Part shown: piece after piece, positions 1-64,000 of the stretch
Position numbering within the stretch: the first letter of the stretch is position 1
Layout: every line of letters starts with the position of its first letter
Source of the DNA: Pseudobdellovibrionaceae bacterium
Lineage (GTDB): Bacteria > Bdellovibrionota > Bdellovibrionia > Bdellovibrionales > Bdellovibrionaceae
Reading direction: 5' to 3'
DNA: 64,000 nucleotides
Assembly: GCA_016785955.1 (NCBI GenBank)
Contig: JAEUWH010000032.1
Coordinates: 1 to 64,000, forward strand
Program-made: the position numbers and the translations under genes
Notes under the pieces: generated by a model
What the model saw: only the letters and a program-made list of their open reading frames with translations
What the model was told of the DNA's origin: nothing
Database searches by the model: none

Positions 1-174
1 GCCTCTCAAGTGGATCGCCAGCTTGAGCTAGAAATTAAATCAGTTCTATTAAAAGGACCTGTAGGGGCAGTCGTTCGCTCGGTTTTAGATATATATGGAA
101 CAAAAGTAAAAAAGAACCCGACACCAAAACAATTAAAATCAACACGTTGTGTTCAGTTCTATGGTGCGAATTGA
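1..174 (+). CDS. C-terminal fragment of an unidentified protein (cut by window edge)
   Basis: An open frame runs from the first base to a TGA at 172-174, giving 57 residues without a start. The segment has a charged helix-like beginning (QVDRQLELEIKSVL), a small hydrophobic stretch (GPVGAVVRSVLDIYG) and a basic tail (KVKKNPTPKQLKS). I do not recognise the family. It could be the end of a real gene starting left of the window, or simply an open frame, and the first base of the window limits the decision. Confidence 0.4.
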   Translation, partial: ASQVDRQLELEIKSVLLKGPVGAVVRSVLDIYGTKVKKNPTPKQLKSTRCVQFYGAN

Positions 175-187
175 TTTACATATAATT

Positions 188-415
188 TTATAAAAAAGAA
201 TTGGGATAATCCTCGTCATTTCGATTTTGGCTCAGTTTAAATTTGGCAACGCCTGACGATTTAATCTTAAGACCTATAATTGCGGATTCAAGCCGGTCTT
301 TCAAGGACTCTGGTAAATCGTATTTCCAAAAGGTTTCATTCTGGGACTCAAAGAACTGAACGCTGTGGTTTAAAATTTTTCTTTTTTTGAGGTTCACGTT
401 AAAATTCGGTGGCAC
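188..415 (-). CDS. Small hypothetical protein
   Basis: This 75-codon frame starts at GTG and would encode a polar protein with many Lys, Asn and Ser residues (ending NRNDEDYPNSFL). There is no signal peptide and no recognised domain. No convincing Shine-Dalgarno sequence precedes the GTG. It lies tail to tail with the fragment at the left edge and downstream of the pseudouridine synthase on the same strand. It may be real or a chance frame. Confidence 0.3.
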   Translation of the reverse strand: MPPNFNVNLKKRKILNHSVQFFESQNETFWKYDLPESLKDRLESAIIGLKIKSSGVAKFKLSQNRNDEDYPNSFL

Positions 416-457
416 ATGTGATTTGAGTTTCAGGGGGTATAAATATAAGACCAGAAG

Positions 458-1312
458 TTAAAACTCAAGGGCATCAGGCAAATTAAATCTTAGTCGGCGG
501 CCTTCGAAATCAAATTCGATTTCACAAGATTTGAGGGCGATCGCATTGGGTCTATACGGAGTGTCGGATCCATACTTGGTATCCCCAATAATAGGAGCGC
601 CGATCTTTGCCAGCTGCGCACGAATTTGGTGTGTGCGTCCGGTGAGTAAATTGATTTTTATCCACAGGGTTTTTGGCGAAAGGCGCTTCTGTTCCATAAC
701 TTCCAGCACGCATTCGTCCCAGCCTTCTTGGTGTTCTGTTGAGAGTTTTTTTGGTGTTCCCGGAGCTGGATCCATATAATGGACCAGACGTTTTTGAATA
801 TCAACCACTGGGCTGACCAGCGCTACGTACTTTTTCTGAATCGTACGAGCAATCAATTGCATGTTAAAATCTTTCACAAAAGATTTACGTTTCGCATAAA
901 CGATCAATCCTGAGGTCAGCGTATCCAACCGATGCGTAATGTACAACGGGGTTTTAATCGCTAAACCAGTTTGGGTCATGGCATCCTCTAGAGTGTTATC
1001 GACCGAAGGATGGCTGGGCAAGCCCGCGGGTTTGTTCAGGATCAGGAACGTATCGTTTTCAAATACGATCAATGCACGCCAAGGGTGATCGGAAGGAAAT
1101 CGTCGGGGTTGTGTATGGACACGCAAAGTTGTTGTTTCAAATAGCCATTTATCTTTAGTGGCGCGGTAACTATTAACATAGATCGCGCCCAATTTTAAAA
1201 GCAATTTAAACCGCTCATGGCTAATGCCGAGTTCATCTTCGATAAACTCACTCAGTAAAACGACCTGGGTATTGGTTATATGCCGAACGCCATCGTCTTT
1301 TGTGGATTGCAT
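458..1312 (-). CDS. RluA-family RNA pseudouridine synthase
   Basis: The protein would isomerise specific uridines of rRNA or tRNA to pseudouridine. The family signature is clear: THRLDTLTSGLIVYAK carries the catalytic Asp of the HRLD motif, and GRTHQIRAQLAKIGAPIIGD matches the conserved C-terminal RTHQIR block. An N-terminal segment of about 80 residues (FIEDELGISHERFKLLLKLG, then IYVN) looks like a degenerate S4-type RNA-binding region. At 284 residues the length is normal. The Asp-Thr-Leu-Thr-Ser order departs slightly from the common HRLDKDTSG. Which of RluA, RluC or RluD it corresponds to, and therefore its target uridine, cannot be told. Confidence 0.9.
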   Translation of the reverse strand: MQSTKDDGVRHITNTQVVLLSEFIEDELGISHERFKLLLKLGAIYVNSYRATKDKWLFETTTLRVHTQPRRFPSDHPWRALIVFENDTFLILNKPAGLPSHPSVDNTLEDAMTQTGLAIKTPLYITHRLDTLTSGLIVYAKRKSFVKDFNMQLIARTIQKKYVALVSPVVDIQKRLVHYMDPAPGTPKKLSTEHQEGWDECVLEVMEQKRLSPKTLWIKINLLTGRTHQIRAQLAKIGAPIIGDTKYGSDTPYRPNAIALKSCEIEFDFEGRRLRFNLPDALEF

Positions 1313-1411
1313 GGGCCCAGTTTTACAATTCGTAAGGGTTCGAGTCTATCAAAGTTACTAAGACCATGAATTTTTCTCACGATCCTTGAAAACTATGTTA
1401 TACTGATCGTC

Positions 1412-1675
1412 ATGGGTGATCGAGATAAAACAGACAAGCCTAAACGCTATCCTCCCGAGGGAGTGACGCTCGAGATGATGGTCACGGCATTGTACGAAAA
1501 CTATGGCTGGCAACGCCTCAGTGAAAAAATCAATGTCAATTGCTTCAAAGAAAATCCCAGCATCAAATCCAGCTTAAAATTCTTAAGAAAGACGCCCTGG
1601 GCGCGCACGAAAGTAGAGCAGCTTTATATCTGGCGCGCCAAGACCGGCTGGGACCCACGCGATAACGCGAAATAA
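1412..1675 (+). CDS. VF530-type (DUF2132) DNA-binding protein
   Basis: This 87-residue protein matches the VF530 family, named after a Vibrio fischeri protein with DNA-binding activity in vitro. The diagnostic block is [18 protein letters not shown], then [21 protein letters not shown], followed by [14 protein letters not shown]. The family is small, basic and cytosolic, and its physiological role is not established. The gene diverges from the pseudouridine synthase across about 100 bases that probably carry both promoters. No strong ribosome binding site is visible. Confidence 0.85.
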
Positions 1676-2026
1676 AAAATTAATTTTGGGTCCCTTGGCA
1701 CGATCATATGATTATGAATTTATTTAGTTCTTACTTTTCAATTCGGAACGGAACGCCCGTCGCAGATGAGCGGCCAACTAACAAATCTCCAAAAAAACTA
1801 CGCTTTTCATAACGTACCGTAAGATAGTTTCACCCACATTAGGATCCTGTACAAAATGAAAATGCATAGAGTTCATTTGAGCTTAAGGTATATGCTATCG
1901 GCGATTGTCATGGGAATGTAAAATTTAGATCTCGGCGGGCTAAAAACGATTTTGGCTGTGTGTTGCGCAATTTCTATGTGCTTGGGAACTCGGGTTTTGT
2001 TTTAGTCAGGAATAGAATTCTTAAGG
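1676..2026. other. Intergenic stretch without recognised features
   Basis: These 351 bases separate the convergent VF530-type gene and the RNase T2 gene. I see no open frame with a ribosome binding site, no convincing terminator hairpin with a T-tract, and no copy of the repeats found elsewhere in the window. Confidence 0.5.
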
Positions 2027-3190
2027 TTATCCCGGACCGGTTTGATCGATAGTGATGTCCTCATTGCAATTTCGGATGTATCCTTTTGCGGATTTATCTA
2101 TTAAATTTTTGATTGCGATATCGGAATCCTCAAGATCTGGACTTAAAATTTTAGGCGTCAATGTAATTTGAATTTCCGTAAGTACGCTTTTCTTACAAAC
2201 AATAATGAAATTTTTGCTGGCACCGTCACCAAAAGCGATATCAAGGGACTTAAGCAGCTCGGATTTTTTTAACTGAGGTGTTTTGATATGATCTCTGATA
2301 AGCGCTGCCGTCGATGACTCGTTGAAGTTTTTCAAAAGTTTGATCGCACGAGCAAAATATTTTGTCGTATCCAAATCTTGGCACGTTCCATGTTTGTGCC
2401 ATTCGTGCCTTTCCAAGCATGAGCCAGCGGCTTTACTAGGCATTACCGTTTCTAGTTCTTTCTCTATGCTGTGGTCTGCGATCGTCACTTCTGGATAAAG
2501 GCAAAAGTCATTCTTAGGGCTTTTAACTTCATTACAAAATCCGTAGTTTTGACCACACGAGTTCCTATTTGGCCACAAACCATGAAGGGTAAAGTTTTTT
2601 GCTTGGTAAGCGTCATCAGTTAGGAACTGAGCCAGTCTACACTCGGGTTTGCCGGGCTTACCTTCGCAAAATGCGGGTTGCCAGCTCATGGCTAGGACGA
2701 CGGAGTCGGCATCGCTTTTGATATTACACCCGGCTTTACTGGCGCTGCCCGGTGAGGCGTTGGAAGTGGGGCGTTCTGCAGGAATGCCGACGGCTTTTCC
2801 CGTGGATGATTGTGGCAGGCCAGAATTACAAACCGCACTTGTAATTCCCTTTGCCGCTTTAAATGAATTTAGGCTTTCTATGTAGTTTAGAGAACCATCG
2901 GCATTATATACTTTGTATGACTCTTCAAAGTTCAATTTAATTTCTTTTTCATTTTTAAGACCGTACGCCGTTCCATCGGGTTTAAAATAGAATTTCGAGT
3001 AACTGGAGAAGGGCTTAGCTTTTAGTCCAGCACATTCATTAGCCACGTCCATTTTTACAGAGTTATCAGAGGTTGAAGTCTGTTCTTGTGTTGGGTTTCT
3101 TGAGGCCACATTGTGTGTCGAGTAAGTCGTGCATGAAATCATAGTGGCAATAACAGAACCTACGACAATATAATAAAATGTATTCTTCAA
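2027..3190 (-). CDS. RNase T2-family lipoprotein
   Basis: The protein is an exported ribonuclease of the T2 family, which cleaves single-stranded RNA through 2',3'-cyclic phosphate intermediates. Both catalytic blocks are present: CAS I as FTLHGLWP around residues 200-207 and CAS II as EWHKHGTC at 263-270, with several nearby cysteines that could form disulfides. The N-terminus has a hydrophobic helix ending in TMISC, a lipobox with Cys20. About 130 residues of unidentified sequence precede the catalytic domain. The start is a TTG preceded by AAGGAG six bases upstream. In a predator such an enzyme could degrade prey RNA, but that role is inferred. Confidence 0.9.
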   Translation of the reverse strand: MKNTFYYIVVGSVIATMISCTTYSTHNVASRNPTQEQTSTSDNSVKMDVANECAGLKAKPFSSYSKFYFKPDGTAYGLKNEKEIKLNFEESYKVYNADGSLNYIESLNSFKAAKGITSAVCNSGLPQSSTGKAVGIPAERPTSNASPGSASKAGCNIKSDADSVVLAMSWQPAFCEGKPGKPECRLAQFLTDDAYQAKNFTLHGLWPNRNSCGQNYGFCNEVKSPKNDFCLYPEVTIADHSIEKELETVMPSKAAGSCLERHEWHKHGTCQDLDTTKYFARAIKLLKNFNESSTAALIRDHIKTPQLKKSELLKSLDIAFGDGASKNFIIVCKKSVLTEIQITLTPKILSPDLEDSDIAIKNLIDKSAKGYIRNCNEDITIDQTGPG

Positions 3191-3355
3191 TGACGACTCC
3201 TTAGCAATGATTACCTAACGATGATTTCTTAGGATACGATGGTTAGGACACGATGGTATAGAAATAGGATCTCAATACTCATTTTGAAATCATAGGAAAA
3301 TAGAGTATGCAGGACAATTTCCGACTAAAAGAACAGGTCTTGCTCTTACATGATT

Positions 3356-3874
3356 TTAGATGGAATATATGACTTCGACGCAGGTGTCTCCTCGTTGTCG
3401 AATATCTTTGATCTTAAATGCCGTGTCTGTTTTTCGAGAAAAAAGTTTTTTACCGTTGTTTAGGAATACAGATATTGTTTGAATGTGCATCTCGTCTAAC
3501 AAACCATGATCGTGAAACTGTCCTGCTAAATCTCCACCACCCATAATCCAAATATTTTTTCCCTTGGCTAGATTTTTGAGATCTTGATGTTGAGGCGGAA
3601 TCTGGCCCTTCACGAAGCGAACGTCGGCTCCGTTCATGACTTTAAAATTTCTATGGGTGAAGATGAGGCAGGGAACTTTGTAAGTCCACTCTTTAGAATT
3701 GTCCAAGAGCCATTGATAGGTAGCCGCGCCCATAGCAATGGCGCCAACTGTTTCCAAAAATTTATCAATAAAACTGATATCGGTTGGGCCATGTTTAAAA
3801 AGCCATTCTAGTGAATCGTTTTGGTCAGCAATAAATCCATCTAAACTGGCAGCAGCGAAATAAATTGTTTTCAT
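3356..3874 (-). CDS. RibD C-terminal/dihydrofolate reductase-like protein
   Basis: The sequence begins KTIYFAAASLDGFIADQNDSLEWL, the usual opening of the stand-alone RibD-C/DHFR-like reductases (YyaP, YwjB type). It continues with an IWIMGGGDLAGQF segment that resembles the NADPH-binding glycine motif. Such proteins are cytosolic NAD(P)H-dependent reductases whose substrates are mostly unknown. I place the start at the ATG at 3874, where a weak GGAA lies upstream, rather than the ATG pair at 3892, which would add MMNRNT without a ribosome binding site. Length, about 172 residues, is normal. Confidence 0.85.
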   Translation of the reverse strand: MKTIYFAAASLDGFIADQNDSLEWLFKHGPTDISFIDKFLETVGAIAMGAATYQWLLDNSKEWTYKVPCLIFTHRNFKVMNGADVRFVKGQIPPQHQDLKNLAKGKNIWIMGGGDLAGQFHDHGLLDEMHIQTISVFLNNGKKLFSRKTDTAFKIKDIRQRGDTCVEVIYSI

Positions 3875-4037
3875 AGTGTTCCGATTCATCATAAAGGCAG
3901 TATAAGCTTGATGCTCGTCCCGCGGGTTTATCCAGTTCTATCTGTTCTGATGTTCAATCATACTTTAACCAACCTTGTAGGCAAAGCAAGTCGTTTGAAA
4001 CTTCTCAGCAGAAAGCCTTTCAATTCTCCCCTTAGCT

Positions 4038-4274
4038 TCAGGTGACTGAGCAGCGCTCGTCGTAATAGTCATGGGGGGGGAATACATTTTCCGCTTCTGA
4101 CTTTATGCCAGGGCATCGATCAGACCATTTAGACGTCCTAATATTTTGTGAAAAGTTGAGGTCTGCTTTGGTTGGTAATGACAGGTTGATCAGGACATTA
4201 GTAAGGACAACTGACTGTTGAATAGGGTTATGGAGAATTTCAATTGGCTTAGGACTAAGTTCTGGTGTTTCCAT
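4038..4274 (-). CDS. Doubtful small ORF crossed by an eight-G tract
   Basis: This frame would encode 78 residues of no recognised family, with no Shine-Dalgarno sequence. It contains a run of eight G at 4073-4080 (eight C on the coding strand). One base fewer in the run would join the frame to a second open frame that continues about 35 codons further. The ORF also overlaps a match to the GGTTGGTAATGACA repeat seen elsewhere. It may be a chance frame, a frameshifted relic, or a gene with a length-variable tract. Confidence 0.25.
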   Translation of the reverse strand: METPELSPKPIEILHNPIQQSVVLTNVLINLSLPTKADLNFSQNIRTSKWSDRCPGIKSEAENVFPPHDYYDERCSVT

Positions 4275-4389
4275 TGAGAGATATCCGTTCTGATCATCAG
4301 TCTAGCACTGATTGAACCTAGATTGAAAGTTTGAGCCAGTGCTGATAAAATTTATTATGTTGTCATGTCTATAGCAGGGAGGCGTCTAG

Positions 4390-4884
4390 ATGATTTCTTT
4401 GAGAAAAATTGCCGGTATCACTTTTATTCTTAGTGCGTGTTCTTTTAAAGAAAGCGCGGCTACATCGCCAAGTGAATATATTAATTATATTAGAGGCAAC
4501 AACTTTCGGTGTGTCTGGGTGGAAAAAATAGGAGGTAAGGAAACCGATACCATAAAAACTTTACCGATACGGGGTTGCTATAAACCTGATTCAACTTTGG
4601 GCGGCGCCAGCATGCCTACCCAAAATTTGCTTTGCCAAGGAACGATTGAATGCACAACTCCACAGGGTAAAGTTTTTTTTCCTGATACCAGCTGCCCAGG
4701 TGCTATGGCGGGCGGTAAAGTCCAGTGCGGTTCAGATGCTAAATCAGCCGGAAATCAGTTTAAAGGTGGTCTATATGACTGCTTGTTGGACTCGGCGTCG
4801 GGGCACAATTCGGTTGTTTACAATAGCTCTGGCACCGTAATAGAAACCAAACCAAAAATGCTTAAAGCTGGAGACACCAAATGA
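4390..4884 (+). CDS. Cysteine-rich putative lipoprotein
   Basis: The protein of 164 residues starts with a basic-hydrophobic signal (ISLRKIAGITFILSAC) ending in a lipobox-like LSAC. The mature part has about seven further cysteines in short loops (NFRCVW, IRGCYK, LLCQGTIEC, TSCPG, VQCGS, YDCLL), suggesting a disulfide-stabilised extracytoplasmic domain. I do not recognise the family. GGGAGG precedes the ATG at a good distance. The stop overlaps the next start as ATGA, so the two genes form an operon. Confidence 0.7.
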   Translation: MISLRKIAGITFILSACSFKESAATSPSEYINYIRGNNFRCVWVEKIGGKETDTIKTLPIRGCYKPDSTLGGASMPTQNLLCQGTIECTTPQGKVFFPDTSCPGAMAGGKVQCGSDAKSAGNQFKGGLYDCLLDSASGHNSVVYNSSGTVIETKPKMLKAGDTK

Positions 4885-5171
4885 AAATATTCATCATCTC
4901 ATTTTTGCTCGTGACAGGCTCAATGACCGCATCTGTAGCCGCTTCTGTGGCGGTTCATAAAATTGCTATTTATGGAGTTCTAAAAAGCTATGATAAAACC
5001 AATGCCGTGATAGAGCTTGAAACTGGCAGCAAGATGACTGTTCCAAAAGCAGCACTGGCAACACCTGTCGATGGCTTAATTACTGGCAAAGCCAAAGTGA
5101 TCGCGACTCTTACCGTTGAAGAACTCACTCAGCTCAATCCAAAGTTAGAAGCGGAAATTTCTAAAAAGTAA
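4881..5171 (+). CDS. Small secreted hypothetical protein
   Basis: This 96-residue protein has an N-terminal signal peptide (KIFIISFLLVTGSMTASVAAS). A short beta-rich domain follows, in which YGVLKSYDKTNAVIELETGSKMTVPKAAL reads like a small barrel or OB-like fold. The family is unknown. It overlaps the upstream lipoprotein gene by four bases, so the two are probably translationally coupled and may act together in the periplasm. Confidence 0.65.
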   Translation: MKIFIISFLLVTGSMTASVAASVAVHKIAIYGVLKSYDKTNAVIELETGSKMTVPKAALATPVDGLITGKAKVIATLTVEELTQLNPKLEAEISKK

Positions 5172-5463
5172 ATTGAGTGATCCGATTTTATTTCATAGAG
5201 TCTAATTGAAGAGTCAATACATCGAAGCGTTTGATGTGTGTCGTTCGTCTACTCGAATGAGATCCACACTTTTTTGTAATCTTTGCGGTCAACAACCCAC
5301 GACGACCAAGTTATACTAAACTTTAGCGCTTTAAGAAAATTTTCAAGGACGACCGAGGTGTCGTCCAGTGACCATAAATCTTTTTCAGCATCTAGTGAAT
5401 TTTTAGTTTTCAAACGATCATCTCACTTTGTGTACGTAAAACTTGTCAAATTTAACGACACAC

Positions 5464-7167
5464 TTAATGACCAGATGGTCCTTCCGCTCCGATGCCAGTC
5501 TCAGAACGAATCTTTTGAGCGAGAAATCCTTGACGATCACGAGTCGCCTGGGGGCTGCGATCTAAAATCGAAACAATCCAAATCGTGAAAAATGCCATCG
5601 GCATCGAGAATAAAGCTGGTGAGCTGTAGGGAAACCACGCGCTGCCAGTTGGATTTCCTAATGTTGCTTCCCAAACGGACGGCGAGACGACCGTTAAAGC
5701 TGTGGCGATGATCAAACCTGTAAATCCACCGACAAGTGCCCCACGAGTGGTGCAGTCTTTCCAAAGCACAGACATAAACAACACCGGAAAATTTGCTGAC
5801 GCCGCAACGGCAAAAGCGAGCGACACCATAAAAGCAATATTTTGCTTTTCAAATAAAATACCTAAAAGGACCGCGACCACGCCCAGAGCGATGGTGGTGA
5901 TCTTTGAAACCTTAAGCTCTTTCGCTGAATCAGCTTGTCCTTTTTTAATTACAATCGAATAAAGATCGTGAGAAACCGCAGAGGCTCCGGATAAGGTCAA
6001 ACCGGCGACGACGGCCAAGATCGTAGCGAAAGCAACGGCAGAGATAAAACCTAAGAATATGTTGCCACCCACAGCCGTGGCCAAGTGAACGGCGGCCATG
6101 TTGCCGCCACCAAGCAGTACGCCTTTAGCGTCGAGGAAGCTAGGATTGTTCGAAACTAAAACGATCGCGCCAAAGCCAATGATAAAGGTCAGAATGTAAA
6201 AGTAACCAATCCATGTGGTAGCCCAAAAAACAGATTTACGCGCTTCCTTTGCATCGGGTACTGTAAAGAATCGCATCAAAATGTGTGGCAGACCGGCAGT
6301 TCCAAACATCAATGCCATCCCAAACGAAAGGGTAGAGATAGGATCTTTAGCGAAATTTCCTGGGGACATTATAGATAATCCCTTGGCGGCGGCGTCACTG
6401 GCGACAAGGCCGGCTTTTGACGCGAGTTCGGTTTTAATACGAACGGCTTCTGCGAACAGAGTTTCAGGTGAAAATCCATAATTATATAAAACCATGAATG
6501 CCATGAACGAAGCTCCTGCTAAAAGTAGGCAGGCTTTGATGATTTGCACCCACGTCGTAGCGGTCATCCCGCCGAACAAAACATAAATCATCATCAAGAT
6601 ACCGACGGAAACAACCGCGATCCAATACTCTAAACCAAAAAGAAGTTTGATCAGCTGCCCGGCTCCAACCATTTGCGCGATGAGATAAAATGCAACAACG
6701 ACTAATGTACCGGCCGCCGCAAATGAACGAATTGGCCCTTGTTTAAATCTGTATGCGGCGACATCTGCGAACGTAAACTTACCTAAATTTCTTAAACGTT
6801 CGGCCATCAGAAATGTTAATATTGGCCAGCCGACTAAGAAACCGATGGAGTATATAAGGCCATCATAGCCATTTGCCATAACGGCTGCCGAGATTCCAAG
6901 AAACGAAGCCGCGGACATAAAATCGCCGGCAATAGCGAGCCCGTTTTGAAAGCCGGTGATGCCGCCGCCGCCGGTGTAAAAGTCAGCCGCCGATTTAGTT
7001 TTCTGAGCGGCCCATTTAGTTATCCACAAAGTCAGCATAACAAAAATCGCAAACATGGAAATGGCGGTCCAATTGGTGGGCTGTTGTTGAAGCTCTCCCA
7101 GGTCGCCACCGGCTGCAAAAACGATATCTGACGCAAATAAGGAGCAGAACAAAATAAGGTTTTTCAT
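5464..7167 (-). CDS. actP: Cation/acetate symporter (sodium:solute symporter family)
   Basis: The protein is a 567-residue, multi-pass inner-membrane transporter of the SSS family and most closely resembles ActP (YjcG), which imports acetate and other short carboxylates with a cation. Typical blocks include [42 protein letters not shown] and [21 protein letters not shown]. It starts with a cleavable signal-like segment ([19 protein letters not shown]), as ActP does. AGGAG precedes the ATG. The start overlaps the stop of the upstream yjcH-like gene as TAATG, the standard arrangement of this pair. Confidence 0.92.
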
Positions 7168-7472
7168 TAGGTATTCTCCTTAATGATTTCGGCCGTCAGG
7201 CGATCAAATTCATTATTAGCTCGGCGGACATAAATCCCTGTAACGATGATCGTAAAAAGAATAACGCCGATCCCAAATGGAATGCTCAGGGTTGTGACCC
7301 CTTGGCCGATGGGTTGGGCCAAAAATTCTTTGTTAAAGGCCACCAAACAAATATAGCCATAGTAAACGAGCAACATCGCCGCCGTCAGGGTCCATCCAAA
7401 ACGAGATCGTTTTGTGACGAGTTCTTTGTATTTAGGGCTATGGGCAATTTGATGTGCTTTATTTTCTTTCAT
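7167..7472 (-). CDS. yjcH: DUF485 membrane protein, ActP partner
   Basis: About 101 residues with two membrane helices ([21 protein letters not shown] and [22 protein letters not shown]) and the DUF485 pattern [15 protein letters not shown] near the N-terminus. This family is almost always encoded directly upstream of acetate symporters, as here, with a one-base overlap. Its exact contribution to transport is unknown. I take the ATG at 7472 as the start because the DUF485 domain begins there. A frame extension to 7580 exists but would add an unrelated segment. Confidence 0.88.
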
Positions 7473-7743
7473 AGATAATATAGTGGCATAATTGAAGGTA
7501 AGTTCAAGGAAAGATAAAGTGATGCGCCCGACAGTGGTAAGCGATTTGTAGAAGATGGACAGTTTCGGGTTCGATATCAAAGACTATAGACGAATTAAAT
7601 AGGCTATAAGATAATCTCTACAGAATTCTGTATATTAGATTGACCTCGTTGCCTCTAAGTCATTACAAGTGAACTCCAATTTATTAAATTAACAATCAAA
7701 CCCGGCGTTGTTGCCGATGTTTGAACTAAACACGGAGTCCATT

Positions 7744-7995
7744 ATGGCTAAGAAAGTTGCAGTAAAAAAAGGCGAAAAAAAACCAGCACGAGTAAAATTC
7801 ACTGGATTTGTTCCCGTTAAACTTAAAGAATTTACAATCACTCAAAAATCTTCTGGTCGTTACGAAGTTGTTAACAGCCAAGGTAAAAACGTAAATGGCG
7901 CAGATAAAGTAAGCATTCTTTTAGAAGCTAAACTTTTACAACCATCTTTACCAAAAGCTGCGGCTACTGAAGAAACGGCACCTGCCGCTAATTAA
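7744..7995 (+). CDS. Small lysine-rich basic protein
   Basis: The product of 83 residues opens with AKKVAVKKGEKKPARVKF and has an alanine-rich tail (PKAAATEETAPAAN). Between these is a short beta-like segment (FTITQKSSGRYEVVNSQGK). The charge and size suggest a nucleic-acid-associated protein, but no family is recognised. GGAG sits upstream of the ATG at 7744, which I prefer over the ATG at 7708. A terminator-like hairpin follows, so the gene is probably monocistronic. Confidence 0.7.
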   Translation: MAKKVAVKKGEKKPARVKFTGFVPVKLKEFTITQKSSGRYEVVNSQGKNVNGADKVSILLEAKLLQPSLPKAAATEETAPAAN

Positions 7996-8014
7996 TTTCT
8001 ATTGTTTTATAATA

Positions 8015-8040
8015 ACCGGTCTTGCGTTCGTGAGACCGGT
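8015..8040. terminator. Terminator-like hairpin
   Basis: ACCGGTCT at 8015-8022 pairs perfectly with AGACCGGT at 8033-8040 around a ten-base loop. It lies 20 bases after the stop of the small basic protein and 22 bases before the end of the convergent psd-like gene, so it may serve both. No strong T-tract follows on the plus strand. Confidence 0.6.
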
Positions 8041-8061
8041 CAAGCCCACTTGGCGTAATAA

Positions 8062-8895
8062 TTAAACATTTTTAGGTTCGATTTCTTGGCCGGCCGTTAT
8101 GGTTTGCAGAAACGTGTTTGGTCCCAAAATATCCGGGCTGGCTAGGCACACTGTTGAGCCCAGTCGAAACTTTGCGATTTCTTGGCCGATTTTAACGCTG
8201 CCACCATTTAAAAACTCCCTAGCGATCTCTATCGTCCCTACACCAAAGCCACCAACCATGGCTAAATACCAAGGGCGGTTTTGGTTATCTGTAATTTCGA
8301 AAATAATTCGTTCGTTACGAGTTGCGGGATAGGAAACATCACTGCGATTATAAAACCAAGGTCTTAGAAAAATCAGATCTCCGGGAACTCGAGTGATTCG
8401 AGTCACTTGGCCTTCGATCATGGAATGCACCCGGTGATAATTGTGATTATGCAGAAAGATATTTATAAAAAAATAATCTTTAGTCACTGTGGATTCAGAA
8501 GCAAAGATGGAATTCAAATCAAGAGTCTGGCCTTTGACAATCGAGTCGTTTTTTTCTGAAAACAGCCCCCAATCGCAAATATAGCCTTCGCAAGGCCAAA
8601 TGATTTTGCCTTGAGGCTTGAGTGGGGATTTGTATTTTCGTAGAAAAAAATCTGAAAAAGAACTGTAGGAGGTCTCTTCGGTTTCTGATTCGAACTGTTC
8701 CAAGTAATCAGATTTCAATCCGAGTACCAAGCAGTAGGGTAAGATCAAGAAGCGAGATAACTTGGTGTTAAATAATCTAGAAAAAACTCGAGAACATATC
8801 TTTTGAAAAATGTTAGGAGTGTGAATCCAAAAAAAATTGGCAAAATATTTCAGCATAGATGATATTATTGTCTGCCCGAATTTATTAATATGCAA
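8062..8895 (-). CDS. psd: Phosphatidylserine decarboxylase family protein
   Basis: The family converts phosphatidylserine to phosphatidylethanolamine at the inner membrane with a pyruvoyl cofactor formed by self-cleavage. The cleavage motif appears as FRLGSTVCL near the C-terminus, where Ser of LGST becomes the pyruvoyl group. The family's NYHRVHSMIEG block is also present. At 277 residues the length is normal. The reading frame opens with TTG at 8895, seven bases after the diiron gene's stop; the first ATG is at 8856, and neither has a clear ribosome binding site. Its position as the last gene of a lipid-type operon raises the possibility of a non-standard substrate. Confidence 0.88.
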   Translation of the reverse strand: MHINKFGQTIISSMLKYFANFFWIHTPNIFQKICSRVFSRLFNTKLSRFLILPYCLVLGLKSDYLEQFESETEETSYSSFSDFFLRKYKSPLKPQGKIIWPCEGYICDWGLFSEKNDSIVKGQTLDLNSIFASESTVTKDYFFINIFLHNHNYHRVHSMIEGQVTRITRVPGDLIFLRPWFYNRSDVSYPATRNERIIFEITDNQNRPWYLAMVGGFGVGTIEIAREFLNGGSVKIGQEIAKFRLGSTVCLASPDILGPNTFLQTITAGQEIEPKNV

Positions 8896-8902
8896 GCGTG
8901 GC

Positions 8903-9796
8903 TTATTTGAAAATGTTTTTTTCTTCCAGTTCTTGAACTAGCCCCTGGAAGCCGACTTTTGCGATCAGGGTCTTAATTTTTTCAATTCTTAAATGGATTT
9001 GTTGCGGCCAATTAATATCTTGTTTGAACTTCTTTTCTTGTTCTTGTGTGAGGCCACCAGAGTGTTCTTTTAGTGTGTGCAGGACCCACTCGGCTTGGAT
9101 CAGTGCGCGGACAAATACAGACGTGAATTCTACAACTTGTTTTTTGGTTTCCTTGTCAAGAGCCATTCTCTGCATTAAGGTGACGCCCATTCCATGATGC
9201 AGAACCTCGTCTTTTAAAATGGCGGCGAAGGTATTCTTTAGATGTTCATTCTGGCATGACTCTTTAAGGTTTCCATAGTGGAATAAACCAAAACCTTCCA
9301 AAACGACTTGAATGGTAAAAATAATAGAACTTTTGCCGCCCTCATTCAGACACAGATCTAAAGCTCGTAACATGGGGTGAAAATCAATATTTGGTATCAC
9401 GTCACTTTGCAGAAAACGTTCAAGACTCATGCGGTGTTTGACTTCATCCGAACTAAAAAGAGCATACAAAGATTTTTCCTCGGTGCTTTCGGCACCTAAC
9501 ACCATTTTGGCTCCATAATTCAAACCAAATTTTTCAATATAGTAAGACAGGGACAGGCTTTTATGATTCAAAGATTTTAAGATATCTTGTTGAATACTGG
9601 GGGGAAGTGCTTTGAAATAGTGAGAATGATCTAATTTATAGTGCTCAGCATTCCAATAAATTTCGTCTGTGTGAAAAAGTTTTTCCTGTTTAATTTCGGC
9701 TGATTTATGCATGATTAAAGATAAAGGATCAGTCGACGCCAGATTGGGGGCAAGCATGCTGTTAGGGATGTGTTCAAAGTTCATATCCATCTCCAT
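8903..9796 (-). CDS. Ferritin-like diiron oxygenase-type protein
   Basis: The 297-residue, mostly helical protein carries two carboxylate-histidine motifs of ferritin-like diiron enzymes. DEVKHR (E-x-x-H) follows an upstream Glu helix (GAESTEEKSLYALF), and KDEVLHHG (E-x-x-H-H) follows VLEGFGLFHY. This pattern suits an oxygen-activating oxidase of the AurF or desaturase-like type rather than an iron-storage ferritin. Substrate is unknown. The gene overlaps the hexapeptide-repeat gene by 23 bases and is followed by psd after 7 bases. Several in-frame ATGs occur at the beginning (9796, 9790, 9784) close to AAAGGAA, so the true start may be up to four codons later. Confidence 0.75.
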   Translation of the reverse strand: MEMDMNFEHIPNSMLAPNLASTDPLSLIMHKSAEIKQEKLFHTDEIYWNAEHYKLDHSHYFKALPPSIQQDILKSLNHKSLSLSYYIEKFGLNYGAKMVLGAESTEEKSLYALFSSDEVKHRMSLERFLQSDVIPNIDFHPMLRALDLCLNEGGKSSIIFTIQVVLEGFGLFHYGNLKESCQNEHLKNTFAAILKDEVLHHGMGVTLMQRMALDKETKKQVVEFTSVFVRALIQAEWVLHTLKEHSGGLTQEQEKKFKQDINWPQQIHLRIEKIKTLIAKVGFQGLVQELEEKNIFK

Positions 9797-10427
9797 TTCC
9801 TTTCAAGTAACGACCTTTCATAATTTTAGAATAGGTCGGGATCAGTTCTTGATCTTTGATTTTAGCTCCTGGACCTATGTGAGCATGGGCTCCTAAAAGA
9901 ACTTTTTCACCCATGGTGATTGAATCATAAAGTAGCACTAATTTTCCTTGTTTACGGACAATCAAATGGCAGCTTAAAATTGTACCTTCACCTAGAAAAC
10001 TATAGCTTCCAATATGAAGCCCTGTTCTGTCTAGGATGCGAACATTCGGTGTCCAAACGACGGACTTACCAATATGACTTCCCCAGCAACGCAGCCATAA
10101 ACTAAAAAGACCAGGAATCAGAATCAGAATTTTTTCCAGCGACGAAAATGTTAAAAAAAGATATTGCAGGCGATGGGCTACCATCCAAGAACTGCCATCC
10201 CGAGCCAATATCCCGATGGGGCTTAAGCCTTTATGTAAAGGGTACTTGCCGTGAAGCAGGCGCCACAGAATCAGGGGCACAAGATACGTAGAGAAAATAA
10301 TGATCCCTACAGATGTTAGGCTGATATTTTTAAGAAAATACAGACCACTACCGGCAACTAACAGCAAATGAAAGAAGGGAAAGTAGAAAAAAATTTTTTC
10401 TAAGGGTTTCGGCATGCCTTTTGTCAT
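9774..10427 (-). CDS. Membrane-anchored hexapeptide-repeat (left-handed beta-helix) transferase-like protein
   Basis: The first half is hydrophobic (FFYFPFFHLLLVAGSGLYFL and VGIIIFSTYLVPLILWRLL), indicating membrane insertion. The second half shows hexapeptide-like steps (HIGKSVVWTPNVRILDRTG, LHIGSYSFLGEGTIL, ITMGEKVLLGAHAHIGPGA) typical of left-handed beta-helix acyltransferases. It may transfer an acyl or similar group to the product of the neighbouring synthase, but this is inference. The start overlaps the upstream FeeM-like gene as ATGA and the 3' end overlaps the diiron gene, so translation is tightly coupled. Confidence 0.7.
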   Translation of the reverse strand: MTKGMPKPLEKIFFYFPFFHLLLVAGSGLYFLKNISLTSVGIIIFSTYLVPLILWRLLHGKYPLHKGLSPIGILARDGSSWMVAHRLQYLFLTFSSLEKILILIPGLFSLWLRCWGSHIGKSVVWTPNVRILDRTGLHIGSYSFLGEGTILSCHLIVRKQGKLVLLYDSITMGEKVLLGAHAHIGPGAKIKDQELIPTYSKIMKGRYLKGNGDGYEL

Positions 10428-11131
10428 AAGCGAAATTTATTTTTTAAACGTTTTAAAAGATAACTTTCATTTGATTGAAGGGCCGCTGTGTGAAGAAGAA
10501 TTTCTTCCATTTTAGCCGATAAGACATGATAAGAAAGTTTTCTTTTTTGATAGAAAAAAGCAAATTGATCTTTTAATCCAAATTTTTTGAAATAAGTGAT
10601 TCGAAATGGTCTGCAAATAGCAATAAAACCTTTGAACTGGAATTTCTCAAAGGCTTGTAGTCCGGTATAACACAGCAGATAGCGAGCCAGCAAAGCTGTG
10701 GTCACTTGATCTACATCGGGGTCGCTGACCAATCGGCCTAGTTCGGCATATTGATAAAATTGATTAAAATCAAACTCATGTAATTGGAAAGATTCAATTT
10801 CAAAGGGGCTCGGGGTGACGCGAAGGGAAAGCAAAATCTGTTTATTGATCTCTAGTGCATAGACAATGCTTCGGGAATCAATACTGACTTCGGAGGCTAT
10901 TTCATGCTCCTGGGTTAAATGCTTGGCTTTTTCTAAATAGTACTTGTAGCGATGCTGTCTGATCTTTTGATACACAGAGTTCTGTTCTTCAGAAATAATA
11001 GTGGAGTTTCTAAAATCAATTTCATGGCAGGTCACTAACGGGCTTAGCTCAGAAATACTATGTTTGGTAGTTATCACCGCTTTCGCTAAGGATAAATTTA
11101 AACTCTCTTGATCTATCTCGAGCATAGACAT
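10424..11131 (-). CDS. FeeM-like N-acyl amino acid synthase (GNAT fold)
   Basis: The protein of about 235 residues resembles the FeeM/acyl-homoserine-lactone-synthase-like branch of the GNAT fold, which joins an acyl chain from acyl-ACP to an amino acid. Supporting blocks are IRQHRYKYYLEKAKHL, SIVYALEINKQILLSLRVTPS, the family-typical ELGRLVSDPD, and KFQFKGFIAICRPF followed by a KFGL segment that fits the C-terminal acyl-binding part. AGGAG lies five bases upstream of the ATG at 11131; a GTG two codons earlier overlaps that motif and is unlikely. It is the first gene of a four-gene overlapping operon. An OlsB-like or exosortase-associated acyltransferase is an alternative reading. Confidence 0.72.
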   Translation of the reverse strand: MSMLEIDQESLNLSLAKAVITTKHSISELSPLVTCHEIDFRNSTIISEEQNSVYQKIRQHRYKYYLEKAKHLTQEHEIASEVSIDSRSIVYALEINKQILLSLRVTPSPFEIESFQLHEFDFNQFYQYAELGRLVSDPDVDQVTTALLARYLLCYTGLQAFEKFQFKGFIAICRPFRITYFKKFGLKDQFAFFYQKRKLSYHVLSAKMEEILLHTAALQSNESYLLKRLKNKFRL

Positions 11132-11234
11132 AGACACTCCTAATAAAGATCAAAAATTATATAAATAAAGGAAAGTTCTCAAGTATTTGAATTTTAATTG
11201 CAGTGATTACAAGTGTGTATACTTTTTGTTCAGG

Positions 11235-11891
11235 CTATAAATGAATATGATGCTTTATGCGAATAGAGTTCAAATTGGTATTCCAATTCTCTTCCCACGG
11301 ATAGGCCAGTAAAGAGAGTGAATTTTTACCCATAGTCCATCCGTGGGTGATTTTATCAAATAAAACAGGTAAATCCTTTGGTCTTTTTAGAAGGAAATGA
11401 ATAATCGCCAGTCCTACGATTAAAGCCGAAAGGGGGGATTTCAATTGAGCGTAATAAAATGCAATCAAACCGGCTTCACCTTCTTGTGACGTATCAAATC
11501 CTGTCACTAAATGCCAAAGATCATGTGTTTGACGGATGCGATAAACAATATAATCCCGGTCACTTTTAATGGGGTCTTTGGTGTCTTTTTCATAGAAAGT
11601 AAAATCAAGGTTATTCGTTTTAATAAAATGATAATAAGCCCAACCCAAGCTATCCTCATGACACGTCGCTAGTTGTTCAAACTCTATTTTTTTTGTCCCT
11701 TGTTTTTGTTGAACCATTTCTGCAATTTCCTTGTTTCGCAGATAGCGCTGTGGATAATCACTGAGGCTCTGTTGAGACAGCAATTGATTTCCAAGTTTTA
11801 AGACGGAATCAACCTGGTTAGGATCTTTTAAATAACGGTAAACTGCAAAAAGCAATTTTACTTTAGTGTAAAGTTTGAACATACTTATCAT
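11235..11891 (-). CDS. Coq4-family protein
   Basis: The core RIRQTHDLWHLVTGFDTSQ contains the HDxxH metal motif of Coq4. It is followed by EGEAGLIAFYYAQLKSPLSAL and a C-terminal DKITHGWTMGKNSLSLLAYPWEENW block, all typical of the family. Eukaryotic Coq4 acts in coenzyme Q biosynthesis, in ring C1 modification. In bacteria many copies lie in biosynthetic clusters with unknown substrates. Here it lies 104 bases upstream of the FeeM-like operon in the same direction and diverges from the methyltransferase-like gene. This suggests a role in the same pathway rather than in respiratory quinone synthesis. Confidence 0.85.
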   Translation of the reverse strand: MISMFKLYTKVKLLFAVYRYLKDPNQVDSVLKLGNQLLSQQSLSDYPQRYLRNKEIAEMVQQKQGTKKIEFEQLATCHEDSLGWAYYHFIKTNNLDFTFYEKDTKDPIKSDRDYIVYRIRQTHDLWHLVTGFDTSQEGEAGLIAFYYAQLKSPLSALIVGLAIIHFLLKRPKDLPVLFDKITHGWTMGKNSLSLLAYPWEENWNTNLNSIRIKHHIHL

Positions 11892-11911
11892 GTTACTATG
11901 TTGTTATAATA

Positions 11912-12523
11912 ATGACTAGGGGAAAGAAAAGCGTGACTATAGATCTATCGATAATCCATCTGCTGGTTGTTTTACTTTTCTTATGTTATCTTTCTTTTTG
12001 GTATTCCAGTCTTAAAATTTTCAAAACGACTAAAGAGTTAAATCGAAAGCACCGTATTTTTTTTAAATTACTGACCATAGGACTTTGGAATTACAGCCTC
12101 ATCACATTGGCTTTTATGTCGCCTGATCTTTGGGGGCAAACAAGAATAAATTTGCAACTAAAGGAAATTTTTCTGATTTCTTTTATGCTTTTGATTTCTT
12201 TAAGTCTATTTTGGTATGCCAAACGCACCATTGAAAATGTTAAATTTGATGTCATTTTTAGTAAAAAGACTCCTGAGGTTATAGTGATGGAAGGTCCTTA
12301 TCGTCTTATACGCCATCCTTTTTATACATCTTATATCGTCACGTATCTGGGATTGATTCTGCTGAATTACAATTTTCTAGTGAGTCTTGTGGCTGGAGTC
12401 TTAGTTGTTGATTATGTCTTTGCCGCATTAAATGAAGAAAAAAAATTTCTTACGAGTTCTTTTTCCAAAGAATATAAATCTTATCAATCTAAGACTAAAA
12501 TGTTTTTTCCATTTATATTCTAA
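11912..12523 (+). CDS. Isoprenylcysteine carboxyl/phospholipid methyltransferase-like membrane protein
   Basis: The 203-residue protein has about five hydrophobic helices and the conserved C-terminal motif EGPYRLIRHPFYTSYIVTYLG with a later EEKKFLTSSFSKEYKSYQ. These are shared by ICMT, PEMT and NnrU-like methyltransferases that use S-adenosylmethionine at the membrane. Substrate cannot be read from sequence. It diverges from the Coq4-like gene with only about 20 bases between the annotated starts. A GTG at 11933 preceded by AGGGG is a possible true start and would leave more room for promoters. Confidence 0.8.
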   Translation: MTRGKKSVTIDLSIIHLLVVLLFLCYLSFWYSSLKIFKTTKELNRKHRIFFKLLTIGLWNYSLITLAFMSPDLWGQTRINLQLKEIFLISFMLLISLSLFWYAKRTIENVKFDVIFSKKTPEVIVMEGPYRLIRHPFYTSYIVTYLGLILLNYNFLVSLVAGVLVVDYVFAALNEEKKFLTSSFSKEYKSYQSKTKMFFPFIF

Positions 12524-12643
12524 GTGGATTATTTAAACGATTACTAAAATCGGTTTGACTGTTTGACTGTGGGCCATGTGAGGGCCATGTGATCAGTCGG
12601 TCGGTCTCTGGATACTCACAGGTCGCTAGAGGCAGGAAAATAA

Positions 12644-13489
12644 TTACAGAGTAAAGCTGGCAAGCCTGACTAGTTCGCGGCCCGCTTTGTTGGCTAGGAC
12701 ATCTTTTCGGTAAGCGACAAAAATTTTATCCTCGAAAATGGGGAGCCTGGCATCGTAAGGAACAAGATCCGCACCGTCAGCTTTGGCCACTCGCTCGGGA
12801 AGAATTCCCACGCCTTGGCCCGCTAAAGTTAGAGTTCTGATCAGCTCCAAACTGTTGCTGTTGACCAGTTGCCAGTCCTGAAATTCTTTAGAATGAGTCT
12901 TTCCTAAGATACTTTGAATTTGCATCAAACTGGAATCAGCAAAAATCTTTTTAGGAACATTCACAGTGTCTTTTGCTCGCCAAAAAAGAACTCGGTCGTC
13001 GCCCATTTTCTTTAAAACTAAATCGGGATGACGTACTGGATTTACAACAAACCCTAAATCTAAATCGTACGACACGACACGTTCCGTGATCTTTCTAGAA
13101 AAATCATGAACTAAACTAATATCAATTCCGGGTGCGTCTTTGTGTAGACTTTCCAGAAATCGTGGCAAGGTGTAGGCGCCGACGCTTTGGTGGCAACCGA
13201 TTTTAAAGTGGCCTTGGATATTATCCATCGACTGATCTAAATCATGGTGAAGATCATTCCATGATTCTAATAACCCATGAGCTTTTTTATAGAACAATGT
13301 CCCTTGCTCGGTTGCAATCACGCCTTGTTTTGTTCGATGGAATAATTTTACATTCAGTTTTTCTTCTAAACGCTGTAGGCTTAATGTCAAAGTCGGTTGT
13401 GTGACGCCAAGTCGGATAGCGGACTTAGAAACATGTCGTGTTTGGTAGACCTCAATAAAATATTCGATTTCAGTTGGTGTTGCTAACAT
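12644..13489 (-). CDS. LysR-family transcriptional regulator
   Basis: An N-terminal winged helix-turn-helix (EYFIEVYQTRHVSKSAIRLG, VTQPTLTLSLQRLEEKLNVKLFHR) is followed by a substrate-binding domain of the periplasmic-binding-protein fold, total 281 residues. LysR regulators usually respond to a pathway-related small molecule and control a neighbouring or divergent operon. In Pseudomonas aeruginosa the LysR protein PtxR controls the pvc isonitrile genes. This gene lies 84 bases downstream of the isonitrile cluster on the same strand and is a natural candidate for the equivalent role, which is inference from position. Confidence 0.92.
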   Translation of the reverse strand: MLATPTEIEYFIEVYQTRHVSKSAIRLGVTQPTLTLSLQRLEEKLNVKLFHRTKQGVIATEQGTLFYKKAHGLLESWNDLHHDLDQSMDNIQGHFKIGCHQSVGAYTLPRFLESLHKDAPGIDISLVHDFSRKITERVVSYDLDLGFVVNPVRHPDLVLKKMGDDRVLFWRAKDTVNVPKKIFADSSLMQIQSILGKTHSKEFQDWQLVNSNSLELIRTLTLAGQGVGILPERVAKADGADLVPYDARLPIFEDKIFVAYRKDVLANKAGRELVRLASFTL

Positions 13490-13573
13490 CTGGATACGCT
13501 ACCACACGATATTTAGTTTTGGAAATGGATGTCGAATTAACATTACCTGCCAAACAGTGACCTTCTGTTGCCG

Positions 13574-14998
13574 CTACAAAATTGAATTAATTTCGTCTAA
13601 TGATGTTAGGGATTCAATATAAGAGTCTGGTCGGACTAAAATCGCTTGGTTTTTGTAAACCGAACTGTCTGTCCATATTTTGCTACGGGCATTAGAGCCA
13701 ATGCGTATGACATTCGCAAAGCTTGCTAAATGTAAGTTCACGTCAGTATCGCTAAACAGGATCAATGTAAATCGTGAATAGTTAAGTAACGAGTATAACC
13801 GTGTTTTGTTAGATCCTTGGAAAACCTCGAGGTCAAACAATCTAGAACCACGAGGTCCTTGCTGTCCATAACGAATGCCCATTCCAGTTATATTTCCCGA
13901 ACGTTTCTGAACAATACTGACGTAGTCTTGAGCATGAGTTCCTGTCTTTGAAAATTTTGTAGAACGTACAAGTTCGCCCGAAGATTCGATTACTCCTTGG
14001 GCTACGGGTTTACGTTCGCCTTCATAGGTGTGCAGTAGTTCTGTCGGAGCCCCTGTTTTTAAAACCATACCCAGTTTCCACATCAAATTGAATGCGTCTG
14101 CGAGTCCCGTATTTAAACCTTGTCCTCCATTTACGGAATGAATATGGCATGCATCGCCAGCAAGAAAGACACGGTCATTTACGAAAAATTTTTCAGCGAT
14201 GGATTCCTTAACTGAAAACTGAGAAAACCACACGATCTCTTTAAATTTTAATGAATGAGGTTTCATGGCGCGATTGATTTTGGCAAGTGCATCTTCAAAC
14301 GTAAAGTCTTTGGTGTCCATTCTAACGTAAAATCGATCTATATTGCCTTCTCTTGGAATCCAGGCAACATCGGATGTTTCAGCTTGGAAGACAATGATTT
14401 CGGGAACCTTATCAAAGTCTGTTTCGATAGTGCCGTCAATAACGGCCCACACGATTTGTGGCCGTACGATTTCAAATGGTACCTTAAACAAATTGCGAAC
14501 AAATGATCGCGAGCCATCGGCTCCGATGACATAACTTGATTGAATTTTTTCGCCATCAGATAAAGTGGTTAGGCATCCTGCGCTGTTGATTTCAATATTT
14601 TCAACAGCAGTTGAGCGCTTAACCGGCGATGTCGTTTCGCTTAGCTTTCTATCTAGCAGTTTTTCTATATACGATTGCCCAATCATCAGAAAATGTTTGT
14701 GCAGGCAGCCCTCAAGACTGTCCCACCAAGCAGATTGACGGGAAACAAATTTTCCATCAGCCCATACTGAACTCGTGTTACATGGTTTTCCCAAAGGATA
14801 CAGTTCTTCAAATAGACCGGCGACTTCTAATAATTGCAATGTTCGCGCATTCAATGCATCGGCTCGGCCGACTTCGAGTGGTTTGTCAGACTTATCCACC
14901 ACCAGCGTGTTTAATCCACATTTTTGCCCTAGGTACGCACTCATTAAACCGACGGGACCTGCGCCAACGATAACGACGTCAACAGTTTGAACGCTCAT
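13574..14998 (-). CDS. FAD-dependent aromatic hydroxylase (PheA/TfdB/MhpA-like)
   Basis: A Rossmann GxGxxG motif (DVVIVGAGPVGLMSAYLG) binds the FAD ADP moiety, the DG motif appears as YVIGADGSRSFVRN, and the GD motif as VFLAGDACHIHSVNGGQGLN. Together these define the class A flavoprotein monooxygenases that hydroxylate phenols at the expense of NAD(P)H. The C-terminal part (KTRLYSLLNYSRFTLILFSD) resembles the thioredoxin-like tail of this group. Length is 474 residues, slightly short for the family. The ATG overlaps the stop of the PvcB-like gene by four bases, so it is likely to act on the cluster's aromatic intermediate, for instance turning a phenol into a catechol. Confidence 0.88.
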   Translation of the reverse strand: MSVQTVDVVIVGAGPVGLMSAYLGQKCGLNTLVVDKSDKPLEVGRADALNARTLQLLEVAGLFEELYPLGKPCNTSSVWADGKFVSRQSAWWDSLEGCLHKHFLMIGQSYIEKLLDRKLSETTSPVKRSTAVENIEINSAGCLTTLSDGEKIQSSYVIGADGSRSFVRNLFKVPFEIVRPQIVWAVIDGTIETDFDKVPEIIVFQAETSDVAWIPREGNIDRFYVRMDTKDFTFEDALAKINRAMKPHSLKFKEIVWFSQFSVKESIAEKFFVNDRVFLAGDACHIHSVNGGQGLNTGLADAFNLMWKLGMVLKTGAPTELLHTYEGERKPVAQGVIESSGELVRSTKFSKTGTHAQDYVSIVQKRSGNITGMGIRYGQQGPRGSRLFDLEVFQGSNKTRLYSLLNYSRFTLILFSDTDVNLHLASFANVIRIGSNARSKIWTDSSVYKNQAILVRPDSYIESLTSLDEINSIL

Positions 14999-15831
14999 TT
15001 ATGACTCACTAGTCGTGGGTTATCGAGGGGAGGATTGCTTAATACATGCACGCGTCTTAGATGGCGAGGCGCTTTGGTTTCAAAAGCTTCTCGGCCATGC
15101 AGCAAAGAGAAATTGTCTGCAACGACTAAATCACCCTCTTGCCATTCATGTGCATAGAAATTTTCTGGGGCGTATAAGGCGGCCCGCAATGTAGTATGAA
15201 GCTTTTGAATATCATCATGGCTAACGCCTGTAAATTCTAAGGTTGGTGGGTTTACAAAGTTTCCAAACCCCTCACGTGGTGGCTCGTTATAACGAATGAC
15301 AAAATGACCGCGTAAGGGATGGGTATCAATCACTGGTGACACCGTAGTGCTATCGTAGAATTCCATTTTCCGTTGATATTTGCCCGTGACTTTATTCCAT
15401 AAACTTTTCACATCGGCTGACGCACGATCCAAGGCTAGGGATGTATTCGAAAACGTTGTGCGACCCCCTTGACCTGCTTTTGGAGCCTTTACGCAGTGAA
15501 ACAGCTGAAATTCGGGAATTTGTGGGCGATACATTCCATCCCAATGGAGCGGTACGTAGTTATTGTCAAAAATGTGATCCTCGGGATTGTTCCGTTCGAC
15601 TAGCTCAAGAACTTTGCCAAACGGCCAAATACTGATTTCACCCCATCGTTCGCAGTAGTGGGCAAAATCATCAGCACCAATAAATGTACGAAATCCTCGG
15701 AGAACAAGTAAGCGCTCACTCCAAACAAGATCACGAAGCATTTTTATGTCAATATCACGGATGTCATCGTTGGATCCGTGTGCTTCAACGATGACACCAA
15801 AAGGTTTATTCGGTTTGATATTAGGTTTCAT
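14995..15831 (-). CDS. TauD/PvcB-like Fe(II)/2-oxoglutarate-dependent oxygenase
   Basis: The 278-residue protein carries the facial triad as YVPLHWDGMYRP (H-x-D) and a distal His in SLLHGREAFETK, with RRVHVLS supplying the 2-oxoglutarate-binding Arg. It belongs to the TauD clan and, by its neighbour, to the PvcB/IsnB type that acts on an amino-acid isonitrile by desaturation with or without loss of the carboxylate. The gene overlaps the isonitrile synthase by 11 bases and the monooxygenase by 4, so the three are one translational unit. Which PvcB outcome applies here cannot be decided by eye. Confidence 0.88.
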   Translation of the reverse strand: MKPNIKPNKPFGVIVEAHGSNDDIRDIDIKMLRDLVWSERLLVLRGFRTFIGADDFAHYCERWGEISIWPFGKVLELVERNNPEDHIFDNNYVPLHWDGMYRPQIPEFQLFHCVKAPKAGQGGRTTFSNTSLALDRASADVKSLWNKVTGKYQRKMEFYDSTTVSPVIDTHPLRGHFVIRYNEPPREGFGNFVNPPTLEFTGVSHDDIQKLHTTLRAALYAPENFYAHEWQEGDLVVADNFSLLHGREAFETKAPRHLRRVHVLSNPPLDNPRLVSHK

Positions 15832-16897
15832 TGGTTATCCCTGTTAACTTGAGATGTTCTTCTTTATTCATTAGAACATAGTGGCTAGGGCGACCAAATC
15901 GAGTCACCAAGTGGGCTCCTAAGGCTTCGGCTTGCGCGCGTTTCAATAGCAGGTAGCGGCCGTCCACCTGCACGGCGACTCCATGCCATGGTGTGGCCCA
16001 GTTATCTGGCTCGATCAAACGAATTCCTAATTTCTTTGCGCCACAACTTTGCGGATGAATAGATAGGCGAACGGCATCTGGAAATTGACGTTCCACGAGC
16101 TCTCCCCATGCTTTACTTCGCTGAATAACAGCATAAGCGCGGATACGACTTTCTTTCTGAATGCTTGATCGGCTTTGAGTCTGACCTGGATACAGAGAAT
16201 CCTCGACGAGGAATCGTGTAATACCAAGATACAAACGATGCGCCTCTTGATCGTCGATGGAACTATCTTTTGATTTTCCTCTGAGCACAGAGGCTTTGAG
16301 TGATTCAATAGATTCGCCGAATGTTTCCATCAGCTGTGCGCGCATATCGTTAAAATTTTTACCATGGTACAGCTCTTCTAGGTTAAACGTTGAAATTGAG
16401 TTCAAGCCCAACGAGCCAATCATGTCAGAAATTTCGTTTTGGTAGTTGGTGACGTCATCTTCGCGCATACCCACGATATCGCTAAACACGCGTCCATCGG
16501 AGGCCAAAACAATACGACCTCCGGGAGCATAGTACTGTTTAATTCGATCGCAAAGATACTGAAGAAACTCTAAAGCGCATCGTTCCGCCATGTCAGGTAA
16601 AGGACCTAAAACTTTGGCAGGATTAGGTGATTTTCCCGGAAATGCCGGTAAAACAAATGTTACGGGTTCAGCCTTAGTTATCGCCGATATGATCTTAGAT
16701 AGATGAGGCAAGGAGCATTCTTCACATGTGGTAATATCGCAGGCGTGTTGGGGATTAGCTGTGCGTCTGAATTGCATCACATCGAGTAGGATCTTCTTGG
16801 CAATAGCCGTGATGGAAGACGGACTCGAATGTGGTCCTAATTTCAAGTAGTCAAAGTTATCAACTGAGTTGCTTAGTGAAGCTTCTGCTAATGTCAT
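15821..16897 (-). CDS. PvcA/DIT1-family isonitrile synthase
   Basis: The enzyme would convert the amino group of tyrosine or tryptophan to an isonitrile using ribulose 5-phosphate. Family blocks are clear: FVLPAFPGKSPNPAKVLGPL followed by PDMAERCALEFLQ, then IVLASDGRVFSDIVGMRED, and at the C-terminus RLSIHPQSCGAKKLGIRLI and TPWHGVAV. The start is the ATG at 16897, preceded by a strong purine-rich AGGGGGTGG; a longer frame to 16981 adds a non-conserved stretch. Length is about 358 residues, normal for PvcA/IsnA. It is the first gene of the isonitrile operon and diverges from the DOPA dioxygenase-like gene. Substrate choice is open. Confidence 0.92.
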   Translation of the reverse strand: MTLAEASLSNSVDNFDYLKLGPHSSPSSITAIAKKILLDVMQFRRTANPQHACDITTCEECSLPHLSKIISAITKAEPVTFVLPAFPGKSPNPAKVLGPLPDMAERCALEFLQYLCDRIKQYYAPGGRIVLASDGRVFSDIVGMREDDVTNYQNEISDMIGSLGLNSISTFNLEELYHGKNFNDMRAQLMETFGESIESLKASVLRGKSKDSSIDDQEAHRLYLGITRFLVEDSLYPGQTQSRSSIQKESRIRAYAVIQRSKAWGELVERQFPDAVRLSIHPQSCGAKKLGIRLIEPDNWATPWHGVAVQVDGRYLLLKRAQAEALGAHLVTRFGRPSHYVLMNKEEHLKLTGITNET

Positions 16898-16939
16898 GAT
16901 GCCCACCCCCTTTATCTGCCTAGATGTACACATAATATA

Positions 16940-16965
16940 ATCATAAATAAAATAGGAATTATGAT
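16940..16965. promoter_or_regulatory. Inverted repeat, candidate LysR operator
   Basis: ATCATAA at 16940-16946 and TTATGAT at 16959-16965 form a perfect seven-base inverted repeat with a twelve-base spacer. It sits in the very AT-rich region between the divergent isonitrile synthase and DOPA dioxygenase-like genes. LysR regulators bind such interrupted dyads. The site could control both directions, but no protein-binding evidence exists. Confidence 0.4.
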
Positions 16966-17057
16966 AAAATATTATAAACAAAATTTATTATTGGCTTAAG
17001 GCTATGATGTATATTAATTTATACTATTTGATCTATGATTGGAAAAACGGTAACGTT

Positions 17058-17423
17058 ATGAATATGAAGTACTTTCATATTCATGTCTACTTTGAAGAAA
17101 AAGACATAAACCATGCCTATGTCTTGCTAGATAAAGCCACAGCTATAGGCTTATTTGAGGTCGTTCGTTTTCAGGAAAAACCAGTAGGGCCACACCCCAC
17201 CGCAATGGTCGAGATGCATTTCAAGGAATCCTGCTATAGCCAGGTGTTAGAGTGGATAAAAATTAATCGTGGGACGTTAACGGCCATGATTCATCAGGAC
17301 ACCGGCGATGATTTTAAAGATCATACAGATAATATTCAGTGGCTCGGAGAAAAGCGGCCATTGGATTTTTCTTTCTTCGAGCTAATTTTGAAAAGACCGG
17401 AATTAAGGATAAATCCAGAGTAA
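17058..17423 (+). CDS. DOPA 4,5-dioxygenase-family protein
   Basis: The 121-residue protein matches the small DOPA 4,5-dioxygenase family known from betalain-producing fungi and many bacteria. Its blocks are KYFHIHVYFEEKD, PVGPHPTAMVEMHF, NRGTLTAMIHQDTGDDFKDH and IQWLGEKRPLDFSFF, which supply the conserved histidines. These enzymes open catechol rings by extradiol cleavage. The start at 17058 places the conserved FHIHVYF at the N-terminus, as usual; ATGs at 17004 and 17007 near AAGG are alternatives. The gene diverges from the isonitrile operon, which has a hydroxylase able to provide a catechol, so a shared pathway is likely but unproven. Confidence 0.85.
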   Translation: MNMKYFHIHVYFEEKDINHAYVLLDKATAIGLFEVVRFQEKPVGPHPTAMVEMHFKESCYSQVLEWIKINRGTLTAMIHQDTGDDFKDHTDNIQWLGEKRPLDFSFFELILKRPELRINPE

Positions 17424-17459
17424 GTATGAAATTATTTTCAACTATTGAGTTAAGAATCA

Positions 17460-17508
17460 GGGCCTGTCCTCATTTTCTCGCGACGGCTAGGCAAGTGAGA
17501 ACAGGCCC
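17460..17508. repeat. Interspersed long palindrome, copy A
   Basis: GGGCCTGT at 17460 and ACAGGCCC at 17501 begin an imperfect stem of about 16 pairs around the loop core CTCGCGACGGCTAGGC. Near-identical copies occur at 32094 and 62693 and a half copy at 21327. This copy lies 37 bases after the DOPA dioxygenase-like gene. Confidence 0.8.
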
Positions 17509-17595
17509 CAGTCATCTCGAGAGGAAAATGTAGATCGGCATCTTGAGTGCCGTCATCTTTGGTGAAACTAGCTAGACTTAGATCTTTGTTTGAGA

Positions 17596-17623
17596 GATTT
17601 GGACTTAAGTTTAAGTCCAAATC
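17596..17623 (+). terminator. Perfect 13-bp palindrome followed by T-tract
   Basis: GATTTGGACTTAA (17596-17608) and TTAAGTCCAAATC (17611-17623) are perfectly complementary with a two-base centre, followed shortly by six T at 17629-17634. This fits a Rho-independent terminator for transcription arriving from the DOPA dioxygenase-like gene. A protein-binding operator ahead of the next gene is an alternative. Confidence 0.55.
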
Positions 17624-17652
17624 TTCCGTTTTTTGGGGACGGGGGCAACGAT

Positions 17653-19536
17653 ATGATCCAAAAAAAAAATTTAAGCTGGCGAGATGTTTTGTCCTGTGTC
17701 TGTGTTCGTAAGCGGACGGGCTTGTTGTTGGTGTGGTTTATTTCCGTGGGATGCACACAGAATTTACCGTATTTACAAAGTGAGATTCTTAGGTCGCCGA
17801 CGATGGTGTTCGCAGGCGAACAAAAAGCATCCAAGACTAAGAACGTGACGCTAAAGCCGGCCAAGGATAGTAGCACTCCTCTTTACGGTAATCCCTATAT
17901 GGGCTGGGTTCTAGAGTATAATACCATCGAAGGACTTCCGTACTTGAATAATCATCAATGTCGAGACATGGGAGTTAATGGTAAGTTTTATCCCGAGTTT
18001 GATGTGATCGAAATTTTGAGTTCGTGGGGAGATATTGAAAGGCAGGAAGGCGTTTTAGATTGGAGTCGTCTTGATGCGGCTGTTGAGTTGTGGTCTGGCA
18101 AGGGCAAGAAAATTCGTTTAAGAGTATCTAATGATGACTTGGGACCATACTTTAACTCTGTACCTAGGGATCGCTTAGGATCTCCTGATTGGCTCTATAC
18201 AAAGTACGGCGTTGATAAACAAATTAAGAACTATGATGGTGCTAGCAATTGGCATTTTCCAAATATTGGTCATCCGACCTACCAAGTTAAATTGAAAACG
18301 TTTTTAACAGAACTGGCGAATAAGTATAAAACTCATCCGGCCGTAGAAGCGGTGTCTATCCGGGGGTATGGAGCCTGGGGAGAGTGGCACGATGGGTATT
18401 CATTTCGCAATCAGGATGAAAAGGCTTCGGTGCTTCGGCAAATGATTGGGCTATGGACACAAGCATGGGCCGGGGGACCTCAGATTTTGAGTTTGCCTGT
18501 GTCTATTGATTGTGAAGGAGCTGATTGGAACAGTCCAGAATGCAGTCGTCGAAAAAATGACGACTATGCCGGTTTCAAATATCGTATGGGGTATGATCAA
18601 GCTTTAGATACTCCTATGTTAACTTTTAATAAAGATTGTGTCGGTGCGTGTACGGCGGCGAATGAGTATAGTCTTATGGACGAGTCTTTCCGTAGTAAAA
18701 AACTTCCTCTTATTGGCGAGTTCGGTGGCTTTTACAAGGACTATAAAAACAACAGCAATGGTCGCAATTTTAATTTTGCTAAACAAGATGTTCTGAAACA
18801 AAAACTAAACTATATTACGGCTCTTGGCTGGAGCTGTGACTTGCATGATGCTGATGACTTTTATTCAGAGCAAAAAACTTTGATTAACTCGGTCATGATG
18901 CAGTTGGGGTATCGTCTTTCGGTGAGTCAGGTTGTTCTTCCTGAATTTCTAACGCCGGGAAATCGTTTTACGATGAATCATTCATGGAAAAATGAAGGTG
19001 TCGGTCGATTTTATGGAAATGTTAATTTGAAAGTTTATTTAGTCAATCAAAGTGGCGTTACAGTTTGGGAAGGCACCGAAATGTCTTTGGATCTTTCAGA
19101 TTCTTTGAAGGGCAGTCCAGATCTGGAAAAGTCGTCCCAATTTCTTTTGCCAGGCGAAATTCCCGCGGGAAGTTATCAATTGAAGTTAGCTGTTGTGGAA
19201 GCTCGAGCGGGTTCGAATCAAATCAAACTCGCAATGAAAGATCGGGATGTTGAGGGGCGATATCTGTTGGGAACGGTCGCTGTCAAGTCTGTAGGGTCAG
19301 GAGGAAATACATACTTTTGGTCATTGGGCAGTTATTCCAGTTGTTCAAAAGCCTGTGGTGGAGGGACTCAAAGTCGATCGGTTGTTTGTCAAAACATCAA
19401 CGGACAATCGGCCAAGGAAAGTCTTTGCCCGGCCCCCAAACCAGAAGCGCTGCAATCCTGTAATACGCAATCCTGCGGAGGCAGTAAGCTGAACTCGGCT
19501 CTTTCGGTTATTATTAACAGCTATTTACAAAACTAA
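17653..19536 (+). CDS. DUF4832-like exported protein with C-terminal thrombospondin type-1 repeat
   Basis: After a hydrophobic signal ending in a lipobox-like SVGC, the protein has a long alpha/beta-barrel-like domain of the DUF4832 type. Blocks with possible acidic catalytic residues are VSIRGYGAWGEWHDGYSF and LPLIGEFGGFYKDY. A beta-sandwich-like region follows, then a C-terminal thrombospondin type-1 repeat (WSLGSYSSCSKACGGGTQSR, with a SVVCQN segment and final CNTQSC) with its six cysteines. The barrel suggests carbohydrate binding or hydrolysis, and TSP1 repeats mediate adhesion in animals. Here both are inferred. I start at the ATG at 17653, because an upstream TTG would put the 17596 palindrome inside the gene. 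Confidence 0.75.
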   Translation: MIQKKNLSWRDVLSCVCVRKRTGLLLVWFISVGCTQNLPYLQSEILRSPTMVFAGEQKASKTKNVTLKPAKDSSTPLYGNPYMGWVLEYNTIEGLPYLNNHQCRDMGVNGKFYPEFDVIEILSSWGDIERQEGVLDWSRLDAAVELWSGKGKKIRLRVSNDDLGPYFNSVPRDRLGSPDWLYTKYGVDKQIKNYDGASNWHFPNIGHPTYQVKLKTFLTELANKYKTHPAVEAVSIRGYGAWGEWHDGYSFRNQDEKASVLRQMIGLWTQAWAGGPQILSLPVSIDCEGADWNSPECSRRKNDDYAGFKYRMGYDQALDTPMLTFNKDCVGACTAANEYSLMDESFRSKKLPLIGEFGGFYKDYKNNSNGRNFNFAKQDVLKQKLNYITALGWSCDLHDADDFYSEQKTLINSVMMQLGYRLSVSQVVLPEFLTPGNRFTMNHSWKNEGVGRFYGNVNLKVYLVNQSGVTVWEGTEMSLDLSDSLKGSPDLEKSSQFLLPGEIPAGSYQLKLAVVEARAGSNQIKLAMKDRDVEGRYLLGTVAVKSVGSGGNTYFWSLGSYSSCSKACGGGTQSRSVVCQNINGQSAKESLCPAPKPEALQSCNTQSCGGSKLNSALSVIINSYLQN

Positions 19537-19565
19537 ATTTAGGAAGCAAAAAAAAGGAGAATTTT

Positions 19566-19904
19566 ATGAAAAAAATCAGTGTCTTGATCATCGCGATGAG
19601 CATCACCATGTTGATCAGCCCTTGGGCCCAAGCAGACTGTTGGGGATCTGTGGCCTACTTGACAAAAAAATCTAATGGCAGCATCGACTTTGGAATTTTT
19701 CCTAAAGATAGCTCGTCATGCAATTGCAATACTGTATCGAGCGGTGCCATCGGAAATGGCTCTCGGCAAATTTCGATTCCTGAAGCAAATGCCAATGTTA
19801 AAGAAGCCTATGCAAGCTTGCTAGCCGCAATGACCACGAACACAAAGATTTATGTTTTTACTTCTGGATGCGTCGGGACCGAGGTCATGTCATACGCTCA
19901 GTAA
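19566..19904 (+). CDS. Small secreted hypothetical protein
   Basis: The 112-residue product has a clear signal peptide (KKISVLIIAMSITMLISPWAQA, cleaved before DCWG) and four cysteines in the mature part (DCWG, SSCNCNT, SGCVG). An AAAGGAG ribosome binding site precedes the ATG. The gene follows the DUF4832/TSP1 protein by 29 bases and is probably cotranscribed. I do not recognise the family. Confidence 0.65.
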   Translation: MKKISVLIIAMSITMLISPWAQADCWGSVAYLTKKSNGSIDFGIFPKDSSSCNCNTVSSGAIGNGSRQISIPEANANVKEAYASLLAAMTTNTKIYVFTSGCVGTEVMSYAQ

Positions 19905-20163
19905 AAAAGAATGTCGATGGCCCCTTTGTGTTAAAGAACTTATTGGGTTTTCTTTGTTTCACTCGAAATCATAAAGAATCTCAGGCATGAACATTGAGGG
20001 GCATAGGTGTCATTAATCTAGACAGAACAAGACTAGGTTCTACTTAGATGTAGGCACTTCGACGGGCCGCCAACGAACGCCATATCCGTGTTTTTAGTTG
20101 CTTATAATGCTATTTGAGTTGTGGCTATGATTTTGGCTTTCGGGTTGCAGGCTATGTCTATAT

Positions 20164-21141
20164 ATGAAAATCAAATATTATGCCCTTTCAGTCATTTTAG
20201 CCGGTTTATCGACTGTTTCAGCGGAAACCCCAAAAAACAATTGCAAGGTCTTCTATTTTAAAAATCCAGTCGCTTGGATTGCCAAGTCAAATCTTAGTCT
20301 AAACGAGCTGATCGCGGCTCAAGGGCCTTTTTCTGTTTTACCAGCACATGGAATTACCTCACGACAAATAAACACCCTAGTGGAAAAATATGGTGTCCGC
20401 AGGCAAATGGAATCCCCTCGGCAAGTCGTCGATCCCATCGTTTTAGCAAAATCTATCAATGTATTTCTTAGGTCACACACAGAGCTGAATGCTGAGCAAA
20501 TTAATTCGGTTGAAACCATTTCTTCGGGCAAAGTCATTTCTGACGCAGAACTTTCTCGAATTTGGGCCACACCCACAAGCATGAAATCGCTTGTATTTGG
20601 TTTAACAAATTGGTTATTCCAAAAACCACAAACTGTTCAAAGAGATTTTCGTTTAAAAATCAGGAGTACTTTTTGGCAGTCTATTCATGAGACAACAAAC
20701 GATAAGTCAGGAATTTCTAAAGCTGATATAGAAGGTATTCTAGACTATTATGCCCGCCATTTAACATTAGCGGATGCGCCATTAACGAATGATTTTGCTG
20801 TGAAAGTTATTAGCTTAAACAGAGGTGCAGACTATCAACGCTCCCAATTTGTAATAGGCGGAACGCCTTTATATTCCAGCCTTCATCCCGAATTTTTTAC
20901 TAACGCCGAATTCGTTGCCACTCTTGCCGGTGCTCTTTTCGTAAAAGGCACGCCATTGGGTGAGCTAGCAGCTAAAGAATATTTGCGATATTTGTATTTT
21001 GCTGAACGAGGCACTTTGACAAAAACAGAATCAGATCTTTTCGATCTTCTTCGCAACAATTATCCCAATGTTCGATCTGTTATTAAAACATTTGATCGCC
21101 AACCAGGTAAAACAATTGGACATCAAGATATTATTCTGTAG
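20164..21141 (+). CDS. Exported hypothetical protein
   Basis: The protein of 325 residues begins with a signal peptide (KIKYYALSVILAGLSTVSAE) and is otherwise a soluble, mixed alpha/beta sequence with no recognised motif. Segments such as SFLRSHTELNAEQINSVETI-like helices dominate the first half. No strong ribosome binding site is visible. The 259 bases upstream hold no gene. Function unknown. Confidence 0.6.
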   Translation: MKIKYYALSVILAGLSTVSAETPKNNCKVFYFKNPVAWIAKSNLSLNELIAAQGPFSVLPAHGITSRQINTLVEKYGVRRQMESPRQVVDPIVLAKSINVFLRSHTELNAEQINSVETISSGKVISDAELSRIWATPTSMKSLVFGLTNWLFQKPQTVQRDFRLKIRSTFWQSIHETTNDKSGISKADIEGILDYYARHLTLADAPLTNDFAVKVISLNRGADYQRSQFVIGGTPLYSSLHPEFFTNAEFVATLAGALFVKGTPLGELAAKEYLRYLYFAERGTLTKTESDLFDLLRNNYPNVRSVIKTFDRQPGKTIGHQDIIL

Positions 21142-21326
21142 TTCCTCACGTACTAAGTGAAAAAATGAGTCAGTCAAGGATTGGATCCCAATATCGATAA
21201 AAGATTGTTCCGCAGCCGCAGATCAGGCTTCTGGTCTTTATTCGCATGAGCCCGGATCTTCGCAATTTTCAATTTTTTTATTGCACCAAGATTTTATGAC
21301 ATTTCGAAAAAACAAAAAGTAACCTT

Positions 21327-21350
21327 GCTAGGAAAATGAGAACAGGCCCT
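21327..21350. repeat. Half copy of the interspersed palindrome (copy B)
   Basis: GCTAGG followed by AAAATGAGAACAGGCCCT matches the right half of the element at 17460 with a single mismatch. The left arm and the CTCGCGACG part of the loop are missing, so this is probably a decayed copy. It lies between convergent genes. Confidence 0.65.
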
Positions 21351-21398
21351 AGGCTCTTCAATAAATAAATTTTTGCGCTATTTGAAATTCTAAAAAAA

Positions 21399-21827
21399 CT
21401 AAAGTCCCGATCGTTCAAAAAAGCAGAATTTACCACTACTATCAAAATAGAAACGCAAATTATCTTCAAGTCTATATTCAAAAATAATTAAGGCGCTTCG
21501 GCTAAACGACAGATAGCGAAATGGCGGTTTGCAGTTGAAGTTATCGTCGCCGCCTAAATTGTAGAGCTTTCTAGTTTGAATTTCATCGGTATCAGGCTTG
21601 CCAAAAGTAGACGTTAAATCATCTAGAGTCAGCTGTTGTTGTTCGACTTTAGCTAAAATAGAGTTTACGTTTCTACTTTCCCACACGTGTAGAAGTTTAA
21701 GAAAAAAAAGAGACATAAAAAATGAAAGTATTGAGTATAGAAACATTTTTTTCCATTTTATTCTGCTAAGAATTTTTTTAAGGTATTTCACTCCGAATAT
21801 ACTGTATGTATAAAGGATTTCATTCAA
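21399..21827 (-). CDS. Membrane-anchored hypothetical protein, possibly BamE/OmlA-like
   Basis: A single hydrophobic helix (FLYSILSFFMSLFFLKLLHVW) is followed by about 90 extracytoplasmic residues. The stretch LTLDDLTSTFGKPDTDEI resembles the loop of small BamE/OmlA-like domains, and CKPPFRYLSFSRSALIIFEYRLE could be beta strands. The frame starts with a TTG at 21827; an in-frame ATG at 21746, just before the helix, is an equally good start. Assignment to BamE-like folds is weak. Confidence 0.5.
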   Translation of the reverse strand: MNEILYTYSIFGVKYLKKILSRIKWKKMFLYSILSFFMSLFFLKLLHVWESRNVNSILAKVEQQQLTLDDLTSTFGKPDTDEIQTRKLYNLGGDDNFNCKPPFRYLSFSRSALIIFEYRLEDNLRFYFDSSGKFCFFERSGL

Positions 21828-22035
21828 GAAAAAGTGTTAGAACTCGCCAAAAATCATTGCGTTACAGATGAGGGCTCTTTAATACTGGCCTGTGCTATTT
21901 TTGATAAGAGGGCCTATTTCTTTCTCAATTATGATCTAGAACATATTGTCGGTGTCAGGTTTGTCGTAAACTTTGCTATAAGCTTTGTCGTAAGCTTGCG
22001 GCAAAAACATTCAGCAAAAATGGAGACACTCGACT

Positions 22036-22428
22036 ATGTTTAAACTTGAAATGACAGATTCCAATCAAATCGTGGTGCAGGCACGTAAGTACACTTACAA
22101 TTATTCTATTGATGGCTCTCTTGCAAACCCCCTCGAGGCGACATACGCCGCCCTTGCAGGCTGTGCTGGCGTGTATGTTTTAAAGGCGGCCAAGAAGTTA
22201 GGGAAATCTGTGGTGGGTATACAAATACAATGCAAATCGGTTATCAAACCTGAAAATCCAAATCTTGCGGCCAAATGGATTACGGAAGTTTATTTCCCTC
22301 AAGGGTGGCATTCTGAAGAAAAAGCTAACCTTTTAGCAGCTATTAAAAACTGTGCGGTCAAGGAACTTATTCAAAACGGATCTCATATTGATTTTATTAC
22401 GGAAGAGAAAACTGAACCCGTTGTCTAA
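22036..22428 (+). CDS. OsmC/Ohr-family protein
   Basis: The protein of 130 residues matches OsmC-like thiol peroxidases, which reduce organic or lipid hydroperoxides. NPLEATYAALAGCAGVYVLK carries the first active cysteine and AAIKNCAVKELI the second. GGAG lies ten bases upstream of the ATG. It is a short, single-domain member and stands alone before the barstar-like gene. The specific substrate class (OsmC or YhfA-like) cannot be set by eye. A second OsmC protein is at 62798. Confidence 0.85.
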   Translation: MFKLEMTDSNQIVVQARKYTYNYSIDGSLANPLEATYAALAGCAGVYVLKAAKKLGKSVVGIQIQCKSVIKPENPNLAAKWITEVYFPQGWHSEEKANLLAAIKNCAVKELIQNGSHIDFITEEKTEPVV

Positions 22429-22524
22429 AACTTGGACAGGTATGAAATCATTTTTCACTGATAAGGTTATGCTTTTTGATAATTTCAGTTTTATGTTATT
22501 AACAGTTATCGGCAAGGAGATGTC

Positions 22525-22941
22525 ATGAAAAATTTTTTTTCTTTACTAAGTTTGACTGTAACAGTGGCTTTATTATCTTTTAGTGCTCAGGCGAATGACG
22601 CTGCGGCGGGTTCGTCAGAAATGAATGTTCAAAGTCCTGAATCGACATTGTATATAACCATTTCTGGTGAGAGTGTGCGATCGGTTGATGATATTCATAA
22701 TTTATTTATCAAAGCGTTAGGTCTTGGCGCTGGCTATTCTAAAACATTTGAAAGTTTACAGGCAGAGCTTGTGAAATTTAAATCTCAACGATTTCAAGTG
22801 GCTATTGCTCATGGTGGTCTCTTGAGTTTAAATATCGGTGCCGAAGCACATGATAAGCTTTTAGACGTTTTGAATAACGCTCAAGAGAAAAATTTGGATA
22901 ATTTCGGTTACCCCAATATGATGGTTTATTATTGGCAGTAG
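22525..22941 (+). CDS. Secreted barstar-like protein
   Basis: A signal peptide (KNFFSLLSLTVTVALLSFSAQA) precedes about 115 residues whose core, ISGESVRSVDDIHNLFIKAL, aligns with the opening of Bacillus barstar ([20 protein letters not shown]). The following YSKTFESLQAEL stands where barstar has its barnase-binding helix. The conserved Gly-Asn and one of the two binding Asp residues are not kept, and the other is replaced by Glu. Barstars normally stay in the cytoplasm to inhibit an RNase. An exported form would act in the periplasm or outside. GCAAGGAG precedes the ATG. The assignment is by eye. Confidence 0.55.
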   Translation: MKNFFSLLSLTVTVALLSFSAQANDAAAGSSEMNVQSPESTLYITISGESVRSVDDIHNLFIKALGLGAGYSKTFESLQAELVKFKSQRFQVAIAHGGLLSLNIGAEAHDKLLDVLNNAQEKNLDNFGYPNMMVYYWQ

Positions 22942-22956
22942 ATTCTAAATTTGTTT

Positions 22957-22980
22957 GTGGAAGTTGGCGAGGACTTCCAC
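22957..22980. terminator. Bidirectional terminator-like hairpin
   Basis: GTGGAAGT at 22957-22964 pairs with ACTTCCAC at 22973-22980 around an eight-base loop. It lies between the convergent barstar-like and methyltransferase genes and could end both transcripts. No long T-tract is visible on either side. Confidence 0.55.
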
Positions 22981-22993
22981 TACTGGCTGTGTT

Positions 22994-24064
22994 TTAGATT
23001 TTTGGTCTGGCCCGCGATCTGAAGAGGCAAAGGTTGCCATCGCTGAATTCTTGCGGCTCGGTCCAAAATTGTTTATTCATCCATAGCTTTGCATTGCCCT
23101 TTGTTACTACGGTAATTTTTTTTCGGTACGTAATTTCTTGCAACTGTTCCATGACAGTTGCAAAGCTTGCGTCCGAGAATGAATCAAAAATATAGTAGGT
23201 GTCGGCATCTGGAATTTTAAAACTGTGATTGGATAAATCTTGGGTTACAAAATGTACATGCTGATCGAGTTTTAAATGAGTGCAGGCTTTGGTAGCAATT
23301 TCCACGCGCTCTTTGACATATTCGAATCCTGTGAAATGAATATCTGGACGCATAAGGCCCACGACTAAGCCAATGCGACCATAGCCTGAGCCCAGATCGA
23401 TGAACTGAGATTTTTTACCCAAGTTTAGGTACTTCAGTGCAAGCAGTATTGTCGCATAACTGGACTGCACGCCTATGCCGGCTCCCTCATAGAGTCTTTC
23501 TTTTTGATCCAAGGTTGAGACCTCATTTTGGATATATTCTAGTTCAAAAATTTGATCTAAAATATCGAATGATCTATAAAGTGAAAGTTTGGCTGACCGT
23601 TCGTTCTTTTTAGGGGTTGAATTCAGTTGATGTTCTAATTCGTACAGATCAGACATTTGTGTCAACGCGAACTGCAAGAATTTTTTTTGAAATTCGTAGG
23701 ACATGATTTTAATATGGCTAAGTAAAAAAAATTCTATCTTCGTCAGGGCTTTAGAGGCTTGATGCATCCCTTCGATACTTGAATTTGCAAAAAAGGAATG
23801 AAGGTAAAGCATGGGCTTTAATTCAGAATTTAAAAAACTTTTGATAAACCGATCGAACAATACTTCTGTAGACGAATTTTTGCTTTGAATCCAATGATCA
23901 TCAATTATCTGAAGAATGACATTTTTTATGTAAATACTGTCAATAAAAAAACTAGCTAGATCTTTTTCGTTTGAAAGTTTGAGGACGGAATTTAATGGAG
24001 CCTCGATGTTGTCGAGATCTTTTAATAAAAGAATTTTTTTTAATTCGGATTTATATTCACTCAA
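22994..24064 (-). CDS. SAM-dependent methyltransferase (class I)
   Basis: The C-terminal half carries a class I methyltransferase fold: SQFIDLGSGYGRIGLVVGLM is the SAM-binding motif I, and IHFTGFEYVKERVEIATKAC supplies the acidic ribose-binding residue. The first 170 residues are helical and unassigned. The arrangement is reminiscent of DOT1-like or tRNA/protein methyltransferases with a helical N-terminal domain, but the substrate is unknown. The frame starts with TTG at 24064, which overlaps the stop of an 11-codon leader frame that has its own AGGAG. Confidence 0.8.
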   Translation of the reverse strand: MSEYKSELKKILLLKDLDNIEAPLNSVLKLSNEKDLASFFIDSIYIKNVILQIIDDHWIQSKNSSTEVLFDRFIKSFLNSELKPMLYLHSFFANSSIEGMHQASKALTKIEFFLLSHIKIMSYEFQKKFLQFALTQMSDLYELEHQLNSTPKKNERSAKLSLYRSFDILDQIFELEYIQNEVSTLDQKERLYEGAGIGVQSSYATILLALKYLNLGKKSQFIDLGSGYGRIGLVVGLMRPDIHFTGFEYVKERVEIATKACTHLKLDQHVHFVTQDLSNHSFKIPDADTYYIFDSFSDASFATVMEQLQEITYRKKITVVTKGNAKLWMNKQFWTEPQEFSDGNLCLFRSRARPKI

Positions 24065-24096
24065 TGGCGTGTTAAATAATTCAAGCTATTCGTCAT
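24061..24096 (-). CDS. Eleven-codon leader ORF coupled to the methyltransferase
   Basis: An ATG at 24096 preceded by AGGAG opens a frame encoding MTNSLNYLTRH that stops with TGA at 24061-24063, overlapping the TTG start of the methyltransferase. The only good ribosome binding site in the region belongs to this leader. Translation of the enzyme is therefore probably coupled to it. A sequencing frameshift joining the two is an alternative. Confidence 0.4.
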   Translation of the reverse strand: MTNSLNYLTRH

Positions 24097-24178
24097 ATTG
24101 TCTCCTTTCTCTATTTTAGTGTGGTATTGTCATGTGTTGCAATGCAGATTCTGACATATTTCTCTAGATTCTGATTTC

Positions 24179-24418
24179 TTAGGCGCAGAGCTGAATATCA
24201 AGTTCTAGCTCAGGTGATAATCCCTCGAGAACAATTTGACTTTTCCCATCTAAATTAATCGATCCCCCAGCTTTGACGATATAATCGTTTAGGTCTTTCG
24301 ATGCTGTCACCCATACCGAACCAGAACGACAAATAAGAGTCGCATTTTTATCGATAGAGTCAATTTTTAGAACTTCCCCGCGTTTAAGTGAAATGTGGCC
24401 TTGTTTAAGTTTATTCAT
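24179..24418 (-). CDS. DUF2917 domain protein
   Basis: The product of about 79 residues matches the small DUF2917 family, in which a hydrophobic beta segment (ISLKRGEVLKIDSIDKNATL) is followed by the characteristic ICRSGSVWVTASKD and a D/H-Y-x-V-K-AGGS step. Its fold resembles a cupin-like half barrel; the function is unknown. I start at the ATG at 24418, because the domain begins there. It diverges from the Lrp-family regulator, which may control it. Confidence 0.8.
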   Translation of the reverse strand: MNKLKQGHISLKRGEVLKIDSIDKNATLICRSGSVWVTASKDLNDYIVKAGGSINLDGKSQIVLEGLSPELELDIQLCA

Positions 24419-24482
24419 AATAATAGGATATATTCTTAATATGATTAAGCAAGGTCCAGAATTCACTTAACAGGAAATACGA

Positions 24483-24950
24483 ATGGCATTAAATAATAAA
24501 CGTCTGCAGGCTGACCTCGATGACATGGATTTTAATATTCTTAAAGCGCTGTCTCAAAATGCGAAGGCATCGTACGCCGACCTTGGCACAGCGGTTAACT
24601 TAACTGGACCTGCGGTCCATGGTCGCGTGAAAAAAATGGAAAATTTGGGTGTGATCAAAAGGTATGGCATCGACATCGATTTTCAATTAATTGGTTTACC
24701 TGTGTGTGCGTTTGTTCGTGTACAAACAGGTAAACTCAGTTGCCGAGATGCGGGTAAAAAGGTTGTGCAGTTTGAGGAAGTTATTGAATGCCATGCGGTC
24801 GCTGGCGAAGATGATTTACTTTTGAAAACACGGACGGCTACGCCTCTGGATTTGCAAGAGTTGCTGGATAAATTAAAAACTCAAGGAATCATCGAAAACT
24901 CAGTTTCTATTTTTGTATTGGAGACACACTTTGAAAGGGCACGTCTATAG
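24483..24950 (+). CDS. Lrp/AsnC-family transcriptional regulator
   Basis: The protein of 155 residues has the N-terminal helix-turn-helix of the family (LDDMDFNILKALSQNAKASY, ADLGTAVNLTGPAVHGRVKK) and a C-terminal RAM ligand-binding domain (VQFEEVIECHAVAGEDDLLL, typical of effector binding and oligomerisation). Such feast/famine regulators respond to amino acids. CAGGAAAT precedes the ATG. It diverges from the DUF2917 gene over 64 bases. In eubacteria the AsnC-type often regulates the neighbouring divergent gene; that is inference here. Confidence 0.92.
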   Translation: MALNNKRLQADLDDMDFNILKALSQNAKASYADLGTAVNLTGPAVHGRVKKMENLGVIKRYGIDIDFQLIGLPVCAFVRVQTGKLSCRDAGKKVVQFEEVIECHAVAGEDDLLLKTRTATPLDLQELLDKLKTQGIIENSVSIFVLETHFERARL

Positions 24951-24966
24951 ATGGGTTGGTAATGAC
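24944..24966 (-). repeat. Short interspersed 3' element, copy 1 (minus orientation)
   Basis: Read on the minus strand this is TGTCATTACCAACC followed by CATCTATAG. It is the same element as at 26357, 39520 and 47444, with one mismatch to the longest form. It lies 41 bases after the stop of the minus-strand XRE-cupin gene, and a degenerate tract of ATGACA-like units adjoins it at 24958-24995. Confidence 0.6.
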
Positions 24967-25006
24967 ACTTGGCAATGACAGACACTTGGTAATGACTCTT
25001 AATATG

Positions 25007-25576
25007 TCAGTAAACGACGGGTGCAATCACCACGACGCTGATTGCGATCACGTTCAGTTTTTCTTCGTTAGAATAGGAATGTTTAGAGTCCCCGGGAAAG
25101 GCAAAGACGTCGCCTTTCTTTAAATGATACGCATGGCCTTCGACATGCACGGTGAGTTCACCTTGAATGCAGTGGCAATACTCACGCGTTCCGGATCGAT
25201 GCGGGGTCCCTTTGAGTATTCCTCCTGATTTAATTTCCATTCGGTCCATTTCCATATGGCCAATAGGATCTGGCAAAAGTTTTAGCACTTTGACGGCGCC
25301 TTGCATTTTTTCATGGTAAGGTACCTGATCCGCTTCAATCAATTTGCATACGGCTTGGGCGGGCATAAGCAATTCGTCAATTTGTACGCTGAGCGCCGAC
25401 GCTAGCTTGGCCAAGTTCACCAATGAGGGATTGCCTTCTCCTGACTCCAGATTGGCAATCGTGGAACGTGGTAGACCAGATAAATGGGCCAAATTGTCTT
25501 GGGTCATGCTGCGTTTTTGTCGAATTCCCACCAAATTATCAGCTAGATTTCTTGACAGGTTCCTAAAGTCTGGCAT
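25007..25576 (-). CDS. XRE-family regulator with C-terminal cupin domain
   Basis: The N-terminal Cro/C1-type helix-turn-helix (IRQKRSMTQDNLAHLSGLPR, STIANLESGEGNPSLVNLAK) is joined to a cupin (HRSGTREYCHCIQGELTVHV, then LKKGDVFAFPGDSKHSYSN), a common architecture of regulators that bind a small ligand in the cupin barrel. The ATG at 25576 has GGAG eight bases upstream and is preferred over a GTG at 25585. The gene diverges from sodB across about 137 bases that carry three TTAGCA motifs. Confidence 0.9.
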   Translation of the reverse strand: MPDFRNLSRNLADNLVGIRQKRSMTQDNLAHLSGLPRSTIANLESGEGNPSLVNLAKLASALSVQIDELLMPAQAVCKLIEADQVPYHEKMQGAVKVLKLLPDPIGHMEMDRMEIKSGGILKGTPHRSGTREYCHCIQGELTVHVEGHAYHLKKGDVFAFPGDSKHSYSNEEKLNVIAISVVVIAPVVY

Positions 25577-25603
25577 GGACGTCACTCCGTTGTTGTTGTT
25601 ATT

Positions 25604-25648
25604 TTAGCATCAATGTTAATTTATTAGCATTTTGATATTGTTTTAGCA
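25604..25648. promoter_or_regulatory. Three TTAGCA motifs, candidate operator
   Basis: TTAGCA occurs at 25604, 25624 and 25643, spaced 20 and 19 bases, close to two helical turns. They lie between the divergent XRE-cupin and sodB genes. A regulator binding on one DNA face could use such a phased array; the XRE-cupin protein is the obvious candidate. Confidence 0.35.
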
Positions 25649-25713
25649 AATACCAGAAAAAATAGGAAATCATGTTATAGTTTCCTTAAATTCTTAAATT
25701 AAAGGAGACACCT

Positions 25714-26292
25714 ATGGCATTTACACTACCGGAATTACCTTATTCTAAAGATGCGCTGACACCTCATATTTCTGCGGAGACGATGGAATATCATCATGGC
25801 AAGCATCACAATACGTACGTTACTAATTTAAATAATTTAATCAAAGGAACCAAGTTTGAAAATACGACGTCCCTAGACGAGATCATTATGAATTCTGAAG
25901 CTGGGCTTTTTAACAATGCGGCTCAGGTATGGAATCATACATTTTTCTGGCATTGTTTGGCACCTAAAGCCGGTGGAGAAGCCAAAGGAAAAATCGCCGA
26001 ATTGATTAATAAAAAGTGGGGCAATTTTGCGACTTTCAAAGATGAATTCTCGAAAACAGCGATCGGTAATTTCGGTTCCGGTTGGACTTGGTTGACTCTG
26101 AACAAGCAGGGTGAAATTGAAATTTTTAATACGTCCAATGCCGGTACTCCGATGACATCAGGACGTAAGGCGTTGTTGACGATTGATGTATGGGAACATG
26201 CTTACTATATTGATTACAGAAATGCCCGTCCTAATTTTGTGAATTCTTTTTGGAATTTGGTTAATTGGGATTTCGTTAACAGCAATTTGTAA
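25714..26292 (+). CDS. sodB: Superoxide dismutase (Fe type)
   Basis: The enzyme dismutates superoxide to hydrogen peroxide and oxygen in the cytoplasm. Metal ligands are present as ETMEYHHGKHHNTYV, AAQVWNHTFFWHCL and DVWEHAYYIDY. The AAQVWNHTFFWHCL form, with no Gly-Gly-x-Asn tail typical of Mn enzymes, points to an iron SodB type. The length of 192 residues is normal. AAAGGAG precedes the ATG. A perfect hairpin follows the gene. The divergent XRE-cupin regulator may modulate it. Confidence 0.95.
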   Translation: MAFTLPELPYSKDALTPHISAETMEYHHGKHHNTYVTNLNNLIKGTKFENTTSLDEIIMNSEAGLFNNAAQVWNHTFFWHCLAPKAGGEAKGKIAELINKKWGNFATFKDEFSKTAIGNFGSGWTWLTLNKQGEIEIFNTSNAGTPMTSGRKALLTIDVWEHAYYIDYRNARPNFVNSFWNLVNWDFVNSNL

Positions 26293-26324
26293 TCTTGCTA
26301 TTCTAGTCACAATTTTGAAGACCG

Positions 26325-26353
26325 TACAGATGAACCATACACGTTCATCTGTA
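26325..26353 (+). terminator. Hairpin downstream of sodB
   Basis: TACAGATGAAC at 26325-26335 is perfectly complementary to GTTCATCTGTA at 26343-26353 around a seven-base loop. It lies 33 bases after the sodB stop. The T-tract is weak, so termination or 3'-end protection are both possible. Confidence 0.6.
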
Positions 26354-26356
26354 CTT

Positions 26357-26376
26357 ATGTCATTACCAACCTATCC
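26357..26376 (+). repeat. Short interspersed 3' element, copy 2
   Basis: TGTCATTACCAACCTATC follows the sodB terminator hairpin by a few bases. It shares 19 identical bases with the copies at 39520 and 47444 and lies 65 bases after the sodB stop on the same strand. Confidence 0.65.
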
Positions 26377-26593
26377 ATCAGTTCCATGTGAATGTGTCAG
26401 GCTTCAGGCCCCAGCTTCAAACCCCAGTGTCAAACGTCTGATATCATTGGTTTTGGTGACATTTATTGTCCAAATGTCCAATTCTCTACAGGCGACAAAT
26501 TTTAAATAATAGACTAAACTTTTCCAGGTTTTAACATACGCGTGCGGCCACTGTGAGAAATCACTTTCTGAAGGGATATGGGAATAGGTAAGT

Positions 26594-27916
26594 ATGACGA
26601 GACGTTGCGATTTATTTCTTTATTTTCTACTTTTTTTTGTTTCTTTCGAGGCGCATTCTGCCGCCAATAAAAATCACAGCAGACAAGATGTGTGTCAGGC
26701 ATTCAGGGCCAGGGCTTTGAAAGACCATGCTTTTATGCGTGTGCCGGTTCCTGTTGATTATGATAAACCAGAGCTTGGGTATACCTGGATTTATACGTGG
26801 ACGAATAGGAAATTCAGAACGGATTGGAAAACATTAGTTTTTGTTTCTGGAGGACCTGGAAATCATGATCACGATTCGCGTTTGAATCTATCTAACTGGA
26901 ATTTGATATTTTTTGATCAACGTGGAATCGCCTGTTCTAAACTAAATAACGAAGCACAGAACTTAGATAAAGAATCCTATTCGTCAAAACACACGGCTCG
27001 AGATATTGAAGAAATCAGAAAAGCCTATGGGATGAATAAAATTTCTCTTTATGCAGTTTCTTATGGCACTGTACCGGCGACGATCTACGCCTCGCTCTAC
27101 GCGGATCATACAAGATCTTTGGTTTTAGAAGGAACCGTTGCTGTAGGGGGAGAACAACTGATTGGGCCAGATCGTCGGCGCGTTCTTTTGCAGAATTTTT
27201 TTGAAGGCTTACCTAAAGCGACGCAGGATCGCATTTTAGAATTGTCTAGTAAGCCAGATATTCCTCGCAATTGGTTTTCGGTTGTTGGTATGTTGATGTT
27301 GTATTTAGATAACGGATATGAGGCGTATCAAGCCTTTCTTGAGAATGTTCTTTCGGATGATCAAATAGCCAAGGATTTGATCGGCACTGTGATTTATCAG
27401 AAATCACTTAAAGATAATTCAGATGATAACGGCTTGTTAGTTTCGGCAATGTTGGGTTGTCAGGAGCTGGGTATGAATCTAACAAACGTAAGCTCATACT
27501 TTGTTTTCCGAGGCCGAACATTGGTGCCAGATACTGTAAATCATATGAATTCTATGTGTGTTCCCTTAGGGTTTCCGTTAGATATCAAAACAAAATTGTA
27601 TGACTCATCTGCGTACCCGGTTCGTGTACCTGTTTATTATATTCAAGGAGCCAAAGATGGTGCGACGGTCATAGATCACGCTTACCAGCATGCCTATCAA
27701 ACCACGCAATCTCGTGCCTATTTATTGATTGCTGAGCAGGGTGGTCATCAGCCTTTATCCGGAGACTTAGTGTCAGGTTACGCCGACAAAGCAAAGATGT
27801 CAGCAAAGCAAACCCTTCTGGCTAAAATACTTGATGGTCTGTCACTTCAAGGTGGTGATCTTCGATCGCTAGAGAAGAACGCGCCTTTAAAGTGGCGCGT
27901 TGTGATTAAAGAGTAG
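26594..27916 (+). CDS. Exported alpha/beta hydrolase, proline iminopeptidase-like
   Basis: The 440-residue protein has a signal peptide (FLYFLLFFVSFEAHSA) and an alpha/beta-hydrolase core. FVSGGPGNHDHDSR and NLIFFDQRGIACS form the oxyanion region, LYAVSYGTVPATIYASLY holds the nucleophile Ser in A-V-S-Y-G, YIQGAKDGATVIDHA the acidic residue and EQGGHQPLS the His. This matches tripeptidyl or prolyl aminopeptidases of the S33 family. A periplasmic peptidase suits digestion of prey proteins, which is inference. A perfect 8-bp hairpin (AACGCGCC/GGCGCGTT, 27878-27901) lies in the last codons. Confidence 0.85.
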   Translation: MTRRCDLFLYFLLFFVSFEAHSAANKNHSRQDVCQAFRARALKDHAFMRVPVPVDYDKPELGYTWIYTWTNRKFRTDWKTLVFVSGGPGNHDHDSRLNLSNWNLIFFDQRGIACSKLNNEAQNLDKESYSSKHTARDIEEIRKAYGMNKISLYAVSYGTVPATIYASLYADHTRSLVLEGTVAVGGEQLIGPDRRRVLLQNFFEGLPKATQDRILELSSKPDIPRNWFSVVGMLMLYLDNGYEAYQAFLENVLSDDQIAKDLIGTVIYQKSLKDNSDDNGLLVSAMLGCQELGMNLTNVSSYFVFRGRTLVPDTVNHMNSMCVPLGFPLDIKTKLYDSSAYPVRVPVYYIQGAKDGATVIDHAYQHAYQTTQSRAYLLIAEQGGHQPLSGDLVSGYADKAKMSAKQTLLAKILDGLSLQGGDLRSLEKNAPLKWRVVIKE

Positions 27917-27961
27917 GGCGTCACAACGGCCTACGAATGTCTCACCAAAAATATTATGGCC

Positions 27962-28975
27962 TTAAAGAAAGTAAACCAAATTTAGAGAGGCAAAACTGAC
28001 AAACGTTTTTCGTTCTTCGAATTCAGGAGAGCGAGTCACAAAGCGCCATACTATATTGAATGGTAAAATTTGAACGCCGAAGCCAAGCTCGGTATCGAAC
28101 GTTAAAGGAATTCGCGTGACTCGATGACTGGATTGAAAGGTGTTGCCATCAATAAAAATACTGCGGGCAATTAAATTAGTGCGAACGCCAAAAAGTCCAT
28201 AGTAGCTGATTTTTCTAGGATGATCGGCGGTCATAGGAGAAATAAAACTGTCTCCATCATTGGAGGACGGGCGACTGGGGCCAAAGTCATCCAGCAGGTT
28301 TGTTCCAAAGCGTCCCAGGGCCCCGATATGAATGGCCGTCAAGACATTACCGACTCCCATCCCGTAGTATGGTAGCAGGTCAAAGTTTTTTTGTGCATAA
28401 ATTTTGAGTCGTTTTTGATAGGAGAGTTGTAAAGTAAATTCGTCTTTCAAGCCGTGGTCCCACCCTGCGGCTCGGTATTTCGAGATCCAATCGTGGACAT
28501 TGTTTTGAACTTCGCGGCCACGCGCACTGGGGCCTACGATCCCTAGATCGACTTCAAAAAATTGGGCCGAGTGTTCTTCCTTGATGTTAGCGGCAACCCC
28601 CAAATAAAGCCAACCGGCATAGGGACGATCATTGGGAATCAGATTCGACTCGCCAATATTGTTAGGTGTGTATATTTGGTGTCCTAATGAAATTCCCAAA
28701 TTCAATTTGCTGTGATCGGCAGTGCCGTCTAAAATTTTAAGCCCAGAAATAGGTTTTTCTGCCCAAAGAGGTAATTTGTTTTCGGCATAGATATAAGAAG
28801 CGCGAAAACCGTTTGTGTAGGATTGGTCAGATCCCGGGCCCCCTAGGCTACGGGAATCATTTTCAAAATAGACGGCAATGGCCTCACCATCGGTTTTGGC
28901 GGATGTTTTTTTTATTTCCGCCAGCGTCGAGAAAGAGAAAGAAAAAATAAGAGCTACAAGAATATTAATTTTCAT
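27962..28975 (-). CDS. lpxR: LpxR-like (DUF2219) outer-membrane lipid A deacylase
   Basis: LpxR removes the 3'-acyloxyacyl chain of lipid A in the outer membrane. The protein has a signal peptide (KINILVALIFSFSFSTLA) and the family's DQSYTNGFRASYIYAENK, LIPNDRPYAGWLYLGV and EFTLQLSYQKRLKIY strands. Residues of the catalytic region (Asn-Asp in ENDSRSLGG and Thr-Asn in SYTNG) are retained. The length of 337 residues is normal for the 12-stranded barrel. In a Gram-negative predator it could modify its own lipid A or act at prey attachment; both are inference. Confidence 0.85.
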   Translation of the reverse strand: MKINILVALIFSFSFSTLAEIKKTSAKTDGEAIAVYFENDSRSLGGPGSDQSYTNGFRASYIYAENKLPLWAEKPISGLKILDGTADHSKLNLGISLGHQIYTPNNIGESNLIPNDRPYAGWLYLGVAANIKEEHSAQFFEVDLGIVGPSARGREVQNNVHDWISKYRAAGWDHGLKDEFTLQLSYQKRLKIYAQKNFDLLPYYGMGVGNVLTAIHIGALGRFGTNLLDDFGPSRPSSNDGDSFISPMTADHPRKISYYGLFGVRTNLIARSIFIDGNTFQSSHRVTRIPLTFDTELGFGVQILPFNIVWRFVTRSPEFEERKTFVSFASLNLVYFL

Positions 28976-29280
28976 TTCTTAGATGTAACATTCTCTTTGG
29001 TTGCACACAAAAACTTTTAGGTTCTGGGCCATCGTATTTGAGTTTATCCTAATGTAACTAGAGTTTATAAAAACTCCGTTATTACTGAGTGCCGGCTCAA
29101 CACGTTTTCCGTTAAAGTATAGAGTTTAGAGCTGACGGATTAACTAGCCTAATCTATGTGAGCCCCACTTAATCGGCGTCAGAATCGATGTACGATGTTC
29201 AATCAATTTTTACTTTAAACCCAAAAGCAAAGCCGGGACTTTTTATCAGAAATTTCTACAGAAAATTTTTAATTTGTAAA
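28976..29280. other. Intergenic stretch without recognised features
   Basis: These 305 bases separate the lpxR-like gene start from the end of the small membrane protein gene; both read leftwards. Apart from a probable promoter region close to lpxR, I see no gene, hairpin or repeat copy. Confidence 0.4.
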
Positions 29281-29550
29281 TCAGTGATGAACAATGGGCT
29301 CTTCGTTTTTATGTGCTTGTCGCTCATTGGGATCGTTCGCATTTAAGCCAATTTGATTTTTCGCAAAATCTACGCCTTTATTTATTGCGTTGAGCGCGGC
29401 TCCTGTTTGGTTGGGCAAAATTCCCCTGCTGTACAAATAGCGCACACCAAAATATGCAGCGGCTCCGTACAGAACCCAATGCCATCGAAAGCCTTTCATG
29501 ATATGAGTGCCCGCTAGATTTTTTACAGAATTTTCAATTGTTTTGTTCAT
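29281..29550 (-). CDS. Small hypothetical membrane protein
   Basis: The 89-residue product has one hydrophobic segment (WHWVLYGAAAYFGVRYLYS) followed by a polar, helical tail (AALNAINKGVDFAKNQIGLN). An AGGAG ribosome binding site lies eight bases upstream of the ATG at 29550, which I prefer over the upstream frame that begins at 29595. The family is unknown. It diverges from the GNAT acetyltransferase. Confidence 0.65.
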   Translation of the reverse strand: MNKTIENSVKNLAGTHIMKGFRWHWVLYGAAAYFGVRYLYSRGILPNQTGAALNAINKGVDFAKNQIGLNANDPNERQAHKNEEPIVHH

Positions 29551-29678
29551 ACTTTGAACTCCTTTACCCACAAGTGAGTGCATAAATCCTGCCATATGTT
29601 TCGGTTACTGTTTAGGCGCAGTTAAGTATGATATTTAATCGGTTTGACTATTTAGACAGGATCGTTTGTTATAAGGGT

Positions 29679-30146
29679 ATGACCTCGTCACAATTTAGTT
29701 ATCGTAAAGCCCTTATTCAAGATGTGTCCGCTATTCAATCATTTCAACAAGCCATGGCGTGGGAAACCGAGAAATTGAAACTGGACGATAAAGTTCTCGA
29801 GCAAGGGGTTCGTGCGGTATTTCAAAATCCAGAACTGGGGCAGTACCATGTATGCCTTGATGGGGCTGACGTGATCGGCTCGTTGTTATTAACCAAAGAA
29901 TGGAGTGATTGGCGTAATGGTACGGTTTGGTGGTTGCACAGTTTGTATTTTAAGCCAGCCTATCGTGGTCAGGGTTTGTTTTCAAAAATGTATCACTACG
30001 TCCAAGAGCTGGCGCATACCGAGCCCAATATCCGAGGAATTCGTTTGTATGTTGATCATACAAATGAAAAGGCGCAAGCCGTTTATAACAAGCTCGGAAT
30101 GAATGGCGATCACTATCGTCTATTCGAATGGATGAAGACTTTTTAG
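29679..30146 (+). CDS. GNAT-family N-acetyltransferase
   Basis: About 155 residues of the GNAT fold: an N-terminal beta strand (SYRKALIQDVSAIQSFQQAM), a central motif A (HSLYFKPAYRGQGLFSKMYH, with R-G-Q-G for acetyl-CoA) and a C-terminal NEKAQAVYNKLGMNGDHY block. Such enzymes acetylate a primary amine of a small molecule or protein. I start at the ATG at 29679 at the first strand; an ATG at 29628 would add 17 residues. Substrate unknown. Confidence 0.88.
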   Translation: MTSSQFSYRKALIQDVSAIQSFQQAMAWETEKLKLDDKVLEQGVRAVFQNPELGQYHVCLDGADVIGSLLLTKEWSDWRNGTVWWLHSLYFKPAYRGQGLFSKMYHYVQELAHTEPNIRGIRLYVDHTNEKAQAVYNKLGMNGDHYRLFEWMKTF

Positions 30147-30297
30147 ACATACGGTCTAAAGTTCAGGTTTTGAAAAAATATAGACTAGCCAGTCGCATTC
30201 TCAAGATGACCAGTCCCTTACGTTGCCTTTAAACTTTTTTAGTCTGCTGTTTTACAGTGATTTAATATGTAATCATGCACACTCAGAAGGAGGAAAA

Positions 30298-31422
30298 ATG
30301 CATTCAAAATTCAATCGAATGATGAGGACATCATCTTTAACATTTGCAACGGTGGGATTAGTCGTTGGTTGTTCATCAGCTCCTAAGGTTTCTAAGAATC
30401 CAGCGGAAGAGCAATCATTGCAAGCCAAAGCCGCCGAGGTGACTTCAAAAGGTCAAACAGAGAGTGCGAAAGCGGGTGGTTATGATCCCGTGGCTTTCTG
30501 GCAAGATCGTAATAAAGTTTCCAAGAAATGGCTAAACAGAGAGGTGGAAACAGGAATTCTATCGAAATCGCAAAAAGTATTTGTCGTGGATTTTAAAGTT
30601 CGCTTTCATCGACATGATACATCGTGGTTAAATAGTGGAACAGGCCTTAGCGATTTTTTAAGCGATGCGGGACAAGATCATACCGGTGGCTATATGAAGA
30701 CCGTTTCTATTAAAGAGAAAAAAGCGATTCATACCATCACCGGCGAAAACCCAGAAGTGTTCCAGAAAATCACCGATACGTTATATAAAAATTTTGTTGC
30801 TCAGCTAGAAACGGCTGGCTACAAAGTTTCTGATCGTAGTGCGATCACCTATAAAGACATGATCGAGCACTTAAACAGCGATAAAATGGTTCCATCGCCA
30901 CAAAAAGGCGAGGGCGTTGTGGAAATTTATGCGCCGACAGGTTGGAAACTTGAAAAATCAACGATGGATACGGCAACATTAAGCGCGGCATTTGGTGACA
31001 CTGTGATGAAATTAGCAGAACAAAATAGCCGTAAAGTCGAAGAATCAATCGGCGTGTCAATGGCCTATGATGTCGATTTAGGCGAGATCAAAGACGGCAA
31101 GTATTGGTCAAATATTTCCACGCGAGGTAGTATGGCGTTTACAACAACATATTATTCAGGTGTTATCGATATGAGCAAACCTTTGCGCGATGGAATTCAG
31201 TACAAATACAATGCTGAAAAAACAGCGTCTGATTCCAACACCTTTGGTCGTGCAACAGCAACGGTGGCGGCGATGGCATTAGGAAAAAGTATGGATTATT
31301 CAACGAGCGAGACATTCACGATGGTTCCTGAATGGAATCAGTTTGAAAATCGAGTTGTAGAACATGGTAGTTATCTTAATGATTTAATCATGGAGCGTGT
31401 TCGTCAAGGTCGCGATGACTAG
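30298..31422 (+). CDS. Exported hypothetical lipoprotein
   Basis: Translation starts at the ATG at 30298, preceded by GAAGGAGG. The signal sequence ends in the lipobox VVGC (residue about 24), so the 374-residue protein is lipid-anchored. The mature part is polar and mixed alpha/beta with Lys- and Glu-rich helices and no recognised domain. A strong terminator follows at 31449, so the gene is monocistronic. Confidence 0.75.
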   Translation: MHSKFNRMMRTSSLTFATVGLVVGCSSAPKVSKNPAEEQSLQAKAAEVTSKGQTESAKAGGYDPVAFWQDRNKVSKKWLNREVETGILSKSQKVFVVDFKVRFHRHDTSWLNSGTGLSDFLSDAGQDHTGGYMKTVSIKEKKAIHTITGENPEVFQKITDTLYKNFVAQLETAGYKVSDRSAITYKDMIEHLNSDKMVPSPQKGEGVVEIYAPTGWKLEKSTMDTATLSAAFGDTVMKLAEQNSRKVEESIGVSMAYDVDLGEIKDGKYWSNISTRGSMAFTTTYYSGVIDMSKPLRDGIQYKYNAEKTASDSNTFGRATATVAAMALGKSMDYSTSETFTMVPEWNQFENRVVEHGSYLNDLIMERVRQGRDD

Positions 31423-31448
31423 ATTTTAGTTTCCAAATTACTTATTTT

Positions 31449-31477
31449 AAACGGGAATGTGAGAAACATTCCCGTTT
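31449..31477 (+). terminator. Rho-independent terminator
   Basis: AAACGGGAATGT at 31449-31460 is perfectly complementary to ACATTCCCGTTT at 31466-31477 with a GAGAA loop, followed by a T-rich stretch (TCATTTTGTTTTC). It terminates the lipoprotein gene. Confidence 0.85.
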
Positions 31478-31554
31478 TCATTTTGTTTTCATTCATAAGA
31501 AAAAATAGAAATACTGTTGCGATCAGAAAGTATCCTTGCTAGCTAGCTAAAACT

Positions 31555-32094
31555 ATGAATTCACGTAAATTATGGATCAATATCCACCTTGTGTTTGCGG
31601 CGATCTTTATGCCGTTAATGTTGATGATGCCGATCACGGGTTCATTGTATCTTCTGGGTTACCAAGGAGATCAAACAAAGACGGAAGTTTTTCGTATTCA
31701 CGAGACCGCTCCCAATGACGAGATGGAGCGTGAGGAGTTTTTTCGCAAACACCTGGCGGCTCAAGGCATTGACCCGACATTTGAATATATTCGATCTACA
31801 AAAACAGAATTTATTATGCGACCGACTACACGTGTGTATTATGTCGCCAATATCGAGAGTGACAAAACTTTAATCATCTCGCGTGTCGAACCGACCATGT
31901 TGAAACGATTAATTGAGCTACATAAAGGACATGGTCCGCGTGCGATGCGATGGTTTGAAGCGGCGTTTGGTTTGGCACTGATCATCACCACATTGTCGGG
32001 ACTGTGGCTGGCCTGGACGGTGAAGCCTTATCGTATGATTACACTGAGCGCTTTTGGTGCCGGTTTGCTGATCATGCTGGTGTGTTTATTTTAG
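31555..32094 (+). CDS. PepSY-associated transmembrane protein
   Basis: The protein of 179 residues has an N-terminal membrane helix (IHLVFAAIFMPLMLMMPITG), an extracytoplasmic region of about 80 residues and two C-terminal helices (FEAAFGLALIITTLSGLWLAW and LSAFGAGLLIMLVCLF), an arrangement typical of PepSY_TM-like proteins. The HKGHGPRAMRWFE block is also typical. Some relatives act in ferric reduction or siderophore-iron release at the inner membrane, but the role here is unassigned. The stop lies at the first base of a long palindromic repeat. Confidence 0.7.
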   Translation: MNSRKLWINIHLVFAAIFMPLMLMMPITGSLYLLGYQGDQTKTEVFRIHETAPNDEMEREEFFRKHLAAQGIDPTFEYIRSTKTEFIMRPTTRVYYVANIESDKTLIISRVEPTMLKRLIELHKGHGPRAMRWFEAAFGLALIITTLSGLWLAWTVKPYRMITLSAFGAGLLIMLVCLF

Positions 32095-32143
32095 GGACTG
32101 TCCTGATTTTCTCGCGACGGCTAGGCAAATGACGACAGGCCCT
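32094..32143. repeat. Interspersed long palindrome, copy C
   Basis: The arms GGGACTGTC and GACAGGCCC enclose the loop core CTCGCGACGGCTAGGC, identical to copy A. The element starts at the stop codon of the PepSY-type gene and ends at the stop codon of the convergent LprI-like gene, so it can act as a shared 3' element of both. Confidence 0.8.
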
Positions 32144-32591
32144 AATCTGTTTGAATATTTTGATAGCTGGCTAACGATTCTTCCATCATTTTTACACGTT
32201 CTTTTGTTAAGCGCGATAAGCAACCCGAGACAACGATTGTCTCGCTCTCGGCGCCGAGCATGACGGTACCTTCGTATTGGCATTGTGCCTCGCGATAAGT
32301 GATCCATGCTTTTTCTGCATTTTCTAATCGGCTCAGTGTTTCGGCAGCGGGATCGCTTGCGTCGGTGGCTGCAGCGTTCATGCGTGATTTAATATGTTCC
32401 GAAATAGATAGGAATAATTGAACCAGTTTTTTATCAGCAAAGTGATAGTCTTGGCTTGAACATTTTTTCAGGTCTTCATTTGATTGGGCGACGTCGTAAC
32501 ATTTAGCCACATCAAAATCTGTTTCTGAATCTGCGAAAATTAAAAATGGCAGAATCAAAATGGTAAGCAATATAAAATAAGATCGGAACAT
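32142..32591 (-). CDS. LprI-family (DUF1311) secreted protein
   Basis: The product has a signal peptide (FRSYFILLTILILPFLIFAD) and the helical Cys-rich DUF1311 domain: DVAKCYDVAQSNEDLKKCSS, then AEKAWITYREAQCQYEGTV and VVSGCLSRLTKERV. The family includes LprI, an inhibitor of lysozyme in Mycobacterium. The ATG at 32591 is preceded by GGGGG; an upstream frame start at 32648 lacks any signal. In a predator it might protect the cell from its own muramidases, an inference. Confidence 0.8.
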   Translation of the reverse strand: MFRSYFILLTILILPFLIFADSETDFDVAKCYDVAQSNEDLKKCSSQDYHFADKKLVQLFLSISEHIKSRMNAAATDASDPAAETLSRLENAEKAWITYREAQCQYEGTVMLGAESETIVVSGCLSRLTKERVKMMEESLASYQNIQTD

Positions 32592-32644
32592 AGTAACCCC
32601 CGTTACCCCAAGTCCAATGTATATCTTAACTTCACGAGTTTTTT

Positions 32645-35107
32645 TCAAAAAAGTAGTGGCACTGTGATTTTTTCAACAGAAACTGTCAAAAAAATGTACA
32701 GCAAAAATGCAGAATGCGAGCGCCAAAATGCGGTTACGTCTTGAAGAATTTTCTCAGAGACGGCTTCTCGGGGATCTGATTCGTACCAATCTTGTGGCAT
32801 CGCTTTGGCGAAGCTGGGCTGTATAAAACGATTGTCCATCAATACAATCAGGCCCTTGTCGTTCTCGGAGCGAATCACACGACCAGCGGCTTGTACGGCT
32901 TTGGCCATGGCAGGATAGACGTACGCGAAATCAAATCCCGCCTGATAGTGTTCTTCATAGTAGGCCCGCATGGATTCACGTTCTAAATCAAAATTAGGTA
33001 GTGGGGGGCCAACAATGAATGCGCCGATGATCATTTCTCCGGGGTAATCGACCCCCTCAGAAAAAACACCACCTTGAACAGCAAACAGAATGTGTGGGTC
33101 AACCGAGTTTTTTAAACAGTCAAGCACAGTCTCAATATCGTTGCGTTTCATGCTGCGATCTTGTTTCAGAATTTGAAAATTATCGGGTTTACGGAATTGG
33201 CGGGCAACATTTTCCATAAAGTCGAAACTAGGAAAAAACGCGATATAGTTACCTGCTTTTAGTTGTATTATTTTTTGAATCGCTTCGGCAATTCGTGGAT
33301 AGTTACGTGAACGCTCTGAATATTTTGAAGAAATTTGCGGGATGATCAGCAGTTTGCGGTTGGTCTTGGGAAAAGGTGAAATAAACTCGGCCGTCTTCAG
33401 AGTGTCTTTATTAAAACCAGACATCTGGCTATAGTACGAAAATGGTTTCAACGTGGCGGAAAAACCAATAACTTGGGCGTAGTCTTTGTATGATGCTTTC
33501 AACATTTCCGAAGCATCACAGCAGGTGATTTTGATATTTGCAGGGTTAGGAGTGTAGGTCGTGAAAAATTCGGGATGCTCGCCCGTGACAAACTGCAAAG
33601 CCGCGGCAAACTCTGACCAGTAAAAGCATAGGCGCATCACGGGATCACCGGGTTCAATATCGATATGAGAGTTCAGATAATTCGACAAAAATGTTCTGAG
33701 CTCGCTGTCGTGTGCTAAAAAACTATCGATCGGAGGGTGAATTTTCCCAGCAGAATGCATCCCGGGTGTGGTACACTCGTTGATAATGTTGATGCAGGCG
33801 TCAAACAGATCATCAACTTGTCGGCGATAGAACAATGGTACCAGATTTAAATCAGCGCGCATTTTTTCTAGCGTCGCAACGGAGAGCGATGGCGAATAAT
33901 AATCCATCGCACGTGACGGCAGATTGTGAGCTTCATCAATCACCAAGTTTGGTTTCCCTTTTGCTGTTAGGCCCGAGCTGGTTAGACGGCCAAACGCGGA
34001 TCGTGGTGCAAACACATAATTGTAGTCGCAAATGACGGTGTCGACATCTTCGGCGGCATCCAGCTGCAATTCAAACGGACAGACTTGAAACTCTTCACCC
34101 ATTTTTCTAAAAGTTTGCTGGCTAAGGCGTTTCTTTTTGGAAAGTTTATCCAGCAACTGATGGTCGGCCACTTTCGTATAGTGATCTTTAGCGAACTCAC
34201 AGTAATCGGGGTTACATAAAGGTTCATTCTTAAAACACATTTTACTTTTAGCCGTAATCGTCATGCCTTTGATATTGGCGCCTTTGTCTTGAAGTCGGTC
34301 GACGGCTTCTTCCGCGACGGCATGCTGACTGTTTTTCGGAGTCAAGTAGACCACTTTTTGGCCTCGAGTCAGCGCTTCTTGCAACGTAGGATACAAAACA
34401 CCGACAGTTTTCCCAAGGCCGGTGGGCGCTTGCAGTAACATCGGTTGCCCTTGCTTCATGCCTTCTTCAATGGCGTGTATTAATTCTACTTGGCCCGAAC
34501 GAGGATTTTCAAAAGGAAATTGAAAATCTTGAGCCGCTTTTTTTCTGCGCTTGATGCGTTTCTCAGCACGCTTGACCTCGTCAACCAGTTCTAATAACCG
34601 CCGCTCTAACCAAGACTCGTAGTCCTTTATTTTCAACTCGAGATCGACATCCAGGCTTTCCCCGGTGCGCGATGAGATCAAATGTAAATTCAATTTTGGA
34701 GTTTTCTGATTTTGCTGCCAATATATGTAGCCATACGTCAGCAATTGCAGGCAATACGGGTGATCGATTCCAGATTCGCGAATACGTTTTGCAAGTTCAT
34801 AAATATTAAAGCTGGATTTAATTTCCTCAATCCTTATGTCCTCTTTTTTTTCGTCGCTGTCGAACACACCATCCATCCGGCCACTGATTTCAAATCGATA
34901 GTTCCCGAATGGGAATTCGTGAGTCGTGGCCACTTCGGCTCGATAATTGGGATGGGTCTTTATACGTGCGGCTTGGACTCGTTGGTGGAGTTCGATCCCC
35001 AGCTGTTGGCTGCGGCCAAATCCAGAGTACGCATCAATGCTGCCACGGCGGGGGGCCGGCACTGCGAATTCGGTTACAGAAAGTGCGACTTTTTTTCCTT
35101 CACTCAT
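32645..35107 (-). CDS. PD-(D/E)XK-XPD/DinG-family helicase
   Basis: The protein of 820 residues fuses an N-terminal PD-(D/E)XK-like domain (SGRMDGVFDSD with EEIKSSFNI as D-(x)n-E-x-K, and HPYCLQLLTYGYIYW) to a superfamily 2 helicase of the XPD/DinG type. Helicase motifs include the Walker A APTGLGKT, the DEAH box VIDEAHNLP, and four Cys for a 4Fe-4S cluster (KMCFKNEPLCNPDYC, FQVCPF). The domain plan suggests 5'-3' unwinding with nuclease action in DNA repair. Its ATG overlaps the stop of the metallo-beta-lactamase gene as TAATG. Confidence 0.9.
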   Translation of the reverse strand: MSEGKKVALSVTEFAVPAPRRGSIDAYSGFGRSQQLGIELHQRVQAARIKTHPNYRAEVATTHEFPFGNYRFEISGRMDGVFDSDEKKEDIRIEEIKSSFNIYELAKRIRESGIDHPYCLQLLTYGYIYWQQNQKTPKLNLHLISSRTGESLDVDLELKIKDYESWLERRLLELVDEVKRAEKRIKRRKKAAQDFQFPFENPRSGQVELIHAIEEGMKQGQPMLLQAPTGLGKTVGVLYPTLQEALTRGQKVVYLTPKNSQHAVAEEAVDRLQDKGANIKGMTITAKSKMCFKNEPLCNPDYCEFAKDHYTKVADHQLLDKLSKKKRLSQQTFRKMGEEFQVCPFELQLDAAEDVDTVICDYNYVFAPRSAFGRLTSSGLTAKGKPNLVIDEAHNLPSRAMDYYSPSLSVATLEKMRADLNLVPLFYRRQVDDLFDACINIINECTTPGMHSAGKIHPPIDSFLAHDSELRTFLSNYLNSHIDIEPGDPVMRLCFYWSEFAAALQFVTGEHPEFFTTYTPNPANIKITCCDASEMLKASYKDYAQVIGFSATLKPFSYYSQMSGFNKDTLKTAEFISPFPKTNRKLLIIPQISSKYSERSRNYPRIAEAIQKIIQLKAGNYIAFFPSFDFMENVARQFRKPDNFQILKQDRSMKRNDIETVLDCLKNSVDPHILFAVQGGVFSEGVDYPGEMIIGAFIVGPPLPNFDLERESMRAYYEEHYQAGFDFAYVYPAMAKAVQAAGRVIRSENDKGLIVLMDNRFIQPSFAKAMPQDWYESDPREAVSEKILQDVTAFWRSHSAFLLYIFLTVSVEKITVPLLF

Positions 35108-35619
35108 TAAAACAAACTTAGCTGGTTAGGGTGTTCAGGAAATAAATCACTGTCGGCAAAGGCCATGACACCGATGGTGTTTAGATATTTGACCAACGCG
35201 CCTTTGCCTCGGTGTTGAACAAAAACTTTTTTAGCTTGTGATTCTTGTATTGTTTTTAAAAGGTCATTCCAATCGGCGTGGTCGGACATCAGAAAACCAT
35301 GATCGTAATTTCCGCTTCGTTGAGCCATCCATCCGGATGCAAATGCGGTTCGGTACTTGCGACCCAGAAGTTCGGATTGAGATGTTTTTAAAAATGATTG
35401 TGGCACGATGAACAGTTCGCCCAAGATACGTTGAGTTTTCCCCAGCGCGTAGGCAAAAATAACGCTGTTATAGCCTTGTTCGGCATTAGTTTTCCACCAG
35501 TCTTTGCGTGCGTGATCTGAATGCGCATGAGTCACTACGGCATGTTCAACAGCGCCAGATGGATCGATGTGAAATCGGCCTGCGGGACAATACAAGCCTT
35601 TAGAGGTCATAATGATCAT
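35107..35619 (-). CDS. Metallo-beta-lactamase DNA exonuclease-like protein with large internal deletion
   Basis: The 170-residue protein resembles SNM1/ligase-associated exonucleases of about 330 residues. It keeps the N-terminal LYCPAGRFHIDPSGAVEHAV and motif I THAHSDHAR, then jumps directly to NSVIFAYALGKTQRIL, the C-terminal YRTAFASGWMAQR, and SDHADW with a motif IV histidine. The segment holding motifs II and III and the beta-CASP start is missing, so the metal site looks incomplete. The reading frame is intact. It may be an internally deleted pseudogene, a shortened variant or an assembly fault. It is upstream of the helicase with a one-base overlap. Confidence 0.75.
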   Translation of the reverse strand: MIIMTSKGLYCPAGRFHIDPSGAVEHAVVTHAHSDHARKDWWKTNAEQGYNSVIFAYALGKTQRILGELFIVPQSFLKTSQSELLGRKYRTAFASGWMAQRSGNYDHGFLMSDHADWNDLLKTIQESQAKKVFVQHRGKGALVKYLNTIGVMAFADSDLFPEHPNQLSLF

Positions 35620-35796
35620 GAATTTATAGTCTCATACATATACATTGGCGCCAAACGTACCTTTACAATAATGAGGATTTTTTTCATGGCTATAATGGAG
35701 TGAGGGAAATATATGTTCTTTCGCACTGTTCCCAGGCAGTTCTTAATTGACCAGTGTGGGGGTTTGGCATTTTATGGCGACCTTGGAGGGACAACC

Positions 35797-37236
35797 ATGA
35801 GATTTTCATTTGTTTTGGTATCTATGTTGGCATCACTTTTTGTCGGCACCGTTCGCGCTCAAAGCGCGCGGTTTGAGATGATGGTGTATTTAAAATCACA
35901 ACCTAATTTCACCCGTATGGGTTTGGTCGTCGAGCGTACGCAGCGTATGCGTGCGATGTATGTGGACCTAGTCACAAATGCACAGCGAACGCAAAGTCCT
36001 CTGTGGCAAGTGCTGCAACAACGTGGCTACCAATATCAAAGCTTTTATATCAATAACTCGATTCTTGTGCGCAATGCGGACACACAATTAGCAAATGAAT
36101 TGCAACGTCATCCGTCGGTTCTTAAAGTGACCTACAATACACCTTTTCGTATGAAGCCGATCGGTGTTCTTCGGGATCAACCCACACCGCCCGCTGTTAA
36201 TGGTGTAGAGCAAAGTTTAACGGTGGTAAAAGCCGATAAAGTTTGGGCGATGAACGTCGGAGGGCAGGGTATCGTGGTGGCTGGTCAAGACACTGGTGTT
36301 CAGTGGAATCACCCGGCGTTGATTCGACAATATCGTGGTAACACTGGTCGTGCCGTAGTTCATGATTACAACTGGCATGATGCGATTAAAAAACAAACCG
36401 CGGCAGGGGCCAGCAATCGTTGCGGATATGATTTGAAAACTCCGTGCGATGACAATGGTCACGGAACGCATACAATAGCGACGGTGGCCGGCAGTGATGG
36501 TAAATCTAATCACGTGGGAGTCGCTCCAGCAGCGCGTTGGATGGCCTGTCGAAATATGGATGCGGGCGTAGGTACTGTTTCGACGTACACAGAATGTTTT
36601 GAATTTTTCTTTGCTCCGTACCCCTACGGTGGCAATCCACAAAAAGATGGTAAACCGGAATATGCACCTCACGTGATGAACAATTCATGGGGCTGCCCTA
36701 AAGAAGAAGGTTGCCAAGGGGACGAGTTCGCGGATGTTTTAAAAGTGATGCAAACAGCGGGAATCATGGTTGTGGCCAGTGCCGGAAATGAAGGTCCTGG
36801 TTGCGCGTCCATCGGCGCTCCGCCAGCCAATCACACCGAGCTTACGTTTTCGGTGGGCGCAACGAACAATGCAATGAAGATTGCTGGGTTTTCAAGTCGA
36901 GGTCCGTCGGCGTTAGATAAAGGTGTTGGTCCTGACATCGTGGCTCCGGGCGTGAACATCCGTTCGGCTATGCCAGGCGGTGGTTACGGTTCTATGAGCG
37001 GAACGTCTATGGCGGGTCCTCACATGGTGGGTGTGGTTGCTTTGATGTGGTCAGCAAATAAGAACTATGTTGGTCGTGTGGCTGAAACGGCGAACGTTTT
37101 AAGAAGAACAGCGATTCCATTAACGTCAAATGAAAACTGTGGTGGTGTTGCGGGATCAACAATCCCTAACAATACATACGGTTACGGAATGGTGGACGCA
37201 TTGAGTGCGGTGCAAACTGTACTCAAAAGTCGCTAG
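35797..37236 (+). CDS. Secreted subtilisin-like serine protease (S8)
   Basis: After a signal peptide (RFSFVLVSMLASLFVGTVRA) comes a propeptide-like segment. The S8 catalytic triad is in VVAGQDTGVQWNH (Asp), DDNGHGTHTIATVAG (His) and SGTSMAGPHMVGVVALMW (Ser), with the oxyanion Asn in PHVMNNSWGCP. It therefore appears as an active exported protease. GGAGG lies before the ATG at 35797, the best start. In a predator it could digest prey proteins. A terminator follows at 37274. Confidence 0.93.
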   Translation: MRFSFVLVSMLASLFVGTVRAQSARFEMMVYLKSQPNFTRMGLVVERTQRMRAMYVDLVTNAQRTQSPLWQVLQQRGYQYQSFYINNSILVRNADTQLANELQRHPSVLKVTYNTPFRMKPIGVLRDQPTPPAVNGVEQSLTVVKADKVWAMNVGGQGIVVAGQDTGVQWNHPALIRQYRGNTGRAVVHDYNWHDAIKKQTAAGASNRCGYDLKTPCDDNGHGTHTIATVAGSDGKSNHVGVAPAARWMACRNMDAGVGTVSTYTECFEFFFAPYPYGGNPQKDGKPEYAPHVMNNSWGCPKEEGCQGDEFADVLKVMQTAGIMVVASAGNEGPGCASIGAPPANHTELTFSVGATNNAMKIAGFSSRGPSALDKGVGPDIVAPGVNIRSAMPGGGYGSMSGTSMAGPHMVGVVALMWSANKNYVGRVAETANVLRRTAIPLTSNENCGGVAGSTIPNNTYGYGMVDALSAVQTVLKSR

Positions 37237-37273
37237 ACGTTAAAACGCCACTTAATAGTTTAAAATTAAATGC

Positions 37274-37299
37274 AAAAGGCGCTGGAGACAGCGCCTTTT
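37274..37299 (+). terminator. Rho-independent terminator
   Basis: AAAAGGCGCTG at 37274-37284 pairs perfectly with CAGCGCCTTTT at 37289-37299 around a GAGA loop, with further T residues after. It terminates the subtilase gene. Confidence 0.9.
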
Positions 37300-37370
37300 T
37301 TTGTTTTTGTTGGTGTGTGCGTGTGGTGAGTATTTTTGTAAAAAATAAAATGCGAGGTTTTTCTTTTTTT

Positions 37371-37428
37371 CAGTGTTTCAGAAAATGAAACACTGTTTCA
37401 AAAAAGTGTTGGATTTTTTTTGAAACAG
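37371..37428. promoter_or_regulatory. Nested inverted repeats upstream of the TIGR02147 gene
   Basis: CAGTGTTTCA at 37371-37380 and TGAAACACTG at 37386-37395 are perfectly complementary with a five-base spacer. CTGTTTCA at 37393-37400 and TGAAACAG at 37421-37428 form a second perfect inverted repeat with a 20-base spacer. Both use the half-site GTTTCA and lie 17-74 bases upstream of the regulator's start, as expected for an autoregulatory operator. Confidence 0.5.
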
Positions 37429-37444
37429 ATTCTAGATTGGCGCA

Positions 37445-38206
37445 ATGAACACCTCGGGCGAGTTTTTAAAAGACGAATTTAACAAACGTAAGGCTAAGAA
37501 TCCAAATTTCTCGTTGCGTTCGTTTGCCCGCTGGCTGGAAATCAGTCCAGCTCAAATTTCCCAAATGATGTCGGGAAAGCGTCCGCTGACGTTGAAAGCG
37601 CTAGAGAAAATCAATAAGAAGCTAGATTTATCTCCGTTAGAAAAACAAGTGCTGGTCGATACGGTCGTTAAATCCAATTCTTATAATGAGGAAACTGAAA
37701 ATCAAATGGCCTTTCGTTCACTTTCAGAAGATCAATTCAAGGTGATTTCGGATTGGTACCATGTCGGGATTTTGGGGTTAACACGCTTGCCTGAGGCTAA
37801 ACCGGATCCACGTTGGATTGCGCGCAAGTTGTCGATTTCGACCGAAGAGGCCAATCAAGCCCTGCAGCGTTTAGTGCGGCTGAATATGCTGTCATTGTCA
37901 CCACGATTTAAACAGATTGGTGATCCACTGAAAGTGATCTCGAATATTCCGTCGGCTGCTATTCGGCGCTATCATAAACAGAACTTGCAATTGGCCAGCG
38001 AGAAAATTGAGATGATTGAAAACTCAAAACGTGATTTTCAGTCGTTGTCGATTCCGATCAACTCTAAGGACCTACCGAAACTTAAAGAGCATATTGATCG
38101 ATTTCTCAACCAGGTGCAGAAATTTTCAGACAAATCAAAACCAGATCAAATTTATAATTTAAATTTACAATTATTTCCAATTACGCCAATCGGGGAGCTT
38201 CCATGA
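37445..38206 (+). CDS. TIGR02147/DUF4423-family transcriptional regulator
   Basis: The N-terminal helix-turn-helix (SLRSFARWLEISPAQISQMM, then SGKRPLTLKALEKI) is followed by the family core ISDWYHVGILGLTRLPEAKP and RWIARKLSISTEEANQALQR, leading into the DUF4423 region. The family is prominent in Bdellovibrio and Fibrobacter and its ligands are unknown. It overlaps the next gene by four bases (ATGA) and begins an operon. Nested inverted repeats in front of it suggest autoregulation. Confidence 0.9.
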   Translation: MNTSGEFLKDEFNKRKAKNPNFSLRSFARWLEISPAQISQMMSGKRPLTLKALEKINKKLDLSPLEKQVLVDTVVKSNSYNEETENQMAFRSLSEDQFKVISDWYHVGILGLTRLPEAKPDPRWIARKLSISTEEANQALQRLVRLNMLSLSPRFKQIGDPLKVISNIPSAAIRRYHKQNLQLASEKIEMIENSKRDFQSLSIPINSKDLPKLKEHIDRFLNQVQKFSDKSKPDQIYNLNLQLFPITPIGELP

Positions 38207-38871
38207 ATGTATACACAATAATTTTATTTTTCGTGTCCGTGCTTTTGTTTTCCGGCTGCGCCAGTAAGCACCCGGGGAATATGGGGGAGGTCATTGGAAA
38301 AAAAATTATCCTAATGGATGTCAGCGGAGATTCTAATGATCAAAAGAAAGAGAGTCCATTTCAGTTGGTCGAAATCACCATTGAAAACAAATCCAACGAT
38401 TGGATTCGTATCAGTCGAGCCGAAGTATTAATCGGTGATCCCGCAGTTTCGAAAGTCAGTGTGGTTATGGGGCCGGACTTGGTATCGTGGGTCGAGGCCA
38501 ATCAATACGAAACGTCTTTGAAACAACATAACCAAGCGTTAGTGCAGGCGGGAATCGCGGCGGCCGGTACCGGAGTGGCTGTTTCGGGTACACATAAAAA
38601 TAACCGCTCGATGGTCGGCGCGGGCTTGACCGCGTTTGGCACGGCCGGAGCTATGGCGACTTCGGGAGCTATCAAAGATGCGATCAAGTCCGTCGAAACG
38701 GCAAATAAAGTTCCGAATCAACATTTGTATCAACCTTTCTCGGTTCCGGGCAAAATGTTTCTGCGTCGCTGGGTTTTACTGAATAAGCCTGTCGGTGTAC
38801 TGATTGATAAACTCGCGATCGAATTTGAAACGGCAGAAGGTAAAAAGGAAACCTATGTTATCCAAATGTAG
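38203..38871 (+). CDS. Glycine-zipper lipoprotein of unknown function
   Basis: A signal sequence ends in the lipobox FSGC (about residue 19). The middle part (LVQAGIAAAGTGVAVSGTHK and SMVGAGLTAFGTAGAMATSG) is a glycine-alanine-rich membrane-interacting segment. Beta-rich segments flank it. Function is unknown. The start overlaps the regulator gene and the end overlaps the next gene by 17 bases, so the three form an operon. Confidence 0.7.
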   Translation: MNVYTIILFFVSVLLFSGCASKHPGNMGEVIGKKIILMDVSGDSNDQKKESPFQLVEITIENKSNDWIRISRAEVLIGDPAVSKVSVVMGPDLVSWVEANQYETSLKQHNQALVQAGIAAAGTGVAVSGTHKNNRSMVGAGLTAFGTAGAMATSGAIKDAIKSVETANKVPNQHLYQPFSVPGKMFLRRWVLLNKPVGVLIDKLAIEFETAEGKKETYVIQM

Positions 38872-39475
38872 TTTGGCGTTGTTGTTGATTCTGATCGGGA
38901 TTGAAAGCTGGGCCAATCGTATTGGTAATGGTGGTAATGTGACGGTCTGTGCCGATGCCGTCAGCCTTTTAGATTTTTACGAGTCCAAGACGCCTCCTAA
39001 ATATAAAGGGGACGCGGGTTCTATCGAATACAAATTGATTGCTAAAGATGTTTTCAAGCGTATGGCTAGGGTATCTAAAAAACTAAGCAATCAGTATTCA
39101 GAGCGGTTAGACTCTGTTCAGGATGAGATAGACTTCCTAGACAATGTGGCTCTGACTAATGCGGAGGACTCGCTGCACGTCTTTAAGCCAGCGGATAAGG
39201 ATTGTGATGTCAAGCAGATCGCGATCCGCAAAGAGGTGTCGTTACCTGGCGAGAAACGGTTCGTGTTTGATAAAAAACTATGGGACCGCCTGGATGCTCA
39301 GAATCAAGCCGGTTTACTTGTCCACGAAATCGTGTATGAGCATTTCAATAAGCTAGGAGAAGTGACTTCGCCGAAAGTGCGTAAAGTTGTTGGCTATTTG
39401 TTCCAAGATGAAATCAATGCGAAAGATTTTTGGAATTTGATAAAGTCTTTGAAACTGCCACTTTATCCAGACTAG
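38855..39475 (+). CDS. Secreted hypothetical protein
   Basis: The ATG at 38855 is preceded by AAGGAA and opens a signal peptide (CSLALLLILIGIESWA). The mature protein is soluble, contains a conserved-looking NRIGNGGNVTVCAD start, and a helix with LVHEIVYEHFNKLGE (a H-E-x-x-x-E-H arrangement). That motif might bind a metal, but it is not a standard protease HExxH. I do not recognise the family. It ends the TIGR02147 operon and is followed by an interspersed repeat. Confidence 0.65.
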   Translation: MLSKCSLALLLILIGIESWANRIGNGGNVTVCADAVSLLDFYESKTPPKYKGDAGSIEYKLIAKDVFKRMARVSKKLSNQYSERLDSVQDEIDFLDNVALTNAEDSLHVFKPADKDCDVKQIAIRKEVSLPGEKRFVFDKKLWDRLDAQNQAGLLVHEIVYEHFNKLGEVTSPKVRKVVGYLFQDEINAKDFWNLIKSLKLPLYPD

Positions 39476-39519
39476 GAACTATTTATGAAGGCAGATGTAA
39501 ATGATGAACACATCAATCA

Positions 39520-39542
39520 ATGTCATTACCAACCTATCTAGG
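39520..39542 (+). repeat. Short interspersed 3' element, copy 3
   Basis: The sequence contains TGTCATTACCAACCTATC and is identical over 23 bases to the copy at 47444. It lies 45 bases after the stop of the TIGR02147 operon on the same strand and before a convergent gene. Confidence 0.7.
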
Positions 39543-39569
39543 ATTAAATATATCAGCGGACGTACATCT

Positions 39570-40184
39570 TTAAAATCGAAATCCCGAGAAAGTAAATGAC
39601 CACGTGTTCGCATCGACGGATTGATCAAAGACGATCAGGCGATAACGAATCGTGGTGTAACGAATTCCAAACGCGAATTCGCCATCGTCCTCAGTGAGCC
39701 AAATTTTTTCCGCGGAAGCCATCCACCCCAATGCGTTGCCGATGTTGGTGGTGATGCTGGAATTTAAGCCTTTGCCTTCGAGTCTGTTGGCCACGTGATA
39801 GGTTACTCCCCAGCCTAAACGAAATTTTTCTTGATGATTGTGATAATGATAGCTGGCCTCGATAGGAATTCGCGACCAAGAAACGGAGTTGCGATCCGGG
39901 CCGGCATCCTCTTGAAACAAGTAGCCGAAGCCCAGCTGACCTTCAAAACTGTGGGGTCGGGTGGGAGAAATGGGTAGCCACCAACCACCCAATATAGCGA
40001 GCCCGGAACCGGCTCGCGCCTGGTAATTTTGCCCGCCCGTAATGTCAGCCAGCCTATCACCTCCGCGGCCATAACTGAATGAAACAAATTCACGGGACCA
40101 TGCAGGGGTGAACGCTGTGGTGAAGGCGATGATGACAAATAGAATGGTGACGAGAGTAGACTGCGACGCAAGCACTCGGCGCAT
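39570..40184 (-). CDS. Putative outer-membrane beta-barrel protein
   Basis: The protein of 204 residues starts with a signal peptide (STLVTILFVIIAFTTAFTPAWS). Alternating hydrophobic strands follow (EFVSFSYGRGG, HSFEGQLGFGYLFQE, RIPIEASYHYH, KFRLGWGVTYHVA) and end in FTFSGFRF, the terminal aromatic of outer-membrane barrels. Function unknown. It overlaps by one base (TAATG) with the upstream lipoprotein gene and is likely cotranscribed. Confidence 0.65.
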   Translation of the reverse strand: MRRVLASQSTLVTILFVIIAFTTAFTPAWSREFVSFSYGRGGDRLADITGGQNYQARAGSGLAILGGWWLPISPTRPHSFEGQLGFGYLFQEDAGPDRNSVSWSRIPIEASYHYHNHQEKFRLGWGVTYHVANRLEGKGLNSSITTNIGNALGWMASAEKIWLTEDDGEFAFGIRYTTIRYRLIVFDQSVDANTWSFTFSGFRF

Positions 40185-40915
40185 TAGAATTTTGTTCCTT
40201 TAATCATTTTACGGAGTTCGTCGTGCAGTTGATTCAACGCCGTCGATTTGGCCTCAGTCACCAAGTCTTTGTCTTTCTTGCCAAAGGCGGCAATGTATTT
40301 TTCATTCGTGTTGGCTTCGGTTTCAGCCGTGAGATAAAGGTACTCGTTGCGCACGTCCCACAGTGTGGCGTTGGAAATAAATACTGTCTCGGCTTGCGAG
40401 CCCGGCACAAAGAACGCCGGCAGCAGCAAGGTGTAAGTCCATCCCCATCCGTTAATATAGCGATCAATTTGCCCAGCTCCGGCAATAATCAACACGGCGT
40501 CGGCTTGGTGTTTAGCTGCAGCCATACGAATGGATTTTAGATCATCACTGTTGACGACGCTGCTGACGATGGGAAAAATATCAGACACAATTCCTTGTGC
40601 CTTCATTTCATGGGCAAGGCCTTCGAAAATGGATTTATCGTGTTCGGTCCAACGCCATTCAGTCATCGTATTTTTCTTTTCATCCGGTGGATTTTTAAAG
40701 TAAACAGCCAGTTTAAATGGTTTTGGTAAATTCGCTTTTTTTTGGAACTCGCCTTTGATTTGAGTATCGTTATATGTCGGGGTGACAATACCCGTTTGTT
40801 CTTTCAACTCACCTCGATTGAAACCTTTTGACACGCATCCGATCAGAGTGGTCATCAGTGTGGCGGTCAGGATCATTATCGATAGGGTTACCCATGTATT
40901 CGCTTTATAATTCAT
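40184..40915 (-). CDS. Exported hypothetical lipoprotein
   Basis: A hydrophobic signal with lipobox TLIGC (about residue 26) precedes about 215 residues. KLAVYFKNPPDEKKNTM and HQADAVLIIAGAGQIDRYIN form alternating strands and helices. The fold is unknown; a resemblance to rhombotarget lipoproteins is possible but weak. The ATG at 40915 has GAGG five bases upstream; a GTG at 40921 would add two residues. It precedes the barrel gene in an operon. Confidence 0.65.
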   Translation of the reverse strand: MNYKANTWVTLSIMILTATLMTTLIGCVSKGFNRGELKEQTGIVTPTYNDTQIKGEFQKKANLPKPFKLAVYFKNPPDEKKNTMTEWRWTEHDKSIFEGLAHEMKAQGIVSDIFPIVSSVVNSDDLKSIRMAAAKHQADAVLIIAGAGQIDRYINGWGWTYTLLLPAFFVPGSQAETVFISNATLWDVRNEYLYLTAETEANTNEKYIAAFGKKDKDLVTEAKSTALNQLHDELRKMIKGTKF

Positions 40916-41325
40916 ACACACCTCGCGATTGAGATTTAAGATAACGGTATTAAATTCGTGTCACAAAATAAAAGCAATGGGAAAAACGCCCTTTGAAACA
41001 CTTAATTTATTACCAAAATGCCCCACGACATTTGACAAAAATACTTTAAATGGACGAAACGGCACGGCACTCATATTGCTTTCATATTACTTTAGTTGGA
41101 TGGCGTGCTGAGTGGTGTGCGAAAAAGTGGTTAGCGTGGTGAAAACAAAATGAAAACAAAAAATGATAAGACGATTGTTTCAGCTGAACGGCTCAACTCA
41201 CTATCAACTATAAGTAACTAAAGTAATTAAATTAACTTATTAACTTATAAAGTGCTTATAAAATAACTTAGCTATAACAACGGTAATAAACGGTAAAACT
41301 TTAACTCAATACAAAGGAGTCGAAA
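40916..41325. other. Divergent AT-rich intergenic region
   Basis: About 410 bases separate the lipoprotein gene and the CsbD gene, which point away from each other. The right part (41200-41300) is very AT-rich, with repeated ACTTAT-like words and ACGGTAATAAACGGTAAA, suggesting promoter elements. No gene or hairpin is supported in it. Confidence 0.4.
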
Positions 41326-41616
41326 ATGAATCAAGATATCATGCAAGGAAAATGGAAAGAAATTAAAGGCGAAATCAGAAAAGTTTGGGGCAATATTACG
41401 GGTGATGAATTGGAGCAAACGAAGGGCGATTTAACTTCGATTTCGGGCATCATTCAGCAAAAATATGGTCAAAAAAAAGAAGAAGTTTCAGGCAAGTTAG
41501 ATTCAATCATGGGTCGTTTTCAGGCCGATTACCAAGATAAGAAAGAAGATTTTAAACAAGCTGCGGCTAAAAAAACTGAACAATTCAAAGACGAATTAAA
41601 AAATAAAGATATTTAA
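41326..41616 (+). CDS. CsbD-family stress protein
   Basis: The small hydrophilic protein of 96 residues starts with the CsbD consensus QGKWKEIKGEIRKVWGNITG and repeats a lysine- and glutamate-rich helical pattern. CsbD proteins are general-stress proteins of unknown function. CAAAGGAG precedes the ATG. It opens an island of stress-type genes that extends to 49287. Confidence 0.9.
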   Translation: MNQDIMQGKWKEIKGEIRKVWGNITGDELEQTKGDLTSISGIIQQKYGQKKEEVSGKLDSIMGRFQADYQDKKEDFKQAAAKKTEQFKDELKNKDI

Positions 41617-41649
41617 TCGATCTTTATTTTAAAATTGAAAGAAGGTTTT

Positions 41650-42009
41650 GTGAAAACAAAATTAACTACTCTGCTTGTTTTGATGATGTCGTTGGGTTCG
41701 CTGGCGGCCACTCAACCGGACAATACTGAGTTGAACAAACGAGACCAACGTGGTCGAGAACTGACGGCGGATAAACATGGGACTTCAGAAAAAGATATCA
41801 AAATTTCTGCGGAACTGCGACAAGCGGTGGTGAATGACAAATCATTGTCGACGTACGCACAAAATATTAAAATCATCACCGTGAATGGTGAGGTCACTCT
41901 GAAGGGGCCGGTGAAATCTGTGCAAGAGCAGCGCGCATTGCTTTCAAAAGCCAAGGCCGTCGGCGGGGTGGCTAAGGTGCATAACAATACGCAGATCGTG
42001 ACGGAATAA
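41650..42009 (+). CDS. BON-domain exported protein
   Basis: The gene starts with GTG at 41650, preceded by GAAGG, and encodes a signal peptide (TKLTTLLVLMMSLGSLAATQ). One BON domain follows, read in ISAELRQAVVNDKSLSTYAQ, NIKIITVNGEVTLKGPVK and SKAKAVGGVAKVHNNTQIV. BON proteins such as OsmY bind membranes and respond to stress. It follows CsbD by about 33 bases and is probably cotranscribed. Confidence 0.88.
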   Translation: MKTKLTTLLVLMMSLGSLAATQPDNTELNKRDQRGRELTADKHGTSEKDIKISAELRQAVVNDKSLSTYAQNIKIITVNGEVTLKGPVKSVQEQRALLSKAKAVGGVAKVHNNTQIVTE

Positions 42010-42032
42010 ACAAATTTAACAGGAGAATTTAT

Positions 42033-42623
42033 ATGCCTAAAGGAAACAAGGCGGTATTTGCGATTTATGAAAGTCGAAGCGAGCTAGAGAATGGGGTCGA
42101 TAGACTGAAAATGAATGGATTTCGACTGAGCGATATTTCTATCCTGCTGCCACAAGAGTCCGGTGTTCAGGAGTTAAAACACACGAAATCATCTAAAGCT
42201 CCCGAAGGGGCTGCGGCTGGTGCTGGCACCGGTGCTGTTCTTGGTGGCGTTTTGGGGTTGTTGGCGGGCATTGGCTTGTTAGCGATTCCAGGGGTTGGTC
42301 CGTTCATCGGTGCTGGACCTATCATGGCTGCATTAGCGGGAATTGGCGTGGGCAGTGCTGTGGGTGTTGTCAGTGGTGCTTTGGTCGGTCTGGGTATTCC
42401 CGAGTATGAGGCGAAACGTTATGAAGGTTTTGTTAAAGAAGGTGGAATTCTAGTGTCTGTTCATGTGGATGATTCTACGTGGGCGGAAAAGGCAAAAAAT
42501 ATCTTAGAATCGACAGGTGCTAAGGATATGGCCGTGACCAGTGAGCTAAAAGGTGACTTTGATGAACTCGAGCGCAGTCGAACGTACACGGCGGCGTCGA
42601 TCAATCCAACCCAAATTTTCTAA
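42033..42623 (+). CDS. YflT/GsiB-type general-stress protein with glycine zipper
   Basis: The N-terminal part (AVFAIYESRSELENGVDRLK and LSDISILLPQES) is the alpha/beta domain of the heat-induced YflT-like family. A central glycine-rich segment (GAVLGGVLGLLAGIGLLAIP) forms a glycine zipper. The C-terminal part (VKEGGILVSVHVDDSTWAEK) repeats the beta pattern. The protein is likely membrane-associated and acts in stress, but the role is not known. AGGAG precedes the ATG. Confidence 0.75.
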   Translation: MPKGNKAVFAIYESRSELENGVDRLKMNGFRLSDISILLPQESGVQELKHTKSSKAPEGAAAGAGTGAVLGGVLGLLAGIGLLAIPGVGPFIGAGPIMAALAGIGVGSAVGVVSGALVGLGIPEYEAKRYEGFVKEGGILVSVHVDDSTWAEKAKNILESTGAKDMAVTSELKGDFDELERSRTYTAASINPTQIF

Positions 42624-42703
42624 TTCAATTTTATTTTGGGGCAGCTGCGCTTTCGGTAACTCGAGGGAGAGTGGTTGCTTCCATCTTTTTCAAAGAAGGT
42701 TAT

Positions 42704-43432
42704 ATGAAAGTACTATTAATTACATTGTTTGTTGCGATGGCGGGTCTTGCTCAGGTGGAATATCCGAATGATCTGACGAAGCCGTCCAATCCCCCGTACC
42801 CTCAAAACCCGCCGACGAATCCGCCAATGTCCACCGATACGGTTAACACGACATCAAGTACCGATTCATCGCGTGTGCGATCAGAGGGTGGGCTGTTTAT
42901 AGAGCCAATGTTGCTGACTGTCCAAGAAGATTCGACAATTAAAACTTCTCAATTGCCAATTATTACTGATGACACCTCAGGAACGTCCAGTGGCTTTGGT
43001 GTTGGGTTACGTTTTGGTGGCCACGTGTCTGAGGTTTTTTTACTTGGTGTGGATGCCCGTTACACAAAAATGAGAATGAGTGATTCCTTTTACGAAAGTG
43101 CAGATTCAAATGCATACAACATTGCCCCTGTCGTTGGTGTGCAGACACCATACTATGGAATTCGTTTGCTTGCGGGGTATGTGGTGGCTGGTGAAAATAA
43201 TCCAGATGCAGGTGTACAAGGTTTAAATTTGAAGTTCACCGAGGCGACGGGTTGGCGGGTCGGTGCAGGGATCCATATCGCTGCGGTGAGTGTCAACGTT
43301 GAATATCAGGACTTAACTTATAACGCAACTCAGGTGGAGTCATTAGGGTCTCTGAATGTGAACAATACAACATCGGTGGATGCGAATAATCGTGGATACA
43401 CCGTCAGTTTAAGTTTCCCTGTCGAACTCTAA
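42704..43432 (+). CDS. Putative outer-membrane beta-barrel protein
   Basis: A signal peptide (KVLLITLFVAMAGLAQ) is followed by a Pro- and Ser/Thr-rich stretch (NPPYPQNPPTNPPMSTDTVN). Alternating strands then run to the C-terminus (SGFGVGLRFGGHVSEVFLLG, AYNIAPVVGVQ, GWRVGAGIHIAAVSVNVEYQ, ending YTVSLSFPVEL). This fits an outer-membrane barrel of OprF/Opa-like size. GAAGG precedes the ATG at 42704. No substrate is indicated. A repetitive tract follows. Confidence 0.65.
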   Translation: MKVLLITLFVAMAGLAQVEYPNDLTKPSNPPYPQNPPTNPPMSTDTVNTTSSTDSSRVRSEGGLFIEPMLLTVQEDSTIKTSQLPIITDDTSGTSSGFGVGLRFGGHVSEVFLLGVDARYTKMRMSDSFYESADSNAYNIAPVVGVQTPYYGIRLLAGYVVAGENNPDAGVQGLNLKFTEATGWRVGAGIHIAAVSVNVEYQDLTYNATQVESLGSLNVNNTTSVDANNRGYTVSLSFPVEL

Positions 43433-43497
43433 ACCGGTGAGTAAAAACATAGGAATCGTTGGTAAGGACTACAATACAGGACCGTAAGGACAACAAA

Positions 43498-43576
43498 GGT
43501 TACGGTGGTTACGGTAAAGACAGATAGAGACAGTAGAGACAGTAGAGACGGTAATGATAGTAGAGACGGTAAAGAC
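43498..43576. repeat. Degenerate microsatellite tract in a 5' leader
   Basis: GGTTACGGT occurs twice in tandem, followed by several units of about nine bases resembling AGTAGAGAC. The tract lies in the region between the barrel gene and the ferritin-like gene, ending just before GGAGG. It reads in frame with the ferritin-like gene as Asp-Ser-Arg repeats, but that extension is not part of the domain. Confidence 0.7.
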
Positions 43577-43588
43577 TTGGAGGAAACA

Positions 43589-44161
43589 ATGATGAATACA
43601 ATTGCTTCTGATTCGGTATTTGATGTCGAAGAAATTCGTCGAGAGGCGCAGAGTTCCATCCAGCAGGGAGCGGTCACTCGTGACTATCCGTTGGATGTAA
43701 AAAGGGCTTGTCAGATTCTGAACGAGGCTCTGGCCAGCGAGATACTTTGTGTTTTGCGCTATCGTCATCATCAAGTGATTGCAAAAGGTATAAATTTCCC
43801 GCAGGTGGCGGCCGAGTTTAAAGAACATGCCGAGAGCGAAGAATCACACATGTTGGAAATTGCTGAACGTATTAGTCAATTAGGTGGAGATCCCGATATG
43901 AATCCCGCTACGATTGCGCAGCGATCAGCCACAGAGTATGGAGCGACCGACGGTGATCTGGTGTCCATGATTCGCGAGGATCTAGTGTCTGAGCGCATCG
44001 CGATTGAAGTTTATCGACAAATGATTGAATGGTTTTCCGCAGATCCGACAACTCGTCGAATGCTCGAAAAAATTCTAGCTGATGAAGAAGATCATGCCAC
44101 AGATCTAGCCGATTTGTTGGAAACCGTCGATCAACATAAACCTAGTATGTTTAATCAATAG
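43589..44161 (+). CDS. Ferritin-like (bacterioferritin/Dps-type) protein
   Basis: The domain begins LNEALASEILCVLRYRHHQV (Glu in the first helix) and continues EFKEHAESEESHMLEIAERI (E-x-x-H) and REDLVSERIAIEVYRQMI, then KILADEEDHATDLADLLETV (E-x-x-H), giving a four-helix diiron site. It fits a bacterioferritin-like protein that oxidises and stores iron or protects DNA. The start at 43589 follows GGAGG; an upstream frame of Asp-Ser-Arg repeats is not part of the domain. It may take part in oxidative-stress protection with its neighbours. Confidence 0.85.
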   Translation: MMNTIASDSVFDVEEIRREAQSSIQQGAVTRDYPLDVKRACQILNEALASEILCVLRYRHHQVIAKGINFPQVAAEFKEHAESEESHMLEIAERISQLGGDPDMNPATIAQRSATEYGATDGDLVSMIREDLVSERIAIEVYRQMIEWFSADPTTRRMLEKILADEEDHATDLADLLETVDQHKPSMFNQ

Positions 44162-44173
44162 GAAAGGTAAAAT

Positions 44174-44716
44174 ATGAAAAAAACAATTTTAACGACCATC
44201 TCTGTTCTGATATTCTGTGTTGTAGGACAAACGGCAGAACAATCGATCATGCCGTCACCAAGGCCAGTATCCCAAGTATCAGAATTTAAACCTCATATTG
44301 GTGTGATGATTGGGGCCGCGCAGCCAGAAGGCAGCGGGATCACGGCATCTGAATTTGGTATGGACATTGGTTATCAGCCATACATTCCATTTGGTGTCGC
44401 GGCCGAGCTAACTCACGCACGCATTGACGATGGGACCGAGACGGTTGATCGAAATACGTTGTGGTTAAAAGGTACTTACAATTTTGGAGGAACGGTACAA
44501 GTTCTGAAGGAAAGTTATGTGGGTTTGGCACTGGGATCGGTTTTTAAACCTGACAGCACCTCTTTGGCCGTGGCACCGATGCTGGGTTTTGACATTCCCG
44601 TAACCGCGACTGCGGAGGGGGTGTTCTCGTTAGGGGCAAATTTACGTTATGCGATTGTCGGTGATGACGAAGTCGATACCTTAACATTGGGTGGTGTTTT
44701 AAAATATTGGTACTAA
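44174..44716 (+). CDS. Putative outer-membrane beta-barrel protein
   Basis: After a signal peptide (KKTILTTISVLIFCVVGQTA) come eight or so strands (HIGVMIGAAQP, FGVAAELTHARID, TLWLKGTYNFGG, YVGLALGSVF, EGVFSLGANLRYAIVG), ending in TLTLGGVLKYWY with an aromatic terminus. This fits an eight-stranded OmpA/OmpW-like barrel. It follows the ferritin-like gene by 12 bases with AGGAAAGG in front, so the two are probably cotranscribed. Confidence 0.7.
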   Translation: MKKTILTTISVLIFCVVGQTAEQSIMPSPRPVSQVSEFKPHIGVMIGAAQPEGSGITASEFGMDIGYQPYIPFGVAAELTHARIDDGTETVDRNTLWLKGTYNFGGTVQVLKESYVGLALGSVFKPDSTSLAVAPMLGFDIPVTATAEGVFSLGANLRYAIVGDDEVDTLTLGGVLKYWY

Positions 44717-44784
44717 ACAACAAAATAACGGGTGTGGGCCACAGTGCCAGCGCCCTGAACTTATAAATTTACAAGGGGGTTCAA

Positions 44785-44970
44785 ATGTTACGTGCAGCGA
44801 TTGTGTTTTTCGTATTGGCTTTACTCGGTATTCTATTCGGAGCGACTGGCTTTGCTGGCATATCTATGGATATCGGAAAAGCTCTATTGGGAGTGTTTCT
44901 AGTTTTAGCGGTTATTAGCTTTGTGATTTCGTTGCTTTCGGGACGAAAAACAAGTGGAACATTACCTTAA
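44785..44970 (+). CDS. DUF1328 (YtjA) small membrane protein
   Basis: The 61-residue protein has two hydrophobic helices (AAIVFFVLALLGILFGATGF, GKALLGVFLVLAVISFVISL) with the DUF1328 pattern GFAGISMDIGKALLGVF. The family is often induced by stress, with function unknown. ACAAGGGGG precedes the ATG. It lies in the stress island. Confidence 0.9.
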   Translation: MLRAAIVFFVLALLGILFGATGFAGISMDIGKALLGVFLVLAVISFVISLLSGRKTSGTLP

Positions 44971-45000
44971 CTAAACCGATATAAAAGGAGAAAAATTGAC

Positions 45001-45534
45001 ATGAAAAAAGTAATACCATTTTTAGTTGCGACGGTTTTTGTAGTGACCAGTCAAGTGTTTGCTTGGACGTCTACTCAGGATGCTGCGGATCGTTTGGGTG
45101 CAACTCAAGTTAAGGAAATTGCATTTGATAAAAATGCAGACAGACTTACAGAGGCACAAAAATCAGAAATCAGAAATGCTGTTTCCGAGGCCGCTCAGAA
45201 AGGTAGAATTGACGAAGTGAAAGTTTTTGCTTGGTCTGATAAAGAATACCCGTCTGACAACAAAAAACAAACCAAAGAAGAAGTTGGTTTAGCCAAAAAT
45301 CGTATTAAGCATTTAAAATCATTTTTAAAAGATGATCTGAAAGTCAAAAGCGTCGACGAATACAACATGGCAGAACGTCCAAGTGCCATTGAAAAATTGT
45401 TTAATACGTCAGATGCAAAAATAAAAAATACGGCGGAATCGGCAGGAGCGGCGCCAACAGAAGGCAATACTGGACTATTTGATCTAAAAGCCCAGGCTTC
45501 TAAAGGTGTTGTCATGATCTTTCTTAAACGATAG
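45001..45534 (+). CDS. Secreted protein, possibly OmpA-like periplasmic domain
   Basis: The signal peptide (KKVIPFLVATVFVVTSQVFA) is followed by about 155 residues with IAFDKNADRLTEAQKSEIRN and DEVKVFAWSDKE. This resembles the beginning of an OmpA peptidoglycan-binding domain (FD-x-x-x-x-L..., then V-x-V-x-G/A-x-x-D), but is divergent. AAAAGGAG precedes the ATG. Function is unassigned. Confidence 0.55.
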   Translation: MKKVIPFLVATVFVVTSQVFAWTSTQDAADRLGATQVKEIAFDKNADRLTEAQKSEIRNAVSEAAQKGRIDEVKVFAWSDKEYPSDNKKQTKEEVGLAKNRIKHLKSFLKDDLKVKSVDEYNMAERPSAIEKLFNTSDAKIKNTAESAGAAPTEGNTGLFDLKAQASKGVVMIFLKR

Positions 45535-45570
45535 TGGCTGAATAATTCTGATCCAGCTCTAGACAGTTAT

Positions 45571-45600
45571 AAAGGGTTTGCTTAAATAAGCAGGCCCTTT
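45571..45600 (+). terminator. Terminator hairpin
   Basis: AAAGGG (45571-45576) pairs with CCCTTT (45595-45600) and, inside, GCTTA (45580-45584) pairs with TAAGC (45587-45591). The two stems are separated by TTT and AGG internal loops. It lies 36 bases after the stop of the secreted protein gene. Confidence 0.65.
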
Positions 45601-45675
45601 GACTTATTAAATCTTTATTAAGTTTGGCTTCCCAAATTCCGATAGATTTTTGTTGGAATAAAAAAGGGGAGTATT

Positions 45676-47316
45676 ATGGGTCCACGATCGTGGTTTTTTT
45701 CATGTGTTGCACTTGTCGCAGTTATGTTTTTTGTAGGTTTGGCTATAAATGTAAATACAAGCAGTAAGATGCCGCTGCAGATGTCGTCGAATTCTCCGGC
45801 TGGCACGGCTCATGTGATCTATACCAAAATCCAATCCGTAAAAGCGTTCCTACTGGATAGAACCCTTATTTCGTCTGAACGTTGCGTGCCAGAATTAAAT
45901 AAAATCTATGATGAAATGAACAGCCTGAATTTGACTCAGTTTTCATTGTCTGATTTGAAAAAAAATGCACCTAAGCTTATCAATGAATTATTTAAAACGC
46001 GTATGGAGTTACGTGAAAATTATCAAAATGCCTTCAGCGGTGAAAATGCTGGTGTTTCAAAAGAGTGTGCCTTTGCTCATCGCCGTTTATTTCGGGCGAT
46101 CCGAGTTTTTGAAGACTATATTGGGATGTTACACGAAGACGTTTTTAAAGCGGCTGGCTTACCCCTAAGAACCGACGATAAAATTTATCGCGTATTTGAG
46201 GGAAATGAAATTAATTTTTTATGGAACCAGACATACCGTCCGACTGAGACCTATAAATATGTTCCAAAGTCAGGGGATATTCTGCTGTCGCGGGGCTCGG
46301 CTTCTGTATCGGCTTCGATTGCGCGTATTACGGATGAGGACTCAAACTTTTCCCATGCAGGTATTGTTTACATTGATCCGGTGATAAAAAAAATAGAAAC
46401 AATCGAGGCTCATATTGAATACGGCAGTGTCGTTGAAGATATCAGTCATTATAAAGACATGAAAGCACGTGCGGTGGTATTCCGATTTAATGACCCTAAG
46501 TTGTCTTCTGCAGAAAATGCACAGATTGCTCACGAGGCCGCTGCAAAAGTACGTAATGTCATACTAGATTATAAGAAAAACAAAGGCACCCGTCGTTTCC
46601 CAAATGTTTGCTATGATTTTTCAATGGTGATTGATAATCCGACTGAATTTGATCCTACTAAAAGTAAATGTCTATTTTGTTCGGAAGTGATTTCGTTGGC
46701 TTATAAATTAGTTGCGGGCGGAAAATACACTGTGCCTAAGTTCCAATCTCCTATCGATCCTAAAAATCGTACATTTTTAGCAAGTATTGGCGCTACGGCA
46801 AAAGAAACATTTGCGCCAGCGGATTTAGAAATTGATCCCAATTTTGATATGGTCATGGAATGGCGTGATTACAGACGTATACACAGAACTCATATAATGG
46901 ATGCAATTCTTACCAGTGTGTATGGCTGGATGGATGAATACAACTATCAGTTTCAGCCTCCGAAATTTGATCTGCTAAAGACAAGTTTGGCCTATAAAGC
47001 GCGTCGTGTTCCGTTACTGGATCGTGCGCTTAAGCTAGACGAGAAATTTCCTCTGAATATGGTGAAAAGTGGTTTGGATGCAATGTTGATGCTGGATGAA
47101 GTTGCCAATCAATTGGCGGCCGTTATTGATAAAAAAGAAGGTGGACAAGGAATTACGCTGACGCCAAAAGAGATGTTAAGTTTGCTAGAACAATGGCGGC
47201 TACAAGATGCAAAAGATTATCAATCTAGTTCAGAATACAATAAAGCAGGTGATATTTTAAAAGATCAACGCGTCCATCACTTTTTACGTGCGCCGAACTC
47301 AAAGATGGGCAAATGA
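45676..47316 (+). CDS. YiiX/NlpC-P60-like cysteine hydrolase, membrane-anchored
   Basis: The 546-residue protein has an N-terminal membrane segment (WFFSCVALVAVMFFVGLAIN). A permuted papain-like fold of the YiiX/YebB type follows: PKSGDILLSRG, DSNFSHAGIVYID with the catalytic His, and KSKCLFCSEVISLAYKL with the catalytic Cys. Relatives are amidases acting on lipids or peptidoglycan peptides. About 200 residues precede the core and a helical tail follows it. It is the last plus-strand gene before the SYLF gene. Confidence 0.8.
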   Translation: MGPRSWFFSCVALVAVMFFVGLAINVNTSSKMPLQMSSNSPAGTAHVIYTKIQSVKAFLLDRTLISSERCVPELNKIYDEMNSLNLTQFSLSDLKKNAPKLINELFKTRMELRENYQNAFSGENAGVSKECAFAHRRLFRAIRVFEDYIGMLHEDVFKAAGLPLRTDDKIYRVFEGNEINFLWNQTYRPTETYKYVPKSGDILLSRGSASVSASIARITDEDSNFSHAGIVYIDPVIKKIETIEAHIEYGSVVEDISHYKDMKARAVVFRFNDPKLSSAENAQIAHEAAAKVRNVILDYKKNKGTRRFPNVCYDFSMVIDNPTEFDPTKSKCLFCSEVISLAYKLVAGGKYTVPKFQSPIDPKNRTFLASIGATAKETFAPADLEIDPNFDMVMEWRDYRRIHRTHIMDAILTSVYGWMDEYNYQFQPPKFDLLKTSLAYKARRVPLLDRALKLDEKFPLNMVKSGLDAMLMLDEVANQLAAVIDKKEGGQGITLTPKEMLSLLEQWRLQDAKDYQSSSEYNKAGDILKDQRVHHFLRAPNSKMGK

Positions 47317-47375
47317 CACAAATGACAGCAATGACATAATGATAGTAATGACACAAATAATGGTAATGTCTGGAA
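47317..47375. repeat. Low-complexity AATGACA-like tract
   Basis: Downstream of the YiiX-like gene, ATGACA-like hexamers recur (CAAATGACAGCAATGACATA and related words) to about 47375. They resemble the units next to the interspersed element at 24958. It precedes a copy of that element at 47444. Confidence 0.6.
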
Positions 47376-47443
47376 ACGAAGGGTGATGGCTGATTGCTGG
47401 AACGAGAACCGCACACACGCCGCGGCCTCGTTAGTATAATATG

Positions 47444-47466
47444 ATGTCATTACCAACCTATCTAGG
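47444..47466 (+). repeat. Short interspersed 3' element, copy 4
   Basis: The sequence is identical over 23 bases to that at 39520 and starts ATGTCATTACCAACC. It lies 128 bases after the YiiX-like gene and just before a convergent gene's end. Confidence 0.7.
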
Positions 47467-47482
47467 TCGATTTAATTATGGA

Positions 47483-48160
47483 TTACGGGGCGTTGGCATC
47501 TAGTGAACGCACGTAAGTTCGAAGGGACGATGGAGCATAGCTTCCGTCCGTTGTAAGTAATGACCGAGGTGTCGATTTGTTGTCATACATTTTGGCATTT
47601 GAATCGTGATCGATGGACAGCGACGCACCTTCAATAGTTAGACCGCCGAATAGTCCACGACTGCGAGAGTAACTGTAGACTTCGCTTTTCAGTTGGTAGT
47701 CTGTGTTGGCTTTGGCTTCGCGGCCGATGGGGCCTACGGCGATAGTTGCATCACCACCCAGAGTGAAGTTGTTTACACTTAAGCGCTCTAGAGCGTTTTG
47801 ATTGACGAATACCAAAACCATATCGATCGAGGCGATACCGATTTGTAATCCCCAGTTACCACCCACGATTCTGACGTAAGAGGGTTGGCTCCATCCATTA
47901 GCTACGCGACAAGAAACGACACCTTGACCAATGCGAGCGCCAAATACAAATCCACCCCGAATGACGTCAGGTAGGACGGCGATACATACAGCCCGTTCGA
48001 GCAAGCTTAGGGGAATTGTGTTGTCGGAAATTTTTGTCACCTCATCCAGAACTTGTGCCGCACGCTCTGCTTTGGCTGCAAGACCGGCTTCGGTGGTGGC
48101 TGCGTACCCGGAAAATGGAATCGCAGCGGCGCATATTAAAATAAGTAATCTGTTTTTCAT
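47483..48160 (-). CDS. SYLF-domain lipid-binding exported protein
   Basis: The signal peptide (KNRLLILICAAAIPFSGYAA) is followed by the SYLF/Ysc84 domain, recognised by IPLSLLERAVCIAVLPDVIR, GGFVFGARIGQGVVSCRVAN and YSRSRGLFGGLTIEGASLSI. SYLF proteins bind phosphoinositide-type lipids in eukaryotes; in bacteria they are secreted proteins of unknown function. Upstream, at 48198-48291, lie a palindrome and a phased array of GAAC words. It belongs to the stress island by position. Confidence 0.88.
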   Translation of the reverse strand: MKNRLLILICAAAIPFSGYAATTEAGLAAKAERAAQVLDEVTKISDNTIPLSLLERAVCIAVLPDVIRGGFVFGARIGQGVVSCRVANGWSQPSYVRIVGGNWGLQIGIASIDMVLVFVNQNALERLSVNNFTLGGDATIAVGPIGREAKANTDYQLKSEVYSYSRSRGLFGGLTIEGASLSIDHDSNAKMYDNKSTPRSLLTTDGSYAPSSLRTYVRSLDANAP

Positions 48161-48197
48161 TCTGTATCTCCTTTATTGATGAGAATGGTTTTTACGA

Positions 48198-48291
48198 ACT
48201 GACTGAGTCAGTAAATCGTTCACAGCAAATGAATGGCCAAAAAAAAGAAATCTTGAACTACTCTCGAGTTGCTATTGAACGGCTATTGAAC
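48198..48291. promoter_or_regulatory. Palindrome and 11-bp-phased GAAC array upstream of the SYLF gene
   Basis: ACTGACT at 48198 and AGTCAGT at 48206-48212 form a perfect palindrome around one G. At 48255, 48266, 48277 and 48288 the words GAAC, GAGT, GAAC and GAAC follow at exact 11-base intervals. The last pair is GAAC-N7-GAAC, the same motif as in the lexA promoter. These are candidate operators of the SYLF gene on the minus strand. Confidence 0.35.
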
Positions 48292-48517
48292 CGTTATGAT
48301 AGAGCTCCATGGATTGAAGCTGTTCAAAAAATCCAGAATGGCTCCCAAATATCCCCGTATGTTGTCGGGCAAATTTGTACAATATCAAATAAACTGTAAA
48401 TTAACCTACGGCTTCATGTTTGCATTATCTATATAATCAATATGTGAAGTGTCGGAATTTTTTTCCCATTCCAAAAAAATAACAACGACAAGCGATTGTC
48501 AAAAAAAGGAGATCAGT

Positions 48518-48799
48518 ATGGCTAACCTAACAACGGATGCTTTTAACAAAGTAGACAAAGTGGCTCACAATTTAAAAGACAAAGCGGCGGGAGCGGAAGA
48601 TCAATTGACTCAGATGACCTACGATGCGGGAAAAAAAGTAGGAGCTATTGCGTCTGATTTTTCTTCGGCGGCTATGGATTACGCTAAAAATGGTCGAGAG
48701 TACGTAAAAGAAAATCCAGGGAAAGGCGTTGCTATGGCTGCGGTGGCGGGACTTGTAACTGGAAGTCTGTTGACTCTGGCTATGCGTCGTCGACACTAG
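48518..48799 (+). CDS. DUF883/ElaB/YqjD-like protein
   Basis: The protein of 93 residues has helical repeats with a heptad-like pattern (DKVAHNLKDKAAGAEDQLTQ, DAGKKVGAIASDFSSAAMDY). A C-terminal membrane helix with a glycine motif (NPGKGVAMAAVAGLVTGSLL) ends in MRRRH. This is the ElaB/YqjD/DUF883 plan of inner-membrane-associated proteins that can bind ribosomes in stationary phase. AAAGGAG precedes the ATG at 48518. A strong terminator follows. Confidence 0.85.
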   Translation: MANLTTDAFNKVDKVAHNLKDKAAGAEDQLTQMTYDAGKKVGAIASDFSSAAMDYAKNGREYVKENPGKGVAMAAVAGLVTGSLLTLAMRRRH

Positions 48800-48887
48800 A
48801 GTTTTTTTCTCGTTCTAATTTTTCGAACTCTAAGTATCGAGCACATCGTTTACGAAGATAGTGAAAAATATATGTCGAATTCGAATC

Positions 48888-48923
48888 AAGTTGCTGAGGA
48901 ACTTCCCGTGTTCCCAGCAACTT
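48888..48923 (+). terminator. Rho-independent terminator
   Basis: AAGTTGCTG (48888-48896) pairs with CAGCAACTT (48915-48923) and GGAAC (48898-48902) with GTTCC (48910-48914), with one bulged A and a seven-base loop. A T-rich tract follows. It ends 20 bases before the next ATG. Confidence 0.85.
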
Positions 48924-48942
48924 TGATTTTTTTGGGGGATCT

Positions 48943-49287
48943 ATGATCAAGTCTTTTTTAGAAGAAGAAGCTCAGGGATTTATTTTTAAAATTTGTTTGA
49001 GTATTATATGTGTATCCGTTTTAGTTTTTTCTTTATTTCAATTGGGTTATGCCTTTCAAGCCTGGGTGTTGCAATTTGATGATGCCTTCAAGATTACGGT
49101 GTTGGTTTTTACTTCGACTTTATTATTCAGTTTGATTGGTCTTCTTTTTGTGTTTCGTAAGCGACGAGAAAAAGTAAAAGTGGAACTCGAAAACCCTTTG
49201 CATCCTTTTATGGGAATGAGCTTACAAGAAAAAGGCTTTGTTTTTATGAGAGGTCTTTTAGATGGCTTGGTGAATGGCCGTCATTAG
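48943..49287 (+). CDS. Small membrane protein, phage-holin-family-like (DUF1469-like)
   Basis: The 114-residue protein has two long hydrophobic helices (GFIFKICLSIICVSVLVFSL and ITVLVFTSTLLFSLIGLLFV) followed by a basic loop (FRKRREKVKVE) and a short amphipathic tail. This resembles the YqjE/DUF1469 family, which is often encoded after ElaB/YqjD-type genes. GGGGG lies before the ATG. Function is unknown. Confidence 0.65.
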   Translation: MIKSFLEEEAQGFIFKICLSIICVSVLVFSLFQLGYAFQAWVLQFDDAFKITVLVFTSTLLFSLIGLLFVFRKRREKVKVELENPLHPFMGMSLQEKGFVFMRGLLDGLVNGRH

Positions 49288-49304
49288 TTTCATGAGTAGA
49301 TGAG

Positions 49305-49363
49305 AAGATAAGAGTAAGAAGATTAGATAAGAGTAAGTATAAGAGTAAGTATAAGTAGAGTAA
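49305..49363. repeat. Degenerate ATAAGAGTAAG tract
   Basis: ATAAGAGTAAG occurs at 49308, 49327 and 49339 with further partial units to about 49363. It lies between the convergent membrane-protein gene and dnaE2. It is a simple degenerate tandem repeat without a reading frame of interest. Confidence 0.7.
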
Positions 49364-49462
49364 TAGCATAGATTTGAGTGAAGGCGACGGAGCAGAGGTG
49401 ATCAGGTGATAGCGCAGAGATGATCGCATAGAGGCAGGTATAAGACCCTGCTCGTGTGTGTG

Positions 49463-52400
49463 CTATCCCCAAAAATATTGATCTGGTTCCAAGGCCAGTG
49501 GGGTGTTGTGCAAAGTGTCGGTTTGCCATAAGGGGGCCACCGAGCTGACGATCACGCTGACGGTGTTTCCTTCGCGTTCCATCGTGCCGGTGACGATAAT
49601 GAAACAGTGGTTTAAAAACACGTCATTGTATTTTTCAAAAGTATCTGGGAATAAGACAAGATCAATGAATCCGTATTCGTCTTCCAATGTCGAAAAACAC
49701 GTTCCGTTGGCGGTCGGTGGTTTCTGACGGATCAACACCAGTCCGGCTGTTTTTATCAAGGACCCACTTCTAAGTTCACGAATTTTTTGCGAAGTCATTT
49801 TGGGAATGATCGACATCGTTTTGCGCAGCTCGCTCATAGGGTGTCCCTGTAAGGACAACGAAAATGCGCCATAGTCATTTTGAATTTTCTCGAAGCCATC
49901 GGTTTTACTAAATGGATGAGACTCTGCTGGCGACAGTTCTGTTTTTTCCAGGTACGTCGTGTGGGAAAAAAAACTTAACTGCGTGCTAGGTGGCTCATTC
50001 AGCAAATGCTCGTAGGACAGGATGGCCCATAAGGCATCACGTGCCTCCCAATTAAAATCCTCGAACCGATTGGCCAAGGCCAGGCGCTCGGTGATATCGG
50101 CACGTAAAGGGGAGCGCTTCATAAAGTCTGTAAGACTTAGGAAGGGGTGTTCATTCCGCTGCGCGATCAGTTCGCGGGCCTGCTGATGACTGAGTCCCTT
50201 CACGGCGCGGAACCCGATGCGAATGGTGTTATCGCCTTCAATCGTGCAATCCCATTCGGATGTGTTTAAGGACAGGGGAAGTACACGAACGCCATGTCGA
50301 ATGGCATCGTAAATGATTGTATCATTGCGATAAAATCCCATGGGTTGACTGTTCACCAGCGAGCACGCGAATTCAGCAGGGTGGTGGCATTTAAGATAGC
50401 ATGATGCATAGGCCAGCAAGGCGAACGAGGCGGCATGACTTTCGGGAAAGCCATAGTGACTGAAGCCTTGAATTTGCTCAAACATTTGGGCCGCGAATTC
50501 GGGAGTCATGCCGCCGTGGATAAGTCCACGCCGTAAGCGTTCTCCCATCTCGCCGATCGGACGACTGGTGCGCCATGCATTGATGGACTTTCTTAAAAGG
50601 TCCGATTCTCCGGGGGTAAATCCCGCCAGGTCGATGGCTAATTTCATCACCTGTTCTTGAAACAAAGGCACGCCCATCGTTTTGCCCAGAATCTCTTCCA
50701 CTTTCTTGTTGGGGTAGGCGACGCGTTCCAGTCCATTGCGTCGCTTTAAATAAGGGTGAACCATATTGCCGACGATGGGCCCTGGGCGTACGATCGCGAC
50801 TTGAACCACCAGATCATAAAAATTTTTCGGTTTTAATCGTCCCAGCATCGACATCTGCGCGCGCGATTCAACCTGAAATGTTCCGACCGTATCACATTGT
50901 TGAATCATGGCATAGGTGGCCGCATCGTCGGCAGGCAGTTCATAGAGTTTCTTTTTGGTTAATTTTAAGGCTTTGCTAAGGCAAGACAGCATACCTAAAG
51001 ATAAAACGTCTACTTTGATCAGACCTAAAATATCCAAATCATATTTGTCCCACTGAATGATCGTACGTCCCTCTCGGCGTGCGGGTTCGATGGGAACGAT
51101 ATCGATGATGGGATCTGCACTCAGGGTAAAGCCGCCACTGTGAATAGAAAGATGACGAGGAAAACCTTGCATTTCACCGGCGATGTACGAGATTTTCTCG
51201 GTCAGGCCTTCTTTGTGGGGGTGATCATGAATAAGTTCATCGAACTGGCGTTCGACTTTTTTCGCGGATAAGGTTCCTACAGGCACCCCAAAGGCTTTGC
51301 ACACATCCCGAAAGGCATTGCGATATTGGTATGTGACTACGGCACTGACCATGCCGGCTCGATGACGTCCATATTTTTCATACATGTACTGGATGATTTC
51401 TTCGCGGCGTTCGTGCTCGAAATCGATATCAATATCGGGCGGCTCGCCCCGTTCTGCACTGATAAAGCGCTCGAACAGTAAATTCATTTGCACCGGATTG
51501 ATGGCCGTGATTCCCAGCACAAAGCAAACCGCAGAGTTTGCAGCAGAACCGCGTCCTTGGCATAAAATATCCAGTTCATGGGCTTTGCGGACAATATCGT
51601 AGATCGTTAAAAAATAATCAGCGTAGTCAAGTTCTTTGATTAATTTTAATTCATGATCCAACTGCATGTGCATTTTTTGGTTCAAGCCTTTGACGACAGA
51701 GTGTTGTGCCACCAGATGTTCTAAATATGTTTGTCCTGTGAAACCGTGGGGAATCCATTCGGAGGGATAGCGGTACTTAAGCTCACGTGGCGAGAACGTG
51801 CATTGCTGGGCGATCCGGTGAGTCTGCGCCAAGGCGTCTGGAAAACGTGTATACAGTTCGTTCATCATGTGGGGGGATTTGATATAGCGCTCACCATTAC
51901 CACGAATTTTAAAACCAATTTCGGTGAGGGGTTGCCCCTCACGAATAGAAATCAACACATCTTGTACGAGCTTGCGTTTTTTCACATGGTATTCAACATC
52001 ATTCGTTGCGACCAGTTCCAGATTCCAAGAGGCTTTAAGCGCCAGCAGATGTTGAATGCGGGTTTCATCATGTCCATCTTGATAAAACGTCAAAGGCAGG
52101 TAGATGTCGCTTTGAAATTGATTTTTCAGCGGGGCCCACAAAATCGGATGCTGGCTTTCCAAGCGAGGAATCAAAATAAAGGATGAAGCCAAAGCACCGC
52201 TGGTTTTTTGTAAAAACGTTTGGATAGAAAGGTGAGTCTGGCCTTTTTGTTGGCCCGTTTTGGCGTGCGTGATGAGTTGGCAAATACAGGCATAGGCCGC
52301 ACGATTTTTGGCCAGAACGGTCAGTGGGGCGTGATCATAAAATGTAAGCTCGGTCCCGCAAATATATTTAAACAAAGGATTCTCTTTGGCGACGCGGTAA

Positions 52401-52549
52401 CCACGAGGCATTCCGTAAACGCCATCCACGTCTGTCAGGGCGATGCCGGCCAGGTTTAATTCCAAGGCTTGTTGGACTAATTCATAAGGATGTGAAGCGC
52501 CTGTTAAAAAACTAAAATTTGTTTTAGCGCGGAGTTCGATGTAACTCAT
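49463..52549 (-). CDS. dnaE2: Error-prone DNA polymerase III alpha subunit
   Basis: The 1028-residue C-family polymerase has an N-terminal PHP domain (YIELRAKTNFSFLTGASHPY and LELNLAGIALTDVDGVYGMP). Catalytic palm motifs are read in GRGSAANSAVCFVLGITAIN and EPPDIDIDFEHERREEIIQY. The length and the operon with imuA and imuB identify it as DnaE2 rather than replicative DnaE1. It carries out mutagenic translesion synthesis in the ImuAB-DnaE2 mutasome during SOS. Its start overlaps the imuB stop by four bases. Confidence 0.95.
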   Translation of the reverse strand: MSYIELRAKTNFSFLTGASHPYELVQQALELNLAGIALTDVDGVYGMPRGYRVAKENPLFKYICGTELTFYDHAPLTVLAKNRAAYACICQLITHAKTGQQKGQTHLSIQTFLQKTSGALASSFILIPRLESQHPILWAPLKNQFQSDIYLPLTFYQDGHDETRIQHLLALKASWNLELVATNDVEYHVKKRKLVQDVLISIREGQPLTEIGFKIRGNGERYIKSPHMMNELYTRFPDALAQTHRIAQQCTFSPRELKYRYPSEWIPHGFTGQTYLEHLVAQHSVVKGLNQKMHMQLDHELKLIKELDYADYFLTIYDIVRKAHELDILCQGRGSAANSAVCFVLGITAINPVQMNLLFERFISAERGEPPDIDIDFEHERREEIIQYMYEKYGRHRAGMVSAVVTYQYRNAFRDVCKAFGVPVGTLSAKKVERQFDELIHDHPHKEGLTEKISYIAGEMQGFPRHLSIHSGGFTLSADPIIDIVPIEPARREGRTIIQWDKYDLDILGLIKVDVLSLGMLSCLSKALKLTKKKLYELPADDAATYAMIQQCDTVGTFQVESRAQMSMLGRLKPKNFYDLVVQVAIVRPGPIVGNMVHPYLKRRNGLERVAYPNKKVEEILGKTMGVPLFQEQVMKLAIDLAGFTPGESDLLRKSINAWRTSRPIGEMGERLRRGLIHGGMTPEFAAQMFEQIQGFSHYGFPESHAASFALLAYASCYLKCHHPAEFACSLVNSQPMGFYRNDTIIYDAIRHGVRVLPLSLNTSEWDCTIEGDNTIRIGFRAVKGLSHQQARELIAQRNEHPFLSLTDFMKRSPLRADITERLALANRFEDFNWEARDALWAILSYEHLLNEPPSTQLSFFSHTTYLEKTELSPAESHPFSKTDGFEKIQNDYGAFSLSLQGHPMSELRKTMSIIPKMTSQKIRELRSGSLIKTAGLVLIRQKPPTANGTCFSTLEDEYGFIDLVLFPDTFEKYNDVFLNHCFIIVTGTMEREGNTVSVIVSSVAPLWQTDTLHNTPLALEPDQYFWG

Positions 52550-53832
52550 TCGAAAACTCCGTGCAGATAGTAAACGTCTCGATTTTTAAAAACCCAAAAT
52601 TGATCACCATTGTGCGTGATGAGTTTTGTATAAATACGTTCACCGCCTGCAATCTCCCACCAATTAGAAAGTAAAACCTCTGGGTGTCGCCATTCACGAA
52701 TTTCGTAAGTTTTGCGGTTGTAGGAAAAGTGACAGGATTGAATCGAAATCGGGAGAGGTTTTTTGAATAGGCGTAGGGGACGTTCCGGGACCGCGGTGGA
52801 TTGGATATCAGGATGACATTTGTCAGTCGCGCGGAGCCAATTTTTTTCTGGTAGATAGCTTTCTTTGAGGTGGGCGAAAAATACGGATTCAGGTCCCAGT
52901 TTGGTGGCCAGTCGTGAAACGAGATGAAAAAAAGATTCGGAAGTTTCTTCTTTCTTCTGATCAAAAATATCTTTCTGGCTGGTCATGTAAGGACCGTCTT
53001 CGGTGACCACTAAGGACAGTTGGACGATGGCATGTTCTAAGGGTTTTTTCTGTACGGAGGCGTCCAGTTTTTCTTTCGTGATCTGAAAGATGGTTTTGAG
53101 CGAAACAAATGGTAACGGAATCGCGATGTGGACTTCATAGGATTGCGGTGTTTTTTGAGTCGCATATTCTTGTTGCAAGATAATTTTAAACTGTCGCATA
53201 CGACGACCTTTGCCGCGCAGACGTAAAAATATTTTTTCCAGTAAGGGGCGTAATATAAAGTACACGGGTTCTAGGTCTCGTGGCGGATAGGTTAAATCAA
53301 ATTCGTGATCTTCCTGCACGATTTGCCGAGGCTCAAAGATATTCCAGATCAGGGGATGTTCACCCTGCAACCGCTGATGAGCCAACAAAAGAGAGGGGCC
53401 AAAGCGCAACGTGATTTCACCAGCGGGGATGTCGAGAAAATCCTTAATCGTATAGATCCGCAGTGATCGGAGCACGTGAATGGCTTTTGAAATTAAAGGC
53501 GTGTGTTCGGGATACTGGCCTAAGGGGTCGCAATAGCAAGGCAGACAATCGATCGGTAAAAATTTTTTTTCCGCCACGGGATGTAGGGTCATCGCTAATG
53601 CTGTCGGGATATCTTCGGCCATGCCTATCCGCGCCGTCAAGCCAATGCGATTCAGCGTCACCTGAACTCGCTTTAAAAATGTGGCTGCCGAATACAGGTG
53701 CTGGCATTTCGAAATTTCTAAAAAGACAGCTTCGTTATGCCGCAACTGAATTTGCGGGGTGGCTTGATAAAAAATTTCAGCCAAGCTGCGGGCGTCCCCA
53801 TGCTTGGGTAAACAAATACAGACAACCTTCAC
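52546..53832 (-). CDS. imuB: ImuB-type Y-family polymerase-like protein
   Basis: The protein of 428 residues is related to Y-family DNA polymerases but belongs to the ImuB branch, whose members usually lack the catalytic acidic residues and act as mutasome hubs. Blocks include EAVFLEISKCQHLYS, GMAEDIPTALAMTLHP, and the helix-hairpin-helix-like region RIYTIKDFLDIPAGEITLRF. I place the start at the GTG at 53832, overlapping the imuA stop as GTGA. A longer frame to 53868 would overlap imuA much further. The 3' end overlaps dnaE2. Confidence 0.88.
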   Translation of the reverse strand: MKVVCICLPKHGDARSLAEIFYQATPQIQLRHNEAVFLEISKCQHLYSAATFLKRVQVTLNRIGLTARIGMAEDIPTALAMTLHPVAEKKFLPIDCLPCYCDPLGQYPEHTPLISKAIHVLRSLRIYTIKDFLDIPAGEITLRFGPSLLLAHQRLQGEHPLIWNIFEPRQIVQEDHEFDLTYPPRDLEPVYFILRPLLEKIFLRLRGKGRRMRQFKIILQQEYATQKTPQSYEVHIAIPLPFVSLKTIFQITKEKLDASVQKKPLEHAIVQLSLVVTEDGPYMTSQKDIFDQKKEETSESFFHLVSRLATKLGPESVFFAHLKESYLPEKNWLRATDKCHPDIQSTAVPERPLRLFKKPLPISIQSCHFSYNRKTYEIREWRHPEVLLSNWWEIAGGERIYTKLITHNGDQFWVFKNRDVYYLHGVFE

Positions 53833-54365
53833 CCCAGCCCCCGCATACGCCGAGTTTCGATATCCCATTGCGTATCAGATTTACGGACATGCAATTGCAG
53901 GTGAGGCACCCAGCTGGTGCTGGGTGACGGGGACAATAGAAAAAAATGATTTAATGTTTTTTCGGAGAGCAACTGAAAACGGCGAAAATCTTTTTCGTTG
54001 AATCCAGAGTTTTCAGCGACCACGACTTGAAAGCAGCCGGAGCTTAAAACTTGGTTCAGGCTCCAGAGAATGTCTTTTTTTCCTTCAATAAATAATATGG
54101 ATTCGACACAGACGCCTTTTTGTTTCAAAGCGTAGGGATTAATAGAAATTGTTTCTTCGATCCAGGCGACACTCAGCTGGGGATTTTCTTTTAAAAACAA
54201 AGCCGCAAATTCGGTTCGTTGGGAACCCGACAGCTCTACAAATGAGCCGAGAAAAAAACCTGCGGGATATAATGAAAACGGCTGGCGAGGTCGCGGCGTC
54301 TGCGAGGTGGCCCCAATAAGCAGTCGAAGTTCAGCCAGAGACGGTTTGACTAATGAAACAGACAT
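53829..54365 (-). CDS. imuA: ImuA-type RecA-like protein
   Basis: The 178-residue protein is a short RecA/SulA-like ImuA. It carries a Walker-A-like remnant (YPAGFFLGSFVELSGSQRTE) and a conserved core (LFLKENPQLSVAWIEETISI and QVLSSGCFQVVVAENSGF). ImuA binds ImuB and RecA in the translesion mutasome. It is the second gene of the lexA operon, 12 bases after lexA, and overlaps imuB by four bases as GTGA. Confidence 0.82.
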   Translation of the reverse strand: MSVSLVKPSLAELRLLIGATSQTPRPRQPFSLYPAGFFLGSFVELSGSQRTEFAALFLKENPQLSVAWIEETISINPYALKQKGVCVESILFIEGKKDILWSLNQVLSSGCFQVVVAENSGFNEKDFRRFQLLSEKTLNHFFLLSPSPSTSWVPHLQLHVRKSDTQWDIETRRMRGLG

Positions 54366-54377
54366 ACAATGCTCGCC

Positions 54378-54971
54378 TCATGGTTTACGTATTAATCCAC
54401 AGTACACGCCGGCAATTCGTAAATGCCTGGTGTCTTCAATCACAATGGGTTTGTATTTTTCATTCGCAGAATGAAGTTCGACATGAGATCTTCTTTTATG
54501 AAGACGCTTGATCGTGGCTCCGTCATCGATTTCGGCCACGACGATATCCCCGTTGTCGGCCGTCGCCTGTTCACGAATAATGACGTAATCGCCATCTTGA
54601 ATGCATTCCCCAACCATAGAATCACCCGAGACGTGTAAAACGAAATAGGGTCCAGGTCCTTTCATCATGTATGAAGGCACTTCTAAATAGTCTCCCGATT
54701 TTTTAAAATCCAGGGGTTGTCCTGCGGCCACTTTACCTAGAATAGGTAGCAGATGTCCCTCAGAGTGTACGGTCACTCCATGCGAAAGATGATTTTCCTT
54801 CGTGATATAGCCTTTGTCGATCAGTGTCTGAATATAATGGTGAACAGTGGATTTCGCTTTGTAGCCCAAGTGAGTGGCAATCACCTCGTACGTAGGGGGT
54901 GTGCCGTGTTTGTCGAAATATTTTTTGATGAAATCGAGAACTTTTTTTTGATTCAACGTTAAATTTTGCAT
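54378..54971 (-). CDS. lexA: SOS-response repressor LexA
   Basis: The protein of 197 residues has an N-terminal winged helix (LTLNQKKVLDFIKKYFDKHG, then ATHLGYKAKSTVHHYIQTLI) and the S24 self-cleaving domain. The cleavage site is Ala83-Gly84 (VAAGQ), the nucleophile Ser118 (GDSMVGE) and the general base Lys155 (ATIKRL). GGGAG precedes the ATG at 54971. It heads the lexA-imuA-imuB-dnaE2 operon, and two GTTC-N7-GTTC boxes upstream are likely its own operators. Confidence 0.96.
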   Translation of the reverse strand: MQNLTLNQKKVLDFIKKYFDKHGTPPTYEVIATHLGYKAKSTVHHYIQTLIDKGYITKENHLSHGVTVHSEGHLLPILGKVAAGQPLDFKKSGDYLEVPSYMMKGPGPYFVLHVSGDSMVGECIQDGDYVIIREQATADNGDIVVAEIDDGATIKRLHKRRSHVELHSANEKYKPIVIEDTRHLRIAGVYCGLIRKP

Positions 54972-55049
54972 AGAACTCCCGAAACATTTTAAAGTACATT
55001 GAAATGCACGTGCCAAAATCAATCGCACTTTTAAAAACGCATTTAATTC

Positions 55050-55102
55050 GAACAAATCTCGAACTTGGTCTTTATCTGAAATGTATCGAACATTTCTCGA
55101 AC
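55050..55102 (-). promoter_or_regulatory. Two GTTC-N7-GTTC LexA boxes
   Basis: On the plus strand GAAC-N7-GAAC occurs at 55050-55064 and 55088-55102. Read toward lexA these are GTTCGAGATTTGTTC and GTTCGAGAAATGTTC, which match the alphaproteobacterial SOS box GTTC-N7-GTTC exactly. They lie 79 and 117 bases upstream of the lexA start and share the first half GTTCGAGA. Confidence 0.75.
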
Positions 55103-55154
55103 TTCAAGCAAAATGTGTGCTGGAGTGCTGCATTTTTTATCTTTTTGAGTGGTC

Positions 55155-55808
55155 TTAAATCTCTTGGCCTAAATCGGTTAAGTATTTCTCCATGACTAAA
55201 GCCCGTCTTTGTCCTTCCTCTTGCGCCGACTTAGTTTTCAAAGTTTTCGCAATTTTAAATAATTTGGTATAGAAGTGATCGATCGTGGACTGGGTGTCGT
55301 CGGCGTCTCGATTTTGACAAAAGGGATCGTGCTCGGCGTACAAAGACCGTTGCATACGTCCAGCCGTGACAAAGCAACGAGCCAGTCCGATGGCCCCTAA
55401 GGCGTCCAAACGGTCAGCATCTTGAACGATTTCGGCCTCTCGCGTTTTAGTTGCGATGTTGGCACTAAAGCTGTGAGCCTCGATGCAATGAGCGATGGCG
55501 GCATGAAATTCTTTTGGATAGTGAATCTGCTCGAGAAACTCGACCGCCCGACGGGCCGAGATCTGCGACGCTTGCGCCCGCAAGGGACTGTCTTTCGGCA
55601 CCACGACGAAATCATGTAACCAAGCTCCGGGAATGACCACATAAGGATTTGCATTTTCTAACCGGCATAAACGTTTGGCCATCGCCACCACACGTTTCAA
55701 ATGAAGAGAATCATGAGCGGGATCGAAAGCCAGCGGCATTTTATTAATCTCGGTTTGAAAAATTTGTTCCCAGTGGTCCATGGTTTTAGTCACATCCTGC
55801 AATTCCAT
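55155..55808 (-). CDS. HD-domain phosphohydrolase
   Basis: The 217-residue protein is of the YedJ/HD family of metal-dependent phosphohydrolases. AHDSLHLKRVVAMAKRL, AWLHDFVVVPKDS (the HD pair) and EIVQDADRLDALGAIGLARC form the metal-binding pattern. Substrate is not known. It precedes lexA on the same strand by 183 bases, but the LexA boxes lie between, so lexA has its own promoter. Confidence 0.88.
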   Translation of the reverse strand: MELQDVTKTMDHWEQIFQTEINKMPLAFDPAHDSLHLKRVVAMAKRLCRLENANPYVVIPGAWLHDFVVVPKDSPLRAQASQISARRAVEFLEQIHYPKEFHAAIAHCIEAHSFSANIATKTREAEIVQDADRLDALGAIGLARCFVTAGRMQRSLYAEHDPFCQNRDADDTQSTIDHFYTKLFKIAKTLKTKSAQEEGQRRALVMEKYLTDLGQEI

Positions 55809-55900
55809 ATTTTTCTCGCTTTAATAAAAATACTTTAAATAAAAAAACGTTTAACTGAAGACTCGCTTTAAACTCTCATCCCGTTAGTTTTAGACTGACT

Positions 55901-57166
55901 TTAAACGCGAATCGAGAGTCCATCTTTCAAGGCCTGTCGCGTGGCGTACAGTGCCGGAATCAATCCCACCAGAATCCCTACCAACAAGGTCGCTGTCATG
56001 TACATCACTTCTGTCGATGTGATCGCCGCACCGACAGAATAAAATCCAAATTTTTCTTCCAGCCAAGACTCCAGAATAAAAAAACCGCCCAGTTCGATCG
56101 CCAGGCCAAGCAAAATTCCAAAGCTGGTGATTAAGCCAGACTCAAACACCAATAGAAACGTGATTTTCGAAGGCGCAGCCCCCACCGCACGCAGGATCGA
56201 CATTTCTCGACGGCGTTCGTTCAAACTGGAAATTAACGAGCTAACCATCGAGGCCAGTCCCACGACCATCACCATCAAAGAAATAATTTTAAGGACACGC
56301 TCGATTTGGCTTAGGCCCCGCCATAAATCTGACAGCGTCGCCCCGGGGATAATGGCCATCAGTGGTTCGTCGGTATAGTTATTTATTTCTCGTTGCAATT
56401 GTAATGTTTCAATTCGCGTTTGGGTCCGCAGAAAAAAAGCCGTGATCTGTTGAATCGGCAATTTATCTGTAGTGATTTGAGCTTGTGGAATCATTTTATC
56501 TTTGGTTGGGGCGGCGCCGGTTTGCCAATCGATGTGAATCGCTTCCATACCGTACAAGGAAATATACAGGCTTTGATCAATCGCGGTCCCGGTGGGTTTT
56601 AATACTCCCGTGATACGAAAGGGTTTATCATCATGCATTTGGATCGCTTCACCACGGGTTACTCCATGCGCGACAACGACGGGGTCACCTACTTTGTAAC
56701 CAAGTTTTTCTTTTACCTCGGAGCCAATCACGACATCCCACAAACCCAAAGCGGGAGAACCGGTTTCAAATTCAATTTTTTTATCGCCACGAAAATGGTA
56801 ATGCTGATAAAAATTTTCGTCCGTGGCGACAACTCGGAATCCCTTGTGTCCATCACCCAAGGAATAGGGAATCGTCCAAGCCACCGCCGGGTGTTTTTTC
56901 AGTTCTTGATAGGACTGCCACGAAATATTATTCGAAGCATTGCCCATGTTGAACACGGTGTACAATATCAAATTCAGTGGTCCTGTTCGAGCCCCCACCA
57001 GCAGATCGACTTGGCTGACTGATTGTGTGAACCCCTCTTGCGCTGAACGTTGCGTGCGCTCCACAGCTAATAACAACGACAGACTTAATGCGATTGAAGC
57101 GATCGTTAAAAGAGCTGTTAATTTTCTGTTCCACAAAGATTTGAACGCCAACGTAAAAAATATCAT
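55901..57166 (-). CDS. ABC transporter permease (FtsX/MacB/LolE-like)
   Basis: The 421-residue protein has an N-terminal membrane helix (LTALLTIASIALSLSLLLAV), a large periplasmic region, and three C-terminal helices in an FtsX-like domain, recognised by ISSLNERRREMSILRAVGAA and the following TFLLVFESGLITSFGIL. The plan is that of MacB-like or LolCE-like exporters that move lipoproteins, peptides or drugs out of the inner membrane. It overlaps the ATPase gene by four bases and forms a pair with it. Confidence 0.85.
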   Translation of the reverse strand: MIFFTLAFKSLWNRKLTALLTIASIALSLSLLLAVERTQRSAQEGFTQSVSQVDLLVGARTGPLNLILYTVFNMGNASNNISWQSYQELKKHPAVAWTIPYSLGDGHKGFRVVATDENFYQHYHFRGDKKIEFETGSPALGLWDVVIGSEVKEKLGYKVGDPVVVAHGVTRGEAIQMHDDKPFRITGVLKPTGTAIDQSLYISLYGMEAIHIDWQTGAAPTKDKMIPQAQITTDKLPIQQITAFFLRTQTRIETLQLQREINNYTDEPLMAIIPGATLSDLWRGLSQIERVLKIISLMVMVVGLASMVSSLISSLNERRREMSILRAVGAAPSKITFLLVFESGLITSFGILLGLAIELGGFFILESWLEEKFGFYSVGAAITSTEVMYMTATLLVGILVGLIPALYATRQALKDGLSIRV

Positions 57167-57963
57167 CGAGTGCCTCGGGACGTAGAATTAGAATCAGAGC
57201 CAGAATCAGAATTGGAATCGGTCAGATTCGAGGTCGAAGCTGAAGTCGAAACGGACGGCGAACCTGAGATTGAAGCCGCTGAAACGGGGGCTGCGGGGGC
57301 CACAAAACGGTTTAATTCCGACAATGCCACGACACGGTCAAACATATTTTGTAATGATCGATCATGGCTAACAAACATAAGAGTAATGGAATGTTCTCGG
57401 CATAAATCAAAAAGAAGTTTTAGGAACTTCTCGCGATGATCAAAATCCAAAGCCGATGTGGGTTCGTCCGCCAAAATTAATTTTGGTTGTCCCAGCAGGG
57501 CGCGGGCGGCCGCGACCCGCTGTTGTTGCCCAACCGACAGCTCGGTGGTTTTCTGGTGAAGCAGGTCTTTGATGCCTAGATGCTCTACGATATGATCCAG
57601 GTTGGAAATAAATTTATTTTTTTCAGAACTCAGTTTACATGGCAGCGTGATGTTTTCATAAACACTCAAGTACGGAATCAAATTAAAGCTCTGAAAAATG
57701 TAACCAATTTTATCGGCGCGATAGGCATCCCGTGCCGACGAGGAAAGCCGGGCGATATCGGTCCCATCAATTTCTAATTGACCCGAACTGGGAAGCAGAA
57801 CGCCAGCTAGGATTTCTAAGAACGTCGTCTTGCCGCTGCCACTGGGGCCAAAAAGAAAAATCTTTTCGCCTTTTTTAACAGTGAACTGATCGATTTCCAG
57901 ACGACCACGGTCGGTATTGGGGTATTTGAATTTAAGTTGTGAAACAGATAATAATGATTCCAT
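57163..57963 (-). CDS. ABC transporter ATP-binding protein (LolD/MacB-like) with Ser-rich tail
   Basis: The protein of about 266 residues has Walker A FGPSGSGKTTFLEILAG, the Q-loop IFQSFNLIPYLSVYENI, the signature LSVGQQQRVAAARAL, Walker B LILADEPTSALD and the H-loop FVSHDR, all typical of LolD/MacB ATPases. It ends in an unusual Ser/Asp-rich tail (SGSPSVSTSASTSNL, then repeated DSNS/SGSD), which most relatives lack. The ATG at 57963 begins the conserved domain; the longer frame is unlikely. Confidence 0.88.
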   Translation of the reverse strand: MESLLSVSQLKFKYPNTDRGRLEIDQFTVKKGEKIFLFGPSGSGKTTFLEILAGVLLPSSGQLEIDGTDIARLSSSARDAYRADKIGYIFQSFNLIPYLSVYENITLPCKLSSEKNKFISNLDHIVEHLGIKDLLHQKTTELSVGQQQRVAAARALLGQPKLILADEPTSALDFDHREKFLKLLFDLCREHSITLMFVSHDRSLQNMFDRVVALSELNRFVAPAAPVSAASISGSPSVSTSASTSNLTDSNSDSGSDSNSTSRGTR

Positions 57964-58261
57964 GTGTGCTGGGTATTCTATTAAGGTAGTGTAAAAGATC
58001 AAGGAAAGGGAATTGTTACTCGGGGTCCCATAGTGCCTCAAAATAAGACAAATTGAAAATTGATTCATTTAAAGCGTTATTTTTCCAAAGAAATTCCAAA
58101 AAGTTCCAAAGAAAATTCAGAGAAACTCCGAAGAAATAAAGAACGTTACTAAAAATACACCCAGCGAGATCACTGAACAAGACCATGGAAAAAAAATCAC
58201 TGTCAGCGCCGGACTCGAAGTTGAAAAATTAATTAATTCCATCGCCGTTCTTTCGTGGGGG

Positions 58262-59419
58262 ATGAGTCTTCTGTATTGTATTATTGATTTTTTTAACCGC
58301 TCTTACTTTAGTAGTCTGTTTTTAGGCGTTGATGGTTGTCTGATGTTTCCCGTTATTCTTTTCTTGAACCGCCAGGGGAATCGATTTTGGGCGCGCACTT
58401 TTTTAATCATCACACTGAACAGTTTTATTTTTGTCGCCACGACCACCACTCCCTTTGATGATAGCGGACGATTTTATTTTGTGCCGGTGGGAATCATGAC
58501 GTTGCTACTGTGCGAGCTGTACGAACGGCGTAGTATCATTTTTGGTTTTACTTTGCCTGTGGTGACTTATTTTATCTCGCTGAATGTTTCGATACCTGGC
58601 TATCAAGTCACCAGTGAATCTGGGATGGCGCAAGAGGCGGCACGCATCGTGAATTTTATTGGCGTCTATGGTTTCACGTTGTCCGAAATTTATGTCTTTG
58701 TGAACTATGTACGGCGCATGCGCATTCAAGCGGTCGAGCAAAGCAAATTTTCGGCGCTGGGAATAATGTCGTCCGGTATCGCCCACGAGATTAACAACCC
58801 TCTGGCCATTATCAAAGGACGCACGTATCTGGTATTAAAGCATCTGGAGCAATCGAACAAAACCGAGATTGAAAAAGATATTGATGTGATTTTAAAGACA
58901 ACCGATCGGATTGTAAAAATCATTCATGGCCTGCGCGTGTTTTCGCGCAATGCAGATGATGATCCTTCTTACGCAATCCAATCGAACGAACTTGTCCAGA
59001 CGGCTTTAGGCCTGTGCTCAGAGCGATTTCAACGAGCCGGAGTTATCATCGAAGTCGTCGTGAAGGAGCATTTTACGATTCAGGGCAAAGAAGCGCAATT
59101 GGTGCAAGTGTTGGTGAATTTGTTAAATAATGCATACGATGCCATTCAGGAATATTCGGAAAAATGGGTGCGCATCGAAGTTTCTGCCAAGAGGATTTGC
59201 GTGATTGACAGTGGGCAAGGAATACCAGAGAAAATTGCGGAAAAACTTATGCAGCCGTTCTACACAACTAAAAGTGTTGGCAAAGGCACGGGCCTGGGTT
59301 TAAGCATTTCTAAAGGCATTATTGATCGTCATGGGGGCGAGCTGTATTTGGATACTCGACACCGCAATACCTGTTTTGTCATGCATTTTGAATCTCGATC
59401 CCGCAAAAATGTCGGGTGA
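58262..59419 (+). CDS. Sensor histidine kinase
   Basis: The 385-residue protein has about five N-terminal membrane helices and a cytosolic kinase core. The H-box is SSGIAHEINNPLAIIKG, the N-box QVLVNLLNNAYDAIQE, and the ATP-lid motifs are IDSGQGIPEK and GKGTGLGLSISKGI. It is a membrane-bound two-component sensor; no response regulator lies next to it. The first hydrophobic segment may begin before the ATG at 58262. An upstream ATG at 58185 followed by a run of eight A would reach this frame only through a -1 shift. Confidence 0.88.
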   Translation: MSLLYCIIDFFNRSYFSSLFLGVDGCLMFPVILFLNRQGNRFWARTFLIITLNSFIFVATTTTPFDDSGRFYFVPVGIMTLLLCELYERRSIIFGFTLPVVTYFISLNVSIPGYQVTSESGMAQEAARIVNFIGVYGFTLSEIYVFVNYVRRMRIQAVEQSKFSALGIMSSGIAHEINNPLAIIKGRTYLVLKHLEQSNKTEIEKDIDVILKTTDRIVKIIHGLRVFSRNADDDPSYAIQSNELVQTALGLCSERFQRAGVIIEVVVKEHFTIQGKEAQLVQVLVNLLNNAYDAIQEYSEKWVRIEVSAKRICVIDSGQGIPEKIAEKLMQPFYTTKSVGKGTGLGLSISKGIIDRHGGELYLDTRHRNTCFVMHFESRSRKNVG

Positions 59420-59753
59420 AACAAAGCGTTCTCCATTCTAACAGTTAGGAACTGCGCCTTATGAGTGGACCCGCAGCAAATACCAAGTGGTAGTGCATGG
59501 CTCGAATAGCGAACCGATGTTGTGTGCGTGTACTGTATATTTCATCAGATCTTGGTCTTATCTGTCCCTCTCTTTTCCAGTCAAAGTATGTGGGTTACTG
59601 AGGGCCATCATAAATTCCACTTAAATGCAGGGCTATCAATAAAGGCTCATGAGTAAGAGTCGATAGGTGGTAACTAGTCATTCGTCCTCTAATGATGTGT
59701 GATGAGCATCCCATCTTCATTTAAGGGCTGACTGTTTGCATAGTTTATAAGAA
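59420..59753. other. Intergenic stretch without recognised features
   Basis: These 334 bases follow the histidine kinase and precede the secreted PRTase-like gene, both on the plus strand. I see no gene with a ribosome binding site, no hairpin with a T-tract, and no copy of the interspersed repeats. Confidence 0.4.
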
Positions 59754-60674
59754 ATGGGAAATAAATTATATAGATTTTTAAAGGTAAAACTGCCCACTTT
59801 TGCATTTATTGTATTACAGTTGTCTAGTAATTCGCCAATCGCAGCGGCCCCTGTACATTTTTCTTATTGTTTGAAATTCTATAGTGGACCTAACATCTCG
59901 CTTAGTTATGATAAAACTGCGTTTACAGGTAACCAACTCGATATTTCGAAATTGCGCTTATGGGCAGAGTCCCAGCCTCCCCATGCAATCGACGAGGCTC
60001 GGTTTGTGGCAAAAAACATTAAACTCGTTTCAATATCTATATTCGAAAAGCAGCTGCATTCAAATTTTTCTACCTATTTGCAGAGTATTGGCCCGCTTTC
60101 AAAAGTGGTTATTGTTTCTGAATCTGGAAAAAGTAATGGTTGGATTGCAGAGTATATTATGAAAAACTTTCCTGAAATGGGTATGCGCCAAGTAGAATTT
60201 GATAAATTAAATGATTTCATAATGAGTGAAACTCAATCGGGACATGATCCGAGTCAAATTCATTGGGCCATTGTCGATGATGCGACATACTCTGGTTTAC
60301 AGCTTAGAAGCCATATCGGCCACATTGAGTATTTAGCAAATAAAAATTCTTTTGCTCCTGTCATTGATGTCGTTGTGCCTTATTACACTCATCAAGCTAA
60401 AAAATATCTGGAAGAAGAAACTTCGTATGGAAACCAAGCCCGTGTCTATTCTTTAAATCGTATGCATTCAGTACAAGAGCTGTTCGAAAAGAAAGGGTTG
60501 TTTTCGGGAGTATTGACAATTTTCCAACATAAAATTCCAGACTCTCAAAGTTTTGACCATAACATCCGCCGGGGATGGATTTTCGCTACAGAGGATGCAA
60601 GAGGGAATATAGTCATTCCGCCAAACAAGATAAAATTTATTATTGAAAATCCTTCTCCGTATTCTCAGAAATAA
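59754..60674 (+). CDS. Exported hypothetical protein with a PRTase-like motif
   Basis: A signal peptide (LPTFAFIVLQLSSNSPIAAA) is followed by about 270 residues. The central block IHWAIVDDATYSGLQLRSHI resembles the phosphoribosyltransferase PRPP loop (hydrophobics, D-D, then T/Y-S-G), preceded by an alpha/beta segment (LSKVVIVSESGKSNGWIAEY). PRTases are normally cytosolic, so the exported location is odd. The similarity is local and may not mean activity. A terminator follows. Confidence 0.6.
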   Translation: MGNKLYRFLKVKLPTFAFIVLQLSSNSPIAAAPVHFSYCLKFYSGPNISLSYDKTAFTGNQLDISKLRLWAESQPPHAIDEARFVAKNIKLVSISIFEKQLHSNFSTYLQSIGPLSKVVIVSESGKSNGWIAEYIMKNFPEMGMRQVEFDKLNDFIMSETQSGHDPSQIHWAIVDDATYSGLQLRSHIGHIEYLANKNSFAPVIDVVVPYYTHQAKKYLEEETSYGNQARVYSLNRMHSVQELFEKKGLFSGVLTIFQHKIPDSQSFDHNIRRGWIFATEDARGNIVIPPNKIKFIIENPSPYSQK

Positions 60675-60751
60675 TTTTGTGGTCAAAACCCCTACAAATC
60701 AAGTCAGTTCTTAATCAGGATAACGAGCTTTGTGGATGTAGATTTTAGAGA

Positions 60752-60779
60752 CGCGGCGATAATAATAGCCGCGCTTTTT
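60752..60779 (+). terminator. Rho-independent terminator
   Basis: CGCGGC at 60752-60757 pairs with GCCGCG at 60768-60773 around a ten-base loop and is followed by five T at 60775-60779. It lies 78 bases after the stop of the PRTase-like gene. Confidence 0.7.
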
Positions 60780-60821
60780 AACTCGTGTCCCCTGCGGACA
60801 TGAATGTCGGTGCATCTGGCG

Positions 60822-61712
60822 CTAGCGTCTGATATTTTCTAAAAAACTGGCTTCTTTATCGGAACCGTACGATTTTATTTGGTTCAATCGCTCTGAACGT
60901 TTACTTGAGTCAACGAAGCCATATACGTTGGCTTGAATCCCTCGGGGGAGAAGCATGTCGGCGCTTTCGATATTGATTTTCATATCACCTTGATCGATAC
61001 GGATGCGGTTTTTCTCGGCGACGCCGATTTTTTTGGCTCCTTCGAACGGTAGATAGCTCAGATACAGACTTCCGCGATGGGTTGTTACGCCAAAATAGAC
61101 GTTGTTGCCGGTGGAATTATCCAAGCGGGATGCCCACACGTTACCTTTGTTGTCGAAGATGGTTAAACGACTGGAGTTGATTCCCAATTTACCAATGTCT
61201 TCGGCGGACTCATCAGACCAAATTTGAATTTTAAACTGGGCCACGACGCGACGATGGTCGTCTTGATATAAAACGATCGCGGGTGCATTCATGTTTTCAA
61301 TTGTAAATTCCTTTGCTTGCAGAACCTTGCCGGTTTTGACTTCGCCATTGCGATTCGGTGACATGGAATCAAACTGTTTTATTTTTAGTTGCAATTCACC
61401 ATGTGGATTAAATTGCCATTCATGGTACAGTGAGGTTGTCGGCAAGCCTTGATGAATTACGTTCCAATAGCTTGTGATGGGTTTTTCATTGCCAAAGCGC
61501 CAGCGACGTTCTTCATCGGGTTTAAAAAGCAATCGTGTGCCATTTTTATTAAATACCAGCAGATCACCTTGGATCTCTAATTTATAACGTAAGTTATTCA
61601 GTTCTATTTCTTTGCGGGGAGAGGTGGCTTCGGAAAAACTGATATCCTCGGCATGGGCCGAAAATGCTAAACCTAGACTGAGACTGACTAAACCTAAAAT
61701 AATTTTCTTCAT
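60822..61712 (-). CDS. Exported hypothetical protein in a sigma/anti-sigma operon
   Basis: The signal peptide (KKIILGLVSLSLGLAFSAHA) precedes about 275 residues, rich in strands and in Arg, Asn and Asp (IRIDQGDMKINIESADMLLP, and similar). No known family is seen. The ATG at 61712 follows AAAGG. It is 74 bases downstream of a small membrane protein that is coupled to an ECF sigma factor, so it may be the output gene of that pathway. Confidence 0.65.
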   Translation of the reverse strand: MKKIILGLVSLSLGLAFSAHAEDISFSEATSPRKEIELNNLRYKLEIQGDLLVFNKNGTRLLFKPDEERRWRFGNEKPITSYWNVIHQGLPTTSLYHEWQFNPHGELQLKIKQFDSMSPNRNGEVKTGKVLQAKEFTIENMNAPAIVLYQDDHRRVVAQFKIQIWSDESAEDIGKLGINSSRLTIFDNKGNVWASRLDNSTGNNVYFGVTTHRGSLYLSYLPFEGAKKIGVAEKNRIRIDQGDMKINIESADMLLPRGIQANVYGFVDSSKRSERLNQIKSYGSDKEASFLENIRR

Positions 61713-61786
61713 ATACAACCTTTCATTAATTTTTTTAATTTTCTTTATTCCTTTTTTTCTTTTCCTCTGTGTTTGTGGCGCCCACA

Positions 61787-62092
61787 CTAGTTATTGGTGT
61801 AAACGTACTCAAAAGTTTCATCGGCCACGTGATTTTTAGCGATCTTTTCTGAAAAGATATCAGAACTGGTGTGCCAAACAAACTTACCAATAATCAGACC
61901 GACCAAAAGAGCCGCCGCAAGTTGCAACCATTGAGCAGACCTAGGAGAGGAGTTATGAGGGAAACGGCTTGGTCGACGACGACGATTGGTTTTAAACGGG
62001 ATTTTTTTCCACGTCTGCATCATTTCCGTGGTCGGTGGTCTCGATATCTTTCGTCCTAAATCTTTTAAGGATTTAAAATCATCTTGGCTCAT
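61787..62092 (-). CDS. Small membrane protein, probable anti-sigma factor
   Basis: The 101-residue protein has a basic N-terminal cytosolic part of about 50 residues (WKKIPFKTNRRRRPSRFPHN), one membrane helix (AQWLQLAAALLVGLIIGKFV) and a short periplasmic tail. This is the size and plan of an anti-sigma factor, though no zinc motif is present. The ATG overlaps the stop of the sigma-factor gene by four bases, the usual sigma-anti-sigma coupling. Confidence 0.65.
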   Translation of the reverse strand: MSQDDFKSLKDLGRKISRPPTTEMMQTWKKIPFKTNRRRRPSRFPHNSSPRSAQWLQLAAALLVGLIIGKFVWHTSSDIFSEKIAKNHVADETFEYVYTNN

Positions 62093-62616
62093 AAACAGAT
62101 TCCCTTTGTGCTGAGTAAATCTTTTAGTTTTTCTTTAGCACGATGCAAATGACTTTTTACGGTACCGACCGGCAGTTTCAGTACCAGCGCCATATCATCC
62201 AAAGTCATTTCATCGTCCATATATAAGGTCAGTACATCTTGTTGAATAGCGCTCAGAGAGGTGATTTCCTTTAAAAACAATTCGATGGTTTGATGGCGGT
62301 GATAGTCGTCTTCCATGCTGGTCGTCGCAACAGAGACGAGCAGGGCATCCCAATCAAACTCTTCGCTGGTGGTCAGCACAATTTGGTTTAAATGATTATT
62401 TTCCAACGCCACAAAGCGAGCGATACCAAACGTGAAGGCATCAATTGATCCTCGTGATTCGTCATAAGACCCCTCGCTTAGCTTCTGATGAAGGCGTGAA
62501 AATACCTCTTGCGTTAAATCCGCAGCGTCTCGTAAAAAACCACGACGGATGAAATAGTTATAAAGTCGTGGCCCCAGCCGACCAACAATGTTTTCCCAAT
62601 TCAAAACGATCCTCAA
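62089..62616 (-). CDS. ECF-subfamily RNA polymerase sigma factor
   Basis: The protein of 175 residues has a sigma region 2 (NYFIRRGFLRDAADLTQEVF, then RLHQKL) and a region 4 helix-turn-helix (LSAIQQDVLTLYMDDEMTLD, DMALVLKLPVGTVKSHLHRA). It would direct RNA polymerase to a small set of promoters for envelope or stress genes. The start is TTG at 62616 with no clear ribosome binding site. It heads an operon with its probable anti-sigma factor and an exported protein. Confidence 0.88.
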   Translation of the reverse strand: MRIVLNWENIVGRLGPRLYNYFIRRGFLRDAADLTQEVFSRLHQKLSEGSYDESRGSIDAFTFGIARFVALENNHLNQIVLTTSEEFDWDALLVSVATTSMEDDYHRHQTIELFLKEITSLSAIQQDVLTLYMDDEMTLDDMALVLKLPVGTVKSHLHRAKEKLKDLLSTKGICL

Positions 62617-62692
62617 TAGACAGTCGTCACTGTGGGCGCACCGAACTCACTCTGCCAACAACAACAACTGGATTTAAGCTACAGTTATTCTA

Positions 62693-62742
62693 GGGCCTGT
62701 TTTCATTTCCTCGCGACGGCTAGGCAAATGAAGATAGGCCCT
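62693..62742. repeat. Interspersed long palindrome, copy D
   Basis: The arms GGGCCTGTTTTCATTT and AAATGAAGATAGGCCC enclose the conserved loop CTCGCGACGGCTAGGC. It lies 56 bases downstream of the minus-strand OsmC gene and upstream of the sigma-factor gene. Confidence 0.8.
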
Positions 62743-62797
62743 AATGAGTATTGTCGAAATTAAGAAAAAAGTTGCAATAAAAAATGAGGGTGTGTCG

Positions 62798-63169
62798 CTA
62801 TTCTTTAGAAATGGTAATTTGGCTTGTCAAAAGCTTATGAATCGGACATTTGTCGGCGATTTCCATCAGTCTTTTTTTGTCTTCGTCTGAAAGTTCGCCG
62901 ATCAAATCTATTTTTCTGGAAAGCACAGATTCTTTGCCTTCGGAAACTGTATGAACGGCGACATGGACATCGTCCAAGGGCATATTTTTACGGCGCGCGT
63001 ACATTTTCAGTGTTATCGCCGTGCAGGCGGCCAGCGCGGTTTCTAAAATTTCATGAGGATTCATGCCTTCGTCTTGGCCACCATTGTCCGGGGCCGTGTC
63101 GGCCAGTATTTGATGATGGCGAACTTCCGCTTTAACCAATAAATTGTGAATACCTTTCAATTTTATCAT
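62798..63169 (-). CDS. OsmC/YhfA-family protein
   Basis: The product of about 123 residues matches YhfA-like OsmC proteins. GMNPHEILETALAACTAITL carries the first cysteine and MEIADKCPIHKLLTSQ the second. It is probably a peroxidase or thiol-dependent detoxifying protein. I start at the ATG at 63169, where the domain begins; a longer frame to 63370 lacks conserved content. A second OsmC protein is at 22036. Confidence 0.85.
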   Translation of the reverse strand: MIKLKGIHNLLVKAEVRHHQILADTAPDNGGQDEGMNPHEILETALAACTAITLKMYARRKNMPLDDVHVAVHTVSEGKESVLSRKIDLIGELSDEDKKRLMEIADKCPIHKLLTSQITISKE

Positions 63170-63530
63170 ATAGATAGTTTGAAATAGTCTTTCAGAAAAA
63201 TCAAGGTCAGAGATCGTATTACCTGAAATTATCTTGATCGATCTGGCCTCATCGAGAGGCCTAGATAGATTGGTTAGAGCCGTAGCCCTAAAACTTTTCC
63301 AACCGCCGTATATTCCAGTAACCGACACACAATAAAACTGAAATGTTTTACCTTCTGATGACGTCCACATGGCTTCGATCTTTTCAAAAAATTAAATTAG
63401 AATCGAAGACATCAAACTATTTAAAAATAATCTGCGGATTGATATCAAATTTAACTGGTCCTCGAACACCGACGCCAGTCACCCGTTTTATGCTGCTATT
63501 GCCAGTTTGGGGATTTTTTACGATTTCGAG
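63170..63530. other. Intergenic stretch with a small hairpin
   Basis: These 361 bases separate the OsmC gene from the fatty acid hydroxylase gene. GGCCTC at 63245-63250 and GAGGCC at 63256-63261 form a six-base stem around ATCGA, without a T-tract. No gene is supported here. Confidence 0.4.
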
Positions 63531-64000
63531 CTACATTCGTTGCACGGGAAGAACGAGCCAGCCAAAGAATTCACGGAGAAAACTTCTTGGCTTTTCTGAA
63601 GCGACACCCACCCGATGCGTCGTCTGAATAGGGTGATCTTTGTACGTTCCAAATACTTTGTCCCAAAAAGTCAGAACTTCTGAAAAATTATAAGTCGGGC
63701 TTTTATCGTCTTGATAGTTATGGTGGATCAGGTGATAGCGTGGTAGCTGGAAATGTCTTGAGAACACCGTTGCCGGAAATTCGATATTAGAATGTTTAAC
63801 AAGAGAGATAACCCAAATCACTGAATACAATGAGGCGACCACCACGCGATCAAAGCCCAAAGTAAAAAGAAAAATCAGTTCGGGTACGTACAAAATAAAA
63901 TCATCGACGGGATGGGTACGAGTAGAGGTTAAGGTTCCCAGTCGTTCAGGCATGTGATGAAGGGCATGAAATCTCCACAAGAAGGGGTTTTTATGCATCC
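63531..64000 (-). CDS. Sterol desaturase/fatty acid hydroxylase family protein (N-terminus beyond window)
   Basis: The visible 155 residues carry the histidine motifs of the family, WRFHALHHMPER (H-x-x-H-H), HPVDDFILY and YHLIHHNYQDDKSPTYNFSE, and hydrophobic helices (PELIFLFTLGFDRVVVASLY, then SVIWVISL). The enzymes are diiron membrane hydroxylases or desaturases. The sequence continues past the right edge, so the N-terminal helices are not seen; an ATG at 63998 is probably internal. Confidence 0.88.
   Translation of the reverse strand, partial: MHKNPFLWRFHALHHMPERLGTLTSTRTHPVDDFILYVPELIFLFTLGFDRVVVASLYSVIWVISLVKHSNIEFPATVFSRHFQLPRYHLIHHNYQDDKSPTYNFSEVLTFWDKVFGTYKDHPIQTTHRVGVASEKPRSFLREFFGWLVLPVQRM

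Follow-up and report, generated by a model that had tools for sequence, protein, structure and literature searches.

In several distant relatives of a Pseudobdellovibrionaceae bacterium, a predicted tyrosine-isonitrile gene set is either carried or turned on together with an enzyme that is expected to open an aromatic ring. The set was analyzed in a 64,000-nucleotide stretch of this genome (the window), where genes for a PvcA-like isonitrile synthase, a PvcB-like oxygenase and an FAD monooxygenase adjoin a LysR-type regulator gene and a long-form PF08883 gene. The arrangement points to a LysR-controlled isonitrile pathway with FAD-dependent hydroxylation and extradiol ring cleavage by the PF08883 enzyme, a reading whose chances as a whole are about even. 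Gene content, operon structure, co-occurrence, the common operator and the active-site residues are read from the sequence, and the substrates assigned to the FAD and PF08883 enzymes are putative.

Gene layout of the isonitrile locus

The initial annotation described PvcA-like, PvcB-like and FAD monooxygenase genes in an overlapping operon, adjoined by a LysR gene and a divergent gene of the DOPA 4,5-dioxygenase family. Profile matches and overlaps of 11 bp (PvcA/PvcB) and 4 bp (PvcB/FAD) bear out the operon, and Pfam matches locate both adjoining genes as described (Table 1). The FAD and LysR genes are separated by a gap of 84 bp, and the PF08883 gene is divergent from the PvcA-PvcB-FAD operon within positions 12644–17423 of the window. 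The PF08883 coding region probably starts at 17064 (MKYFH) rather than at 17004, since relatives lack counterparts of the 20 codons that open the longer reading frame. PvcA and PF08883 are each encoded by a single-copy gene in a search of the 4.34 Mb genome. All five cluster genes are under purifying selection, as judged from a third-position excess with saturated dS. DNA folding revealed no unusual structure in the divergent region, and promoter and terminator scans of the locus gave results at approximately chance level.

Table 1. Features of the isonitrile locus in the window
Feature	Position	Strand	Description
LysR-type regulator	12644–13489	−	281 aa; Pfam HTH_1 (PF00126) 4e-17, LysR_substrate (PF03466) 2e-21
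Class A FAD monooxygenase	13574–14998	−	474 aa; FAD_binding_3 (PF01494) 2e-65; NF005531/PRK07190 898 bits
IsnB/PvcB-like Fe(II)/2-oxoglutarate oxygenase	14995–15831	−	278 aa; TauD (PF02668) 3e-49
PvcA/IsnA-like isonitrile synthase	15821–16897	−	358 aa; DIT1_PvcA (PF05141) 8e-75; ATG start at 16897
Conserved pvcA promoter element CCTATTTTATTTATGA	16941–16956	−	~45 nt before pvcA
Palindromic operator candidate ATCATAGCCTTAAGCCAATAAT	16987–17008	no strand	Between pvcA and the PF08883 gene
Long-form PF08883 (DOPA 4,5-dioxygenase family) gene	17064–17423	+	~119 aa; PF08883 4e-27; longest ORF from 17004

Predicted formation of a vinyl isonitrile

The PvcA-like protein matches PDB entries 3e59 (PvcA; 2e-74) and 9dhm (6e-74). 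Its score of 293 bits against NF045653, the equivalog for the L-tyrosine isonitrile synthase PvcA, does not reach the cut-off of 600, which places it by sequence as a relative outside this strict Pseudomonas-type equivalog; tyrosine is therefore its presumed substrate.

The PvcB-like protein matches PvcB (3eat, 2e-86) and IsnB (7tcl, 7e-74) and retains an intact HxD...H triad (H101, D103 and H250 in PIsnB numbering). At positions 107 and 188, vinyl isonitrile-forming IsnB enzymes carry K/R and N/H, and paerucumarin PvcB carries L and C (PMC9467999). The window enzyme contains R107 and N188, and IsnB-type residues are also present in nearly all of the operon relatives. These markers, at which single residue swaps left the product unchanged and which predict selectivity only loosely (PMC9467999), suggest a vinyl-isonitrile former of the rhabduscin type. 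As in the rhabduscin/byelyankacin system (IsnA-IsnB) of Xenorhabdus and Photorhabdus, a PvcA-family synthase is followed by an Fe(II)/2-oxoglutarate enzyme with K/R107 and N188, and the predicted product is 4-(2-isocyanovinyl)phenol. Unlike that system, the window combines an operon-encoded FAD monooxygenase with a putatively co-regulated PF08883 dioxygenase, and no glycosyltransferase is found among the cluster genes or in the scanned flanks (8903–21141).

The initial annotation also drew an analogy to the Pseudomonas pvc/paerucumarin genes, which did not hold for the PvcB-like enzyme or for the FAD enzyme. Like P. aeruginosa pvcABCD-ptxR, the locus encodes PvcA, a homologue of PvcB, a putative hydroxylase of aromatic rings and a regulator of the LysR type, but it differs in its PvcB markers, in a hydroxylase of the class A FAD_binding_3 type instead of the HpaB-type PvcC/PvcD, and in an extra gene of the ring-cleavage type. 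The Pseudomonas-type pathway was rejected on the PvcB residues and the absence of HpaB. A paerucumarin-type route to an isocyanoacrylate and coumarin that employs different hydroxylases would accommodate the adjoining LysR gene and the slightly closer match of the PvcB-like protein to 3eat than to 7tcl, but R107 and N188 in place of L and C and the lack of an HpaB-family PvcC (zero PF03241 matches in the whole genome) make it very improbable.

The PvcA-PvcB-FAD operon

The FAD protein scores well above the NF005531 (PRK07190) equivalog cut-off of 530 bits, and its nearest PDB matches are VibO and phenol hydroxylase. PvcA was found in 27 of the 29 phylum genomes that contain this FAD family (p=1e-27), and PvcA, PvcB and FAD genes are contiguous in at least 23 phylum genomes and also in Burkholderia stagnalis. 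The three genes form one conserved operon, and the FAD enzyme is a class A flavoprotein that is unrelated to PvcC and constitutes the usual third gene of this widespread operon. The B. stagnalis locus (plas1 780876–784083) agrees with the window in the content and order of these three genes, with 68% identity for the FAD protein and 56% for PvcA. In contrast to the window, no PF08883 gene occurs in the flanks read, and the only PF08883 match lies ∼2 Mb away with 31% identity. A candidate PvcA-PvcB fusion in B. stagnalis (639-aa ORF) was dropped, as PvcA matches in a different reading frame.

A long-form PF08883 clade associated with PvcA

The PF08883 protein matches its family at 95 bits, compared with a curated cut-off of 25, and the HxH, GPHP, H and DH motifs are all intact; it also matches PDB entry 2nyh (1e-17). 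GdDODA, a bacterial PF08883 relative that was compared with 2NYH in the source paper, cleaves L-DOPA at the 4,5 and 2,3 positions (PMC6426604). The window protein shares the family and the conserved histidines with GdDODA and PDB entries 2nyh and 2peb but belongs to a separate long-form clade (support 100/100), which is distinguished by a GPHPxxMxE motif and a C-terminal FFELIxxRPELRI extension.

PvcA is present in 7 of the 11 genomes with a long-form PF08883 gene versus 43 of 369 overall (p=4e-5). The long form is likewise associated with the FAD gene (p=2e-6), the test at the genus level gives p=1e-4, and ordinary PF08883 genes show no association with PvcA (11/76). The long-form gene lies next to the operon in the window genome, G005 and G338, which represent two families. 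In G059, it lies beside an orthologue of the cluster LysR gene, with pvcA on another contig, and in both G338 and G059 lysR directly follows the PF08883 gene. A lack of co-occurrence in other genomes would have counted against the initial annotation; instead, the linkage recurs in distant genomes together with a common LysR and operator, which ties the PF08883 gene to the operon. A chance neighborhood was rejected on this recurrence and the common operator. In G005, a LigB (PF02900) gene next to lysR was considered as a second ring-cleavage gene and rejected: LigB is common (41/60 relatives) and lies elsewhere in the window genome.

The long-form enzyme may instead act on another catechol, such as environmental L-DOPA or melanin precursors, and be co-regulated with a phenoloxidase-inhibiting isonitrile so that both jointly counter melanization or catechol stress. 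Phenoloxidase is inhibited by rhabduscin-type isonitriles (PMC6386379), L-DOPA is a substrate of the PF08883 relative described above, and four genomes (G210, G310, G311 and G320) contain long-form genes without PvcA. This explanation is nevertheless improbable, given that the FAD monooxygenase of the operon itself could supply a catechol within the cell and that this clade stands apart from ordinary PF08883 proteins and is the only one enriched with pvc.

Regulation of the two transcription units

Full-length LysR orthologues with 69–81% identity are located beside the cluster in G005, G002, G029, G338 and G339, and an orthologue of this group accompanies the PF08883 gene alone in G059. The LysR protein is a candidate regulator of both transcription units. 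With a matrix built from six relatives and the window left out, the pvcA promoter element ranks first in the 64 kb (20.8 vs 15.6 bits), and it is the only exact match in the genome.

The window operator is a degenerate copy of ATAGGTN5MCTAT with two mismatches to the core and is the best match in the 64 kb to a matrix trained on three relatives. The motif also precedes the PF08883 gene in G005, G338, G059 and G143. For the four genomes in which this gene lies beside the operon or the LysR orthologue, leave-one-out analysis ranked the operator above every other site on the respective contig. Two genomes outside the training set also contain it: G193, where it precedes lysR and pvcA, and G143, where an unlinked PF08883 gene follows it at a distance of ∼50 nt. 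Co-regulation of the PF08883 gene with the isonitrile operon is well supported at the sequence level because the long-form clade is enriched with PvcA, the gene adjoins the operon or LysR, and a common operator precedes it. The LysR protein would bind this operator.

Proposed pathway

In the proposed pathway, whose first two steps are modeled on characterized homologues, PvcA would condense L-tyrosine with ribulose-5-phosphate to yield tyrosine isonitrile, which the IsnB-type oxygenase would desaturate with loss of CO2 to generate 4-(2-isocyanovinyl)phenol. The FAD monooxygenase would hydroxylate the ring to a catechol, and the long-form PF08883 enzyme, expressed from the divergent gene under the same regulator, would cleave the catechol ring in an extradiol manner. 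The product would be of the isocyanovinyl muconic-semialdehyde type and may recyclize. Free isonitriles can poison non-heme iron enzymes, which counts against this pathway, as do the four long-form genomes that lack PvcA, the loose predictive value of the PvcB markers and the degenerate operator copy of the window.

The long-form PF08883 gene is missing from 22 of the 29 FAD-gene genomes, which means that the core product cannot depend on ring cleavage. Its absence from most operon carriers is consistent with an off-switch or self-protection role, in which LysR senses the catechol isonitrile or an excess of it and induces the dioxygenase to degrade it, and the catechol or phenol isonitrile itself is what the cell exports. 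This role fits the position of the gene, which in the three linked genomes is a separate divergent unit outside the operon and in G338 and G059 has lysR directly behind it. Aromatic intermediates are also common signals for regulators of the LysR type. Such an off-switch is rated as somewhat unlikely.

Ring cleavage as a biosynthetic step would convert a tyrosine-derived vinyl isonitrile via a catechol into a new class of nonaromatic conjugated isonitriles, governed by a LysR regulon that is conserved across families of the phylum, a proposal with slightly less than even prospects. No description of an isonitrile paired with a DOPA dioxygenase, an extradiol dioxygenase or a flavin monooxygenase was found in the open-licence full texts of the literature. 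Isonitriles bind metals and inhibit enzymes, and few routes for their biosynthesis are known. If true, a conserved link between isonitrile synthesis and a ring-cleaving dioxygenase would bring to this chemistry either a new tailoring reaction or a catabolic control of its own. The uncharacterized long-form PF08883 clade and the NF005531 flavoprotein family gain a substrate hypothesis, and the defined operator makes the regulon directly testable.

Gene organization of the isonitrile cluster

The cluster consists of five open reading frames that match the LysR, FAD_binding_3, TauD, DIT1_PvcA and DOPA_dioxygen families far over the cut-off in Pfam and NCBIfam profile searches, bearing out the genes named in the initial annotation. 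The PvcA and PvcB genes overlap by 11 bp and the PvcB and FAD monooxygenase genes by 4 bp, and the three are therefore read as one minus-strand operon. The lysR gene lies 84 bp beyond the FAD gene, and the PF08883 (DOPA 4,5-dioxygenase family) gene is divergent from pvcA. Because PF08883 proteins of relatives start at a conserved methionine (MKYFH/MRHFH), the window gene probably starts at the equivalent codon, leaving an intergenic region of about 166 bp. A genome-wide search found a single copy each of PvcA and PF08883. Outside the cluster, the window encodes a Coq4-family protein (PF05019, 3e-22) that adjoins a block of unannotated genes, and a protein combining a DUF4832/glycosidase-like part with a thrombospondin type 1 domain (TSP1_ADAMTS, 2e-13), which is unusual for a bacterium.

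Positions of the cluster and related features
Feature	Genome or locus	Positions
Five-gene cluster	Window	12644-17423
PF08883 gene, probable start	Window	17064
Second promoter element	Window	16941-16956
Unannotated gene block	Window	8903-11137
Coq4-family protein	Window	11235-11891
DUF4832/thrombospondin type 1 protein	Window	17590-19536
Decayed cluster	L110 (G003, contig C4)	7035-9662
pvcA fragment	L048 (G001, contig C69)	7089-7412
PvcA-PvcB-P450-glycosyltransferase class (same family)	L112	6437-10519
PvcA-PvcB-P450-glycosyltransferase class (same family)	L113	6667-10773
ATP-grasp ligase gene after FAD	L041	9527-10756
ATP-grasp ligase gene after FAD	L045	4170-5396
ATP-grasp ligase gene after FAD	L125	4639-5895
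SnoaL-like protein gene after FAD	L122	4330-4998
SnoaL-like protein gene after FAD	L127	3893-4525
LigB-family gene	L039 (G005)	3845-4774

A conserved core operon with variable tailoring genes

As an isonitrile cluster, the PvcA-PvcB-FAD core belongs to a known type. Its FAD protein reaches 898 bits against NF005531, an equivalog defined without a function. In a set of 369 genomes from the phylum, 29 have this FAD family, 43 have PvcA and 27 have both (Fisher p=1e-27); at least 23 of those with both carry the three genes side by side in this order. Burkholderia stagnalis also carries the trio, with a 68% identical FAD protein. In a genome of the same genus as the window genome (G003), FAD is intact, pvcA is missing, and PvcB and LysR are truncated to 201 and 175 residues, respectively. 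A second congener (G001) retains only a pvcA fragment, beside genes whose G005 counterparts border the cluster. The cluster has therefore been lost repeatedly.

In place of the dioxygenase gene, other operon carriers have an ATP-grasp ligase gene 3' of FAD (G029, G058, G353 and G339), immediately adjacent in several pvc operons from different families, or a SnoaL-like protein gene, immediately 3' of FAD in G273 and G368; SnoaL-like homologues adjoin the operon in G053, G218 and G088. These genes suggest a product family built on one core, with the ATP-grasp ligase as a further tailoring branch. A second cluster class, PvcA-PvcB-P450-glycosyltransferase, is present in G193 and G206 and has H/A at the PvcB selectivity positions.

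Association of a long-form PF08883 clade with pvc genes

The window PF08883 protein falls into a clade of 11 long-form proteins (support 100/100) that is marked by GPHPxxMxE and a C-terminal extension and excludes the ordinary members, 2nyh and 2peb among them. PvcA is present in 7 of the 11 long-form genomes versus 43 of 369 overall (p=4e-5), and long-form PF08883 also co-occurs with FAD (p=2e-6), both values ignoring kinship. At the genus level, the proportions are 6/9 versus 22/182 (p=1e-4, in a test that ignores the tree). Ordinary PF08883 shows no association with PvcA (11 of 76 genomes).

The initial annotation had called for a search of pvc neighbourhoods for DOPA-dioxygenase genes, and linkage was found in two genomes besides the window genome. 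G005 has the layout of the window cluster, and in G338, from another family, FAD-PvcB-PvcA is divergent from PF08883-LysR. In G339, of the same genus as G338, LysR lies immediately beside pvcA and no PF08883 gene separates them; the PF08883 gene was thus gained or lost at exactly that place. In G059, the PF08883 gene is paired with a 69% identical LysR gene on contig C1, and pvcA-pvcB-FAD is on C31. On phylogeny, co-occurrence and linkage, the PF08883 gene belongs to the isonitrile cluster. No report of this pairing was found in the literature searched. G005 additionally carries a LigB-family (PF02900) aromatic ring-opening dioxygenase gene convergent with lysR, whose homologue in the window genome is on another contig.

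A shared candidate operator and a second conserved element

A palindrome with the core ATAGGTN5MCTAT is common to the divergent regions of the window, G005 and G338 and to the PF08883 promoter of G059. A matrix from any three of these sites ranks the fourth first on its own contig. Since the palindrome was derived by inspecting these regions, loci outside the set are a stronger test. In G193, it precedes lysR and again pvcA, accounting for two of the three sites in that genome; in G143, whose PF08883 gene and pvcA are on different contigs, it lies about 50 nt before the PF08883 gene. The exact core occurs once in each of the G005 and G059 genomes, at the PF08883 locus. The window copy is degenerate, with two mismatches, and such matches are not rare in shuffled sequence. 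A second element, CCTATTWTATTTATGA, precedes pvcA in most relatives and has its only exact match in the window genome at the cluster. The isonitrile operon and dioxygenase gene are thus predicted to form one LysR regulon.

Predicted chemistry and role

PvcB homologues of the vinyl-isonitrile type have K/R107 and N/H188, and those of the isocyanoacrylate type L107 and C188, although single swaps leave the product unaltered (PMC9467999). The window PvcB has R107 and N188, as do nearly all operon-type PvcB proteins; a few have R plus C or S. In these residues, it resembles the enzyme of rhabduscin synthesis and not the PvcB of the paerucumarin pathway. A whole-genome search found no HpaB-family hydroxylase, the family of PvcC, and the proposed analogy to Pseudomonas pvc fails on both counts. 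Given this absence, the FAD protein, whose nearest PDB structures are VibO and phenol hydroxylase, is the candidate ring hydroxylase.

In the simplest pathway, tyrosine would be converted to isonitrile-tyrosine, then to isocyanovinyl phenol and a catechol, which would finally yield an extradiol ring-opened product. GdDODA, a PF08883 relative, splits L-DOPA at the 4,5 or 2,3 position (PMC6426604). Ring opening would be an accessory step, because most operon carriers have no dioxygenase gene. In the main alternative, the dioxygenase would serve to remove the catechol isonitrile, and the sequence is compatible with disposal and with a pathway step alike. A role in predation or signalling would draw solely on general isonitrile biology, which includes iron chelation (PMC5109203) and phenoloxidase inhibition (PMC6386379).
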